34,439 nt of DNA from a virus. This document shows, piece by piece, positions 1-34,439 of the stretch. A program made the translations under genes and the position numbers. The DNA lies in the IMG/VR virus record IMGVR_UViG_3300032087_002527, positions 1 to 34,439 of that record; one strand, given 5' to 3'. Under the pieces are notes generated by a model, which made no database searches, had not been told where the DNA came from, and saw only the letters and a list, made by a program, of their open reading frames with translations. Within the stretch, counting starts at the first letter, position 1; every line of letters starts with the position of its first letter.

Positions 1-3
1 TAC

Positions 4-64
4 ATAACTCTCAGTAATGGCGTCAAGGGGGGTGCTTGACGCTACGCGCACCAATCGTCATACT
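4..64 (+). promoter_or_regulatory. Early promoter with two operator-like elements (left copy of the lysogeny switch)
   Basis: A sigma70-type promoter is visible: -35 TTGACG at 36-41, a 17-bp spacer, and -10 CATACT at 59-64, 45 bp ahead of the first gene. A perfect inverted repeat (GCGTCAAG at 20-27, CTTGACGC at 35-42) covers the -35 box, as a repressor operator would. A second element, the pseudo-palindrome ATAACTCTCAGTAAT, lies at 4-18 and recurs in the integrase promoter. Both elements are unchanged in the other copy at 33130-33190, while the loop between the inverted-repeat arms has changed. The repressor that belongs to this copy would lie to the left, outside the window. Confidence 0.72.
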
Positions 65-108
65 ACATCACGTTTGTGTAATTTTCGTCAGCAAGGAGGA
101 TAGGCACT

Positions 109-636
109 GTGGGGCAGATTGTAAGACTCGACGACTATCAGGTCGTCGATCCGTTGGAAGATCCGAAGATCAGAAAGTTGGTAAAAGCGTGGTTCGTGCA
201 CGGCGTAAATGGCGGTCTTGAGCGTTACGGGTCGGTGATCCTGACGCCGTTCTTAGGGTCGGTGGAGACAGACCCGCTGGCAGGTATGCGTCTGCAAATA
301 CCAAAGCTAATGTTGTGTTTGCAGCCGGTCGTTGCGGCCTGGGGTCACGACGAATACTGCGACGCGGAGTATGTGAATCGTTGCATACCAGACACGCCGC
401 GCCTCGTTGTTCAAGAATTTCTCAACGAGCTGGTGCTGATCAACGCGATCACGCAACACGAAGAAGACGGAAGCATCTACTATCGACCCAGCAGGCGATC
501 GCTGTATCGATGGCTTGAAATCGTCGGAATGTTGCGTGAGGCATGGGTATCTATGCGAGAAGAAGCGCCCGGTGGCCTCGAAGCGGCTCTCGCAGATCGC
601 GAGTGGGTGTCGATCGAGCTACCAATCCCAAAATAA
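109..636 (+). CDS. Conserved early protein of unknown function, 175 aa (copy 1)
   Basis: This is the first gene of the early operon, read from a GTG at 109. A strong ribosome site (AAGGAGGA, 93-100) lies 8 bases upstream, which fixes the start. I do not recognise the family. The protein is soluble and has no membrane segment. Its C-terminal half, with RPSRRSLYRWLEIVGMLREA around residues 130-150, looks helical and basic, so a winged-helix DNA-binding role is possible but unproven. The position just after the repressor-controlled promoter suits an early regulator or replication factor. The partner at 33235-33762 is 89% identical, so the protein is under selection in both units. Confidence 0.85.
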   Translation: MGQIVRLDDYQVVDPLEDPKIRKLVKAWFVHGVNGGLERYGSVILTPFLGSVETDPLAGMRLQIPKLMLCLQPVVAAWGHDEYCDAEYVNRCIPDTPRLVVQEFLNELVLINAITQHEEDGSIYYRPSRRSLYRWLEIVGMLREAWVSMREEAPGGLEAALADREWVSIELPIPK

Positions 637-656
637 TATTAGAATAGGAATAGAAA

Positions 657-1046
657 ATGGAATTACATGAGAGCATTCGAGCGGCGCGCCAACGCAAAAA
701 AATGAGCGGCGCCGTTGTTGCCAAGCACCTAGACATGAGCGCAGGTGCATACCGACGTTATGAGCGAGGCGAGGTCGTGCCATCGGCGACGACGATCCTT
801 GAGCTTGCCGGCTTGCTGGACTGCAGCGCCACCGCGCTGATGTTGACTGGCGGTCTGGAAGAAGAGCCGCCGCCGCGGAACAACATACAGCAACTAGACC
901 TGGAGCTGCGCGAGGGCGAGACAATGCAGATCGTGATCAACGCGACCGTCAAGCCAGCAGCGATAAGGCCACAGCCGAACGGCGATACTTACAAGCCGAG
1001 ACGACTGGCGACAGAGCGCAGGCAACAAGCCCTTAAAAAAGCATAA
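657..1046 (+). CDS. XRE-family helix-turn-helix regulator, 129 aa (copy 1)
   Basis: The N-terminal 60 residues form a classic Cro/CI-type HTH: the IRAARQRKKMSG start, then a VAKHLDMSAGAYRRYERG helix-turn-helix around residues 20-39, then a PSATTILELAGLL helix. The C-terminal half has an acidic stretch, an LELREGETMQIVINATVKP segment that could be a small strand-rich dimerisation domain, and a basic tail. The start is ATG at 657, 20 bp after the previous stop, with a weak ribosome site. It is the second gene of the early operon, so it may act as a Cro-like or CII-like regulator of lysogeny or of the next promoter at 1094. Copy 2 lies at 33783-34172. Confidence 0.9.
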   Translation: MELHESIRAARQRKKMSGAVVAKHLDMSAGAYRRYERGEVVPSATTILELAGLLDCSATALMLTGGLEEEPPPRNNIQQLDLELREGETMQIVINATVKPAAIRPQPNGDTYKPRRLATERRQQALKKA

Positions 1047-1093
1047 CGCCGCAAGCACCATCGCTATCGACAGGAACCATCAAAAATAATTAG

Positions 1094-1148
1094 TTGACGT
1101 TTCTGTAACCTTTTAATTATAACCGTGCGCTATCAGCACGGAGGTTAC
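1094..1148 (+). promoter_or_regulatory. Promoter of the recombination genes with an RBS-overlapping hairpin
   Basis: A -35 TTGACG (1094-1099) and a -10 TATAAC (1118-1123) are separated by 18 bp in an AT-rich stretch between the XRE gene and the exonuclease. Just downstream, CCGTGC (1123-1128) can pair with GCACGG (1136-1141), which occludes the first part of the GGAGG ribosome site at 1140-1144. In the second copy the partner strand is GCATGG, which turns one G-C pair into a G-U pair and keeps the fold. A second inverted pair (GTAACC 1105-1110, GGTTAC 1143-1148) also exists, but its left arm lies upstream of the -10 and would not be transcribed from this promoter. Confidence 0.6.
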
Positions 1149-1154
1149 TGAGAC

Positions 1155-2090
1155 GTGACAGGTTTTGATGAACTACCCGCTTGGGCCACGCTGTTCAATT
1201 TCTCAGCTCACAGCCCGAGCGGGATCTCCCGCCCAAACTGCAAAGAGTTCTTTGAAAAAGTAGTCGCCCGGCCGCAGCGTCTGTACGCCCCGCCGGGTTG
1301 TCGCATGAACGCCGGCAAAGCCGCCGAGCAGTACGCCAAGGACATCGTGCTGAACGGTGACGACCAAGGCGAGGCGTTCCGCAAGGCGGTCAGTTTTTTC
1401 GATGAACACGAGATCCTCGAACACGACCCGCAGGACCGCGATCGCTTCTCGGTGATTCGCGACGGCATCTACGACATCCCCCTCAGTAAGGAAGAGAAGG
1501 AAGCAGGCGCGGTGCAGATCAGCGGCACCGTGCTGGAGCTGACCTGCAAGCACACAGCCGAAGGTCTGGCAGAGGCCACCCGCGGTGCCAACCAAATAGA
1601 GGATGGCCGCTGGGTGTCCGTGCAACTAGACGACGTCGAGCTGGACTTCATCGGCGAGATCGATGTCGAGGCGCAGGGCGTGGTCGAGATCAAGACAAAG
1701 TGGCCGACATTATCAAGCACCGCCAAGCGCGGCTGGCTGGTCAATTCATTGCCGGCGCGGCCTGACCCCAACCACGTCGGGCAGGTCGCGCTCTACTGGA
1801 AGTATCTGCGCGGCATCTCGGACAACGTGCCGGTGCGGATCGTCTACGCAAATTGCAAAGGCTTCCGGGTATTCGACAGCCGTGACTGCGACGAGCTGTC
1901 CGAAGCGAACTTGAATCAGGCGCTTGAGCGGATGCGGACGGTAGCCCGTACCCGCGAGGCCCTGATGAAAGCAGCGGGGTCGATCGAAGAGCTGTTCGCT
2001 CTCGTCGCCCCGGATTTTTCACACTTTATGTGGAAGGACGTGCCGCCGGCATACCGGCAGGCAGCAGAGGAGAAATGGAGAAGCAAATGA
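1155..2090 (+). CDS. PD-(D/E)XK exonuclease of the phage recombination module, 311 aa
   Basis: The protein is read as a RecB/YqaJ-like nuclease. The metal-binding core is visible as a D at residue 170 (FIGEID), a strand with E178-I-K180 (VVEIKTKW), and a Q-xxx-Y motif at 210-214 (GQVALY). This is the usual arrangement of lambda-exonuclease and RecB-family nucleases. The start is GTG at 1155, with GGAGG at 1140-1144. The ERF annealing protein is encoded downstream in the same operon, so the pair probably forms a two-component single-strand-annealing recombinase: the nuclease resects double-stranded ends and ERF anneals them. The exact nuclease subfamily is uncertain. The second copy begins at 34281 and is cut by the window end. 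Confidence 0.82.
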   Translation: MTGFDELPAWATLFNFSAHSPSGISRPNCKEFFEKVVARPQRLYAPPGCRMNAGKAAEQYAKDIVLNGDDQGEAFRKAVSFFDEHEILEHDPQDRDRFSVIRDGIYDIPLSKEEKEAGAVQISGTVLELTCKHTAEGLAEATRGANQIEDGRWVSVQLDDVELDFIGEIDVEAQGVVEIKTKWPTLSSTAKRGWLVNSLPARPDPNHVGQVALYWKYLRGISDNVPVRIVYANCKGFRVFDSRDCDELSEANLNQALERMRTVARTREALMKAAGSIEELFALVAPDFSHFMWKDVPPAYRQAAEEKWRSK

Positions 2091-2302
2091 ATTTTACACG
2101 CGATGAAATGAACGCCGTCGTGCGCTGGCTGGAAGACCGGCGGACGTGGCTACAGGGCGAGCGCCTGGTGATCGAATGCGGCGACGACTTCGCTTTCACC
2201 AACGGCAAGTGGCCGCGGGTGCAGGAGCTGCAGCGCGAAGAGATGGCGCTTGCCACCACCTTGCAGACTGCGAAGGAACAGTTGGGGCAGGCAGATGCCT
2301 AG
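2087..2302 (+). CDS. Small hypothetical protein, 71 aa
   Basis: This short soluble protein has no family I recognise. It has a helical N-terminus (RDEMNAVVRWLEDRRTWL) and a helical C-terminus rich in E, Q and A. The chosen ATG at 2087 overlaps the stop of the exonuclease gene (ATGA), which suggests translational coupling. An in-frame ATG at 2075 would add four residues and is also possible, because AGGAG lies just before it. Its place inside the recombination operon suggests an accessory role, but nothing in the sequence shows which. Confidence 0.65.
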   Translation: MNFTRDEMNAVVRWLEDRRTWLQGERLVIECGDDFAFTNGKWPRVQELQREEMALATTLQTAKEQLGQADA

Positions 2303-2372
2303 TGCCGGCGAGTGGGCGTGCGGCGTCCTGTTTGCGGTGTTCATTTACGGCCTTCTCTTGGTGACGCCATGA
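2295..2372 (+). CDS. Tiny predicted membrane peptide, 25 aa
   Basis: An ATG at 2295 opens a 25-codon frame whose middle is one hydrophobic segment (GVLFAVFIYGLLLVTP, residues 10-25) long enough for one membrane pass. Its start overlaps the end of the previous gene by 8 bases, and its stop overlaps the next ATG (ATGA at 2369-2372). It therefore fits the operon's pattern of coupled starts. It is too short for routine gene callers. The function is unknown. The evidence is position and hydrophobicity only, so it could still be chance. Confidence 0.45.
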   Translation: MPSAGEWACGVLFAVFIYGLLLVTP

Positions 2373-2671
2373 ACTACCCCGCACAGCCTGGTGCGCGCGA
2401 TCGCGAGACAAGCATCGCAGCGGCCGAAGCAATCGCCAGCAAGGCGCCGACGCTACGCGCGGCAACGCTGGCAGCGTTCCGACATTCGGACGGCCTGACG
2501 GCTGACGAAGCAGCCGACGTGCTGGGCGCATCGATCCTGTCGATCCGTCCGCGCGTCACTGAACTGGCTCGCATGGGCGAGTTGGAAGACAGCGGCGAGC
2601 GCCGCGCAAACCACAGCGGTAAAGCCGCGATTGTTTGGAGAATGAAATGGAAGAGCGATCTTTTCAGTTAA
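2369..2671 (+). CDS. Small winged-helix-like protein, 100 aa
   Basis: The central part (DGLTADEAADVLGASILSIRPRVTELARMGELEDSG, residues about 40-75) has the layout of a winged helix-turn-helix: a recognition helix with RPRVTEL followed by a short wing, as in MarR/DprA-C-terminal-like domains. The N-terminus is helical and Ala-rich. It probably binds nucleic acid. Phages often carry such a protein near their recombination genes, but its partner cannot be told here. The ATG at 2369 overlaps the stop of the tiny membrane peptide. Its 3' end overlaps the next gene by 25 bases. Confidence 0.65.
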   Translation: MNYPAQPGARDRETSIAAAEAIASKAPTLRAATLAAFRHSDGLTADEAADVLGASILSIRPRVTELARMGELEDSGERRANHSGKAAIVWRMKWKSDLFS

Positions 2672-2823
2672 TGGACCGCGTCGTCGTAGAGGACGACCGC
2701 GGCGAGTTTGGCAGCGGCATTGTTATCGGCCGCGCGTTCGACAACCCGATGAAATATGACGTGAGAATTGACGGGTTAGTCTACGTTTCAATACCGCACG
2801 AGACGCTGCGCTATGTCCAGTAA
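2647..2823 (+). CDS. Small beta-rich hypothetical protein, 58 aa
   Basis: The protein is short and strand-rich. It has alternating hydrophobic residues (DRVVVEDDRGEFGSGIVIGR) and a pattern like a small SH3 or KOW barrel, which is a fold guess only. The start is placed at ATG 2647 because GGAG at 2637-2640 lies six bases upstream. A TTG at 2635 in the same frame lacks this spacing. It overlaps the gene before it by 25 bases and the ERF gene after it by 11. The function is unknown. Confidence 0.6.
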   Translation: MEERSFQLMDRVVVEDDRGEFGSGIVIGRAFDNPMKYDVRIDGLVYVSIPHETLRYVQ

Positions 2824-3478
2824 CCTGCAGGCGGATCTCGTTGCAGCATTGTCGGCAATCAGGAACCCGGCGCTCGACGGCAAGGCGAACTATGGAAAGT
2901 ACGCCACGCTGCCAGCGTGCCTGGAAGCAGCCCGGCAGACACTGAGTCAACACAATCTGTCGGTGATGCAGATGACGCACACCGATCCTGATCGGCTGGT
3001 GACGCGCATCATCCACACGTCGGGCGAGTTCGTAGAGGATGGCGGCGTGCCGCTCTTGTGCGAGAACAAGGCGAACCCGCAGAAGATGGGCAGTGCCATC
3101 ACCTATGCCAGGCGCTACGGCCTCTGCGCCATGCTCGGCATCGTGGGTGAAGAGGACGACGACGGACAGCGTGCCACGCCGGCACAGGAGCTGCCCCCGG
3201 CCGCGCGTCCCCAGCCTGCACCCCCGAAGGTGGACCCGCCCAAGGTTGTCGCTGACGACATACCCATGTCGCCGGAAGACGAGCGCAACGACTGGAAGTC
3301 GTGGGTGGACGAGCAGATTGCCGGGTTCGAGAAGCACCGCACGACAGCCGAACATAAGCTCTGGTCAACGACCGTGAAAGAGTACCGCGAGCGTTGCCAG
3401 CGCGAGGCGCAAAGCGAACACAACCGCCTGCTCGCAGCTTACACCATGCGTAAACATCAACTTGAAAACAGGAGCTAG
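2813..3478 (+). CDS. erf: ERF-family single-strand DNA annealing protein, 221 aa
   Basis: The N-terminal 115 residues match the ERF (essential recombination function) family known from P22. They contain the NYGKYATLPACLEA segment (about 26-39) and the family hallmark MGSAITYARRYGL (92-104). The middle is proline-rich and probably a flexible linker. The C-terminal 70 residues are charged and helical. ERF proteins form rings on single-stranded DNA and anneal complementary strands, which can circularise phage genomes. Here it pairs with the exonuclease at 1155-2090. The ATG at 2813 lies inside the end of the preceding gene, so translation is probably coupled. Confidence 0.93.
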   Translation: MSSNLQADLVAALSAIRNPALDGKANYGKYATLPACLEAARQTLSQHNLSVMQMTHTDPDRLVTRIIHTSGEFVEDGGVPLLCENKANPQKMGSAITYARRYGLCAMLGIVGEEDDDGQRATPAQELPPAARPQPAPPKVDPPKVVADDIPMSPEDERNDWKSWVDEQIAGFEKHRTTAEHKLWSTTVKEYRERCQREAQSEHNRLLAAYTMRKHQLENRS

Positions 3479-3480
3479 GA

Positions 3481-3714
3481 ATGCCCCATCGTTACGAAAA
3501 AGTGCAGAAGTTCAATCTGTTCAAGGAATCCAAAGAGCCGGGCAGCAAACGCCCCGACTTCGGCAACAGCAAGGTCATCTTCGAGGTTGCCTTGGAGCCG
3601 GGCCGATACAGTTTCTCGGGCTGGCAGTACGAGGACACGGGCAACATCTCCCTGGAAATCCAGCGCGTGATTGAACTGGACGCACCGGGCGGCGGGGGCG
3701 GCTTCGATGACTGA
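3481..3714 (+). CDS. Hypothetical protein with glycine-rich acidic tail, 77 aa
   Basis: The gene starts two bases after the erf stop, with AGGAG overlapping the end of erf. The body is strand-rich (KVIFEVALEPGRYSFSGWQY). The C-terminus is a glycine run that ends in FDD, which recalls the acidic, Phe-containing tips of single-strand-binding proteins. I do not recognise an OB fold with confidence. An SSB-like helper for the neighbouring ERF protein is a hypothesis based on the tail and context only. Confidence 0.6.
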   Translation: MPHRYEKVQKFNLFKESKEPGSKRPDFGNSKVIFEVALEPGRYSFSGWQYEDTGNISLEIQRVIELDAPGGGGGFDD

Positions 3715-3895
3715 GCTGCCGTTGCTGATCGATAGTCGGTCGGCTTGCCAGATGCTATTCGGCAGCGGCGACCGCAAGAACCTCTACCGTCTGTACGCCA
3801 TGATCGACCGCGAGGAGATCACGGCAAAGAAGCTCGGCGATCGCTGGTTCATCCCGCGCGCCGAGATGGAGAAGTTCATCGATGCCCACGCCTGA
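3707..3895 (+). CDS. xis: Excisionase-like DNA-binding protein, 62 aa
   Basis: This is a small MerR/excisionase-type (HTH_17-like) protein. A hydrophobic N-terminus is followed by NLYRLYAMIDREEITAKKLG and then RWFIPRAEMEKFI, the typical recognition-helix-plus-wing ending in a hydrophobic helix. Such proteins bend attachment-site DNA and steer the integrase towards excision. The gene lies in the early operon a short distance from the convergent integrase gene, which supports a Xis role. A transcriptional regulator of the same fold is the alternative. The ATG at 3707 overlaps the previous stop by 8 bases. Confidence 0.72.
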   Translation: MTELPLLIDSRSACQMLFGSGDRKNLYRLYAMIDREEITAKKLGDRWFIPRAEMEKFIDAHA

Positions 3896-4163
3896 CGCCA
3901 TGCTGCAGGCTGCGGCCGATACCGTGCGTGCCAGGGGTGAGACGCATGGGGATTGGCGCATCAACATGGAGAACACTGCGGAGCTGTGGTCGGCTTATCT
4001 CAAACAGCCGATCGCAGCCGAGCAGGTTGCCATCATGATGGTGCTGGTCAAGGTCAGCCGCATGACCTGCGGCACGTTGAACCTGGACGACTACGACGAC
4101 CTTCTAGGATACGGCGCGTTGGCGGCGGCGCTGGTATATGGCGAAGAAGCCGCCGAAGGATAA
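3882..4163 (+). CDS. DUF6378-type phage protein, 93 aa
   Basis: The sequence resembles the DUF6378 family common in phages of Gram-negative bacteria: a TVRARGETHGDWRIN start, then a helix with AEQVAIMMVLVKVSRM, then DDYDDLLGYGALAAAL near the C-terminus. The fold looks all-helical. A distant link to MazG-like nucleotide hydrolases is possible, but I see no clear metal site. Its biochemical role is unknown. It overlaps the excisionase-like gene by 14 bases and the next gene by 26. Confidence 0.7.
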   Translation: MPTPDAMLQAAADTVRARGETHGDWRINMENTAELWSAYLKQPIAAEQVAIMMVLVKVSRMTCGTLNLDDYDDLLGYGALAAALVYGEEAAEG

Positions 4164-4311
4164 GCCGCAGATCCCTCGCGATCCTTGCGAGCATTGCGGC
4201 AAGCCGGTCGGCATGAACGACTGGGTAGTAAACGGAAACGGCCAGCTACTGCATCACCCCGAGTGCTTTACGGCCGTGTGGAAGGGGGCGGAGACGCCCC
4301 CTTCCGATTAG
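4138..4311 (+). CDS. Small zinc-binding-type protein, 57 aa
   Basis: An ATG at 4138 opens a frame of 57 codons. It has a basic N-terminus, then C-x2-C (CEHC, residues 17-20) and H-x3-C spacing later (HHPECF, residues 39-44), which is a plausible small zinc finger. It ends the early operon and its stop (4309-4311) overlaps the integrase stop on the other strand. The last 10 codons are built into a strong hairpin. The function is unknown. It is below a 60-aa cutoff but well placed and in keeping with the operon's overlapping style. Confidence 0.6.
   Translation: MAKKPPKDKPQIPRDPCEHCGKPVGMNDWVVNGNGQLLHHPECFTAVWKGAETPPSD
4280..4305. terminator. Convergent hairpin at the early operon / integrase boundary
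   Basis: An 11-bp perfect inverted repeat (4280-4290 with 4295-4305) closes a GAGA loop, which is a GNRA tetraloop on the plus-strand transcript. It lies in the last codons of the plus-strand gene and just past the integrase end on the minus strand. No U-run follows on either side, so it is not a textbook intrinsic terminator. It could still act as a bidirectional pause, a Rho-dependent end or a 3' stabiliser where two operons collide. Confidence 0.6.
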
Positions 4312-5471
4312 CCCCACAGCTTTGCACCAAACTTCGCGGCGTCGTCCTCGTCGCGCTCCTCGTCGTCCACCCAGTGGCCGTACAGCTCGCGCGTCGTGCT
4401 GATCGACTTGTGACCCATCAGGGTCGTGATCCGGTGGAAGTCGGCGCCGAACAGCTCCAGACATATGCTGGCAAAGAAGTGCCGCAGGTCGTGCCAGCGC
4501 AGCTCGTCAATGCCAGCCGCTTTGCAGGCCGGGTGCAGCACCCGCTTCCGCAGGTTGTCGCTGGTGACGTGGAACGTGTGCGCGCGCGTCGGGAACACCA
4601 GGTCGGTGACCGGCGAGCGCAGCTTCCACTCGCGCAGCTCGGCAATGAGCTGCGGGGTCAGGAAAACCACGCGGTAGCCCGCGTCTGTCTTCGGCACCTC
4701 GGTGATCTCGTAGACCCCCTTCGCCACCTCACGCACCGCCTTGGTGACGGTGACGCGCTGCTTCTCGAAGTCGATGTCGGACCACACCAGCGCGACCAGC
4801 TCGCCGAACCGCAGCCCGGTCTGCGCGGCAAACGACAGCGCGAGAGCATCGCACCAGTCGTCAGCGTTGATGGCCTCGCGGATCACGCGGCGGATCTCCT
4901 CGATCGAGAACCGGGTCAGCATCTTCTTAGCTGCGCCCTTCTTGTAGCGCACCTCCTCCAGCTTAACCTGGCGCGCCGGATTGACGTGGCTGCACCAGCC
5001 CTGCTTGTGAGCGAGATCGAAGAGCTGCTTCAGCGCGTCCAGCTTCTCCTTCACGGTCTTGGCAGAGCGATTGATCTGGGGGATCAGGCGATCCTCAATG
5101 TCGGCCGTTGAGACGTCCACGCATTTGACGTCGCCGAAGCGCCCGCCGCCGCTCTGCAGCTCGGCCCAGTCGGACACGTTGCGCTTGATGTTGCCGCCGG
5201 ACTTGAATGTGATCTTGCCCTGCTCGACGCGCAGGTCAGTCTTGGCGTGCAGCAGCGCGATGGCAGCATCGATCGTGCCGGCCGCGGCGTTGGTGACGAC
5301 GCCGCCGGTAGCCTGGGCAGCGTTGATGGTGGCCGCGTAGTCTTCGGCCTCTTCACGGGTGCGGAACTTGCGCTGCTCACCGGCGCCACCGTGCAGCTTG
5401 CGGATCGCCGCGGCGCGGGTGTCTACGACCCAGCGGTCAATCGACTTACGGTATTTCGGGGTGATCTGCAT
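4308..5471 (-). CDS. int: Tyrosine integrase, 387 aa
   Basis: This is a full-length phage integrase. The catalytic residues are visible: R221 in the TGLRFGELVAL box, a likely beta-hairpin lysine at 261 (VPKTDAGYR), H327-x2-R330 in WHDLRHFFAS, H354 in LMGHKS, and the nucleophile Y364 in RELYGHW. The N-terminus (about 1-70) should be the arm-binding domain and 70-175 the core-binding domain. It catalyses recombination between attP and the tRNA-fMet attB. The ATG at 5471 has GGGGAGAG six bases upstream. The gene is co-transcribed with the 58-aa gene ahead of it and lies next to attP, the usual arrangement in temperate phages. Confidence 0.96.
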   Translation of the reverse strand: MQITPKYRKSIDRWVVDTRAAAIRKLHGGAGEQRKFRTREEAEDYAATINAAQATGGVVTNAAAGTIDAAIALLHAKTDLRVEQGKITFKSGGNIKRNVSDWAELQSGGGRFGDVKCVDVSTADIEDRLIPQINRSAKTVKEKLDALKQLFDLAHKQGWCSHVNPARQVKLEEVRYKKGAAKKMLTRFSIEEIRRVIREAINADDWCDALALSFAAQTGLRFGELVALVWSDIDFEKQRVTVTKAVREVAKGVYEITEVPKTDAGYRVVFLTPQLIAELREWKLRSPVTDLVFPTRAHTFHVTSDNLRKRVLHPACKAAGIDELRWHDLRHFFASICLELFGADFHRITTLMGHKSISTTRELYGHWVDDEERDEDDAAKFGAKLWG

Positions 5472-5482
5472 ATGTCTCTCCC

Positions 5483-5659
5483 CTATTCAAAATCTTCAAA
5501 TTTCAGAAAGCATCCCGTCAGACGGAACCAGGCGGGCCGTCCGTCGCGCTCCAAAAGGATGCTGACCGCGCCACTGGGGCGGTCGCCGCCGACAAGCCAA
5601 CGACCACCGCGCTTTTCCGCGAAGGTTTCGACTCCGTCCTGTATGGCTTTGATCTTCAT
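5483..5659 (-). CDS. Small protein upstream of int, 58 aa
   Basis: An ATG with a strong ribosome site (AGGAG, six bases upstream) opens 58 codons and ends 11 bp before int. The TAG stop overlaps the int ribosome site, so translation is probably coupled. The protein is basic in the middle and strand-rich, with GGRWLVGGDRPSGAVSILLE and an acidic C-terminus. I do not recognise it. Its position between the int promoter and int suggests an accessory or control role in integration. Confidence 0.65.
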   Translation of the reverse strand: MKIKAIQDGVETFAEKRGGRWLVGGDRPSGAVSILLERDGRPAWFRLTGCFLKFEDFE

Positions 5660-5697
5660 GTTTCTCTCCTGTTATGTAAGTGCCGTTGTCAGCACCA

Positions 5698-5726
5698 TAT
5701 ATAATAACTGAGAGTGATCATTACAA
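5698..5726 (-). promoter_or_regulatory. Predicted integrase promoter with operator motif in the spacer
   Basis: On the minus strand, -35 TTGTAA (5721-5726) and -10 TATATA (5698-5703) are separated by 17 bp, about 40 bp upstream of the first gene of the int operon. The spacer holds ATAACTGAGAGTGAT (5704-5718), a full match to ATNACTNNNAGTNAT, which is also present at the lysogeny switch (4-18 and 33130-33144). A protein bound there would sit between the two promoter boxes, so repression is the simplest reading. Confidence 0.6.
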
Positions 5727-5801
5727 GTGTGACCGTCAGGTTCGATGCACTTTTGCCTGCCGTTTCAAAAAATCGCGTGCAACCGTTTTGCAACCGGACA
5801 C

Positions 5802-5827
5802 AAAAAAAGACGCCCCGAAGGGCGTCT
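5802..5827 (-). terminator. Rho-independent terminator at the end of the late operon
   Basis: On the minus strand an 8-bp perfect stem (AGACGCCC with GGGCGTCT) closes a TTCG tetraloop and is followed directly by a run of seven T. It lies beyond the attP core, after the last late gene (stop at 6065) and before the integrase promoter. It should stop late transcription from entering int. It also sits 17 bp after the tRNA 3' end, so it could serve as the tRNA terminator after integration. Confidence 0.9.
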
Positions 5828-5841
5828 AAGCTATTGATTTC

Positions 5842-5890
<49 letters not shown>

Positions 5891-6064
5891 GGTAAATCAC
5901 TTGCCGAAGCGTGATGAAATATATCGGCGCAGTCGCTGAAACCCACGGATTCTCTCAGTCATAGATACATTTGGTGCCGGTCCTTACACTGCCATGATTG
6001 GCGGTTGAGAGCAATCGCGTGCAACTTTCTTGCAACCGTTTCTGCAACTGAAGCGGTTGCATGA

Positions 6065-7102
6065 TCACCGACTACGTTTCCAGGTAAGAAACTCGGCGCC
6101 TTCCTTGAGATCGCCGAACGGCTTGACCCGGACGTTGGGTGCCGCGGTCGGATCGATCACGAACATGATCGAGCTTCCGTAATTCTCTTCGGTAAACCCG
6201 TGGCGGTGTCCAAACTCGTCGTGCCATTTGTACCCACGGCACCGGGCGAGATTGATGACCTTGCCAGACGAGTTCTCTTCCTGCGCCAGCGCCCAGGTGT
6301 GATGGTGACCGGCGACGAATATGTCTGCGTCTTCGCCCCACAGGGACGCACGCTTCTGACCGTGCAGCGGATTGTAAATAGATGTGCCTTTGTGGTTGTG
6401 GGATGCGTCCACCCGCACCGTCGCGCTCGGGAACACCAGCTTGAACTGAGCGGCCCAATCAAGCATCGGCACCTGACGCACGTTGATCGCTTTCAGATAC
6501 GTCGAGAACTCCGAGTGCATCGTATCGTGGTTGCCATGCAGCCAGACCAGCCAGGGTATCTCGGCTTCTTCAAGAAACCATCGCGCCAGCTTCCGTTCTG
6601 TGGCGCGGCTGATATCCTCCTCTGCATAGAGCTGGATCAATCGACCGCCCCAGTTGTTTGTCGTGTCCCCAATGTTGACGCAGCCGATGCCTGGCGTGTT
6701 CGCCATGATGTCCACGTCGCGCCGCAGCAACGGGATGTTGCAGTGTGTGCCGAGATGAGGATCGCCTACCACGACCAGACCGAACGGATCGTCTGACCCG
6801 ATCTTGATGTCGAACCACCTCTTGGCGCGCTGATGTTCCTGCTTCTTTTCCCACCGCCTGGACAGGTGATCGAGGATCTCGTCCGGCGATATGTCCTCGT
6901 CAGGAAACTCAGGCAGCGTGACGTCTTCACTGGACTCTGCTTTGTCGTGATCGGGGAACCGTTGCCGAGCTGTCCTAGCGCGGCCCTCTAGCGTCGAGCG
7001 GTTGATGCCGAGAGCGACCGCGGCTCGGCTTACGTTGCCATGTTCCTCGATCGCAGCGAGCGCCTCCATGCACAATTCATCTGAGAGCGGCCGGCTCGCC
7101 AT
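6065..7102 (-). CDS. HTH plus calcineurin-like metallophosphoesterase, 345 aa
   Basis: The first 50 residues look like a Fis/resolvase-type HTH (HGNVSRAAVALGINRSTLEGR). From about residue 105 the calcineurin-like phosphoesterase motifs follow in order: D114-x-H116 (VVGDPHLG), G145-D146 (NIGDTTN), GNHD at 190-193, a conserved HNH near 235-237, and GHHH at 265-268. These residues bind two metal ions and hydrolyse phosphodiesters or phosphomonoesters. The substrate cannot be told. Related phage proteins are found in many genomes with no assigned role. It is the last gene of the late operon, after the lysis genes, and its ATG is adjacent to the lysozyme stop. Confidence 0.85.
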   Translation of the reverse strand: MASRPLSDELCMEALAAIEEHGNVSRAAVALGINRSTLEGRARTARQRFPDHDKAESSEDVTLPEFPDEDISPDEILDHLSRRWEKKQEHQRAKRWFDIKIGSDDPFGLVVVGDPHLGTHCNIPLLRRDVDIMANTPGIGCVNIGDTTNNWGGRLIQLYAEEDISRATERKLARWFLEEAEIPWLVWLHGNHDTMHSEFSTYLKAINVRQVPMLDWAAQFKLVFPSATVRVDASHNHKGTSIYNPLHGQKRASLWGEDADIFVAGHHHTWALAQEENSSGKVINLARCRGYKWHDEFGHRHGFTEENYGSSIMFVIDPTAAPNVRVKPFGDLKEGAEFLTWKRSR

Positions 7103-7524
7103 CAGCCGCGCATCTTCTCGGCGAGGCGATTAGCACGCTCTGGAACCTGCTCGGCAAAGCGACTGTCGAGCAGCTCGATCGCGGCTGTCTCATAGTCCTG
7201 CTTGGCAAGCGCGGTCAGCATCCGTTTGAAATTAGACAGCCTGGGCCTACCCAGCTGGAAGCAGAGCTGCACCATCACCGACTGCCGGTTTGGGTCGAGG
7301 TCATCAAACCAGTCCCACTGCTTGCACTCTTCGATCGTGCGTTGGATGTCGTTACGAAGCAGGTACTCAGCCTCGTCTTCCGAGATACCGATGCCACCAT
7401 CTGCATCGATGTTGCGGCCATAGCCCACGGTGTGCGCTCCGGCGGTGCAGATGTAGCAGTGGGCGCGGTAGCCCTCTTCGACTTTGAGGGACGCGGCGAT
7501 TTCATCAATCGGGTACATTTGCAT
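7102..7524 (-). CDS. T4-type lysozyme (GH24 endolysin), 140 aa
   Basis: The N-terminus carries the GH24 active site with spacing E-8-C-5-T: E17, C26 and T32 in the segments VEEGYR and TAGAHTVGYG. The usual Asp of the T4 enzyme is a Cys here, a variant known from other phage lysozymes. The C-terminal part (MVQLCFQLGRPRLSNFKRML) matches the lysozyme helical lobe. It cleaves peptidoglycan glycan strands at the end of infection. No signal or anchor sequence is seen, so release should depend on the holin encoded just upstream. The chosen ATG at 7524 overlaps the holin stop (TGATG). Confidence 0.93.
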   Translation of the reverse strand: MQMYPIDEIAASLKVEEGYRAHCYICTAGAHTVGYGRNIDADGGIGISEDEAEYLLRNDIQRTIEECKQWDWFDDLDPNRQSVMVQLCFQLGRPRLSNFKRMLTALAKQDYETAAIELLDSRFAEQVPERANRLAEKMRG

Positions 7525-7943
7525 CAAGGCTTCCGTAGATTGTTAGCGACTTTCTCAGCTGACCGGCCAACCGTGTAGCCGCCGACTCCAACGGTCAGCA
7601 GCGTCCACAGCTCTCCAGGTAAATCTATTTGCAGTGGGATCTGGTCGCCGGTTGCGAGCGTAACGCCCAGCTCAATTAACGGCGCCAGCAGGAAGTTCCA
7701 AGCGACGATCGCGGTGATGACCAGCATCAGGATTGGTCGCCAGGACGACGCAATCCAGCTTTCGCTCTTCGCCTCGGCGAGAATAATATCAGCCGCAGCC
7801 TTCTCGACGTTGGCGCTGTTCATCATCAACTGCATCTGCAGCTCGCGCTCGATCTCCGCGGCCTTGTCCTTGTCTTCGGGCAGGACGCGCTTGACTACGT
7901 CGCCCAAGATCGGCCCCAGCACGGGGATCAATGCACCTATCAT
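7524..7943 (-). CDS. Holin of the 3TM type, 139 aa
   Basis: The layout matches the Holin_3TMs family: a short hydrophobic N-terminus (IGALIPVLGPILGDVV), an amphipathic charged helix, then two strong membrane segments, about 70-92 (WRPILMLVITAIVAWNFLLAP) and 108-125 (LWTLLTVGVGGYTVGRS), and a basic tail. Holins of this type open the inner membrane and time lysis. The gene sits between a coiled-coil membrane protein and the lysozyme. Its start overlaps the upstream stop (ATGA) and its stop overlaps the lysozyme start. Confidence 0.85.
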   Translation of the reverse strand: MIGALIPVLGPILGDVVKRVLPEDKDKAAEIERELQMQLMMNSANVEKAAADIILAEAKSESWIASSWRPILMLVITAIVAWNFLLAPLIELGVTLATGDQIPLQIDLPGELWTLLTVGVGGYTVGRSAEKVANNLRKP

Positions 7944-8281
7944 GTGGCCTTCCTCTCATTTGACACTGGCGGGTGCGCCCCGTTGTGCATCCTGTGCATC
8001 CGCGCCGCTTCGGCTTTCAGATACGATATGTCGGCAAGCATCGAAGCGGTTTCACGCGCCGCCTTCTCGCGCTCTGTCGGCGACAACATCCCAGCCAGGA
8101 CAGATACTTTCTGGTCGGTCAGTTCAGCCTGATCGATGCGGCTATCCATGACGCGCAGCCTTTTCTCAACATCTTGGAGCGTGTCCATAATTGCTTTCAC
8201 CTGGTAGCGCACGACCGCGAACGCGCCAGCCAGCGAGGCGAGCGTCGAGCCGAGGCTAATCAAGAGCTTGTAGTCGTCCAT
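7940..8281 (-). CDS. Membrane-anchored coiled-coil protein, spanin-like, 113 aa
   Basis: One N-terminal membrane segment (LLISLGSTLASLAGAFAVV, residues 5-24) is followed by a long charged helix with heptad character (VEKRLRVMDSRIDQAELTDQKV) and a His- and Pro-containing tail. This is the shape of an inner-membrane spanin (Rz-like), which links inner and outer membranes during the last step of lysis, but no sequence family is certain. The gene lies directly before the holin. The start ATG at 8281 lies two bases after the previous stop, and no good start exists further upstream. Confidence 0.65.
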   Translation of the reverse strand: MDDYKLLISLGSTLASLAGAFAVVRYQVKAIMDTLQDVEKRLRVMDSRIDQAELTDQKVSVLAGMLSPTEREKAARETASMLADISYLKAEAARMHRMHNGAHPPVSNERKAT

Positions 8282-8283
8282 CG

Positions 8284-8433
8284 TCAGCGCCTCTTGCGTA
8301 TCCACTCGTAGATGCGGATCCCGGTCCAGATGATCGACATGAGAGCGGCCACCGCCGGTAGCCATTCGACCAGGGCGGCCCATGCGATGAATAAACTGGA
8401 GAGGTCAGCGGCGTTTTTGATGTCTTCAGTCAT
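8284..8433 (-). CDS. Small membrane protein of the lysis cassette, 49 aa
   Basis: An ATG at 8433 opens 49 codons with a hydrophobic middle (FIAWAALVEWLPAVAALMSIIW, split by a Pro, residues 15-36) and a strongly basic C-terminus (YEWIRKRR). It overlaps the preceding gene by 8 bases and ends 2 bases before the next start, so it fits the overlapping operon. It could be a second holin, an antiholin or a pinholin-like peptide. That reading rests on size, topology and neighbours only. Confidence 0.6.
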   Translation of the reverse strand: MTEDIKNAADLSSLFIAWAALVEWLPAVAALMSIIWTGIRIYEWIRKRR

Positions 8434-8734
8434 TACGTTCTGCCCTGCGGCTGCCCGCCGCAACGACTTCCCAGTTTTCGCCCAGCCATACTATGCAGAC
8501 CATGCCGTCCATCTCGGTCGGACTGAACGTCAACATCCACGCGCCGGACGACGATACGGACAACTTCACCAGCCCCTCGTCAGTCGTGCCGTAGCCGCGC
8601 AGGTTCTCGCGCGGCTCGAACGTCGCCGCCTGCTCTTTGCCAAAGCACGGCAGTTCGTGTGAGTACGCGGCAGGCACAAAAAAAGCCGTCAAAATGACGG
8701 CCAGCAAATACAGCGCGATTGCGCGACCGATCAT
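8426..8734 (-). CDS. Secreted small phage protein with signal peptide, 102 aa
   Basis: The N-terminus is a clear signal peptide (basic MIGR, then a hydrophobic run, with likely cleavage after PAAYS at about residue 25). The mature part is about 77 residues, strand-rich (GLVKLSVSSSGAWMLTF, GMVCIVWLGENWEVV), with Cys residues that could pair in the periplasm. I know similar small exported proteins next to lysis genes in phages, but no function. The DNA for the signal peptide also encodes a perfect intrinsic terminator (8678-8701). Confidence 0.75.
   Translation of the reverse strand: MIGRAIALYLLAVILTAFFVPAAYSHELPCFGKEQAATFEPRENLRGYGTTDEGLVKLSVSSSGAWMLTFSPTEMDGMVCIVWLGENWEVVAAGSRRAERND
8678..8701 (-). 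terminator. Intragenic rho-independent terminator before the lysis cassette
   Basis: On the minus strand GCCGTCA (8701-8695) pairs perfectly with TGACGGC (8691-8685) around a TTT loop and is followed by seven T (8684-8678). The element lies inside the signal-peptide codons of the 102-aa gene, after the tail genes and before the membrane, holin and lysozyme genes. It should lower transcription of the lysis genes and so delay lysis. Partial read-through or antitermination would be needed for their expression. Confidence 0.75.
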
Positions 8735-9309
8735 GCGAGTTCAGGCCAATCGTACAGGATGCCAGACTTGGTGGTGGTGCCGTCGTCTTCTAGGGTGTAC
8801 GTCAGGAACAACGCAGCTACCGCATCAGTATCAGCAGCGTCAGCGATAGCCGTCTCCATCTCTGTAGCCTTGGATCGGATTGCTGCACGGTAGGTTGCGA
8901 TGTTCGCTGGGATCGCTGTACCGGTATCAGCCTTGCGGATCACAGCCCAATCAGTTTCAGCGAGCAACGCGCCCTGCTGCGATTTGACCTCGGCAATCAG
9001 GGCAGACTTGACGCCCGGCGTGACGACCTGAACGCCGTCCTCCATCAGCGGATCGCCGTTCTCGTCCAACTCGTTCACGTCGTCCAGCGACTTAACACTT
9101 CTGTTGACCGTGCCGTCATCATTATATGACCAAGTGTACAACCGGCTGTCCGGTGCAGGCTGCTGCACGATCTCAGTGATACCTAGTTCCGCCTTGCGCT
9201 CTGCGCTGTAGGTGTGCCAGCTAGCCGGATGCGTTACACCGTTTTCGTCGGTCCACGCCTTACCGGGTCGGATTGTCTGCCCGTGGCAGCATTTATAGAT
9301 TGTCGTCAT
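8731..9309 (-). CDS. Tail-fibre accessory/assembly-like protein, 192 aa
   Basis: The C-terminal half carries a pattern seen in phage tail-fibre assembly-like (DUF4376-type) proteins: QGALLAETDWAVIRKADTG followed by IPANIATYRAAIRSKATEM. The N-terminal half has WSYNDDGTVNRS and acidic loops, and may hold a small beta domain. Such proteins help fold or attach tail fibres. It directly follows the large tail gene in transcription, with a strong ribosome site (AGGAGG) overlapping the preceding stop codon, which supports this role. The assignment is by motif memory and context. Confidence 0.65.
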   Translation of the reverse strand: MTTIYKCCHGQTIRPGKAWTDENGVTHPASWHTYSAERKAELGITEIVQQPAPDSRLYTWSYNDDGTVNRSVKSLDDVNELDENGDPLMEDGVQVVTPGVKSALIAEVKSQQGALLAETDWAVIRKADTGTAIPANIATYRAAIRSKATEMETAIADAADTDAVAALFLTYTLEDDGTTTKSGILYDWPELA

Positions 9310-9318
9310 GTGTGCCTC

Positions 9319-11640
9319 CTATTGGGCAGTTGCTGTTTTAAAAGGTGAACTAGCAAAGGCCATGTATATATATGTGCTGCCACTGGCATTGATTGCTGTA
9401 TTTGATGACCTTGCTTTGAAACCATTGCTAAGAAGGTCAACACGGACATCGCTTTGTTCAGCGTTGCTCAGGTTTGCTCGCAGTTGAAATTTACGAACAT
9501 TAAAGCCTCTTGCACTGTCATACATTTCCCAGCTTTCAGCAGCATTCGTTCTCTTGTACATCAAGAAACCAACTTCAAAACCTGTGTTAACAAAAACGCC
9601 GTCGCTCGAACCATTGCCAGTGTAGCTACCAAACTTGCTAAAGCCTTCTATTTCTGCGAAAGCATAACAGATCATGTTATCTGTGCCGCTACCGTTACTG
9701 CCAGCATTGCTGCCAAGATTAATTACACTGCTAGTTGGATATGCACTGTTCCAAACAGCCGCAGAGGTATCAAGAGCGGCAGTAGAATTTAGGATAAGAA
9801 ATTTTGTATTATCATAGAGCGTACTACCCACCAGCCAGCTATTTGTTGTAGCAGTATTTTTTACGATATAGAGCGAAGGTTGAATACCTAATCCATGTCC
9901 AATAGTCCCGTTTGCTCCCGTGCCAGACCATTCAATAATACTGAAACCACTTGTCGTGTTGGCTGACACCGTACTGGTTATGCTTCCATCAGTATTGCTG
10001 CTGCCGGTGGTATTATCAGCGAGCCAATTCCATGCAACGTAAGTAACGCCGCTTTTGTTTACGTAATCCCAATCTCCAGACGAACCAGCGGTAGCCGTAA
10101 ATCCACCAGAAACAAATGCGCTTGGGTAACCATATACATCAGGATTGCCAGCACCTTCAGCGGCAGTGCTAGAACTGTCTAATTCTTTTTCTGAACCAGC
10201 GCCACGAACAACATCATAAAGTTGATGACCTACACTAAATGCCGAATTGCGCTGCTTTATCCATAGAAAATCGGGAGTAAAGTCTAAGCCAGTAATGTTT
10301 TTATTACTGCTGTCTCCAGACCAAGTTAGAGTGCCAAAATAAGCCGACGGGTTTGGGATACTTGGGTCGGGTAGGTTGGCGGTTGACCAAGCATTAAACC
10401 CAGTCGGTTGCGTGTAAGAGAACGATGACTGACCGGTATTTAATGTTCCAAGACCAGCGGTGCCGTTGCTATAAACCAGTGCAAAATTACCAGATATGCC
10501 GGTGAATGCGGCGTTGGTTGTCGTGCCGTTTTGAATTTCGCTAATAGTTGCGCTGTTCTGCCAAACACCATCTACGCTGAACCAGATAGCACCGTTGTCC
10601 ATATCGACTGCAACGCCTACCGTTTTTCCAGCCGCTCTCCATGTATCTCCATAGGCTGATCCAGACCCAGCCTGATCTATTTTCTGCCCATTGAAAGAGT
10701 AGTACAAATATCCGTCGAGATTATCCAAAGACGGATTGCCGGTCATATTTGCGGTGTCTTCAGATATTCCAAAATAGGCCGACATGGCTGCGCTGATAGT
10801 TAGTTCCGCATACCATTTACCGCTGCTTACAAAAATTGTTCCGCGCTGCGCTGAGTCAAAACCATTAGCTACAAGGTTACCGTCTTGCAGAGACATGTTT
10901 GTTTTGCTGCTAGGCTCAGTAGGATTCCAAGTGCAGAAGTTATTAGTTGGCGTATCTGGCATCTGATCCGCCGCAGCCAAGCCACTGCTGGTAAAGTTAT
11001 TGCCGTTGCCGCTGCTGTCGTCGCCCAGCGCAGAACTGTCTTGGCCTTTCAGGTGAAAGCCGTTTGATCCATAAGAGCCTGTGTACTGCTTCGGCACCCA
11101 CACCCCGTCCGCGTTTGTCTCCGCAAAGGCGTCTGCCGTCTCGGCGGTGCCGGACACCCAATAGAAGTCGGCCATGTAGCCGTCGAAATAGTTGCCGCCG
11201 CCGTTTTGATATTGCCCAATCGACCAAGCGTTGTTGCGATTGAAATTAGCAGCAGTTCCGGTAAACCCGCTGACGGTTTCGCCGTTGACGTAGCAGACCC
11301 ATGTTCCTGAGTTATTAGAAAATACAATGTGATACCAAGCAGACGTATCACGGTAAACCGGTGTGCTATTGTAAATCGTTGAGCCATTGTAGAGACGCAG
11401 CGTGTCGGTGCTGGCTACAAAGCCAATTCCGCTACCCCCAGCCTCGCTGAACCAATACTGGTTGTTGCCGCTGGTAATCTGTCCGCGTTTAATCCAAACA
11501 GAAAGCGTCCAAGTGTCGCCGCCATCTGATGCAAAGGTCCGCGTCAGGTACGCGCTGTCGCTGCGGTTAAATCGCGCGCTTTGCTGGATGCTGTACCCGC
11601 CAGCCGCCGCGACCTTAGTGTTGCCTTGGATGATTGCCAT
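9319..11640 (-). CDS. Large receptor-binding tail protein with LamG- and SPRY-like domains, 773 aa
   Basis: After a short N-terminal part (GGYSIQQSARFNRSDSAYL), a LamG/concanavalin-like domain spans about 20-175 (WTLSVWIKRG, WYHIVFSNNSG, FDGYMADFYWV). A SPRY-like domain follows at about 265-400 (GKWYAELTI, YFGISED, VGVAVDMDNGAIWFSVDG). The C-terminal 350 residues hold two related units (LTWSGDSSNKNITGLDFTPDF and GSYTGNGSSDGVFVNTGFEVG) of the DUF7483 type. Carbohydrate binding at the cell surface is the likely role. The 3' part of the gene is visibly AT-richer than its neighbours, as expected for a recently exchanged host-range gene. Its ATG overlaps the preceding stop (TAATG). Confidence 0.82.
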   Translation of the reverse strand: MAIIQGNTKVAAAGGYSIQQSARFNRSDSAYLTRTFASDGGDTWTLSVWIKRGQITSGNNQYWFSEAGGSGIGFVASTDTLRLYNGSTIYNSTPVYRDTSAWYHIVFSNNSGTWVCYVNGETVSGFTGTAANFNRNNAWSIGQYQNGGGNYFDGYMADFYWVSGTAETADAFAETNADGVWVPKQYTGSYGSNGFHLKGQDSSALGDDSSGNGNNFTSSGLAAADQMPDTPTNNFCTWNPTEPSSKTNMSLQDGNLVANGFDSAQRGTIFVSSGKWYAELTISAAMSAYFGISEDTANMTGNPSLDNLDGYLYYSFNGQKIDQAGSGSAYGDTWRAAGKTVGVAVDMDNGAIWFSVDGVWQNSATISEIQNGTTTNAAFTGISGNFALVYSNGTAGLGTLNTGQSSFSYTQPTGFNAWSTANLPDPSIPNPSAYFGTLTWSGDSSNKNITGLDFTPDFLWIKQRNSAFSVGHQLYDVVRGAGSEKELDSSSTAAEGAGNPDVYGYPSAFVSGGFTATAGSSGDWDYVNKSGVTYVAWNWLADNTTGSSNTDGSITSTVSANTTSGFSIIEWSGTGANGTIGHGLGIQPSLYIVKNTATTNSWLVGSTLYDNTKFLILNSTAALDTSAAVWNSAYPTSSVINLGSNAGSNGSGTDNMICYAFAEIEGFSKFGSYTGNGSSDGVFVNTGFEVGFLMYKRTNAAESWEMYDSARGFNVRKFQLRANLSNAEQSDVRVDLLSNGFKARSSNTAINASGSTYIYMAFASSPFKTATAQ

Positions 11641-13076
11641 TATGCAAACGCCGTGCTGGTGACGACATAGGCGTTCGTGCCATCGTCGTAGTAGCTGAGC
11701 CAGTAGGTGCCAGCGGTGCTGATCGTTGTCGCCAAGTTCGCATCACCCTTGGTCGTAGCTGCCAAGCTGATCGCGTGCCCGCCTGTGTTAATCAGCAGGA
11801 TGTTGCCTGACTGCCCGGCGGTGTGGTTCGTGAACGTCAGGGTGCCTGTGCCGCTGGGAGTTACGCTCCAGTTATTTGTGACGCTCAAATCCAGCGAGAG
11901 GTCATTATCGACGGTGATCGTGCCGCGCTGGCTAACGGTGAACGTCTGCGCCACATCGGTCTTCGCGGTGTCAGCGTCGTAGGCCTGCACGTCCACGCCG
12001 ACTTCTACATCCATCGCCTGCTGCGCCGCTGACGCCGTAGCAGCTACGAACACTGCGTCACCGACAGCACTGGAACCAAGGGCGGTTCTAGCGCCAGAAG
12101 CGGTCGTGCTGCCCGTGCCGCCACTCGCTACGGCAAGAGGCAGCGAAATCGACGCAGCGGACGCTGCCGCCTCGGACGCGGAAGTCGCTGCATTCGACGC
12201 GCTGGTCGATGCGCTGCTCGCCGAGGATGCGGCATTCGACGCGCTGGTCGAAGCGTTAGAAGCCGAGGTGGAGGCGTTAGACGCGCTGGTCGATGCATTG
12301 CCAGCCGACGTGGATGCAGCCGACGCGGATGACGCCGCGTTGCTGGCTGATGTTGCCGCCGCCGACGCCGAGCTGGCCGCTGCGCTGGCGCTGCTGGTCG
12401 CCGACGCAGCGTCCACCAGCAAATCCCACTTGGCGCTGTCGGTGTTGGTCGTCAGCGGCTGCGATCCGCTGGACGTGTGCGACGTGTTGCACAGGAAGAT
12501 GTTGTTGGTGCTGGTGTCCTTCACAATGTCGCGCGCGTTGTAGTCGGTCGATGCCGACCAGTCGCCTTGGTAGGTTCCCAACTCCTGCGTGATTGACAGA
12601 TCGCCCGATCCATCGAAGGCGAAGATCTTATTAGCGCGATCTGCTGCGCTGATTGCGAACTCAACCGAGCTGATCGTGTTCGTCTTCGATGCTTTGATCG
12701 CGCGATCCAGTTCCTCTTGGATGCCCTGGGTAATCATCGTCAAGCGATCAAGTCCGTCCTCATGGCTGTTGGCCGGAAACGGATCATTCTCGACGTAGTC
12801 GGTCCCCTGCGTCAGCGCCAGGTTGCGCCGAAGCACGACCGTCTCGCCTGATGCCGGGATGTTGCCCGCCGTAAACGTGACCGTGCCGCCGGCGTCATTG
12901 CCTGCACCGCTGACGGTGTAGTGAGTGGTCAGCGTCTTCGTCGTCTCTGTGCCGGTAGAAGAGCGGATGATCACTTCCATCTCGCTGTCGGCAAATATCT
13001 TGAAGGTGTAGTTAAACGCCGCGGTCGATCCGTCGCCGCTCGCGCTGACTTTCGTGGTGGTGCTTGAAACGGTCAT
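11640..13076 (-). CDS. T7 gp17-like tail fibre protein, 478 aa
   Basis: The N-terminal 150 residues match the T7 tail-fibre attachment domain (FNYTFKIFADSEMEVII, HYTVSGAG, ETVVLRRNLALTQGTDYVEN, FPANSHEDGLDRLTMI). A probable carbohydrate-binding-like segment follows (GDWSASTDYNARDIV). Residues about 225-320 are an Ala/Ser/Asn repeat, probably a trimeric coiled-coil rod. The C-terminus is beta-rich. In T7 the N-terminal domain docks to the tail, so this is likely the adaptor fibre that carries the larger protein encoded next. The stop overlaps the next start. Confidence 0.88.
   Translation of the reverse strand: MTVSSTTTKVSASGDGSTAAFNYTFKIFADSEMEVIIRSSTGTETTKTLTTHYTVSGAGNDAGGTVTFTAGNIPASGETVVLRRNLALTQGTDYVENDPFPANSHEDGLDRLTMITQGIQEELDRAIKASKTNTISSVEFAISAADRANKIFAFDGSGDLSITQELGTYQGDWSASTDYNARDIVKDTSTNNIFLCNTSHTSSGSQPLTTNTDSAKWDLLVDAASATSSASAAASSASAAATSASNAASSASAASTSAGNASTSASNASTSASNASTSASNAASSASSASTSASNAATSASEAAASAASISLPLAVASGGTGSTTASGARTALGSSAVGDAVFVAATASAAQQAMDVEVGVDVQAYDADTAKTDVAQTFTVSQRGTITVDNDLSLDLSVTNNWSVTPSGTGTLTFTNHTAGQSGNILLINTGGHAISLAATTKGDANLATTISTAGTYWLSYYDDGTNAYVVTSTAFA
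12190..12317 (-). repeat. 42-bp tandem repeats in the tail-fibre rod
   Basis: A near-identical unit starts at 12190, 12232 and 12274 (GCATTCGACGCGCTGGTCGA and variants), a strict 42-bp period equal to 14 residues or two heptads. It encodes the SASNAST-type rod of the fibre. Repeats of this kind allow length change by slippage. The period break-up towards the edges suggests older, decayed copies. Confidence 0.8.
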
Positions 13077-15235
13077 TCTTTTTCGACTCCTTGCGGTTGC
13101 GGCGCTCCTTCAAAAGTCCGCAAAAATGCTGCGATGGGTTCTTTAAGTGCGGGATCTTCTGCGGCGATAGCGGTCAGTCGCCCGAAATGAGCGCCAATCC
13201 CATTAGGGTTTGTGACTGGCGTGGTCAGCCAGTTAATAAATTTTGGGCTGGTGATAAGTTTTGCTGAATACCTGCTGGTCAAACCACCAACTAGAAACGC
13301 GGATAAGGCGCCCGCACCCTGACCTGCCCCCATTTCGGCAAGCCCAGTGCCTGCTCCTGTCAGGGTGAGATAGGTGATTAACACTCGGCCTGTGTTTGAC
13401 GTATTAGCCAGTTTCTCCACACCCTTGAGGGAAGAGGCAACGTCCACAAGCGTGTCCAGCCCTTCGCGCATTTCGGCATACCTTTTGCCGCCAAAAAGCG
13501 CGTTTTTGGCTTCGGCTGACATCTTGCTCCAATTGGTCAGGAACGTGTTGACGGAGAACACTTCGCCCGTCGCGTCTTGCGCCCCTGGCCTTGCCAAGCC
13601 AATCTTTTCAAGAACGCTTGCTGCTACGGTGTCCCACTCTTCTGGCTCAAACTGATTGCGTAGGCGCTGCAAATTTGTGCCGCCATCACCCAAGCGGGAC
13701 ATGGCGAAGTTGTAGGCTTGCTCGTCAGTATCGAATTTGCCGATTTTGTTAAGTGTGACGCCCGCCGTGTTCATCCAGGCGCGAGTGTATCGATCAGCTA
13801 CCTCCAACGCCTTGCGCGCTTCTGGCCCTGCCAACTTTGCAACCGCGCTCATGTCTTCAGTCAAAGCGCCGTATACCTGCCGCATAGCAGCATTCTGTGA
13901 CCCGGTTGACCCAGCAAGCAAAGGCTCATCCAAGTCTTTACCGATTGCCGTCCTGATTTGTCGCAATGCACTGAACGGAATGGTGCCTGAGACAGCGGAC
14001 TCTGTGGCATCCATTTCGATTGTTTTTAGGGTATTGATCGCTTGACCGAGTGACCGCTGTAATGATCCAGGAGCTTCGTTGAGTTGGTTTTCAAGGCTTT
14101 CCCGCAACGCACGGACAGCGTCCAGCGCGACCGGCGCATCCTTGCCAATCAGATCGAATGCTTTTTCATAGGCGGCGTTTTGCCTAGCTTCAAATCGACC
14201 CGCAGCGTTGCTGGCGGCTGTTCTGATCACCGACCCTGCTTCCGCCTTCGACACAGGCGTGCCTATCTTTGCGACTGTGTTTTTTGCTGCTTGTGTAATC
14301 TGTTCGAGCACGCGCGTTGCTTGCTTCTGCACGACATCGCTGCTGAACGGTGAGGCTTCCAGCGCCTTCTCCAGAGTCCCAACGGTGATGCTTGACGATA
14401 CGGCGCCTGCGGGCGGATCAATGCGTAACGACCTAAACTTGTCAGCGAGCTGTTTGGCCTTTTGTGTGCCGCCACCCAAAGCGCGTTTTGTGCCTTCTGT
14501 CAAAAGTTCACCGCCCCGCTGGCCGACTGCTGACAGAAAAAATTCGGTGCCAGCGTCTACCGAACGATCAAGAACGCTGCGCGTATCAACGCGACCAAGG
14601 AAAATATTGCTGTATGTGTCAAACAATTCCCCAGCAACTGCACCGCCCGTTCCAGCGCCCACTGCTGCGCCGGTTGGCGAAGCCACAACGGCACCTGGCC
14701 CCGTTGCTAAACCACTTACTGCGCCGCCTATAGCCCCAAGGGTTGCGCCAGTACCAACAAAAAGCTCGCGGGTTACGCTGGCGATGTCCCCCGCCACATC
14801 AAACCCCGGCGGGTTGTATAGCGTAAGCCTGCCCGTGTCAGGGTTTGTGTAAATGAAGTTGTCGTCGTCATACGGCGCAGCATCGGGATAAAAACGCCTG
14901 ATATTGGCAAGCCGGTCCTCCGTTGGCGAACCACCGACCTGCGCCCTGACAAATGCGGGGGCGCCCGTGTCCTGGTCAATAAACTCTTTCGCCGCATCTG
15001 ATTGAAGATAGGCGTTTATGGCTTTTGCGCGATCAGCGTCACTCAGATTGCTGGGTAGCTCAATCGGCCGCGGAAAACCGGGCAGCATAAAGCTCATAAA
15101 CTCAGGCGAAACTTCAGCAGCGGGCGCAGGCGCTGTGTCAGGCGGGGGCGCCGTTTCAACAGGTGGCTCGGATGCAGCCACAACAGGGGCTTCACCGCCG
15201 ACCTCGTCAACGGTGTTGATCTGCTTTTCTGCCAT
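13073..15235 (-). CDS. Internal virion / DNA ejection protein, 720 aa
   Basis: A proline- and alanine-rich N-terminus (residues 15-45) is followed by a glycine-rich hydrophobic stretch at about 155-205 (GATLGAIGGAVSGLATGPGA) that could insert into a membrane. Long Ala-rich helical segments and a second small-residue hydrophobic part near 620-665 follow. The position, right before the tail fibre and after another long helical protein, is that of T7 gene 16. I see no lysozyme or transglycosylase motif such as T7 gp16 has. It probably leaves the virion with the DNA and helps form the channel through the envelope. Confidence 0.75.
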   Translation of the reverse strand: MAEKQINTVDEVGGEAPVVAASEPPVETAPPPDTAPAPAAEVSPEFMSFMLPGFPRPIELPSNLSDADRAKAINAYLQSDAAKEFIDQDTGAPAFVRAQVGGSPTEDRLANIRRFYPDAAPYDDDNFIYTNPDTGRLTLYNPPGFDVAGDIASVTRELFVGTGATLGAIGGAVSGLATGPGAVVASPTGAAVGAGTGGAVAGELFDTYSNIFLGRVDTRSVLDRSVDAGTEFFLSAVGQRGGELLTEGTKRALGGGTQKAKQLADKFRSLRIDPPAGAVSSSITVGTLEKALEASPFSSDVVQKQATRVLEQITQAAKNTVAKIGTPVSKAEAGSVIRTAASNAAGRFEARQNAAYEKAFDLIGKDAPVALDAVRALRESLENQLNEAPGSLQRSLGQAINTLKTIEMDATESAVSGTIPFSALRQIRTAIGKDLDEPLLAGSTGSQNAAMRQVYGALTEDMSAVAKLAGPEARKALEVADRYTRAWMNTAGVTLNKIGKFDTDEQAYNFAMSRLGDGGTNLQRLRNQFEPEEWDTVAASVLEKIGLARPGAQDATGEVFSVNTFLTNWSKMSAEAKNALFGGKRYAEMREGLDTLVDVASSLKGVEKLANTSNTGRVLITYLTLTGAGTGLAEMGAGQGAGALSAFLVGGLTSRYSAKLITSPKFINWLTTPVTNPNGIGAHFGRLTAIAAEDPALKEPIAAFLRTFEGAPQPQGVEKE

Positions 15236-15236
15236 T

Positions 15237-17342
15237 TTACTGGATTACCTTGCCGCTGGCGTCGATCCTGATGGGGGGCGGTGTGGTATCAGCCGCTGAT
15301 GGCGCAGTAGCCGGCGGCGAAACCGGACCCGCAGGCTGTGCAGCGCCTGCAGGAGTTGGCTGCTCGCCTGGCTGGACAACCGGCGCGGAAACTACGGGCT
15401 TTTTATCAACTAGGTCATAGACCACCTGCTCAACGGGTAGGCCGAACATCGTTGCAAGTTTTTTATAACGCTCTTGAAGATCGCGCTGTAAAGGCTTCTG
15501 CGACTCAAACAGCTTTTCCGCCGAATTTTTGAAATCAGCCCTTTGTTCTTTTGTAAGCCGTTCGCCCTCTAGCGCAGCATTATATCTTGCCCATAAGCGT
15601 TGGGGTATTGATCCCGTGTTTTGAGCCGTTGCGAACTCTGACTCTCTGACCACAGAACCGGGGTCGATCATTTTCATGTAAGCAAAAATCAAGCTGACAT
15701 CACCGGCCGGTGACACATTCTCTGCCGATGCTTTTACCTTGCCAAAGTTTTCCTCCAGCAATCTGTATCTTGAAGACCCCTTCTCAAACGCATCGCGCAA
15801 CCCCTTTGCTTGCTGGAACGCTTGCTGTGAATCGCCAGCGCCCATCATCTGCCGCTTCATCCTCGCGTCAGGCTCTACACCGAACTCTTGTCTGTAAAGG
15901 TTGACTTTTTCACGATATTCCCGAGTGAACTTGTTTTGTTTGTTGTCGTAGTCGCGAAATTTTTCCTTGTAATCTTCCTGTAAACTGGGCGTCAAAGCCT
16001 GTGCAACGCCGGGGCTGTTGAAAAGTTCACGCGCTGCGTTGACGTCTCCTTTAGCCAAATGCGTGTTCAAAACGGCTTCAAATAAATCTTCACGGCCAGC
16101 CTGCCGAGCGTTTTCTTCTTCTTCGGTATTTATAAACCTAGCCGCGCGTTCGTTGATCGACAGATCAAGCGTTTGGAGAGCCGCACTAAGCTGCCCCGGG
16201 TCGCGTGTTACGTCGGTAACCAACGCCCTGACGTCACCGCCAACTTTTCGGAGGGCGTCTTTGCGCCGCGCAGTCTGCTGGAGTTCTCCAATGTTGATCA
16301 TTTGTTTTGATCGCAGCTTCCGCAACTGAATACTCAGTTCCGCCTTGCTTTCTGCGGACCCGTCATGCGATTCAACCGCGTCGTTGATCATCTGCGTCGT
16401 ATCTTCCGTGAATTTGGTTGCTACATCTACATCAGCCATATCAGCGTTCACTTCCAAGTCGTTGACCATGCTTTTCAGTTGATCGTCAAAATCCAGCGCA
16501 ATCGATTCTCGCTGCACCTTTTGCTTTCGTTCTGCGTATTGGCGCGTGCGGTCTGTTGAGGTTTTTACCTCGCCATAAATCTTGTCCACATCACCAGGTG
16601 CTAAGTTTTGCCGCGCTGCGCTTACGACAGGGTCGGCAGATTTATTGGTGCGGAAACCTTCAAGCGTTTCCTCGGCGTCTGCGCCCTTGTTTATGGCGGA
16701 TATAAGGCTGCCCTTCGCCAAGTCCGCATAAAACTTCTGCCTGCGCTTTGCGTGTTCTTCTGGCCCCAAGTCGCGCAGCGCATTATCAATATTCAAAAGC
16801 GCAAGGTTCGCGACCTCTGCGCGGCTTTCCGGCGAGTTGGACGGGTTGGTCGCATAGATCAGTGCGTCATTTGTATCGGTATCAAGCAGCACAGTCCGTC
16901 GTTCTACGACACGCGCGTTGTTTGATTTTGAGAAATTGATTTGGTTACGCAAAGTAATTTGCGCGGCACGACTGCGAAAAGCATCGCGAGCAAGGCGGTT
17001 TGACAAACCCGACTTGAACGTCTCGACTTTGCGCCGAGCCATGTCCTGATACTTCTGTTCAGCCTGCTGCATATTTGGATTAGCCAAAAAATCCTGCTGC
17101 ATTTGCTGTAGCTCAATGTCCAGCTTCGCCGCTGCTGCTTGCGCCTCATTATCAGCGCCGACCTGCGCCTTTTTGAAACCAAACGCAGCAAGCTCCGCGC
17201 CGGCCTGCGCGAGCTGCTGACCAGACTCCGCGTATGCGCGTGCGGGTGCCGCCATTGCCGACGCGCTGATCTGTGCCGTCAGGAACTGACCCTGCCCCTG
17301 GCGTGGCCGCTGGAGCTGTGCTTCGTAAGTAGGAACCTTCAT
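15237..17342 (-). CDS. Internal virion protein, long helical, 701 aa
   Basis: Nearly the whole protein is predicted helical with charged, Gln-rich coiled-coil stretches (AAAAKLDIELQQMQQDFL, QKYQDMARRKVETFKSGL). It has an Ala-rich N-terminus and a proline-rich C-terminal 60 residues (PVVQPGEQPTPAGAAQPAG). It stands where T7 gene 15 stands, between the gene 14 and gene 16 analogues, and its size is close to that of gp15. A role in the inner core or ejected DNA-translocation machine is likely by position. The ATG overlaps the upstream stop (ATGA). Confidence 0.75.
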   Translation of the reverse strand: MKVPTYEAQLQRPRQGQGQFLTAQISASAMAAPARAYAESGQQLAQAGAELAAFGFKKAQVGADNEAQAAAAKLDIELQQMQQDFLANPNMQQAEQKYQDMARRKVETFKSGLSNRLARDAFRSRAAQITLRNQINFSKSNNARVVERRTVLLDTDTNDALIYATNPSNSPESRAEVANLALLNIDNALRDLGPEEHAKRRQKFYADLAKGSLISAINKGADAEETLEGFRTNKSADPVVSAARQNLAPGDVDKIYGEVKTSTDRTRQYAERKQKVQRESIALDFDDQLKSMVNDLEVNADMADVDVATKFTEDTTQMINDAVESHDGSAESKAELSIQLRKLRSKQMINIGELQQTARRKDALRKVGGDVRALVTDVTRDPGQLSAALQTLDLSINERAARFINTEEEENARQAGREDLFEAVLNTHLAKGDVNAARELFNSPGVAQALTPSLQEDYKEKFRDYDNKQNKFTREYREKVNLYRQEFGVEPDARMKRQMMGAGDSQQAFQQAKGLRDAFEKGSSRYRLLEENFGKVKASAENVSPAGDVSLIFAYMKMIDPGSVVRESEFATAQNTGSIPQRLWARYNAALEGERLTKEQRADFKNSAEKLFESQKPLQRDLQERYKKLATMFGLPVEQVVYDLVDKKPVVSAPVVQPGEQPTPAGAAQPAGPVSPPATAPSAADTTPPPIRIDASGKVIQ

Positions 17343-17869
17343 ACGATCTGGCTCGCCTGGTAGCCGCCTTTGACCAGCGTCGTCAGCGCACCGATCCTGG
17401 CGCTGCGTGCCTTGATGTCATAGGCAAGTTTCTGCTGACGCCCTTCGAGCAGCGCCACCTGACCGGCCAGACGCTGATTGACGCCCTGTTCGCGCAGCCG
17501 ACCGGCATCAGTCGCGGCCGTAAGGCGAATGGTTTGAATCTCTTCCTCGGCTTCGTTTGCGCTTTCTTTCAGCACCTCCAGCGGCGTGCCTGTGCTGGCG
17601 AGGGCGCCCGACTTGCGATACGCGGTGCCGGCACGCGCCTGTAGCTTGTCGAACTGCTTGCGGAACCGGACGACCTCCTGACCGCCGACGCGCTCGCGGA
17701 GCTTCGCCTCCTGGTCAGATACTCGCGCATTCCGATCGCGAATCTTTTTATTGTACTCCGCAGACTGCATGGCGGCTTTGCCTGCGGCCTTCATGCCTGC
17801 CGCCGTCTGCATCTGCCCGTAGGCACTGATCGCGGTGCCTGCTGCTAAAAGTGCAACTTCAACGCCCAT
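17339..17869 (-). CDS. T7 gp14-like internal virion protein, 176 aa
   Basis: A hydrophobic N-terminus (VALLAAGTAISAYGQMQTA) is followed by a long charged helix (EYNKKIRDRNARVSDQEAKLRERVGG) and the segment AGTAYRKSGALASTGTPLEVL. The latter is typical of small internal virion proteins next to the GNAT-like gene in T7-like virion modules. In T7 the counterpart is ejected first and sits in the outer membrane. The start at 17869 overlaps the preceding gene by 11 bases. Confidence 0.78.
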   Translation of the reverse strand: MGVEVALLAAGTAISAYGQMQTAAGMKAAGKAAMQSAEYNKKIRDRNARVSDQEAKLRERVGGQEVVRFRKQFDKLQARAGTAYRKSGALASTGTPLEVLKESANEAEEEIQTIRLTAATDAGRLREQGVNQRLAGQVALLEGRQQKLAYDIKARSARIGALTTLVKGGYQASQIV

Positions 17870-18305
17870 TTATCCAAGCCCACCTTTCGTAATCTAATTT
17901 GTTTGCGCCGTACTGACGCATGGTGCCTTCGTGTTCCATGCCGAGAAACTTGGCCCAGCGCGCCAGTTCCGGCCAGTCGCTACGCATCGCCGCCTGCACG
18001 CGCCACAGCCCCTGCTCTTCGGCAATACGCAGCAGCCCCTCACGGACGAGCTTCGCCACGCGGAGCTGATGCCGGCCAACCCGGCTGGCGCCCAGGAACC
18101 ACGCCTCGCCGACGCCCTCCCACAGCGGGAAGATGCCAGCGGCTGCTACCAGGTAGCCGTTGTCGATGCCTGTGAACGCCATGTCCTCATGCACCAGCGT
18201 TGGCATGAAGTTGCCGAACTCCGGGGCGGGACGGTTGCGGTCGTCGTTCAGATCAGCCTCAAGCAGCGCCTCGCCGTGCGCGATCTCGAACGGCACGATC
18301 CTCAC
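17859..18305 (-). CDS. GNAT-like protein, T7 gp13 analogue, 148 aa
   Basis: The fold looks like an acetyltransferase of the GNAT type (GYLVAAAGIFPLWEGVGEAWFLGAS, then a helix with RVAKLVREGLLRIAEEQGLWRVQA, then FLGMEHEGTMRQY). Such GNAT-like proteins take the place of gene 13 in T7-like virion operons and are needed for virion assembly. Whether they still acetylate anything is unclear. The usual acetyl-CoA loop (R/Q-x2-G-x-G/A) is not obvious. The GTG start at 18305 overlaps the upstream stop (GTGA). Confidence 0.78.
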   Translation of the reverse strand: MRIVPFEIAHGEALLEADLNDDRNRPAPEFGNFMPTLVHEDMAFTGIDNGYLVAAAGIFPLWEGVGEAWFLGASRVGRHQLRVAKLVREGLLRIAEEQGLWRVQAAMRSDWPELARWAKFLGMEHEGTMRQYGANKLDYERWAWINGR

Positions 18306-20776
18306 TGATCAAAAGTACTCAGCGTTGCGTAAACGGCCAGAATGTTCATCGGCAGCGGCTGATCCTGTCGGATCGTGAGCTGGCCGTCCGTGTCGTAGTT
18401 GCCGTTCAGCTCGATCTCCTTGTCGCCAGTGAACAGCGCAATCGGCGCGTCCATCGATGTCGCAGAGGATCGGAACGGTACGATGTCCAGGTTGCTGGCA
18501 TCGCGTCCGACCTTGAGGCCCACTGATCGGTAAAGCCGCACGGTCAGCTCGTTGATGCGTTTGATCTTGCCCTGGCTGGTGCCCATCGCGCTGCCGGCAT
18601 CTACGCGCAGCGTCCGCAGTGTCGAGTTGTAGGACAGCCCGGCGTGTGCCTTCGTGACGTACCGCTCTAGTGTGACCGCGCCGCTCGATACCGTCTTGTC
18701 CGGGTGAACCGAACCATCGCCCAGAATGCTGACAGTCTGACCCTCAAGATGATCCAGCCCCGTCAAAGACAACGTCGCCTGCGTCACCGTAGCGCCCGAG
18801 CTGTGAGCCGCGGCCGGGCCAACCACGCCACGCACGCAGCCCGTCAGGTCGTTGGTGCTTTTGCCGCTATAGGTAATGACCTCCGTGCCGATCTTGATTG
18901 CGCCTGACGTGGGAAACGAAGAGGCGTCCGCCAGCGTGATCGTCGTCTGGTCTGCGGCTTCGTCGCCAGCCAACGTACTGGTCACGCCTGTGAACGTCAG
19001 CGAGCTGTCTACGAAGATGGCGTTGTTGACATCGGTGCCGAAGTCGAAGTCCTTGATGAACTCAACATAGCGTTTGGTCGCGCCGTTCACTGTCCGCTTC
19101 ACGACGACCCAGACCTGATCCTCATCCAGATCGCCGGGGATAGTGGCGATGCTTTCCACGACCGCGTCACCCGTTCCGAACGCGCCGCCGATGATCTGAC
19201 GCGACCAGCCGATGACCTGCTCCTCGCGCTTGTAAGTCATGCAGGCAAGTTGCCCATCGCCACGACGGCCCCAAAGAATGCTGTCGGGTTCTTGCTGGTA
19301 TGCCAGCTCGTCCAGCCCGTTCTCGGTGATATGCTCGGAGATCAACGCGACGTCCGGTGCGATGTAGCCATCGACGTCGAAGTTAAATTGCAGCTCCAGC
19401 ACCTTACGCTTGGCACGCTGCACGAACAGCACCGCGTTGCCTGCCTGCATCGGCGCGATGTCTGCGGCACCGTGCGACGTCTGCTGTTTGATCTGTATGT
19501 TGGTTGGGGTGATCGCCTCGTCAGCTCCTGACGCGCGGACCACAAACTCGCCGCCCGATGTCCCGACGATCAGGTTGCGGGTTGATGCCAGGAACCGGAT
19601 GACGTTCACGGTGTTAGAACCGATCGTATACACCATACCGTCATCGGCGGCGGTCCCGCTCTCAAAGTTCTCGAAGTCGCCGCCTTGGCTAAAGAAGAGC
19701 GTCTGCGGCTGCTCTGACGTGCCGCCAAAAACTAACCTTTGTTCATAAAACGCAACCGCGCGCGGGTAGCCGGTCGTCGCGCTGAAAGCACCCAGCGACC
19801 ACTCGTCGGTCGCGACCAGCTTGCCCTCTAGCGTGTGACCTGTGTCCGCTGCCTCTGAGGTAAGATCCGCACCCGGCGCCAGTGTGATGACGCTGTCAGT
19901 AACGTCCACGACCAGATGGCCGTCAGTCGTATTGTTTGACGTCGAGCCGCTGATGACGATTGTCTGGCCGACCTTGAAGCCCTGGTTGATGAACGCGGCG
20001 GCTGTGTCTTCGATGCGGTCGTTATGCTCCAGCCCGGTCGCGTCCGGGTCGCCTTCGTGGAACGAGATCGTGGCAGCGGTGTAGCTCGGCAGGATTTCTG
20101 CGCGGCCGTCCTCCAGCTCTTGCGCCGTGCCGTCCACCACCGTCGCCGACGTGAACGACGTGATCTTCACAAAGCCGTCTTCGATCTTGACCAACCGGCC
20201 AACGTCGTCGCTGCTGAACAAGCTGGCGCTGGCCGTCAACCTGATCGTGCCGTCACGGCTGTCAGGCGTCAGCGTGGTGGTTGTCGTGTTCTGATCGAGA
20301 AACGGGCCGCGCTGTGTCGTCACCTCGGTAAACGTCCACGCGGTGTGACTGGTGCGCGTGATCTTGTAGATCGGGTGATTGGGCGAAACGACATACATAA
20401 CGTCTGCCGCCTGGGCAAACTTGAGGCCGTCGAGATCCGACGCGGTGTAGACCGTCGTCACCTCGACCGGCGACCCGCTTGATGTCACCGCGCCACCGTC
20501 ACGATAGATGCGGAAGTACAGCGGCCCGAACTCCAGCACATACGCCTGCTCGACGTTGAACTCGAATGGGATTAGCCGCACAGCGTTGGAGCTGTTCTTG
20601 ACCTCGGACACAAAGCGCGTGCCAGGCCGGCGCATCAGCCCACCATGCGGCTGCACCAGAAAATTCTCAACTGTCTCGGCGCCGTTGTCATACTTCGAGA
20701 TATCCGTGCGCCCAAAAAGCTTGGGCGTGATCTCGCCGGCCGTGAAGTTGGCAAAGGCTGTGCTGACTTTTGGCAC
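18302..20776 (-). CDS. Tail tubular protein B (nozzle, T7 gp12-like), 824 aa
   Basis: The start motif is typical of this family: FTAGEITPKLFGRTDISKYDN, then an ENFLVQPHGGLMRRPGTRFV segment at 37-56 and a VRLIPFEFNVEQAYVLEFG strand pair. The rest is a long beta-rich protein that forms the distal tail tube with a gated channel. A domain near residues 600-660 (FPTSGAIKIGTEVITYSGK) looks like an inserted small beta module. It directly follows tail tubular A in transcription, as in T7. The start is GTG at 20776, right after the preceding stop. Confidence 0.9.
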   Translation of the reverse strand: MPKVSTAFANFTAGEITPKLFGRTDISKYDNGAETVENFLVQPHGGLMRRPGTRFVSEVKNSSNAVRLIPFEFNVEQAYVLEFGPLYFRIYRDGGAVTSSGSPVEVTTVYTASDLDGLKFAQAADVMYVVSPNHPIYKITRTSHTAWTFTEVTTQRGPFLDQNTTTTTLTPDSRDGTIRLTASASLFSSDDVGRLVKIEDGFVKITSFTSATVVDGTAQELEDGRAEILPSYTAATISFHEGDPDATGLEHNDRIEDTAAAFINQGFKVGQTIVISGSTSNNTTDGHLVVDVTDSVITLAPGADLTSEAADTGHTLEGKLVATDEWSLGAFSATTGYPRAVAFYEQRLVFGGTSEQPQTLFFSQGGDFENFESGTAADDGMVYTIGSNTVNVIRFLASTRNLIVGTSGGEFVVRASGADEAITPTNIQIKQQTSHGAADIAPMQAGNAVLFVQRAKRKVLELQFNFDVDGYIAPDVALISEHITENGLDELAYQQEPDSILWGRRGDGQLACMTYKREEQVIGWSRQIIGGAFGTGDAVVESIATIPGDLDEDQVWVVVKRTVNGATKRYVEFIKDFDFGTDVNNAIFVDSSLTFTGVTSTLAGDEAADQTTITLADASSFPTSGAIKIGTEVITYSGKSTNDLTGCVRGVVGPAAAHSSGATVTQATLSLTGLDHLEGQTVSILGDGSVHPDKTVSSGAVTLERYVTKAHAGLSYNSTLRTLRVDAGSAMGTSQGKIKRINELTVRLYRSVGLKVGRDASNLDIVPFRSSATSMDAPIALFTGDKEIELNGNYDTDGQLTIRQDQPLPMNILAVYATLSTFDQ

Positions 20777-21367
20777 CTAGAACCTCGAAGAGATGAAGAC
20801 GTCGCTTTCGGTGTAGCTCGCGCGGTCAATGTTGACCGTGTTCGCCGGCGTGCCTTCGGTCGCATCCACAAAGCGCGCTTCTGACAACTTGCTGTCGTAG
20901 GTCGCCATCAGCATCTGCGAGAGGCTGGCGCTGTTCACCAGCGCAGAGGAAACGTCGGCCGCGAGGCGTGCCGCGATCGATTCAATCAGGAGCTGGTCGT
21001 ATTCGTTGGGGTCCGTGATGCGAGCCACATAAATCATCTTGAACGGTGTCGTGCTGCTGATGATCTTGCGACCCTCGACGCGGAATACCGTGTCGGGATC
21101 TTGCGGCCGTAGGACACGCAGGCAATAGGGATCGGTGGGAAGGGTGTGCTGATAGTCGAACTCGAACGCCGGGGTGTCGCTGTCGGCAGCGAGGCTGGTG
21201 CGTGTGACCAGGCAGTTCCACGGGTGAGCGCGCATGACGGCATCGCGGACAAACGCATATCGCTGATTGCATACGCGCGCAGCGCGGCTGTCTTCAGTCA
21301 GCGAGATGATGTTACTGGCGCCGATCATGTTCAGCGCGCTGTTACAGATGTCTACGTCTGATGCCAT
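20777..21367 (-). CDS. Tail tubular protein A (adaptor, T7 gp11-like), 196 aa
   Basis: The N-terminus (DICNSALNMIGASNIISLTEDSRAARVCNQRY) and the segment RDAVMRAHPWNCL match the gp11/gatekeeper family that forms a dodecameric ring under the portal. Further down, PFKMIYVARITDPNEYDQLLIESIAARLAADV is the usual helical part. It connects portal and nozzle and so is structural. The gene lies just beyond the terminator at 21381-21409 and immediately before the nozzle gene. Confidence 0.92.
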   Translation of the reverse strand: MASDVDICNSALNMIGASNIISLTEDSRAARVCNQRYAFVRDAVMRAHPWNCLVTRTSLAADSDTPAFEFDYQHTLPTDPYCLRVLRPQDPDTVFRVEGRKIISSTTPFKMIYVARITDPNEYDQLLIESIAARLAADVSSALVNSASLSQMLMATYDSKLSEARFVDATEGTPANTVNIDRASYTESDVFISSRF

Positions 21368-21380
21368 GTTGAATCCTTAG

Positions 21381-21409
21381 AAAAAGAGAGGGGGGACCGA
21401 AGCCCCCCC
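21381..21409 (-). terminator. Terminator between head and tail genes
   Basis: On the minus strand a G-run (complement of 21403-21409) pairs with a C-run (complement of 21390-21395) around a loop containing TTCGG, followed by CTCTC and five T (21385-21381). It follows the decoration-like gene and precedes tail tubular A. T7 also has its main late terminator just after the capsid gene, so partial termination here would favour head over tail protein output. Confidence 0.75.
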
Positions 21410-21415
21410 ACTCAA

Positions 21416-21892
21416 TTAGTCAACGACGTACATCATCATCAACTCGATGGTGCCGGTGCCAGCAGCACCGCCCATCGTAGCCGTGACGACAAACTCGTTG
21501 TCGATCACCGACTGGTCGAGATCGACTTCGGTGTTCGCCGAAAGGGCGAGCGTCGCGGCAACGTCAGTACGAGCAGCAGAGCTGGTCGAAGTTGCAGCAA
21601 GGTACTCGTCCGCGTCAGCGGCAACCGAAGAAGCCGAGCCATTGGTGTAGGCAGCGTGGCCCACCGATACGGTGGTGGAGCTGCCAAGAGCGTCGTTGTA
21701 CAGGTAGCCGCCGAGAACACGCGCGCCCTGGGGGAGCGAGAACATCTCGATGACGTCACCAGACGCAAGCGAGGACGCTTCGTAGACCGCGCGGGCCACA
21801 CGAACCGAACCGCCAAGCTGGTTAGCCTGTACGAACTCTTTCGGATCGTCCTGCGTGAGATCAGTGCGGACGTCAGAATAAACGGTAGCCAT
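21416..21892 (-). CDS. Head decoration-like protein, 158 aa
   Basis: The protein is beta-rich and small-residue-rich, with the pattern GDVIEMFSLPQGARVLGGYLY followed by Thr/Ser/Ala repeats and TVSVGHAAYTNGSAS. Such proteins are common directly after the major capsid gene in podophages and often decorate the capsid or form a minor head part. No firm family is assigned. It has a strong ribosome site (GGGAGG) about 8 bases before ATG 21892 and follows the capsid stop by a short gap, so it is made in quantity. Confidence 0.7.
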   Translation of the reverse strand: MATVYSDVRTDLTQDDPKEFVQANQLGGSVRVARAVYEASSLASGDVIEMFSLPQGARVLGGYLYNDALGSSTTVSVGHAAYTNGSASSVAADADEYLAATSTSSAARTDVAATLALSANTEVDLDQSVIDNEFVVTATMGGAAGTGTIELMMMYVVD

Positions 21893-21906
21893 TCTTCAAC
21901 CCTCCC

Positions 21907-22956
21907 TTACTCGTTACAGGCGATTTCAACGACTTTGTCTTCTTCCATCCGGGTCGCCCCGAAGGTCGCGCAGTAGTACACCTGCGTGGAATAAGACTTG
22001 TCGCTGCGCTCATCGATGCGAGCCATGACGTCCTTACCGACCGCCAGCTTGCAGCCATCCTGCGCCCATGCGTAGCAAAGGCGAGAAGTGCCGTCGTCGC
22101 TGAGACGGTTCGAGACGATGAACTCGAATCCGACAAACGTGTTGATGTCACCTTGTACCAATGCCTTCCGTCACACTTCGGCTTTCGCCGCCGGCTTGCG
22201 CCGTTCGTGCGCTGGACTTTCTCTTCATCTCAAGGAGATGCCGCCCGTCAAGTCTCTACACCTTCCCATCGCTGGGCTTGGCTCGGGATTAGCAGTTAAG
22301 CCTTCCCCGAATTTGAGCGGTTTTCGTCTGACCGTCGCCGATCAGATAGGCAAAGTGTTTACCGTATTGAAATCACTGGAAGTGACAGTCGTTGAGTTGA
22401 GCAGGTCTTCGATCTGCTCGGGCGATACAACGATGTACCGCTTGATCGACGGATCGACCGAGTTGGCGTCGAGCTTCTTCTTAGCTTCGACCAGCTTGGC
22501 AATCGTCAGTCCGGCGGAACCGTGTGCGATCTTCTGACCAGCCGGGAACGACGTTGACGTCGTGCCTTCCTTGCCAGTTTTCGCGGTGCCACCAAGGGCG
22601 TCGATGATGACATCGTCCATCGCCCGACCGATCGCCGCCGCAGCCGCACGGGCATACGAAGACGTGGGGTCGATCAACATGCGGACCTTGTCAGCATCGT
22701 CAATGAGGTCGGCCCACTCATACGTTGTGAGACTGACCATGCGCCGGCTGTGCGGCGTTTCCACCAGCGGCGTATCGCCGTGGCGGGACGTGCGCGCAAC
22801 CGCAGCGGCCTCTCCGACCTGGTCGAAGAAAGCCTTTTCGCCGGTGACACTTTCCGTATCAACGGCCCCTCTCAGCAAACTTCCCATTTGCTGAGAGAGC
22901 ATTGCCACGTTCGATGAAAACTGGTTCACGAACGCGGTAGTGACCTGAGTTGACAT
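21907..22956 (-). CDS. Major capsid protein, interrupted by a group I intron; spliced product 285 aa
   Basis: Exon 1 is 22956-22361 and exon 2 is 22168-21907. Exon 1 gives the capsid N-terminus (TTAFVNQFSSNVAMLSQQMG, MSTQ start) and the HK97-fold-like body, with VVSPEQIEDLL near its end. Unspliced reading ends after LPI at a TGA inside the intron and yields 204 residues. Splicing joins codon GT|G and gives NTV-KALVQGDINTFVGFEF, the conserved C-terminal strand and loop of this capsid family, and an 86-residue tail from exon 2. The ATG at 22956 has GTAGGAG 8 bases upstream. Scaffold lies upstream and the decoration-like protein downstream, as in other podophages. The spliced frame needs no sequence correction. 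Confidence 0.9.
22169..22360 (-). ncRNA. Self-splicing group I intron in the capsid gene, 192 nt, no ORF
   Basis: All core elements are readable on the minus strand (n = nt from 22360). P1: exon AUACGGU with 10-15, a U-G pair at the splice site and one bulged C. P10: exon 2 GAAG with CUUU 6-9. P2: 16-21/28-33. P3: CCGCTC 41-46 with GGGCGG 115-120. P4: TCGGG 51-55 with CCCGA 74-78. P6a: 85-87/94-96. P7: GACT 107-110 with AGTC 143-146. P8: CATCTC 121-126 with GAGATG 130-135. P9: 150-154/185-189, enclosing two stems with GCAA and GAAA loops. The P/Q/R/S-like strings AAATTCGGGGAA, AATCCCGAGCCAAGC, TGTAGAGACT and AAGAGAAAGTCC are close to consensus. It ends in G. No homing endonuclease is encoded. 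Confidence 0.92.
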
Positions 22957-23000
22957 AACTCATGCTCCTACAGTTGTGGTTGGAAATTTGCGTGGGTTAT

Positions 23001-23014
23001 CAGGCTTGCGCCTG
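23001..23014 (-). promoter_or_regulatory. GCAA-capped hairpin in the capsid leader
   Basis: CAGGC pairs with GCCTG around a GCAA loop on the minus strand, about 45 nt before the capsid start. A similar half (GGCGCAAGCC) recurs at 23058-23067. No U-run follows, so it is not a terminator. It could protect or stabilise the capsid mRNA 5' end after processing, as short leader hairpins do. Confidence 0.4.
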
Positions 23015-23035
23015 GCTCACTGTTACTTAGGGCAA

Positions 23036-23203
23036 CTACTCCGCCTTACTCACAGGCTTGCGCCGCGGGGCTTTACGCTTGTCCGCGGATTTGATGAACC
23101 CGACATATTTCTCTGCGAGATCAACCGGGTCATTCACACTGCGCGCGCTGCCAAACTGAACAGCGAGGCGCAGGCATTCCAAACGCAGCTCTAAATCATC
23201 CAT
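23036..23203 (-). CDS. Small protein between scaffold and capsid, 55 aa
   Basis: An ATG at 23203 overlaps the scaffold stop by 8 bases and opens 55 codons. The N-terminal half is helical (DDLELRLECLRLAVQFG), the middle reads DPVDLAEKYVGFIK, and the C-terminus is strongly basic (KRKAPRRKPVSK). Small proteins of this shape occur in the head region of other podophages. A head-assembly role is possible, but no function is known to me. Confidence 0.65.
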   Translation of the reverse strand: MDDLELRLECLRLAVQFGSARSVNDPVDLAEKYVGFIKSADKRKAPRRKPVSKAE

Positions 23204-23996
23204 AGATCTGCTCCCTTAGTCGAAGCACCTCGTTGACCACGCGATCGTGATCGGGATGCATCTTTTCCCAGTACGGCGAGTTCTTCGCCGTCATGTCTGT
23301 CAGCCGCGACTGCAGGTCTTCGTCGGTCAGACCCGGCCGGCTGTCTCTGCCTGCCAGCCCATCCTCGCTGATCTGCTCCGCGACATAGTCGCTGATGTTG
23401 ACCATGAGACGCACCAGCTCGGGGTTGTCACCCAGCAGACTGCCGTCCGCGAGCTGTATCTCTGTCAGGTCCGGCGCGTCGAACTCTTTCAGCAACTCGT
23501 TGGCGCGCGCCATCTTGTCGTCAAAATCGTCGCCATATTCCTGCCGCAATTCCTGCTCGATGTTTTCGCGATGCGTCTCCATCGCCTCTTCGGACATCAC
23601 CGTCGCCTGCCCTGCGAACTCGCCATACGCTTCCGCGAGCTTCGCGGCCTGCCGATCGGACAGTCCTGATTGATGCGCGGCCTGACGGAACCAGTCCGCC
23701 ATGTCGCCTTCCATATCACCTAGATCGTAGTCGCCAGCCTCTGCCGGTCTGCCCAGCTTGTTGTAAACAAGATCCCAGTCTTCCTCAGTCGCCCAGTTGC
23801 CAGGGATCGCGAGCTTCTCTGCTCCGACCATCTTCTGCGCGTTGATGTAAGACTTCGCCATCGCCTCGACGCTGCCGATATGCTGCAGCGACGGGTCTGC
23901 GGAAAGTTCCGGGGGCAGTGCTGCCAGCCAGTCCTCACTTCCAGACGGAGCCTCCCCGGTTGCTACCGGAGCTTCCGCTACCTGTTCATCGGACAT
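23196..23996 (-). CDS. Capsid scaffold-like protein, 266 aa
   Basis: The protein is very acidic and mostly helical: an acidic N-terminal third (EEDWDLVYNKLGRP, DYDLGDMEGDMADWF) and a charged middle (METHRENIEQELRQEYGDDFDDKMARANELL). The C-terminal end is basic-helical (HDRVVNEVLRLREQ), which is how scaffolds contact coat protein. The position between portal and capsid matches T7 gene 9. It would guide procapsid assembly and then leave. The start ATG at 23996 has GAGGAG upstream that overlaps the preceding stop. Confidence 0.85.
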   Translation of the reverse strand: MSDEQVAEAPVATGEAPSGSEDWLAALPPELSADPSLQHIGSVEAMAKSYINAQKMVGAEKLAIPGNWATEEDWDLVYNKLGRPAEAGDYDLGDMEGDMADWFRQAAHQSGLSDRQAAKLAEAYGEFAGQATVMSEEAMETHRENIEQELRQEYGDDFDDKMARANELLKEFDAPDLTEIQLADGSLLGDNPELVRLMVNISDYVAEQISEDGLAGRDSRPGLTDEDLQSRLTDMTAKNSPYWEKMHPDHDRVVNEVLRLREQIYG

Positions 23997-24002
23997 AAGT
24001 GA

Positions 24003-24212
24003 TTACTCCTCTATGGTTTGTTGGTCCTTGATCATGTTGTGCAGGAACAGCACGACATCGCGCTGCCCCTCTCTAAACGCCGTCTCGTCCGAGTTAGGCG
24101 TAAAGCTCGATTTCCAGAGTCCGAAGCGTGCGCCGAGATCCTCCAGCACCTTCTCGCCGTCCTCGCTCATCAGCACCGTGCGATAGGTCTGTCTCAGCTC
24201 CTTCGGGTTCAT
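24003..24212 (-). CDS. Bbp19-like small phage protein, 69 aa
   Basis: The protein fits the Bbp19-like family: YRTVLMSEDGEKVLEDLGARFG, then SSFTPNSDETAFREGQRDVVLFLHNMI. It is helical and soluble. Members sit next to portal genes in many podophages and siphophages, but their role is unknown. A head completion or assembly role is the usual guess. Its ATG overlaps the portal stop (ATGA). Confidence 0.7.
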   Translation of the reverse strand: MNPKELRQTYRTVLMSEDGEKVLEDLGARFGLWKSSFTPNSDETAFREGQRDVVLFLHNMIKDQQTIEE

Positions 24213-25846
24213 GCGGCGCCTTCAATCAGTTCCTGACCGATGTCCGTCTCATCAACGGCACGCAGCGCCGGTGCGGCTTCGCCTGCCGCGGTAGCCATCT
24301 GCTGCGCGGCCATCAGCTCCTGCTCTGCCTGCATGGCAGCGGCGCGGTTCTCGCGGATGCCAGCGACCTCGCCTTCGCCACGCACCACAGCCGCCGGTGT
24401 GCCGGTAACCTTGATGATATGCTTGGCGAGGCCGTCCATATCGAGGTAGTCGGCAACGCCCTGGTCGAGCTGCATGAGCGGCATCAGGAACTCGATCATC
24501 TGCAGGATGCCCTGGATGTCGCCGGTACGCTGCGCCTTCGCCAGCGGCGAGACGTATTCGATATCAATGTTGCCTTCGCGCAGCATCGGCGGCGCGGCAG
24601 CAAATGCCTTCTGACGTGAGAGGATGGCAAAGCAGCGACCGATCAGCGGCTGCAGCAGCTCGGCCTGCAGGCGTCCTAAGACAGGCCCAAGCAGGCGCAT
24701 CTTCTCTTCCGTGCGTTGGACAACCTCGGTCGCGGTCATTTGCGGCCCGGTGCCAAGTATGAGCTGATCAACGTAGAACGCCGCGCGGATTGCCTGGCGG
24801 CGCTGTTCAAGCTGCATCTCACCCAGCGGGTTGTTGGCTCCGATGTTGAGCGGCTCGATGCGATCGCGTGTCCCCGATCGGTAGAAGTTCAGACCGCCCG
24901 GTGTCGTCCTGACCGGCAGCATGAACCCGTCGTCCGGCACCATCAGCGGCGGATGAATCTGTAACTGGCTCGCCCGGATGACCACCTCGGACATCTTGTT
25001 GACCATCTTGGTGTCGGGCAGCGCGGTCATCGCCGGGGATCGACCGTAGCCGATCTCGAAGCTCGCCTTGAGGAACCGCGGCACACAGTACGGGAACTCG
25101 TCGTACCCGCTTTCGCCGATGATCATCTTCTCGGCCGGGTCCAGATAGATAGACGCAAACGGCTTGTTTACCGCGTTGCGCTTGCGCCGATCGCGATCCT
25201 CGCGCGGCATGACAATGTGCAGCAGTTCGATCTCGGCGTAAGGATCATCCGTGTTCAGTTTAGCGATGCGTTGTGTAACCTTCGCTTCTCCGAACTGCCG
25301 CACAGCGGCGCGCGCCGTGGTCTTGTACTTACGGAAGACCGTATCGACGCGCCCCTGTTCGTTCTCCGATACATAACACTCAGCGATATGCCGGGTGCTA
25401 AACCGGAATCCGTCGTTGTCGTCGTTCTCGATGAAGATGACGCCGGTGCCAAACGTGACCAAATCCGAGTACAGCTCGTGGATCTGCTCCTGGAAGTTTG
25501 ACCGCGCCAGGTGCTGGTACATGACGTCGGTGGCGCCTTCGAGCCATTCCTTGGCCTCGTCGTCACCGTTCAGCTCGTCGTTCTCGTAGCGCAGGTCGAA
25601 CCACGGAGTCGCCGCGTTCGTCAGCATACCGTGCAGGGAAGCAGACATCAGCTCGGCCGCATGGATCGCGGTGCCGTCGAAGATCAACTCGGTGCGTTTG
25701 TCGCCGCCGGTTCTCTTCTTCGTGATGTCGGCCTTGCGTGGGCAAACGTAGTCGCCCAGCTCCTGCCAGTGCGATTCCCAGTGGCTGCGGTTTGTTTGCA
25801 GCGTCTGGTATCGCTTCATTAACGCTGACGCGCGCGGATCATCCAT
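24209..25846 (-). CDS. Portal protein (head-to-tail connector, T7 gp8-like), 545 aa
   Basis: The protein matches the head-tail connector family of T7-like podophages. It has an N-terminal helical part with RYQTLQTNRSHWESHWQELG, then FDGTAIHAAELMSASLHGML (about 55-74) and TPWFDLRYENDELN. The clip and stem parts include FGTGVIFIENDDNDGFRF and a conserved QLILGTGPQMTATEVVQRTEE segment (about 360-380). It forms the dodecameric ring through which DNA is packaged and ejected. It follows the proline-rich gene and TerL and precedes scaffold and capsid, a fully conserved order. Confidence 0.95.
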   Translation of the reverse strand: MDDPRASALMKRYQTLQTNRSHWESHWQELGDYVCPRKADITKKRTGGDKRTELIFDGTAIHAAELMSASLHGMLTNAATPWFDLRYENDELNGDDEAKEWLEGATDVMYQHLARSNFQEQIHELYSDLVTFGTGVIFIENDDNDGFRFSTRHIAECYVSENEQGRVDTVFRKYKTTARAAVRQFGEAKVTQRIAKLNTDDPYAEIELLHIVMPREDRDRRKRNAVNKPFASIYLDPAEKMIIGESGYDEFPYCVPRFLKASFEIGYGRSPAMTALPDTKMVNKMSEVVIRASQLQIHPPLMVPDDGFMLPVRTTPGGLNFYRSGTRDRIEPLNIGANNPLGEMQLEQRRQAIRAAFYVDQLILGTGPQMTATEVVQRTEEKMRLLGPVLGRLQAELLQPLIGRCFAILSRQKAFAAAPPMLREGNIDIEYVSPLAKAQRTGDIQGILQMIEFLMPLMQLDQGVADYLDMDGLAKHIIKVTGTPAAVVRGEGEVAGIRENRAAAMQAEQELMAAQQMATAAGEAAPALRAVDETDIGQELIEGAA

Positions 25847-25847
25847 A

Positions 25848-26066
25848 TTACTGCCCCAGCAGTGTCTTCTTCGTCGTTGGCGCCTGCGTCGTCAGACCCA
25901 TGCCGCCCGTAACGTTCGCCTGGCGCAGGCCACGCTTGCGGCGTGCCTGACGCTCCACGCGCTCGGTTTCTTTCGCCTCTTTGGGCTTGATGGGCGGATC
26001 AGGCGGCACCGGCGGAATAGGCGGGGGTGGCGGGGTTGGCGGGGGTTTGGGGGCGAGAAATCCCAT
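25848..26066 (-). CDS. Small proline-rich protein, 72 aa
   Basis: Residues 7-30 are almost all proline with spacers (PKPPPTPPPPPIPPVPPDPP). A basic, charged middle (KETERVERQARRKRGLRQ) and a GGMGLTT tail follow. Similar proline-rich small proteins lie between terminase and portal in other podophages. The function is unknown, though a virion-bound linker is plausible. The ATG overlaps the TerL stop (TAATG). Confidence 0.7.
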   Translation of the reverse strand: MGFLAPKPPPTPPPPPIPPVPPDPPIKPKEAKETERVERQARRKRGLRQANVTGGMGLTTQAPTTKKTLLGQ

Positions 26067-27361
26067 TAGGCGTGTCCTTCATACTGGTACGGGTTGTAGC
26101 TCATCACCGCGTCACGCTGCGGCGGCTTGCCGTTGGATAGTCGTTGGTTTTCCAGGCCAATCGCCGCGGTACGGAACGCATCAGCGGCGTGGCTCGACCA
26201 GTCATGCACGGGCTGGTCACGGAACTGTCGGGTCCGTTCGTTGTACGATCGATGATAGTGGCGCAGGGCTTCCAGCCCCTCGCGGCAGTTGTCGCGATCG
26301 AAGTAGCAGCGCGGTATCAGGAGCCGCGCAGCATGGATGCCATCTTCGACAGGCAGTCGCGGCACCACGCGGAAATTGAGGCCAAGATTGTACGCAGCTT
26401 CGCGGCGGCTTTTGCCAGTACCCATTTCACGCACTTCCAGATCGTGAGGGCCGTTGTGCGTGCCATAGACGTAACCCTTCTCATGCAGCGTCCGAACATA
26501 GTGCGGCAATCCCTCGCCCTGGTTCTGATAAAAATCGATCACGTTGACGCGACCGCCCGGCAGCGACTGGGTCATCCAGATCGCCGTGTAGTCGTGCATC
26601 CCGATATCCCAGTGGGTATCGACCTTGTAGTCGCTCAACAGCGGCACGTTGGTGACGCGCCCCGCGTCGTCCGCCTCCTGCAGCTCCTTGCCGTATACGC
26701 TGCCCGGTACGTTCGCGACCCATGAACACTCGAACTCCTGATTGTACTGATCGTCGGTCATGGTCGCCCTGGCGGCTTCCAGTTCCTCGTCATCAAGCAG
26801 CCCCGTTTCGGACGCTTTGTACATCTTACGCGCCCAGCCATCGGTGCCGGCGGCGGCTTCCCACAGATCGTGGAAGTAATTATGACCCTGCGGCGTACCG
26901 ATAAACGTGCAGCCGCCCTTGCGATCGGACAGCGCCGGCCGGATCACCTCGGGAAAAATCGACTCGGGCATATCCGCAACCTCGTCCATCACGGCGAAGT
27001 CCAGGTAGATGCCTCGCAGGCTGGACGGGTTTTCGCTGCCCAGCAGGCTTATCCTGGCGCCGTTGGGCAAATCGCAGCGCAGTTCCGTCTCGTGGTACTT
27101 CACGCCGGGTATCTTGGAGCTGAACTGCTTCAGATAATCCCAGGCGACGTTCTTCGCCTGCCTGTACGTTGGAGCGATGTACGCCAGCCGCGGGTTGGGC
27201 TTCTGCTCCTCGATCGCGCGCTTGAGCAAATGATTGATGGCGCAGACCGTCTTGCCAAACCGGCGATGCATGACCAGCACGTTGAAGCGGTTCTGGTCGA
27301 GCATCCGGTGCAGCTCGACCTGGAGCGGCCGCGGCGTGTAGTCGATCTGGATCTTCTTCAA
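26066..27361 (-). CDS. terL: Terminase large subunit, 431 aa
   Basis: This is the packaging motor and nuclease. The ATPase has a Walker A-like motif HRRFGKT at 32-38, a Walker B at 121-127 (DFAVMDE), and a coupling motif around CTFIGTPQG (151-159). The RNase H-like nuclease has D252 and D257 (WDIGMHDYTAIW), D276 (NVIDFY) and the C-terminal D387/D394 (HDWSSHAADAF). The length is normal for the compact TerL type. The start is unusual: a TTG at 27361 that overlaps the TGA of the gene upstream. The next ATG would remove 19 residues before the ATPase core. Portal and TerS lie nearby. Confidence 0.95.
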   Translation of the reverse strand: MKKIQIDYTPRPLQVELHRMLDQNRFNVLVMHRRFGKTVCAINHLLKRAIEEQKPNPRLAYIAPTYRQAKNVAWDYLKQFSSKIPGVKYHETELRCDLPNGARISLLGSENPSSLRGIYLDFAVMDEVADMPESIFPEVIRPALSDRKGGCTFIGTPQGHNYFHDLWEAAAGTDGWARKMYKASETGLLDDEELEAARATMTDDQYNQEFECSWVANVPGSVYGKELQEADDAGRVTNVPLLSDYKVDTHWDIGMHDYTAIWMTQSLPGGRVNVIDFYQNQGEGLPHYVRTLHEKGYVYGTHNGPHDLEVREMGTGKSRREAAYNLGLNFRVVPRLPVEDGIHAARLLIPRCYFDRDNCREGLEALRHYHRSYNERTRQFRDQPVHDWSSHAADAFRTAAIGLENQRLSNGKPPQRDAVMSYNPYQYEGHA

Positions 27362-27519
27362 TGCACCGTTTCGCTTGTCGCGTCCTCGTAGCCCTCAAAC
27401 GGACCCATGATCTGCTGCAGGAACCAGTCAGCCGCCTCGGGCGTATCGAAGCCCTCCAGCATGATGCAGAGGCCGAACTTGCCGTCCTCGAAGGGCACAC
27501 AATACGCGCTGTAGGTCAT
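27358..27519 (-). CDS. Small acidic protein upstream of terL, 53 aa
   Basis: An ATG at 27519 overlaps the preceding stop (ATGA) and opens 53 codons. The protein is acidic and helical at its end (DTPEAADWFLQQIMGPFEGYEDA). The stop overlaps the TTG start of terL, so terL translation may depend on it. No family is known to me. Confidence 0.65.
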   Translation of the reverse strand: MTYSAYCVPFEDGKFGLCIMLEGFDTPEAADWFLQQIMGPFEGYEDATSETVH

Positions 27520-27749
27520 CTGAACCGGCGGGTCTTACGCATGACCGATCGAGGCTGTTTGCTGAACTGCTTGCCGCGCTTCTTGTCCCGGCGCTTTGCA
27601 GCCGTGGTTGCGGCGTACTCGGACGCAGAAAGGGACTTGATCGCCGCTTCCGGCAGGTAACGCTCCCCCGTCTCGCTTGATTTCCTGCCTGACTTGGTGC
27701 GCCACTTCTGGTCGCCCCAACGCTTGAGACTGCTCTGCGGCGCCTTCAT
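27516..27749 (-). CDS. DUF5872-type small basic protein, 77 aa
   Basis: The sequence KWRTKSGRKSSETGERYLPE, followed by AIKSLSASEYAATTAAKRRDKK, is the pattern I associate with the DUF5872 family of phage proteins. It is strongly basic. It is found next to terminase genes in other phages, and the function is unknown. Several such basic proteins are encoded in a row here (27516-28485). They may bind DNA or coat it in the head, but this is inference. It overlaps both neighbours by a few bases. Confidence 0.75.
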   Translation of the reverse strand: MKAPQSSLKRWGDQKWRTKSGRKSSETGERYLPEAAIKSLSASEYAATTAAKRRDKKRGKQFSKQPRSVMRKTRRFR

Positions 27750-27934
27750 CAGCTCGTATACCCACCGCCGCGCTCTTTGTACGTCTTAGCCAGGAGCTGC
27801 GCCTTGCGCGCCGACCACTGACCAGCGGCCGTGCCATGCGTCGCGCGGCCCAGGATGGACTTGTACAGACGCTTACGCATACCGGGCTTGTCGTAGTTCC
27901 CGGCTTCATTTACGCGGGACTTCTTCTTAGCCAT
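27749..27934 (-). CDS. Small basic phage protein, 61 aa
   Basis: This basic protein has a conserved-looking core (VNEAGNYDKPGMRKRLYKSI) and the end GQWSARKAQLLAKTYKERGG. I have seen closely similar small proteins in many marine and soil phages, always near the terminases. No function has been assigned. It starts at ATG 27934, inside the end of the gene upstream, and its stop overlaps the next ATG (TGATG). Confidence 0.75.
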   Translation of the reverse strand: MAKKKSRVNEAGNYDKPGMRKRLYKSILGRATHGTAAGQWSARKAQLLAKTYKERGGGYTS

Positions 27935-28064
27935 AGCGCGACATCATGGACTTGGGCTTTTTCTTGCCTTTCATCGCCTTAAAGTCCGCGCCGGTAATCT
28001 TCTTGCGAGGCTCGGCAGCGGCCGCGAGCTTCTTCTGTTTTGAGCTGTATTTGGTGTAGGGCAT
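27927..28064 (-). CDS. Small Lys-rich protein, 45 aa
   Basis: An ATG at 28064 opens 45 codons that begin PYTKYSSKQKKLAAAAEPR and continue with KKITGADFKAMKGKKKPKS. This start is common among small phage proteins of this cluster. It is too short for standard thresholds but overlaps both neighbours (TGATG at its start, 8 bases at its end). A nucleic-acid-binding role is suggested by charge only. Confidence 0.7.
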   Translation of the reverse strand: MPYTKYSSKQKKLAAAAEPRKKITGADFKAMKGKKKPKSMMSRYG

Positions 28065-28360
28065 CACGCTTTCGCCTTATTTCGTTTCGAGATATTCTTC
28101 GCTTTCTTCCGCGCATCCGCCGAGCTGGAAGCGCCCCAGGCACGCAGCGCCAGTAGTTTCCTTGTCGGCTTGCCGTCCTTGTAGTCTGGACCCTCAGAGG
28201 CGCCCATCCTGGCAAGGAACGACGCACGGCGAGGATTATCGCCGGACCTGACCGGACGCTTCAGGTTCATGCCCTGAGAGCGTGCAGAGCGCCTGCCAGC
28301 CTCGTTCAAGCCGCCTTTCGGGTTCTGGCCTGCCTTGCGTTGCCATGCGGGTGTCTTCAC
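28064..28360 (-). CDS. DUF6321-type basic protein, 98 aa
   Basis: The protein reads TPAWQRKAGQNPKGGLNEAG, then NLKRPVRSGDNPRRASFLAR and DGKPTRKLLALRAWGASS. This is the DUF6321-type pattern as I know it from phage genomes. It is very basic and probably partly disordered. The function is unknown. The start is GTG at 28360, overlapping the stop of the gene upstream (GTGA). It is one of a run of basic proteins between terS and terL. Confidence 0.75.
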   Translation of the reverse strand: MKTPAWQRKAGQNPKGGLNEAGRRSARSQGMNLKRPVRSGDNPRRASFLARMGASEGPDYKDGKPTRKLLALRAWGASSSADARKKAKNISKRNKAKA

Positions 28361-28485
28361 TTGCCCTGACCTCTATATCGCTTACGCGCATTGCCGCGCC
28401 GGGTGAGACGAGAGCGCACCGAGTTGCCGATGCACGTCTTTTTCTTGATGCGTACAGGACGGGGCGCTGTCTTGGTCTTAGCCAC
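28357..28485 (-). CDS. Tiny basic protein, 42-43 aa
   Basis: The GTG at 28485 has GAGG six bases upstream and opens a short frame: VAKTKTAPRPVRIKKKTCIG then NSVRSRLTRRGNARKRYRGQ. Nearly half of the residues are basic. Upstream codons in the same frame have no ribosome site and a composition unlike the rest, so I prefer this start. It probably belongs to the same group of small basic, possibly DNA-associated proteins. Confidence 0.65.
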   Translation of the reverse strand: MAKTKTAPRPVRIKKKTCIGNSVRSRLTRRGNARKRYRGQGK

Positions 28486-28753
28486 GATGAGCCTCAGTTG
28501 TGGACGTGTTATGTTCCCGCTGATGGCGCCCCGATCTCTTGGGGGGTGGGGGGTGGCCGCAGGAAAATCGACCACTCAGTCAGGCCATCAACCTGACGGT
28601 CGTGCCAACAAAATCAAACACTTAGAACCTGATCGTTGCAGGGGGGTTGCATCGGGCCTCGACGCCTTGGCTTTGGGGGTCGATTTCCGCAAGGCTGCTG
28701 CGCGCCCACTGCATGGCTCGCGCGCGTAGTGCTGCGCTTCAGGGACTGTGCTT
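28486..28753. other. Gene-poor spacer between terS and the basic-protein cluster, with G-tracts
   Basis: No convincing gene is seen in these 268 bp. On the plus strand two runs of six G lie next to each other (28541-28555), with further G-runs near 28640 and 28675. These could fold as a G-quadruplex or simply reflect composition. A frame of 30 codons on the minus strand (starting near 28710) has no ribosome site. A packaging (pac or cos) recognition site near the terminase genes is possible, but nothing shows it. Confidence 0.4.
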
Positions 28754-29236
28754 TTAACCCGTCCCCTCGTCCCCGTCCGTCACCAGCTTCACCACGTCGG
28801 CACTCCGCTGCTCCACCTGCTCTGTCTCGCTGTCCGTTGCATCGCTGCCCCACACCAGCATGACCGGGCCGTTGGCCTGCTCGACGTCCTCTTTTTTGTG
28901 ACGCACGCCACGGGGCTGCATCTTCGCGAAGGTCCACTTCTTCGTATCGATCTCGACGCGGCGTCGCTGCACCTCGGCATTCGCCAGTCGCGGATCGAGG
29001 TCCGGCGGCAGTGGCGACGCAGCCAGGTCGTGCATCTCGTCAGCCAGCACCTCCGCTCCGATCGCCCTGGCACGAGCGTACATCTCGTACAGCTCCTCGG
29101 AACGCTGCACGGCCTGCAGGACGGTAGACCACGCCGGCATCGCGTCGTTGTGCTCGCAGATGCTGCGTAGGCTCTTGCCCTTCGCCAGCTCGTCACAGAC
29201 GATCTGCATCTTTGCCTTCGATAACTTGCCAGCCAT
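28754..29236 (-). CDS. terS: Terminase small subunit, 160 aa
   Basis: The N-terminal 55 residues hold an HTH (AKMQIVCDELAKGKSLRSICEHNDAMPAWSTVLQAV), as in small terminases that recognise phage DNA. A helical middle (YEMYARARAIGAEVLADEMH) with a PDLDPRLANAEVQRRRVEID segment would form the oligomer, and an acidic C-terminus would contact TerL. The ATG at 29236 is chosen because the upstream codons fall in a strong terminator hairpin. The ribosome site is weak (GAGCGACGT). It is the first gene of the late morphogenesis block. Confidence 0.88.
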   Translation of the reverse strand: MAGKLSKAKMQIVCDELAKGKSLRSICEHNDAMPAWSTVLQAVQRSEELYEMYARARAIGAEVLADEMHDLAASPLPPDLDPRLANAEVQRRRVEIDTKKWTFAKMQPRGVRHKKEDVEQANGPVMLVWGSDATDSETEQVEQRSADVVKLVTDGDEGTG

Positions 29237-29245
29237 ACGTCGCTC

Positions 29246-29282
29246 AAAAAAAGCCGAGCTGCGTTGGACGTCGCAGCCCGGC
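29246..29282 (-). terminator. Strong rho-independent terminator immediately upstream of terS
   Basis: On the minus strand an 11-bp stem (29282-29272 with 29263-29253, one G-U pair) closes an 8-nt loop and is followed by seven T (29252-29246), 9 bp before the terS ATG. Transcripts from the promoter region near 30826 should end here unless antiterminated. This fits an early/late boundary of the lambda-Q kind. Confidence 0.85.
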
Positions 29283-29307
29283 AAGGAACAGGGAGAACAA
29301 TGAGAGC

Positions 29308-29327
29308 GAATAGCCGTCCGGCTATTC
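29308..29327. promoter_or_regulatory. Inverted repeat between DUF7220 gene and the terS terminator
   Basis: GAATAGCCG and CGGCTATTC form a 9-bp perfect inverted repeat with only 2 bp between the arms. It may be a dyad operator or, as RNA, an 8-bp hairpin. It lies 26 bp before the terS terminator in the minus-strand transcript, a place where an antiterminator could load. No promoter boxes with good spacing were found around it. Confidence 0.45.
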
Positions 29328-29360
29328 TAGTAAAATCAAGCACGTTTCCGGTTCATTGGG

Positions 29361-29609
29361 TCAATGTTTCGTCCTCGCCAGCCACAGCTCGTGGCGTTTC
29401 CTGTGGGCGATACGCTCGAAAATACGCCGCAGCACATAACTGCGTGCCAGGCTCACCACGGTGAATATGAGGCTGATATACAAGCTCTTCGCGATCGTCG
29501 GCTCGTAGTCGAAGAGCGGAAACACCGCGAACGTGACAGCCCACGCAACGACAATCCCGACTCCGACATTTGTCGCAGCTTCAACGAATGAGCTACGCCG
29601 AGACTGCAC
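29361..29609 (-). CDS. DUF7220-type small membrane protein, 82 aa
   Basis: The protein has two membrane segments, about 11-31 (TNVGVGIVVAWAVTFAVFPLF) and 42-57 (SLYISLIFTVVSLARSY), and the tail YVLRRIFERIAHRKR. This matches the DUF7220-type phage membrane proteins I know from terminase neighbourhoods. The function is unknown. It overlaps the DUF6362 gene by 17 bases. It ends about 80 bp before the terS terminator. Confidence 0.75.
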   Translation of the reverse strand: MQSRRSSFVEAATNVGVGIVVAWAVTFAVFPLFDYEPTIAKSLYISLIFTVVSLARSYVLRRIFERIAHRKRHELWLARTKH

Positions 29610-30009
29610 GATTCCACCTTAACGCAGTGTCCACCAGCACGGCCTCGTATACGCTCTTCACACGCCGTCGATCGGTGTGCTGGATCTTCGCAATACGTGT
29701 CCATGCAGGTCCGCGATGTCGGAACGCAGCACTGGCTGCGACAGCCCATAGCAGCACGCGGTCGTTTGCGTCAGGCACGCTCGCTACCACCTCATGCACA
29801 AAGTCATAGTTGTCTACCTGCTCGGCAGTCGCACGCGCCAGTCGTGTCGTCGTTTTCGCATCAGGGTAGGCCATCCAGTCGTGAGCAATCTCGGGCCACC
29901 ACGCGCTTGGCGTCTTGCGGAGAGCTGCTGGCAGTCGCCGGTCAGTCTCGGCGGCTTCGAGAAGCAAGTCGTGCAATGCGGGTGCGGTGAGTTCTCTGCT
30001 CTTCTTCAC
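29593..30009 (-). CDS. DUF6362-type protein, 138 aa
   Basis: The layout fits DUF6362: LHDLLLEAAETDRRLPAALR, an SAWWPEIAHDWMAY segment, and a C-terminal HTH-like part (HRGPAWTRIAKIQHTDRRRVKSVYEAVL). The helix-turn-helix suggests DNA binding. Proteins of this family often stand just upstream of the small terminase. The terS terminator follows two genes later, so a late-gene activator or antiterminator role is worth considering, but this is inference. The ATG at 30009 lies 68 bases inside the previous gene, an unusually long overlap. Confidence 0.75.
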   Translation of the reverse strand: MKKSRELTAPALHDLLLEAAETDRRLPAALRKTPSAWWPEIAHDWMAYPDAKTTTRLARATAEQVDNYDFVHEVVASVPDANDRVLLWAVAASAAFRHRGPAWTRIAKIQHTDRRRVKSVYEAVLVDTALRWNRAVSA

Positions 30010-30412
30010 TTAGCTCTGACCAACCTTGCCAAAAATCTTTCCTATCAAGGGGCGACATACGCTCGACGAACTTCATGACCGGATCAGCGCGAGCGGTTTT
30101 ACCAGCAACGACTGCTTGGTAAGCTCCAGAGAAATTACGCTGATCAGTTGCTTTACCGACGACAGCTCTAACTAGCGACGGATCGACTTTATTTAATTTA
30201 TATTTTTTGGGGTTGGTGAGCTTCATGCTGGAAGCTGTACCAGCTCCATTAAGCTGTTCGACCACCAAACCGCTGTCAATCAAATACTTCCCAGCTACGG
30301 CAAAACACCCCTGTAAACGTGACGATACCTGTCGATCGAGTACAGTCACGTCGCACTCCCCGCCGGCCTCGACCAGCGCAGAGATGACCAGCGTGGCGTC
30401 ATGCGGGATCAC
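29942..30412 (-). CDS. Hypothetical protein, about 156 aa
   Basis: The frame has no early ATG. The best start is a GTG at 30412, just before IPHDATLVISALVEAGGECD. The C-terminal half is charged and basic (KFVERMSPLDRKDFWQGWSEL, then SRSRRD). I do not recognise a family. The N-terminal part could be a small winged-helix domain (DVTVLDRQVSSRLQGCFAVAG). It overlaps DUF6362 by 68 bases at its 3' end. The start is uncertain. Confidence 0.5.
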   Translation of the reverse strand: MIPHDATLVISALVEAGGECDVTVLDRQVSSRLQGCFAVAGKYLIDSGLVVEQLNGAGTASSMKLTNPKKYKLNKVDPSLVRAVVGKATDQRNFSGAYQAVVAGKTARADPVMKFVERMSPLDRKDFWQGWSELSEEEQRTHRTRIARLASRSRRD

Positions 30413-30468
30413 GATTTCAGCTTGTCCACTTCGTATAAAATTCCCATGCTGCGCTCCAAAGTGAGACG

Positions 30469-30492
30469 CCCGCCCGACCGAAGCCGAGCGGG
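30469..30492 (-). other. UUCG-capped stem-loop between two regulatory-region genes
   Basis: On the minus strand a 10-bp stem (two G-U pairs) closes a TTCG tetraloop between the 89-aa gene and the following frame. The next bases are CGTCTCAC, not a U-run, so intrinsic termination is not expected. It may protect the 3' end of the upstream message or act with Rho. Confidence 0.5.
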
Positions 30493-30498
30493 TGGTTG

Positions 30499-30768
30499 TT
30501 AATCTTCCGGTAGGCAGATGTCGCAGTGCGGGATTTCCTCGCACCGTTCTACCCCGTCCTTAATGCGGTCCCATGCGTCTTCCCACATGTCTTTAGTTCC
30601 CCACGGCCCGCGATACGTTGACGCTACGATCCCGTGAAGCCCGGCGCCCGACCAAATGAAACCAGCCGGCGCGTCGATGTTGTAGTCGTGGCTCATGCTG
30701 TCGCTGTTGTCCTCGACGGTCCCGCCAAGGGACTCAACGAACGCGACCACCTTTCGCTTGTTCGACAT
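30499..30768 (-). CDS. Hypothetical protein, 89 aa
   Basis: The ATG at 30768 has a strong ribosome site (GAGGAAGGA) and opens a short frame that begins SNKRKVVAFVESLGGTVEDN and ends with a Cys-containing acidic tail (CEEIPHCDICLPED). The spacing of the Cys and His could bind zinc, but no known finger matches. It is the first gene after the extended -10 promoter at 30826-30834, so it is likely expressed on its own signal. The function is unknown. Confidence 0.7.
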   Translation of the reverse strand: MSNKRKVVAFVESLGGTVEDNSDSMSHDYNIDAPAGFIWSGAGLHGIVASTYRGPWGTKDMWEDAWDRIKDGVERCEEIPHCDICLPED

Positions 30769-30791
30769 TCCTTCCTCTAGTATTGACGATG

Positions 30792-31007
30792 TTAAAGAGC
30801 AGTCGAAATTCGTATTCGACAGCCTATTATAACATGCCGACTTTTCGGAAATGACCAAAACGGGCTGTTTTGCTTGATTTTGAAAATTATCCATTTGATT
30901 CCATTTGCGAAAATAATTGAAAAAAACGCTTTTTTCGGTTTTGGCCTGATTTGCGACCATGCCGTTTCGGGCGCACCGATGCCAGAACAGACGGACCCGT
31001 ACTTCAT
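30792..31007 (-). pseudogene. Remnant of a C5-cytosine DNA methyltransferase
   Basis: The frame starting at ATG 31007 begins KYGSVCSGIGAPETAW, which is the N-terminal SAM-binding motif of Dcm-type cytosine methyltransferases, and keeps an AFFS segment at the right distance. It then runs into unrelated AT-rich codons and stops. All catalytic parts (PCQ loop, ENV, QRR motifs, target domain) are missing. The ATG still overlaps the stop of the HTH gene upstream (ATGA), so the lost gene was once part of this operon. The rest was probably deleted and replaced by the present control region. Confidence 0.7.
30802..30834 (-). promoter_or_regulatory. Extended -10 promoter with a downstream dyad
   Basis: The minus strand reads TGTTATAAT (complement of 30826-30834), a perfect extended -10 element. 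It lies in AT-rich DNA about 60 bp before the 89-aa gene. No good -35 is seen, which extended -10 promoters tolerate. A 6-bp inverted repeat (GTCGAA 30802-30807, TTCGAC 30815-30820) lies at the expected transcription start and may be an operator. This promoter could drive the genes down to the terS terminator and, with antitermination, the late operon. Confidence 0.6.
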
Positions 31008-31528
31008 GTGTCGTCGTCCTGGCGCACAATCTTGAGCTTGTAGCCCATGTTGTTCAGCACCGCCTCGAAGGTCTGCAGGCTCGGCGACCGCGTGTACCGC
31101 CAGTCGCTGATCGTGTTTGGCGACACGCCGCTGCCCTCGGCCACGTCTTTGATCATCAGGCGGTCGCGGTTCATCATGGTGTACAGCTCACGCACCAGCG
31201 GCGGCGCCTTGTCCGGCACCGGCAGCTTGCCTGCCCACTTGTTGCGGCCGCGACCAGCAGCCAGGTTCCGCATCGATCGCCGCTTGTTCATCTGCGGATT
31301 GCGTGGCGACACACACGGCTGCAGGATTGCCTCGTGCGTGACGCCAAAGATCTGCGAGAATTTGTTGACGTGACCGCCGTGCAGCTTCATGCGGCCTGTC
31401 TCCAAGGCGCGTATCGTCCACGGGTCAAGCCGTGCGATCGAGGCTAACTGTTCAACCGACCACCCTGCCTTGCCGCGATACTTCACGACGCTGTTAGGGT
31501 GCGGACGCGGGTCGCCGACCTTACCCAT
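31004..31528 (-). CDS. Double helix-turn-helix protein, 174 aa
   Basis: Two HTH segments are visible. One lies near the N-terminus (WSVEQLASIARLDPWTIRALETG, about 23-45). The second lies near the C-terminus (LMIKDVAEGSGVSPNTISDWRY, about 123-144) and is followed by a helix with SLQTFEAVLNNMGYKL. Both are of the XRE kind. The middle is basic and glycine-rich. It probably binds two DNA sites or loops DNA, and may regulate this accessory operon or the lysogeny switch. It overlaps the VRR-NUC gene by 8 bases. Confidence 0.8.
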   Translation of the reverse strand: MGKVGDPRPHPNSVVKYRGKAGWSVEQLASIARLDPWTIRALETGRMKLHGGHVNKFSQIFGVTHEAILQPCVSPRNPQMNKRRSMRNLAAGRGRNKWAGKLPVPDKAPPLVRELYTMMNRDRLMIKDVAEGSGVSPNTISDWRYTRSPSLQTFEAVLNNMGYKLKIVRQDDDT

Positions 31529-31889
31529 CGCGCAGCTCGACGTATTGCATCAGCGTGACACGCGCCTCATCGATCGATCGCACCACGGCGACGTAGCAGC
31601 CTGCGCCAGTGAGCTGGCCGATCATCTGCTTCTGGTTGTCAGACAGTCGTCCTTTGGCTGTCTTGATCTCCAAGAATATGGGCGCCCAGGGCGTCGTTCC
31701 GCGCCACCAGGTAGGGTTGACGAATATCTCTATGTCAGGCCAGCCAGCGCGCACGCCTAGCCGCTTCTGCTGCATCCTGTACTGGACTTTATGCCTGCCC
31801 TCATTGGGGCTGTGATGGAACACCGAGCCGTCAGGCAGCGCGACCTGTAGCCAGTCCACGATCGCCTGGTGGATCTCGCGCTCAGACAC
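31521..31889 (-). CDS. VRR-NUC domain nuclease, 122 aa
   Basis: This is a small stand-alone VRR-NUC nuclease. It has the family order: an N-terminal helix (REIHQAIVDWLQVAL), then GWPD at 49-52, a strand with E74-x-K76 (FLEIKTAKGRLSDNQKQ) and Q86, and a strand-helix end with GAGCYVAVVRS. The D, E and K form the PD-(D/E)XK active site. Such proteins act on branched or damaged DNA. It starts at GTG 31889 inside the end of the DpdA-like gene. A role in phage recombination or packaging is possible. Confidence 0.92.
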   Translation of the reverse strand: MSEREIHQAIVDWLQVALPDGSVFHHSPNEGRHKVQYRMQQKRLGVRAGWPDIEIFVNPTWWRGTTPWAPIFLEIKTAKGRLSDNQKQMIGQLTGAGCYVAVVRSIDEARVTLMQYVELRDG

Positions 31890-32475
31890 TGAATAAACTC
31901 GGCTGGCGGTTCAAACGATCAAGCCAATCGACAACGATGGCTGTGTTCTTATCTGGCCCAAACGCAATGAACGTGCCGTCCACGCTGTGACAGCCAAGCA
32001 CCGCAGCGGCGCGTATGCGCTGCCAGGTATTTACGCGGCCCATGTGAACGTGCTTGCGCTGACGCCGCGCCTCGCTGATCAGGTCTGCCGCAGCTCCTGA
32101 TAATTTCCACTCCGTGCTGCCGCCGATGAAAAGCGCATCGAAGTCCGGCCACGGCAGGCTGTCAGGGGTTGCGCCGTCCTGGCCTACATATGCCGCAGCA
32201 AAGCCCAGCCGCCTTATTTTTGGCAGCATCGGCGCGGCACGGTCTAGCGTGCCTGCAGCATCTCCAACGACGTCGGGCGCGACCGCAAACAAGCAGCCAG
32301 CTCTGTTGTGACGGTCAAGCCAAGACAAAAAACCGTCATCGCTATATGTGTCTGGCCGCGCATAACAGCCGTTATCAGCGGCCCATACTTCGTGGCCGTG
32401 CTGGCGCTCCCCGCCGCCAAACGACAGCATGACGCCGATGCGCGGGTCGGCCACCGCTTTGCCGCTAAGATACAT
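31882..32475 (-). CDS. TGT/DpdA-like enzyme, candidate 7-deazaguanine DNA transglycosylase, 197 aa
   Basis: The protein looks like a small TIM-barrel enzyme of the tRNA-guanine transglycosylase superfamily, as annotated in several phages. It has an ADNG motif near residues 33-36, APDVVGD at 67-73, VGQDGA near 98-102, FIGGSTEWKL at 116-125, HMGRVN near 144-149 and SVDGT near 164-168. In TGTs, Asp residues at comparable places perform base exchange. DpdA members of the superfamily insert preQ0 into DNA. The neighbour is a YhhQ-like transporter, which supports a 7-deazaguanine role. Catalysis on DNA is inferred. ATG 32475 is preferred over a GTG one codon earlier. Confidence 0.6.
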   Translation of the reverse strand: MYLSGKAVADPRIGVMLSFGGGERQHGHEVWAADNGCYARPDTYSDDGFLSWLDRHNRAGCLFAVAPDVVGDAAGTLDRAAPMLPKIRRLGFAAAYVGQDGATPDSLPWPDFDALFIGGSTEWKLSGAAADLISEARRQRKHVHMGRVNTWQRIRAAAVLGCHSVDGTFIAFGPDKNTAIVVDWLDRLNRQPSLFSV

Positions 32476-32935
32476 CACGCTGCCTTACCAGTCGCCAGAC
32501 GACGACGGCACCAATCAGCTTTGCGGCTGTCATCAACGCGCAGCCCAGCCAACTGAAATGCCCTATCATCAGCAGAAACACCGCGCTATCGAGCGGCGTG
32601 CTAACGACACTCGAAATTAGTATTCGCTGGGCAAAGGGCTTTTTGGTGTACGAATAAACGCCCCAGTCCGCTGCCTCGCTTATTGCGAAAGCGGTGACGC
32701 TGGCGACGGCAACGAAGGGGTCCGCCATCAGGTAGGAAAGCATCCCAGCTGCTGCCATTGCCCACCACACACGATGACCGATAGCCCGTTGAGCATAGTC
32801 TCGCGCGACAAACACAAGACCCACCGCTAAGCTCATTGGTGGAAACATCTCGCCCAGCAGGGGCACCAACGGCACAACGCTGAAGCCGTAATTAACCGCG
32901 ACGATCAGTGCGATGTAGACCGCCGCACTAAACAT
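32465..32935 (-). CDS. yhhQ: YhhQ/VUT-family queuosine-precursor transporter, 156 aa
   Basis: This is a membrane protein with about five to six hydrophobic segments. Conserved family stretches include FPPMSLAVGLVFVARDYAQR, LSYLMADPFVAVASVTAFAI, SEAADWGVYSYTKKP and ISSVVSTPLDSAVFL. YhhQ proteins import queuine-type precursors such as preQ0 or preQ1. Together with the DpdA-like gene that overlaps it by 11 bases, it suggests salvage of a 7-deazaguanine base for phage nucleic acid. The chosen ATG at 32935 is six bases into a longer frame that could use a TTG. It overlaps the repressor gene by 8 bases. Confidence 0.82.
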   Translation of the reverse strand: MFSAAVYIALIVAVNYGFSVVPLVPLLGEMFPPMSLAVGLVFVARDYAQRAIGHRVWWAMAAAGMLSYLMADPFVAVASVTAFAISEAADWGVYSYTKKPFAQRILISSVVSTPLDSAVFLLMIGHFSWLGCALMTAAKLIGAVVVWRLVRQRDVS

Positions 32936-33116
32936 CGACAAAGTCGCGAAGCGTTACCTCGCCCTCGGTCAGCTCCTCGATGCGCTCTAGCAGGTCAAGC
33001 CCCGGCCGACGTTTGTCGCTGCACAGCATCGACAAGAACGGCTGACTGATGCCGAGCCGCACCGCGATCTGGCGCTGCGTCTCAGGCTGCTCATTTATCC
33101 ATTGCGACAGTCTCAT
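32928..33116 (-). CDS. Small Cro/CI-like repressor, 62 aa
   Basis: An N-terminal helix (RLSQWINEQP) leads into the helix-turn-helix QRQIAVRLGISQPFLSMLCS (residues 15-34) and DKRRPGLDLLERIEELTEG. This is almost only the DNA-binding domain of a lambda-Cro/CI-like protein and is too short for a separate oligomerisation or cleavage domain. The gene is divergent from the early promoter, the place of a lysogeny repressor. The start is uncertain: ATG 33116 is preferred. ATG 33131 lies in the operator, and the ribosome site is weak in both cases. It leads the accessory operon of nuclease, transglycosylase and transporter. Confidence 0.8.
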   Translation of the reverse strand: MRLSQWINEQPETQRQIAVRLGISQPFLSMLCSDKRRPGLDLLERIEELTEGEVTLRDFVDV

Positions 33117-33129
33117 GGTGCGGACGTAC

Positions 33130-33190
33130 ATAACTCTCAGTAATGGCGTCAAGGGGGTTGCTTGACGCTACGCGCACCAATCGTCATACT
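33130..33190 (+). promoter_or_regulatory. Divergent lysogeny switch: early promoter, inverted repeat and 15-bp operator
   Basis: The early promoter repeats the left copy: -35 TTGACG at 33162-33167 and -10 CATACT at 33185-33190. The inverted repeat GCGTCAAG/CTTGACGC lies at 33146-33153 and 33161-33168, and ATAACTCTCAGTAAT at 33130-33144. The 15-bp element lies 14 bp before the repressor ATG on the other strand, so a protein bound there may also control the repressor. A clear promoter for the repressor was not found: TTGACG occurs on the minus strand in the left arm, but no -10 stands at 16-18 bp. Confidence 0.72.
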
Positions 33191-33234
33191 ACATCACGTT
33201 TGTGTAATTTTCGTCAGAAAGGAGTATAGGTGCT

Positions 33235-33762
33235 GTGGGACAGATTGTTAGATTTGACGACTATCAGGTCGCCGATCCGTTGGAAGATCCGAAGATAAGA
33301 AAGTTGGTCAAAGCGTGGTTCGTCCACGGCGTAAATGGCGGCTTTGAGCGTTACGGGTTGGTGATCCTGACGCCGTTCTTAGGGTCGGTGGAGACAGACC
33401 CGCTGGCCGGTCTGCGTCTTTCGATACCAAAGCTAATGTTGTGTCTGCAGCCAGTTGTTGCGGCTTGGGGTCACGACGAATACTGCGACACGGAGTATGT
33501 GCAGCGTTGCATACCAGACACGCCGCGCCTCGTCGTGCAGGAGTTTCTCAACGAGCTGGTGCAGGTTGACGCGATCACGCAACACGAAGAAGACGGCTGC
33601 ATCTACTATCGACCCAGCAGACGATCGTTATATCGATGGCTTGAGATCGTCGGCATGATTCGCGAAGCATGGGTAGCCGTTAAAGAAGAAGCACCCGGTG
33701 GCATCGAAGCAGCTCTCGAAGATCGCGAGTGGGTGTCGATCGAGCTGCCAATCCCAGAGTAA
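33235..33762 (+). CDS. Conserved early protein of unknown function, 175 aa (copy 2)
   Basis: This is the second-unit version of the gene at 109-636, 89% identical in protein with no gap. The GTG start and the AAGGAG ribosome site are kept. The changes are mostly conservative (L/I, V/A, R/K) and cluster outside the central HGVNGG and PFLGSVETDPLAG stretches, which points to those as functional. It directly follows the switch region shown here. Confidence 0.85.
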   Translation: MGQIVRFDDYQVADPLEDPKIRKLVKAWFVHGVNGGFERYGLVILTPFLGSVETDPLAGLRLSIPKLMLCLQPVVAAWGHDEYCDTEYVQRCIPDTPRLVVQEFLNELVQVDAITQHEEDGCIYYRPSRRSLYRWLEIVGMIREAWVAVKEEAPGGIEAALEDREWVSIELPIPE

Positions 33763-33782
33763 TATCAAAACAGGAAGAGAAA

Positions 33783-34172
33783 ATGGAATTACATGAGAGC
33801 ATACGAGCGGCACGCCAACGCAAAAAAATAAGCGGCGCCGTCATTGCCGGGCACCTAGACATGAGCGCGGGTGCCTACCGACGTTACGAACGAGGCGAGG
33901 TCGTGCCATCGGCAACCACGATCATCGAGCTTGCCGGCCTGCTGGACTGCAGCCCCACCGCGCTGATGTTGACTGGCGGTTTGGAAGAAGATCCGCCGCC
34001 GCGCAACAACGTTCAGCAACTAGACCTGGAGCTGCGCGAGGGCGAGACGATGCAGATCGTGATCAACGCGACCGTCAAGCCGGCAGCGATCAAGCCGCAG
34101 CCAAACGGCGATACCTATAAGCCGAGACGACTGGCGGGAGAGTCCAAGCGACAAGCCCTCAAAAAGATATAA
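33783..34172 (+). CDS. XRE-family regulator, 129 aa (copy 2)
   Basis: This is the counterpart of 657-1046. The recognition region (LDMSAGAYRRYERGEVVPSATT) is unchanged between the copies, while the basic tail and a few core positions differ (for example K to G and M to I near residues 16-23). Both proteins should therefore recognise the same operator. The start is ATG 33783, with GAAGAG upstream. Confidence 0.9.
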   Translation: MELHESIRAARQRKKISGAVIAGHLDMSAGAYRRYERGEVVPSATTIIELAGLLDCSPTALMLTGGLEEDPPPRNNVQQLDLELREGETMQIVINATVKPAAIKPQPNGDTYKPRRLAGESKRQALKKI

Positions 34173-34219
34173 CGCGACAAGCACTATCGCTATCGACAAG
34201 AACCATCAAAAATAATTAG

Positions 34220-34274
34220 TTGACGCTTCTGTAACCTTTTAATTATAACCGTGCGCTATAAGCATGGAGGTTAC
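34220..34274 (+). promoter_or_regulatory. Second copy of the recombination-gene promoter and hairpin
   Basis: The -35 TTGACG (34220-34225) and -10 TATAAC (34244-34249) keep the 18-bp spacing. The hairpin after the -10 keeps its fold through a G-U pair (CCGTGC with GCATGG). The ribosome site GGAGG follows. Confidence 0.6.
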
Positions 34275-34280
34275 TGAGAC

Positions 34281-34439
34281 GTGACAGGTTTCGATGAACT
34301 ACCCTCTTGGGCCACGCTGTTTAATTTCTCAGCGCACAGCCCGAGCGGGACTTCTCGCCCAAACTGCAAAGAGTTCTTTGAAAAAGTAGTCGCCCGGCCG
34401 CAGCGTCTGTACGCCCCGCCGGGTTGTCGCATGAACGCC
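34281..34439 (+). CDS. PD-(D/E)XK exonuclease, N-terminal part (copy 2, cut by window end)
   Basis: The GTG start at 34281 corresponds to 1155. The first 53 codons match the left copy closely (only A9S and I24T seen) and run off the window. The catalytic part is not included. The near identity here, higher than in the first two genes, suggests stronger constraint or recent exchange. Confidence 0.85.
   Translation, partial: MTGFDELPSWATLFNFSAHSPSGTSRPNCKEFFEKVVARPQRLYAPPGCRMNA

What the first reader, a model, noticed from the sequence alone, without database searches (positions are those of the whole stretch)
31882..32935. Two-gene salvage cassette for a 7-deazaguanine base (YhhQ transporter plus DpdA/TGT-like enzyme)
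Seen: a YhhQ/VUT-like membrane protein and a small TGT-superfamily-like protein overlap in one operon. Known: YhhQ imports queuosine precursors, and DpdA enzymes exchange guanine for preQ0-type bases in DNA and protect phages against restriction. Inference: this phage makes no precursor but imports it and inserts it. The gene position right after the repressor suggests expression from the lysogen, so a prophage could also modify host nucleic acid. The DpdA-like protein is much shorter than classical TGTs, which makes its substrate an open question.
Basis: partly seen in the sequence, partly recalled or inferred. Interest (0 to 1): 0.72.

Follow-up and report, generated by a model that had tools for sequence, protein, structure and literature searches.

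The report
Phage salvage-and-insert cassette for deazaguanine bases
This phage carries two overlapping genes, a transporter of the deazaguanine-importing family and an unusually small base-swapping enzyme of the tRNA-guanine transglycosylase fold; the pair recurs in many phages that cannot make the base themselves, which suggests that they import a modified guanine and put it into nucleic acid, most likely their own DNA.

Summary
On the minus strand a yhhQ-type transporter gene (32465-32935) overlaps by 14 nt a 198-aa gene (31882-32478). The 198-aa protein has no Pfam or NCBIfam match (PHROG 15826, 'unknown function'), but its AlphaFold model (pLDDT 93) matches tRNA-guanine transglycosylases over 193 of 198 residues (Z 15.4), and the pocket residues have counterparts (D35, D69, Q100, G119-G120, nucleophile D167), practically invariant in 116 dereplicated sequences. 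The zinc site and C-terminal part are missing. Of 89 dereplicated viral lineages of this 'mini-DpdA', 58 have yhhQ next door, 11 have queC/D/E instead, none has both, 20 have neither. Conversely, 75 of 80 viral yhhQ loci have a TGT-like gene directly downstream. The window is in effect a complete circular genome of about 33.1 kb without biosynthesis genes. Best reading: import plus base exchange, probably into phage DNA. DpdA, phage YhhQ and the label 'DpdA-like' were known; the minimal enzyme as a coherent subfamily, its tight pairing with YhhQ and its alternation with biosynthesis genes seem new. Substrate (DNA or RNA) and base are untested. Expression from the lysogen is not supported.

The parts
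32465..32935 (-). yhhQ-type (QPTR/COG1738, Vut_1) membrane transporter, ATG at 32935 (TTG alternative at 32941)
   Evidence: Vut_1 2e-5, TIGR00697 3e-6 (below curated cut-offs), PHROG 4899 2e-35; all 38 aligned members match Vut_1; helical model pLDDT 93.6
31882..32478 (-). mini-DpdA: minimal TGT-fold enzyme, 198 aa (GTG 32478) or 197 aa (ATG 32475)
   Evidence: PHROG 15826 1e-60; AF2 model pLDDT 93.4; TGT fold Z 15.4 over 193 residues; pocket residues invariant
31977..31979 (-). codon of D167, counterpart of the TGT nucleophile D280
   Evidence: position computed from the ORF; invariant in 115 of 115 sequences that cover it
32928..33152 (-). 74-aa HTH_3 regulator, first gene of the leftward unit, overlaps yhhQ; role (repressor or Cro-like) undecided
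   Evidence: HTH_3 3e-7, above cut-off
31521..31889 (-). VRR-NUC nuclease overlapping the 3' end of mini-dpdA; in the same unit but not a general partner
   Evidence: PF08774 3e-9; only 10 ORF hits in 213 loci
1..1313 (.). left copy of the terminal direct repeat that shows the genome is circular or circularly permuted (other copy 33127-34439)
   Evidence: 91% identity over 1313 bp; contig L002 bridges the junction

Best explanation
A two-gene salvage-and-insert cassette. The YhhQ-type transporter brings a 7-deazaguanine base (preQ0, preQ1 or a relative) into the infected cell, and the mini-DpdA exchanges it for guanine by the TGT double-displacement reaction: D167 attacks the glycosidic carbon and guanine leaves, D35 acts as acid/base, and D69, Q100 and G119-G120 hold the base. 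The phage carries no gene to make the base, so it depends on outside or host supply. The most likely acceptor is phage DNA, giving protection from restriction enzymes. Shown here: the genes, the predicted fold, the conserved pocket residues, the recurrent pairing, the alternation with biosynthesis genes and the absence of such genes from this genome. Inferred: transport, the exchange reaction, the base, the DNA target and the protective role.
For: TGT fold, all 50 listed PDB matches TGT, Z 15.4, rmsd 2.9, 193/198 residues; DpdA 7ui4 among Foldseek hits; profile match to classical phage DpdA 96.2%, E 2.8e-9; pocket residues invariant over 116 sequences; yhhQ in 58 of 89 viral lineages, que genes in 11, both in 0, Fisher p 2.3e-6; whole-record Pfam searches agree, 34 / 7 / 0 of 50; que state changes 11 times on the tree, at least 5 forced; 75 of 80 viral yhhQ loci followed by a TGT-like gene, no que genes near any of 34 yhhQ clusters; classical DpdA absent from yhhQ+ records searched; DNA methyltransferases and SSB among the commonest neighbours, one fusion to a PD-(D/E)XK nuclease.
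Against: 20 of 89 lineages have neither importer nor que genes in reach. Sequence comparison with bacterial TGT itself failed. No zinc site or C-terminal part. Host QueC content does not explain who carries yhhQ. Independent-pairs test on the tree not significant, too few pairs. DNA as acceptor rests on kinship and context only, without a control set for the neighbour counts.
Confidence: 0.66

Rival explanations
1. The mini-DpdA acts on tRNA: the phage salvages preQ1 or queuine and modifies the wobble guanine of host tRNA during infection.
For: The closest solved folds are tRNA-guanine transglycosylases. YhhQ-type transporters serve tRNA queuosine in bacteria (PMC5372724).
Against: By sequence the nearest relatives are phage DpdA, not TGT. 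The zinc site and C-terminal part of TGT are missing. No tRNA genes in the window. Neighbours are DNA methyltransferases and SSB.
Confidence: 0.14
2. The mini-DpdA is not an insertase but uses its TGT pocket to cleave or exchange the base on free nucleosides or nucleotides, feeding a salvage pool or a modified dGTP.
For: Only the barrel core remains, with no obvious part for gripping a nucleic acid. Some phages hold a classical DpdA as well.
Against: In the yhhQ+ records searched there is no classical DpdA or TGT to use such a product. The acid/base and nucleophile positions are all kept.
Confidence: 0.1
3. The transporter and the TGT-like protein are neighbours by shared mobility only; YhhQ here imports another compound.
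For: COG1738 is not homogeneous and may move other purines (PMC5372724). The window protein is below the curated cut-offs.
Against: Recurrent pairing in both search directions, on the same strand in 66 of 66 cases, with both gene orders, and alternation with que genes.
Confidence: 0.05
4. The cassette is expressed from the prophage and modifies host nucleic acid in the lysogen.
For: Temperate phage with integrase; HTH gene just upstream.
Against: The operon points towards terminase and structural genes; the HTH protein is Cro-sized; promoter matches do not exceed shuffles.
Confidence: 0.05

Closest known systems
Phage DpdA (9g, CAjan, Sonali gp87; PHROG 887/7068)
   Same: Same order of motifs, profile match 96.2%; the same genomes may carry yhhQ (CAjan).
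   Different: About 300 aa against 198; another PHROG; Q instead of H at the fourth motif; classical enzymes usually travel with folE-queD-queE-queC, mini-DpdA mostly with yhhQ alone.
~230-aa DpdA type next to yhhQ (for example L221-L226; 'queuine tRNA-ribosyltransferase' of Vibrio phage K392)
   Same: Importer directly upstream in most viral contigs found; hit by both profiles; same logic without que genes.
   Different: Longer, scores better with the classical DpdA profile.
Bacterial TGT / DNA preQ0 insertase DpdA (7ui4)
   Same: Barrel fold, catalytic and base-holding positions.
   Different: No zinc-binding part, half the length, no significant sequence match to TGT.
SEA-PHAGES 'DpdA-like tRNA-guanine transglycosylase' (Majeke gp54, Aoka gp40, Sonali gp81)
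   Same: Members of the same family, 47-49% identical to the window protein; a membrane protein of the yhhQ family sits just upstream in Bhagsy, ReqiPine5 and Aoka.
   Different: Annotation only; I found no study of the pairing.
E. coli YhhQ (COG1738/QPTR)
   Same: Vut_1 family.
   Different: Window protein 156-158 aa, below the TIGR00697 cut-off (27 against 51 bits); substrate unknown.

Membership tests
TGT superfamily (TGT/ArcTGT/DpdA) | TGT-type barrel | tested here: met
   Z 15.4 over 193 of 198 residues, all 50 rows TGT
TGT superfamily (TGT/ArcTGT/DpdA) | catalytic and base-recognition residues (D102, D156, Q203, G230, D280 of Z. mobilis) | tested here: met
   D35, D69, Q100, G119-G120, D167 at the matching motifs (mapped by sequence order, not by superposed coordinates), invariant in at least 115 of 116
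Bacterial tRNA-guanine transglycosylase (PF01702) | Pfam TGT model | tested here: not met
   no match for any of 60 members nor in 50 records
Bacterial tRNA-guanine transglycosylase (PF01702) | zinc site and C-terminal subdomain | tested here: not met
   no CxCxxC...H in the 198 residues; absent from the consensus of A2
Phage DpdA (PHROG 887/7068) | sequence kinship to DpdA | tested here: met
   hhalign 96.2%, E 2.8e-9; the ~230-aa type is hit by both profiles
Phage DpdA (PHROG 887/7068) | membership of the DpdA PHROGs | tested here: not met
   falls in PHROG 15826 instead
Phage DpdA (PHROG 887/7068) | inserts a 7-deazaguanine into DNA | not testable with these tools
   needs LC-MS or an assay
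YhhQ / QPTR (COG1738) | Vut_1 family match | tested here: met
   25.4 bits for the window (cut-off 27.2), all 38 aligned members match, 27 of 34 viral records above the cut-off
YhhQ / QPTR (COG1738) | TIGR00697 equivalog cut-off | tested here: not met
   27.1 bits against 50.95
YhhQ / QPTR (COG1738) | transport of preQ0/preQ1 | not testable with these tools
   inferred from the family and from the pairing with TGT-like genes

The most novel reading that the evidence does not exclude
A minimal, zinc-free, barrel-only transglycosylase that works on a substrate no TGT is known to use (free deoxynucleotides, or single-stranded DNA at the fork), so that phages which make no precursor put a scavenged base into DNA by a route different from classical DpdA.
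Probability: 0.13. Interest if true: 0.8.

Novelty: new variant of a known kind. Interest (0 to 1): 0.56.

Why it matters
It proposes a function for two viral families listed as unknown (PHROG 15826 and 4899) and defines unusually small transglycosylases. It offers an answer, for many phages, to a question left open in 2019: where phages with a DpdA but no preQ0 genes get their base. They carry the importer, and lineages without it often carry synthesis genes instead. The 2019 survey saw no correlation between phage YhhQ and any phage group (PMC6884629). It is testable at once: Mycobacterium phages such as Majeke carry the mini-DpdA (the close relative Bhagsy with yhhQ directly upstream) and grow on M. 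smegmatis; that survey reports none of the queuosine genes in Mycobacteria, so modification should depend on precursor in the medium.

Tried and rejected
Sequence search of the PDB with the family profile found no TGT, and hhalign against four bacterial TGTs failed: the sequence link runs through phage DpdA only. No preQ1 riboswitch near the cassettes searched. The idea that yhhQ is carried only in hosts unable to make preQ0 was tested on 32 host genomes and is not borne out: about half of the yhhQ-bearing loci lie in genomes with a strong QueC, and several loci with neither gene lie in genomes without one. VRR-NUC as a third part was rejected as a general partner (10 ORF hits in 213 loci). 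A PAPS-reductase-like neighbour recurs, but in too few lineages to include. The YhhQ model has no significant PDB match; the best are ECF S components FolT and ThiT at E 0.4-0.5.

Full report
What is there. The minus strand of the window's right end carries a run of overlapping genes: a 74-aa HTH_3 protein (33152-32928), a membrane protein (ATG 32935 to 32465), a 198-aa protein (32478-31882), a VRR-NUC nuclease (31889-31521) and a second HTH protein (31528-31004). Neighbouring genes overlap by 8-14 nt, as in one transcription unit. Further left come small genes, then terminase, head-tail adaptor, head and tail genes and an integrase on the same strand: a temperate, probably short-tailed phage. 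The window's ends are a 1313-bp direct repeat, 91% identical, and an independent contig, L002, runs across the junction at 97-99% identity. The record is therefore in effect a complete circular (or circularly permuted) genome of about 33.1 kb, probably closed with reads from two strains. Profiles for QueC, QueD, QueE, FolE and classical DpdA find nothing in it.

The 198-aa protein. It matches only PHROG 15826, 'unknown function', and nothing in NCBIfam or, above chance, in Pfam. Actinobacteriophage annotators call relatives 'DpdA-like tRNA-guanine transglycosylase'. With 60 sequences from the window and IMG/VR, AlphaFold2 gives pLDDT 93.4 and pTM 0.90, with eight strands in order. VIA-align places tRNA-guanine transglycosylases in all 50 rows shown, Z up to 15.4, 191-194 of 198 residues, rmsd about 3 A; Foldseek lists TGTs and the DNA preQ0 insertase DpdA (7ui4) among its best hits, mixed with other barrels. 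Against classical phage DpdA, profile comparison gives 96.2% and E 2.8e-9. Read beside real TGT sequences, the motifs fall in the same order: LTDSGGF / WAADNGCY (D102 to D35); FDECTP / APDVVGD (D156 to D69); GIVQGG / YVGQDG (Q203 to Q100); FDGYAIGG / FDALFIGG (G230 to G119-G120); YLMGVGTPED / HVHMGRVNTWQR; GIDMFDCV / GCHSVDGT (D280 to D167). Residue numbers of the Z. mobilis enzyme are from my own knowledge, and the mapping is by sequence order; I had no coordinates to superpose. Over 115 dereplicated lineages plus the window these residues are practically invariant. The zinc site (CxCxxC...H) and the C-terminal part of TGT are absent. I call the family mini-DpdA.

The transporter. The window protein scores 25.4 bits with Vut_1, slightly under the cut-off, but each of 38 aligned members matches that family, 27 of 34 viral records exceed the cut-off, and a confident helical model was obtained. 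E. coli YhhQ of this family is required for preQ0 and preQ1 salvage (PMC5372724).

The pairing. I collected relatives from IMG/VR with two differently led alignments, from annotated phages and from bacterial genomes, and clustered them at 85% identity. Of 89 clusters with a virus record, 58 have yhhQ within 414 nt, 11 have queC, queD or queE, none has both, 20 have neither; Fisher p 2.3e-6. All 66 yhhQ neighbours, bacterial loci included, lie on the same strand, 57 upstream and 9 downstream, one of the latter (L067) probably an artefact of an open reading frame. Searching 50 whole records with Pfam models gave 34 with Vut_1, 7 with QueC and/or QueD, none with both. Only 3 of 50 have a classical DpdA, all three among those with que genes, and none a Pfam TGT. 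On the family tree the que state changes 11 times for 12 rows, with at least 5 changes forced by supported branches, so the exchange of importer for synthesis genes happened repeatedly. A stricter test with independent pairs had too few usable pairs to be significant, and the tree's backbone is poorly resolved; the Fisher test treats lineages as independent, which they are only in part.

The reverse test. Starting from the transporter, 75 of the 80 best viral yhhQ loci have a TGT-like gene directly downstream on the same strand, gap at most 253 nt: mini-DpdA in 12 and a ~230-aa DpdA type, mostly hit by both profiles, in 63. Of the five others, at least two are cut short by the end of the DNA held (L242, L276). 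None of the 34 yhhQ clusters has folE or queC/D/E within 5 kb. The window's pair is thus one form of a widespread 'importer plus insertase' cassette, and the ~230-aa type bridges mini and classical DpdA. The sample holds relatives of the window's own YhhQ type, not all viral YhhQ: Seurat-type coliphages such as CAjan carry yhhQ inside a full que cluster.

Mechanism. From TGT chemistry (established knowledge) and the conserved pocket, the most likely action is base exchange: guanine is displaced by the imported 7-deazaguanine. DNA is the likelier acceptor: the nearest sequence relatives are phage DpdAs, which act on DNA (PMC6884629); after yhhQ the commonest neighbours are DNA methyltransferases, then SSB besides que genes; one member runs in frame into a PD-(D/E)XK nuclease; the phage has no tRNA genes. 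None of this excludes tRNA or free nucleotides, and the lack of any nucleic-acid-binding appendage keeps the question open. No control set was run for the methyltransferase counts, so they are suggestive only.

What does not fit. About one lineage in five has neither gene set in reach; these could use host-made base, carry the other genes elsewhere, or work differently. The hosts' own QueC does not explain the pattern. A few phages hold both mini and classical enzymes (Sonali, L068, L077; also R29Z and phiG7), where the mini enzyme must be redundant, specialised or decaying; in phiG7 it is split into two ORFs. Sampling favoured relatives close to the query, and IMG/VR records are often fragments.

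Lysogeny. The HTH protein is Cro-sized, divergent from another HTH-bearing rightward unit, and the operon heads towards the late genes; promoter-like matches are about what shuffles give. I regard it as undecided, leaning to lytic expression.

Novelty. DpdA, DNA deazaguanine modification, phage YhhQ and the label 'DpdA-like' are known. The 2019 survey described phages with DpdA and no synthesis genes as perhaps relying on host or uptake, and saw no correlation of YhhQ with any group (PMC6884629). The minimal enzyme as a coherent subfamily, its adjacency to yhhQ and the mutual exclusion with que genes were not found in the open-access library; subscription papers, including a 2023 paper on further phage deazaguanines that I recall but could not open, may hold part of it.

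Noticed in passing
window 22197-22370 (-): Small group I intron (Rfam RF00028, 51 bits) that interrupts the major head protein gene: N-terminal exon ends near 22350 and the reading frame resumes after the intron with DINTFVGFEFIVSNRL.... No homing endonuclease inside.
   Followed up: partly
window 1-1313 and 33127-34439: The two ends are a 91%-identical direct repeat with the same genes, and contig L002 bridges the junction: the record looks like a complete circular genome closed with reads from two strains.
   Followed up: yes
L006:6636-7267; L009:6673-7590; L097:6579-7400; L121:6628-8466: PAPS-reductase-like (ATP pyrophosphatase fold) genes directly next to mini-dpdA in several phages (ReqiPine5 gp02, L006, L097) and in Caballeronia/Paraburkholderia loci; a possible further enzyme acting on the base, or chance.
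   Followed up: partly
L107:5941-6744: A mini-DpdA with an insertion carrying CxxC...CxxC in the loop after the GG motif, in Micromonospora.
   Followed up: no
L082:5917-8508: A mini-DpdA reading in frame into a PD-(D/E)XK nuclease of about 650 aa, with yhhQ upstream.
   Followed up: partly
L013:7657-8303: In Seuratvirus phiG7 a mini-DpdA copy split into two ORFs lies between the DNA polymerase clamp and DNA polymerase genes, in a phage with the whole preQ0 pathway and a classical DpdA.
   Followed up: no
L218:2378-2899: Rhizobium phages (Kleczkowskavirus) have a yhhQ about 55% identical to the window's but no annotated TGT-like gene within the stretch shown; whether they encode one elsewhere was not checked.
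   Followed up: no
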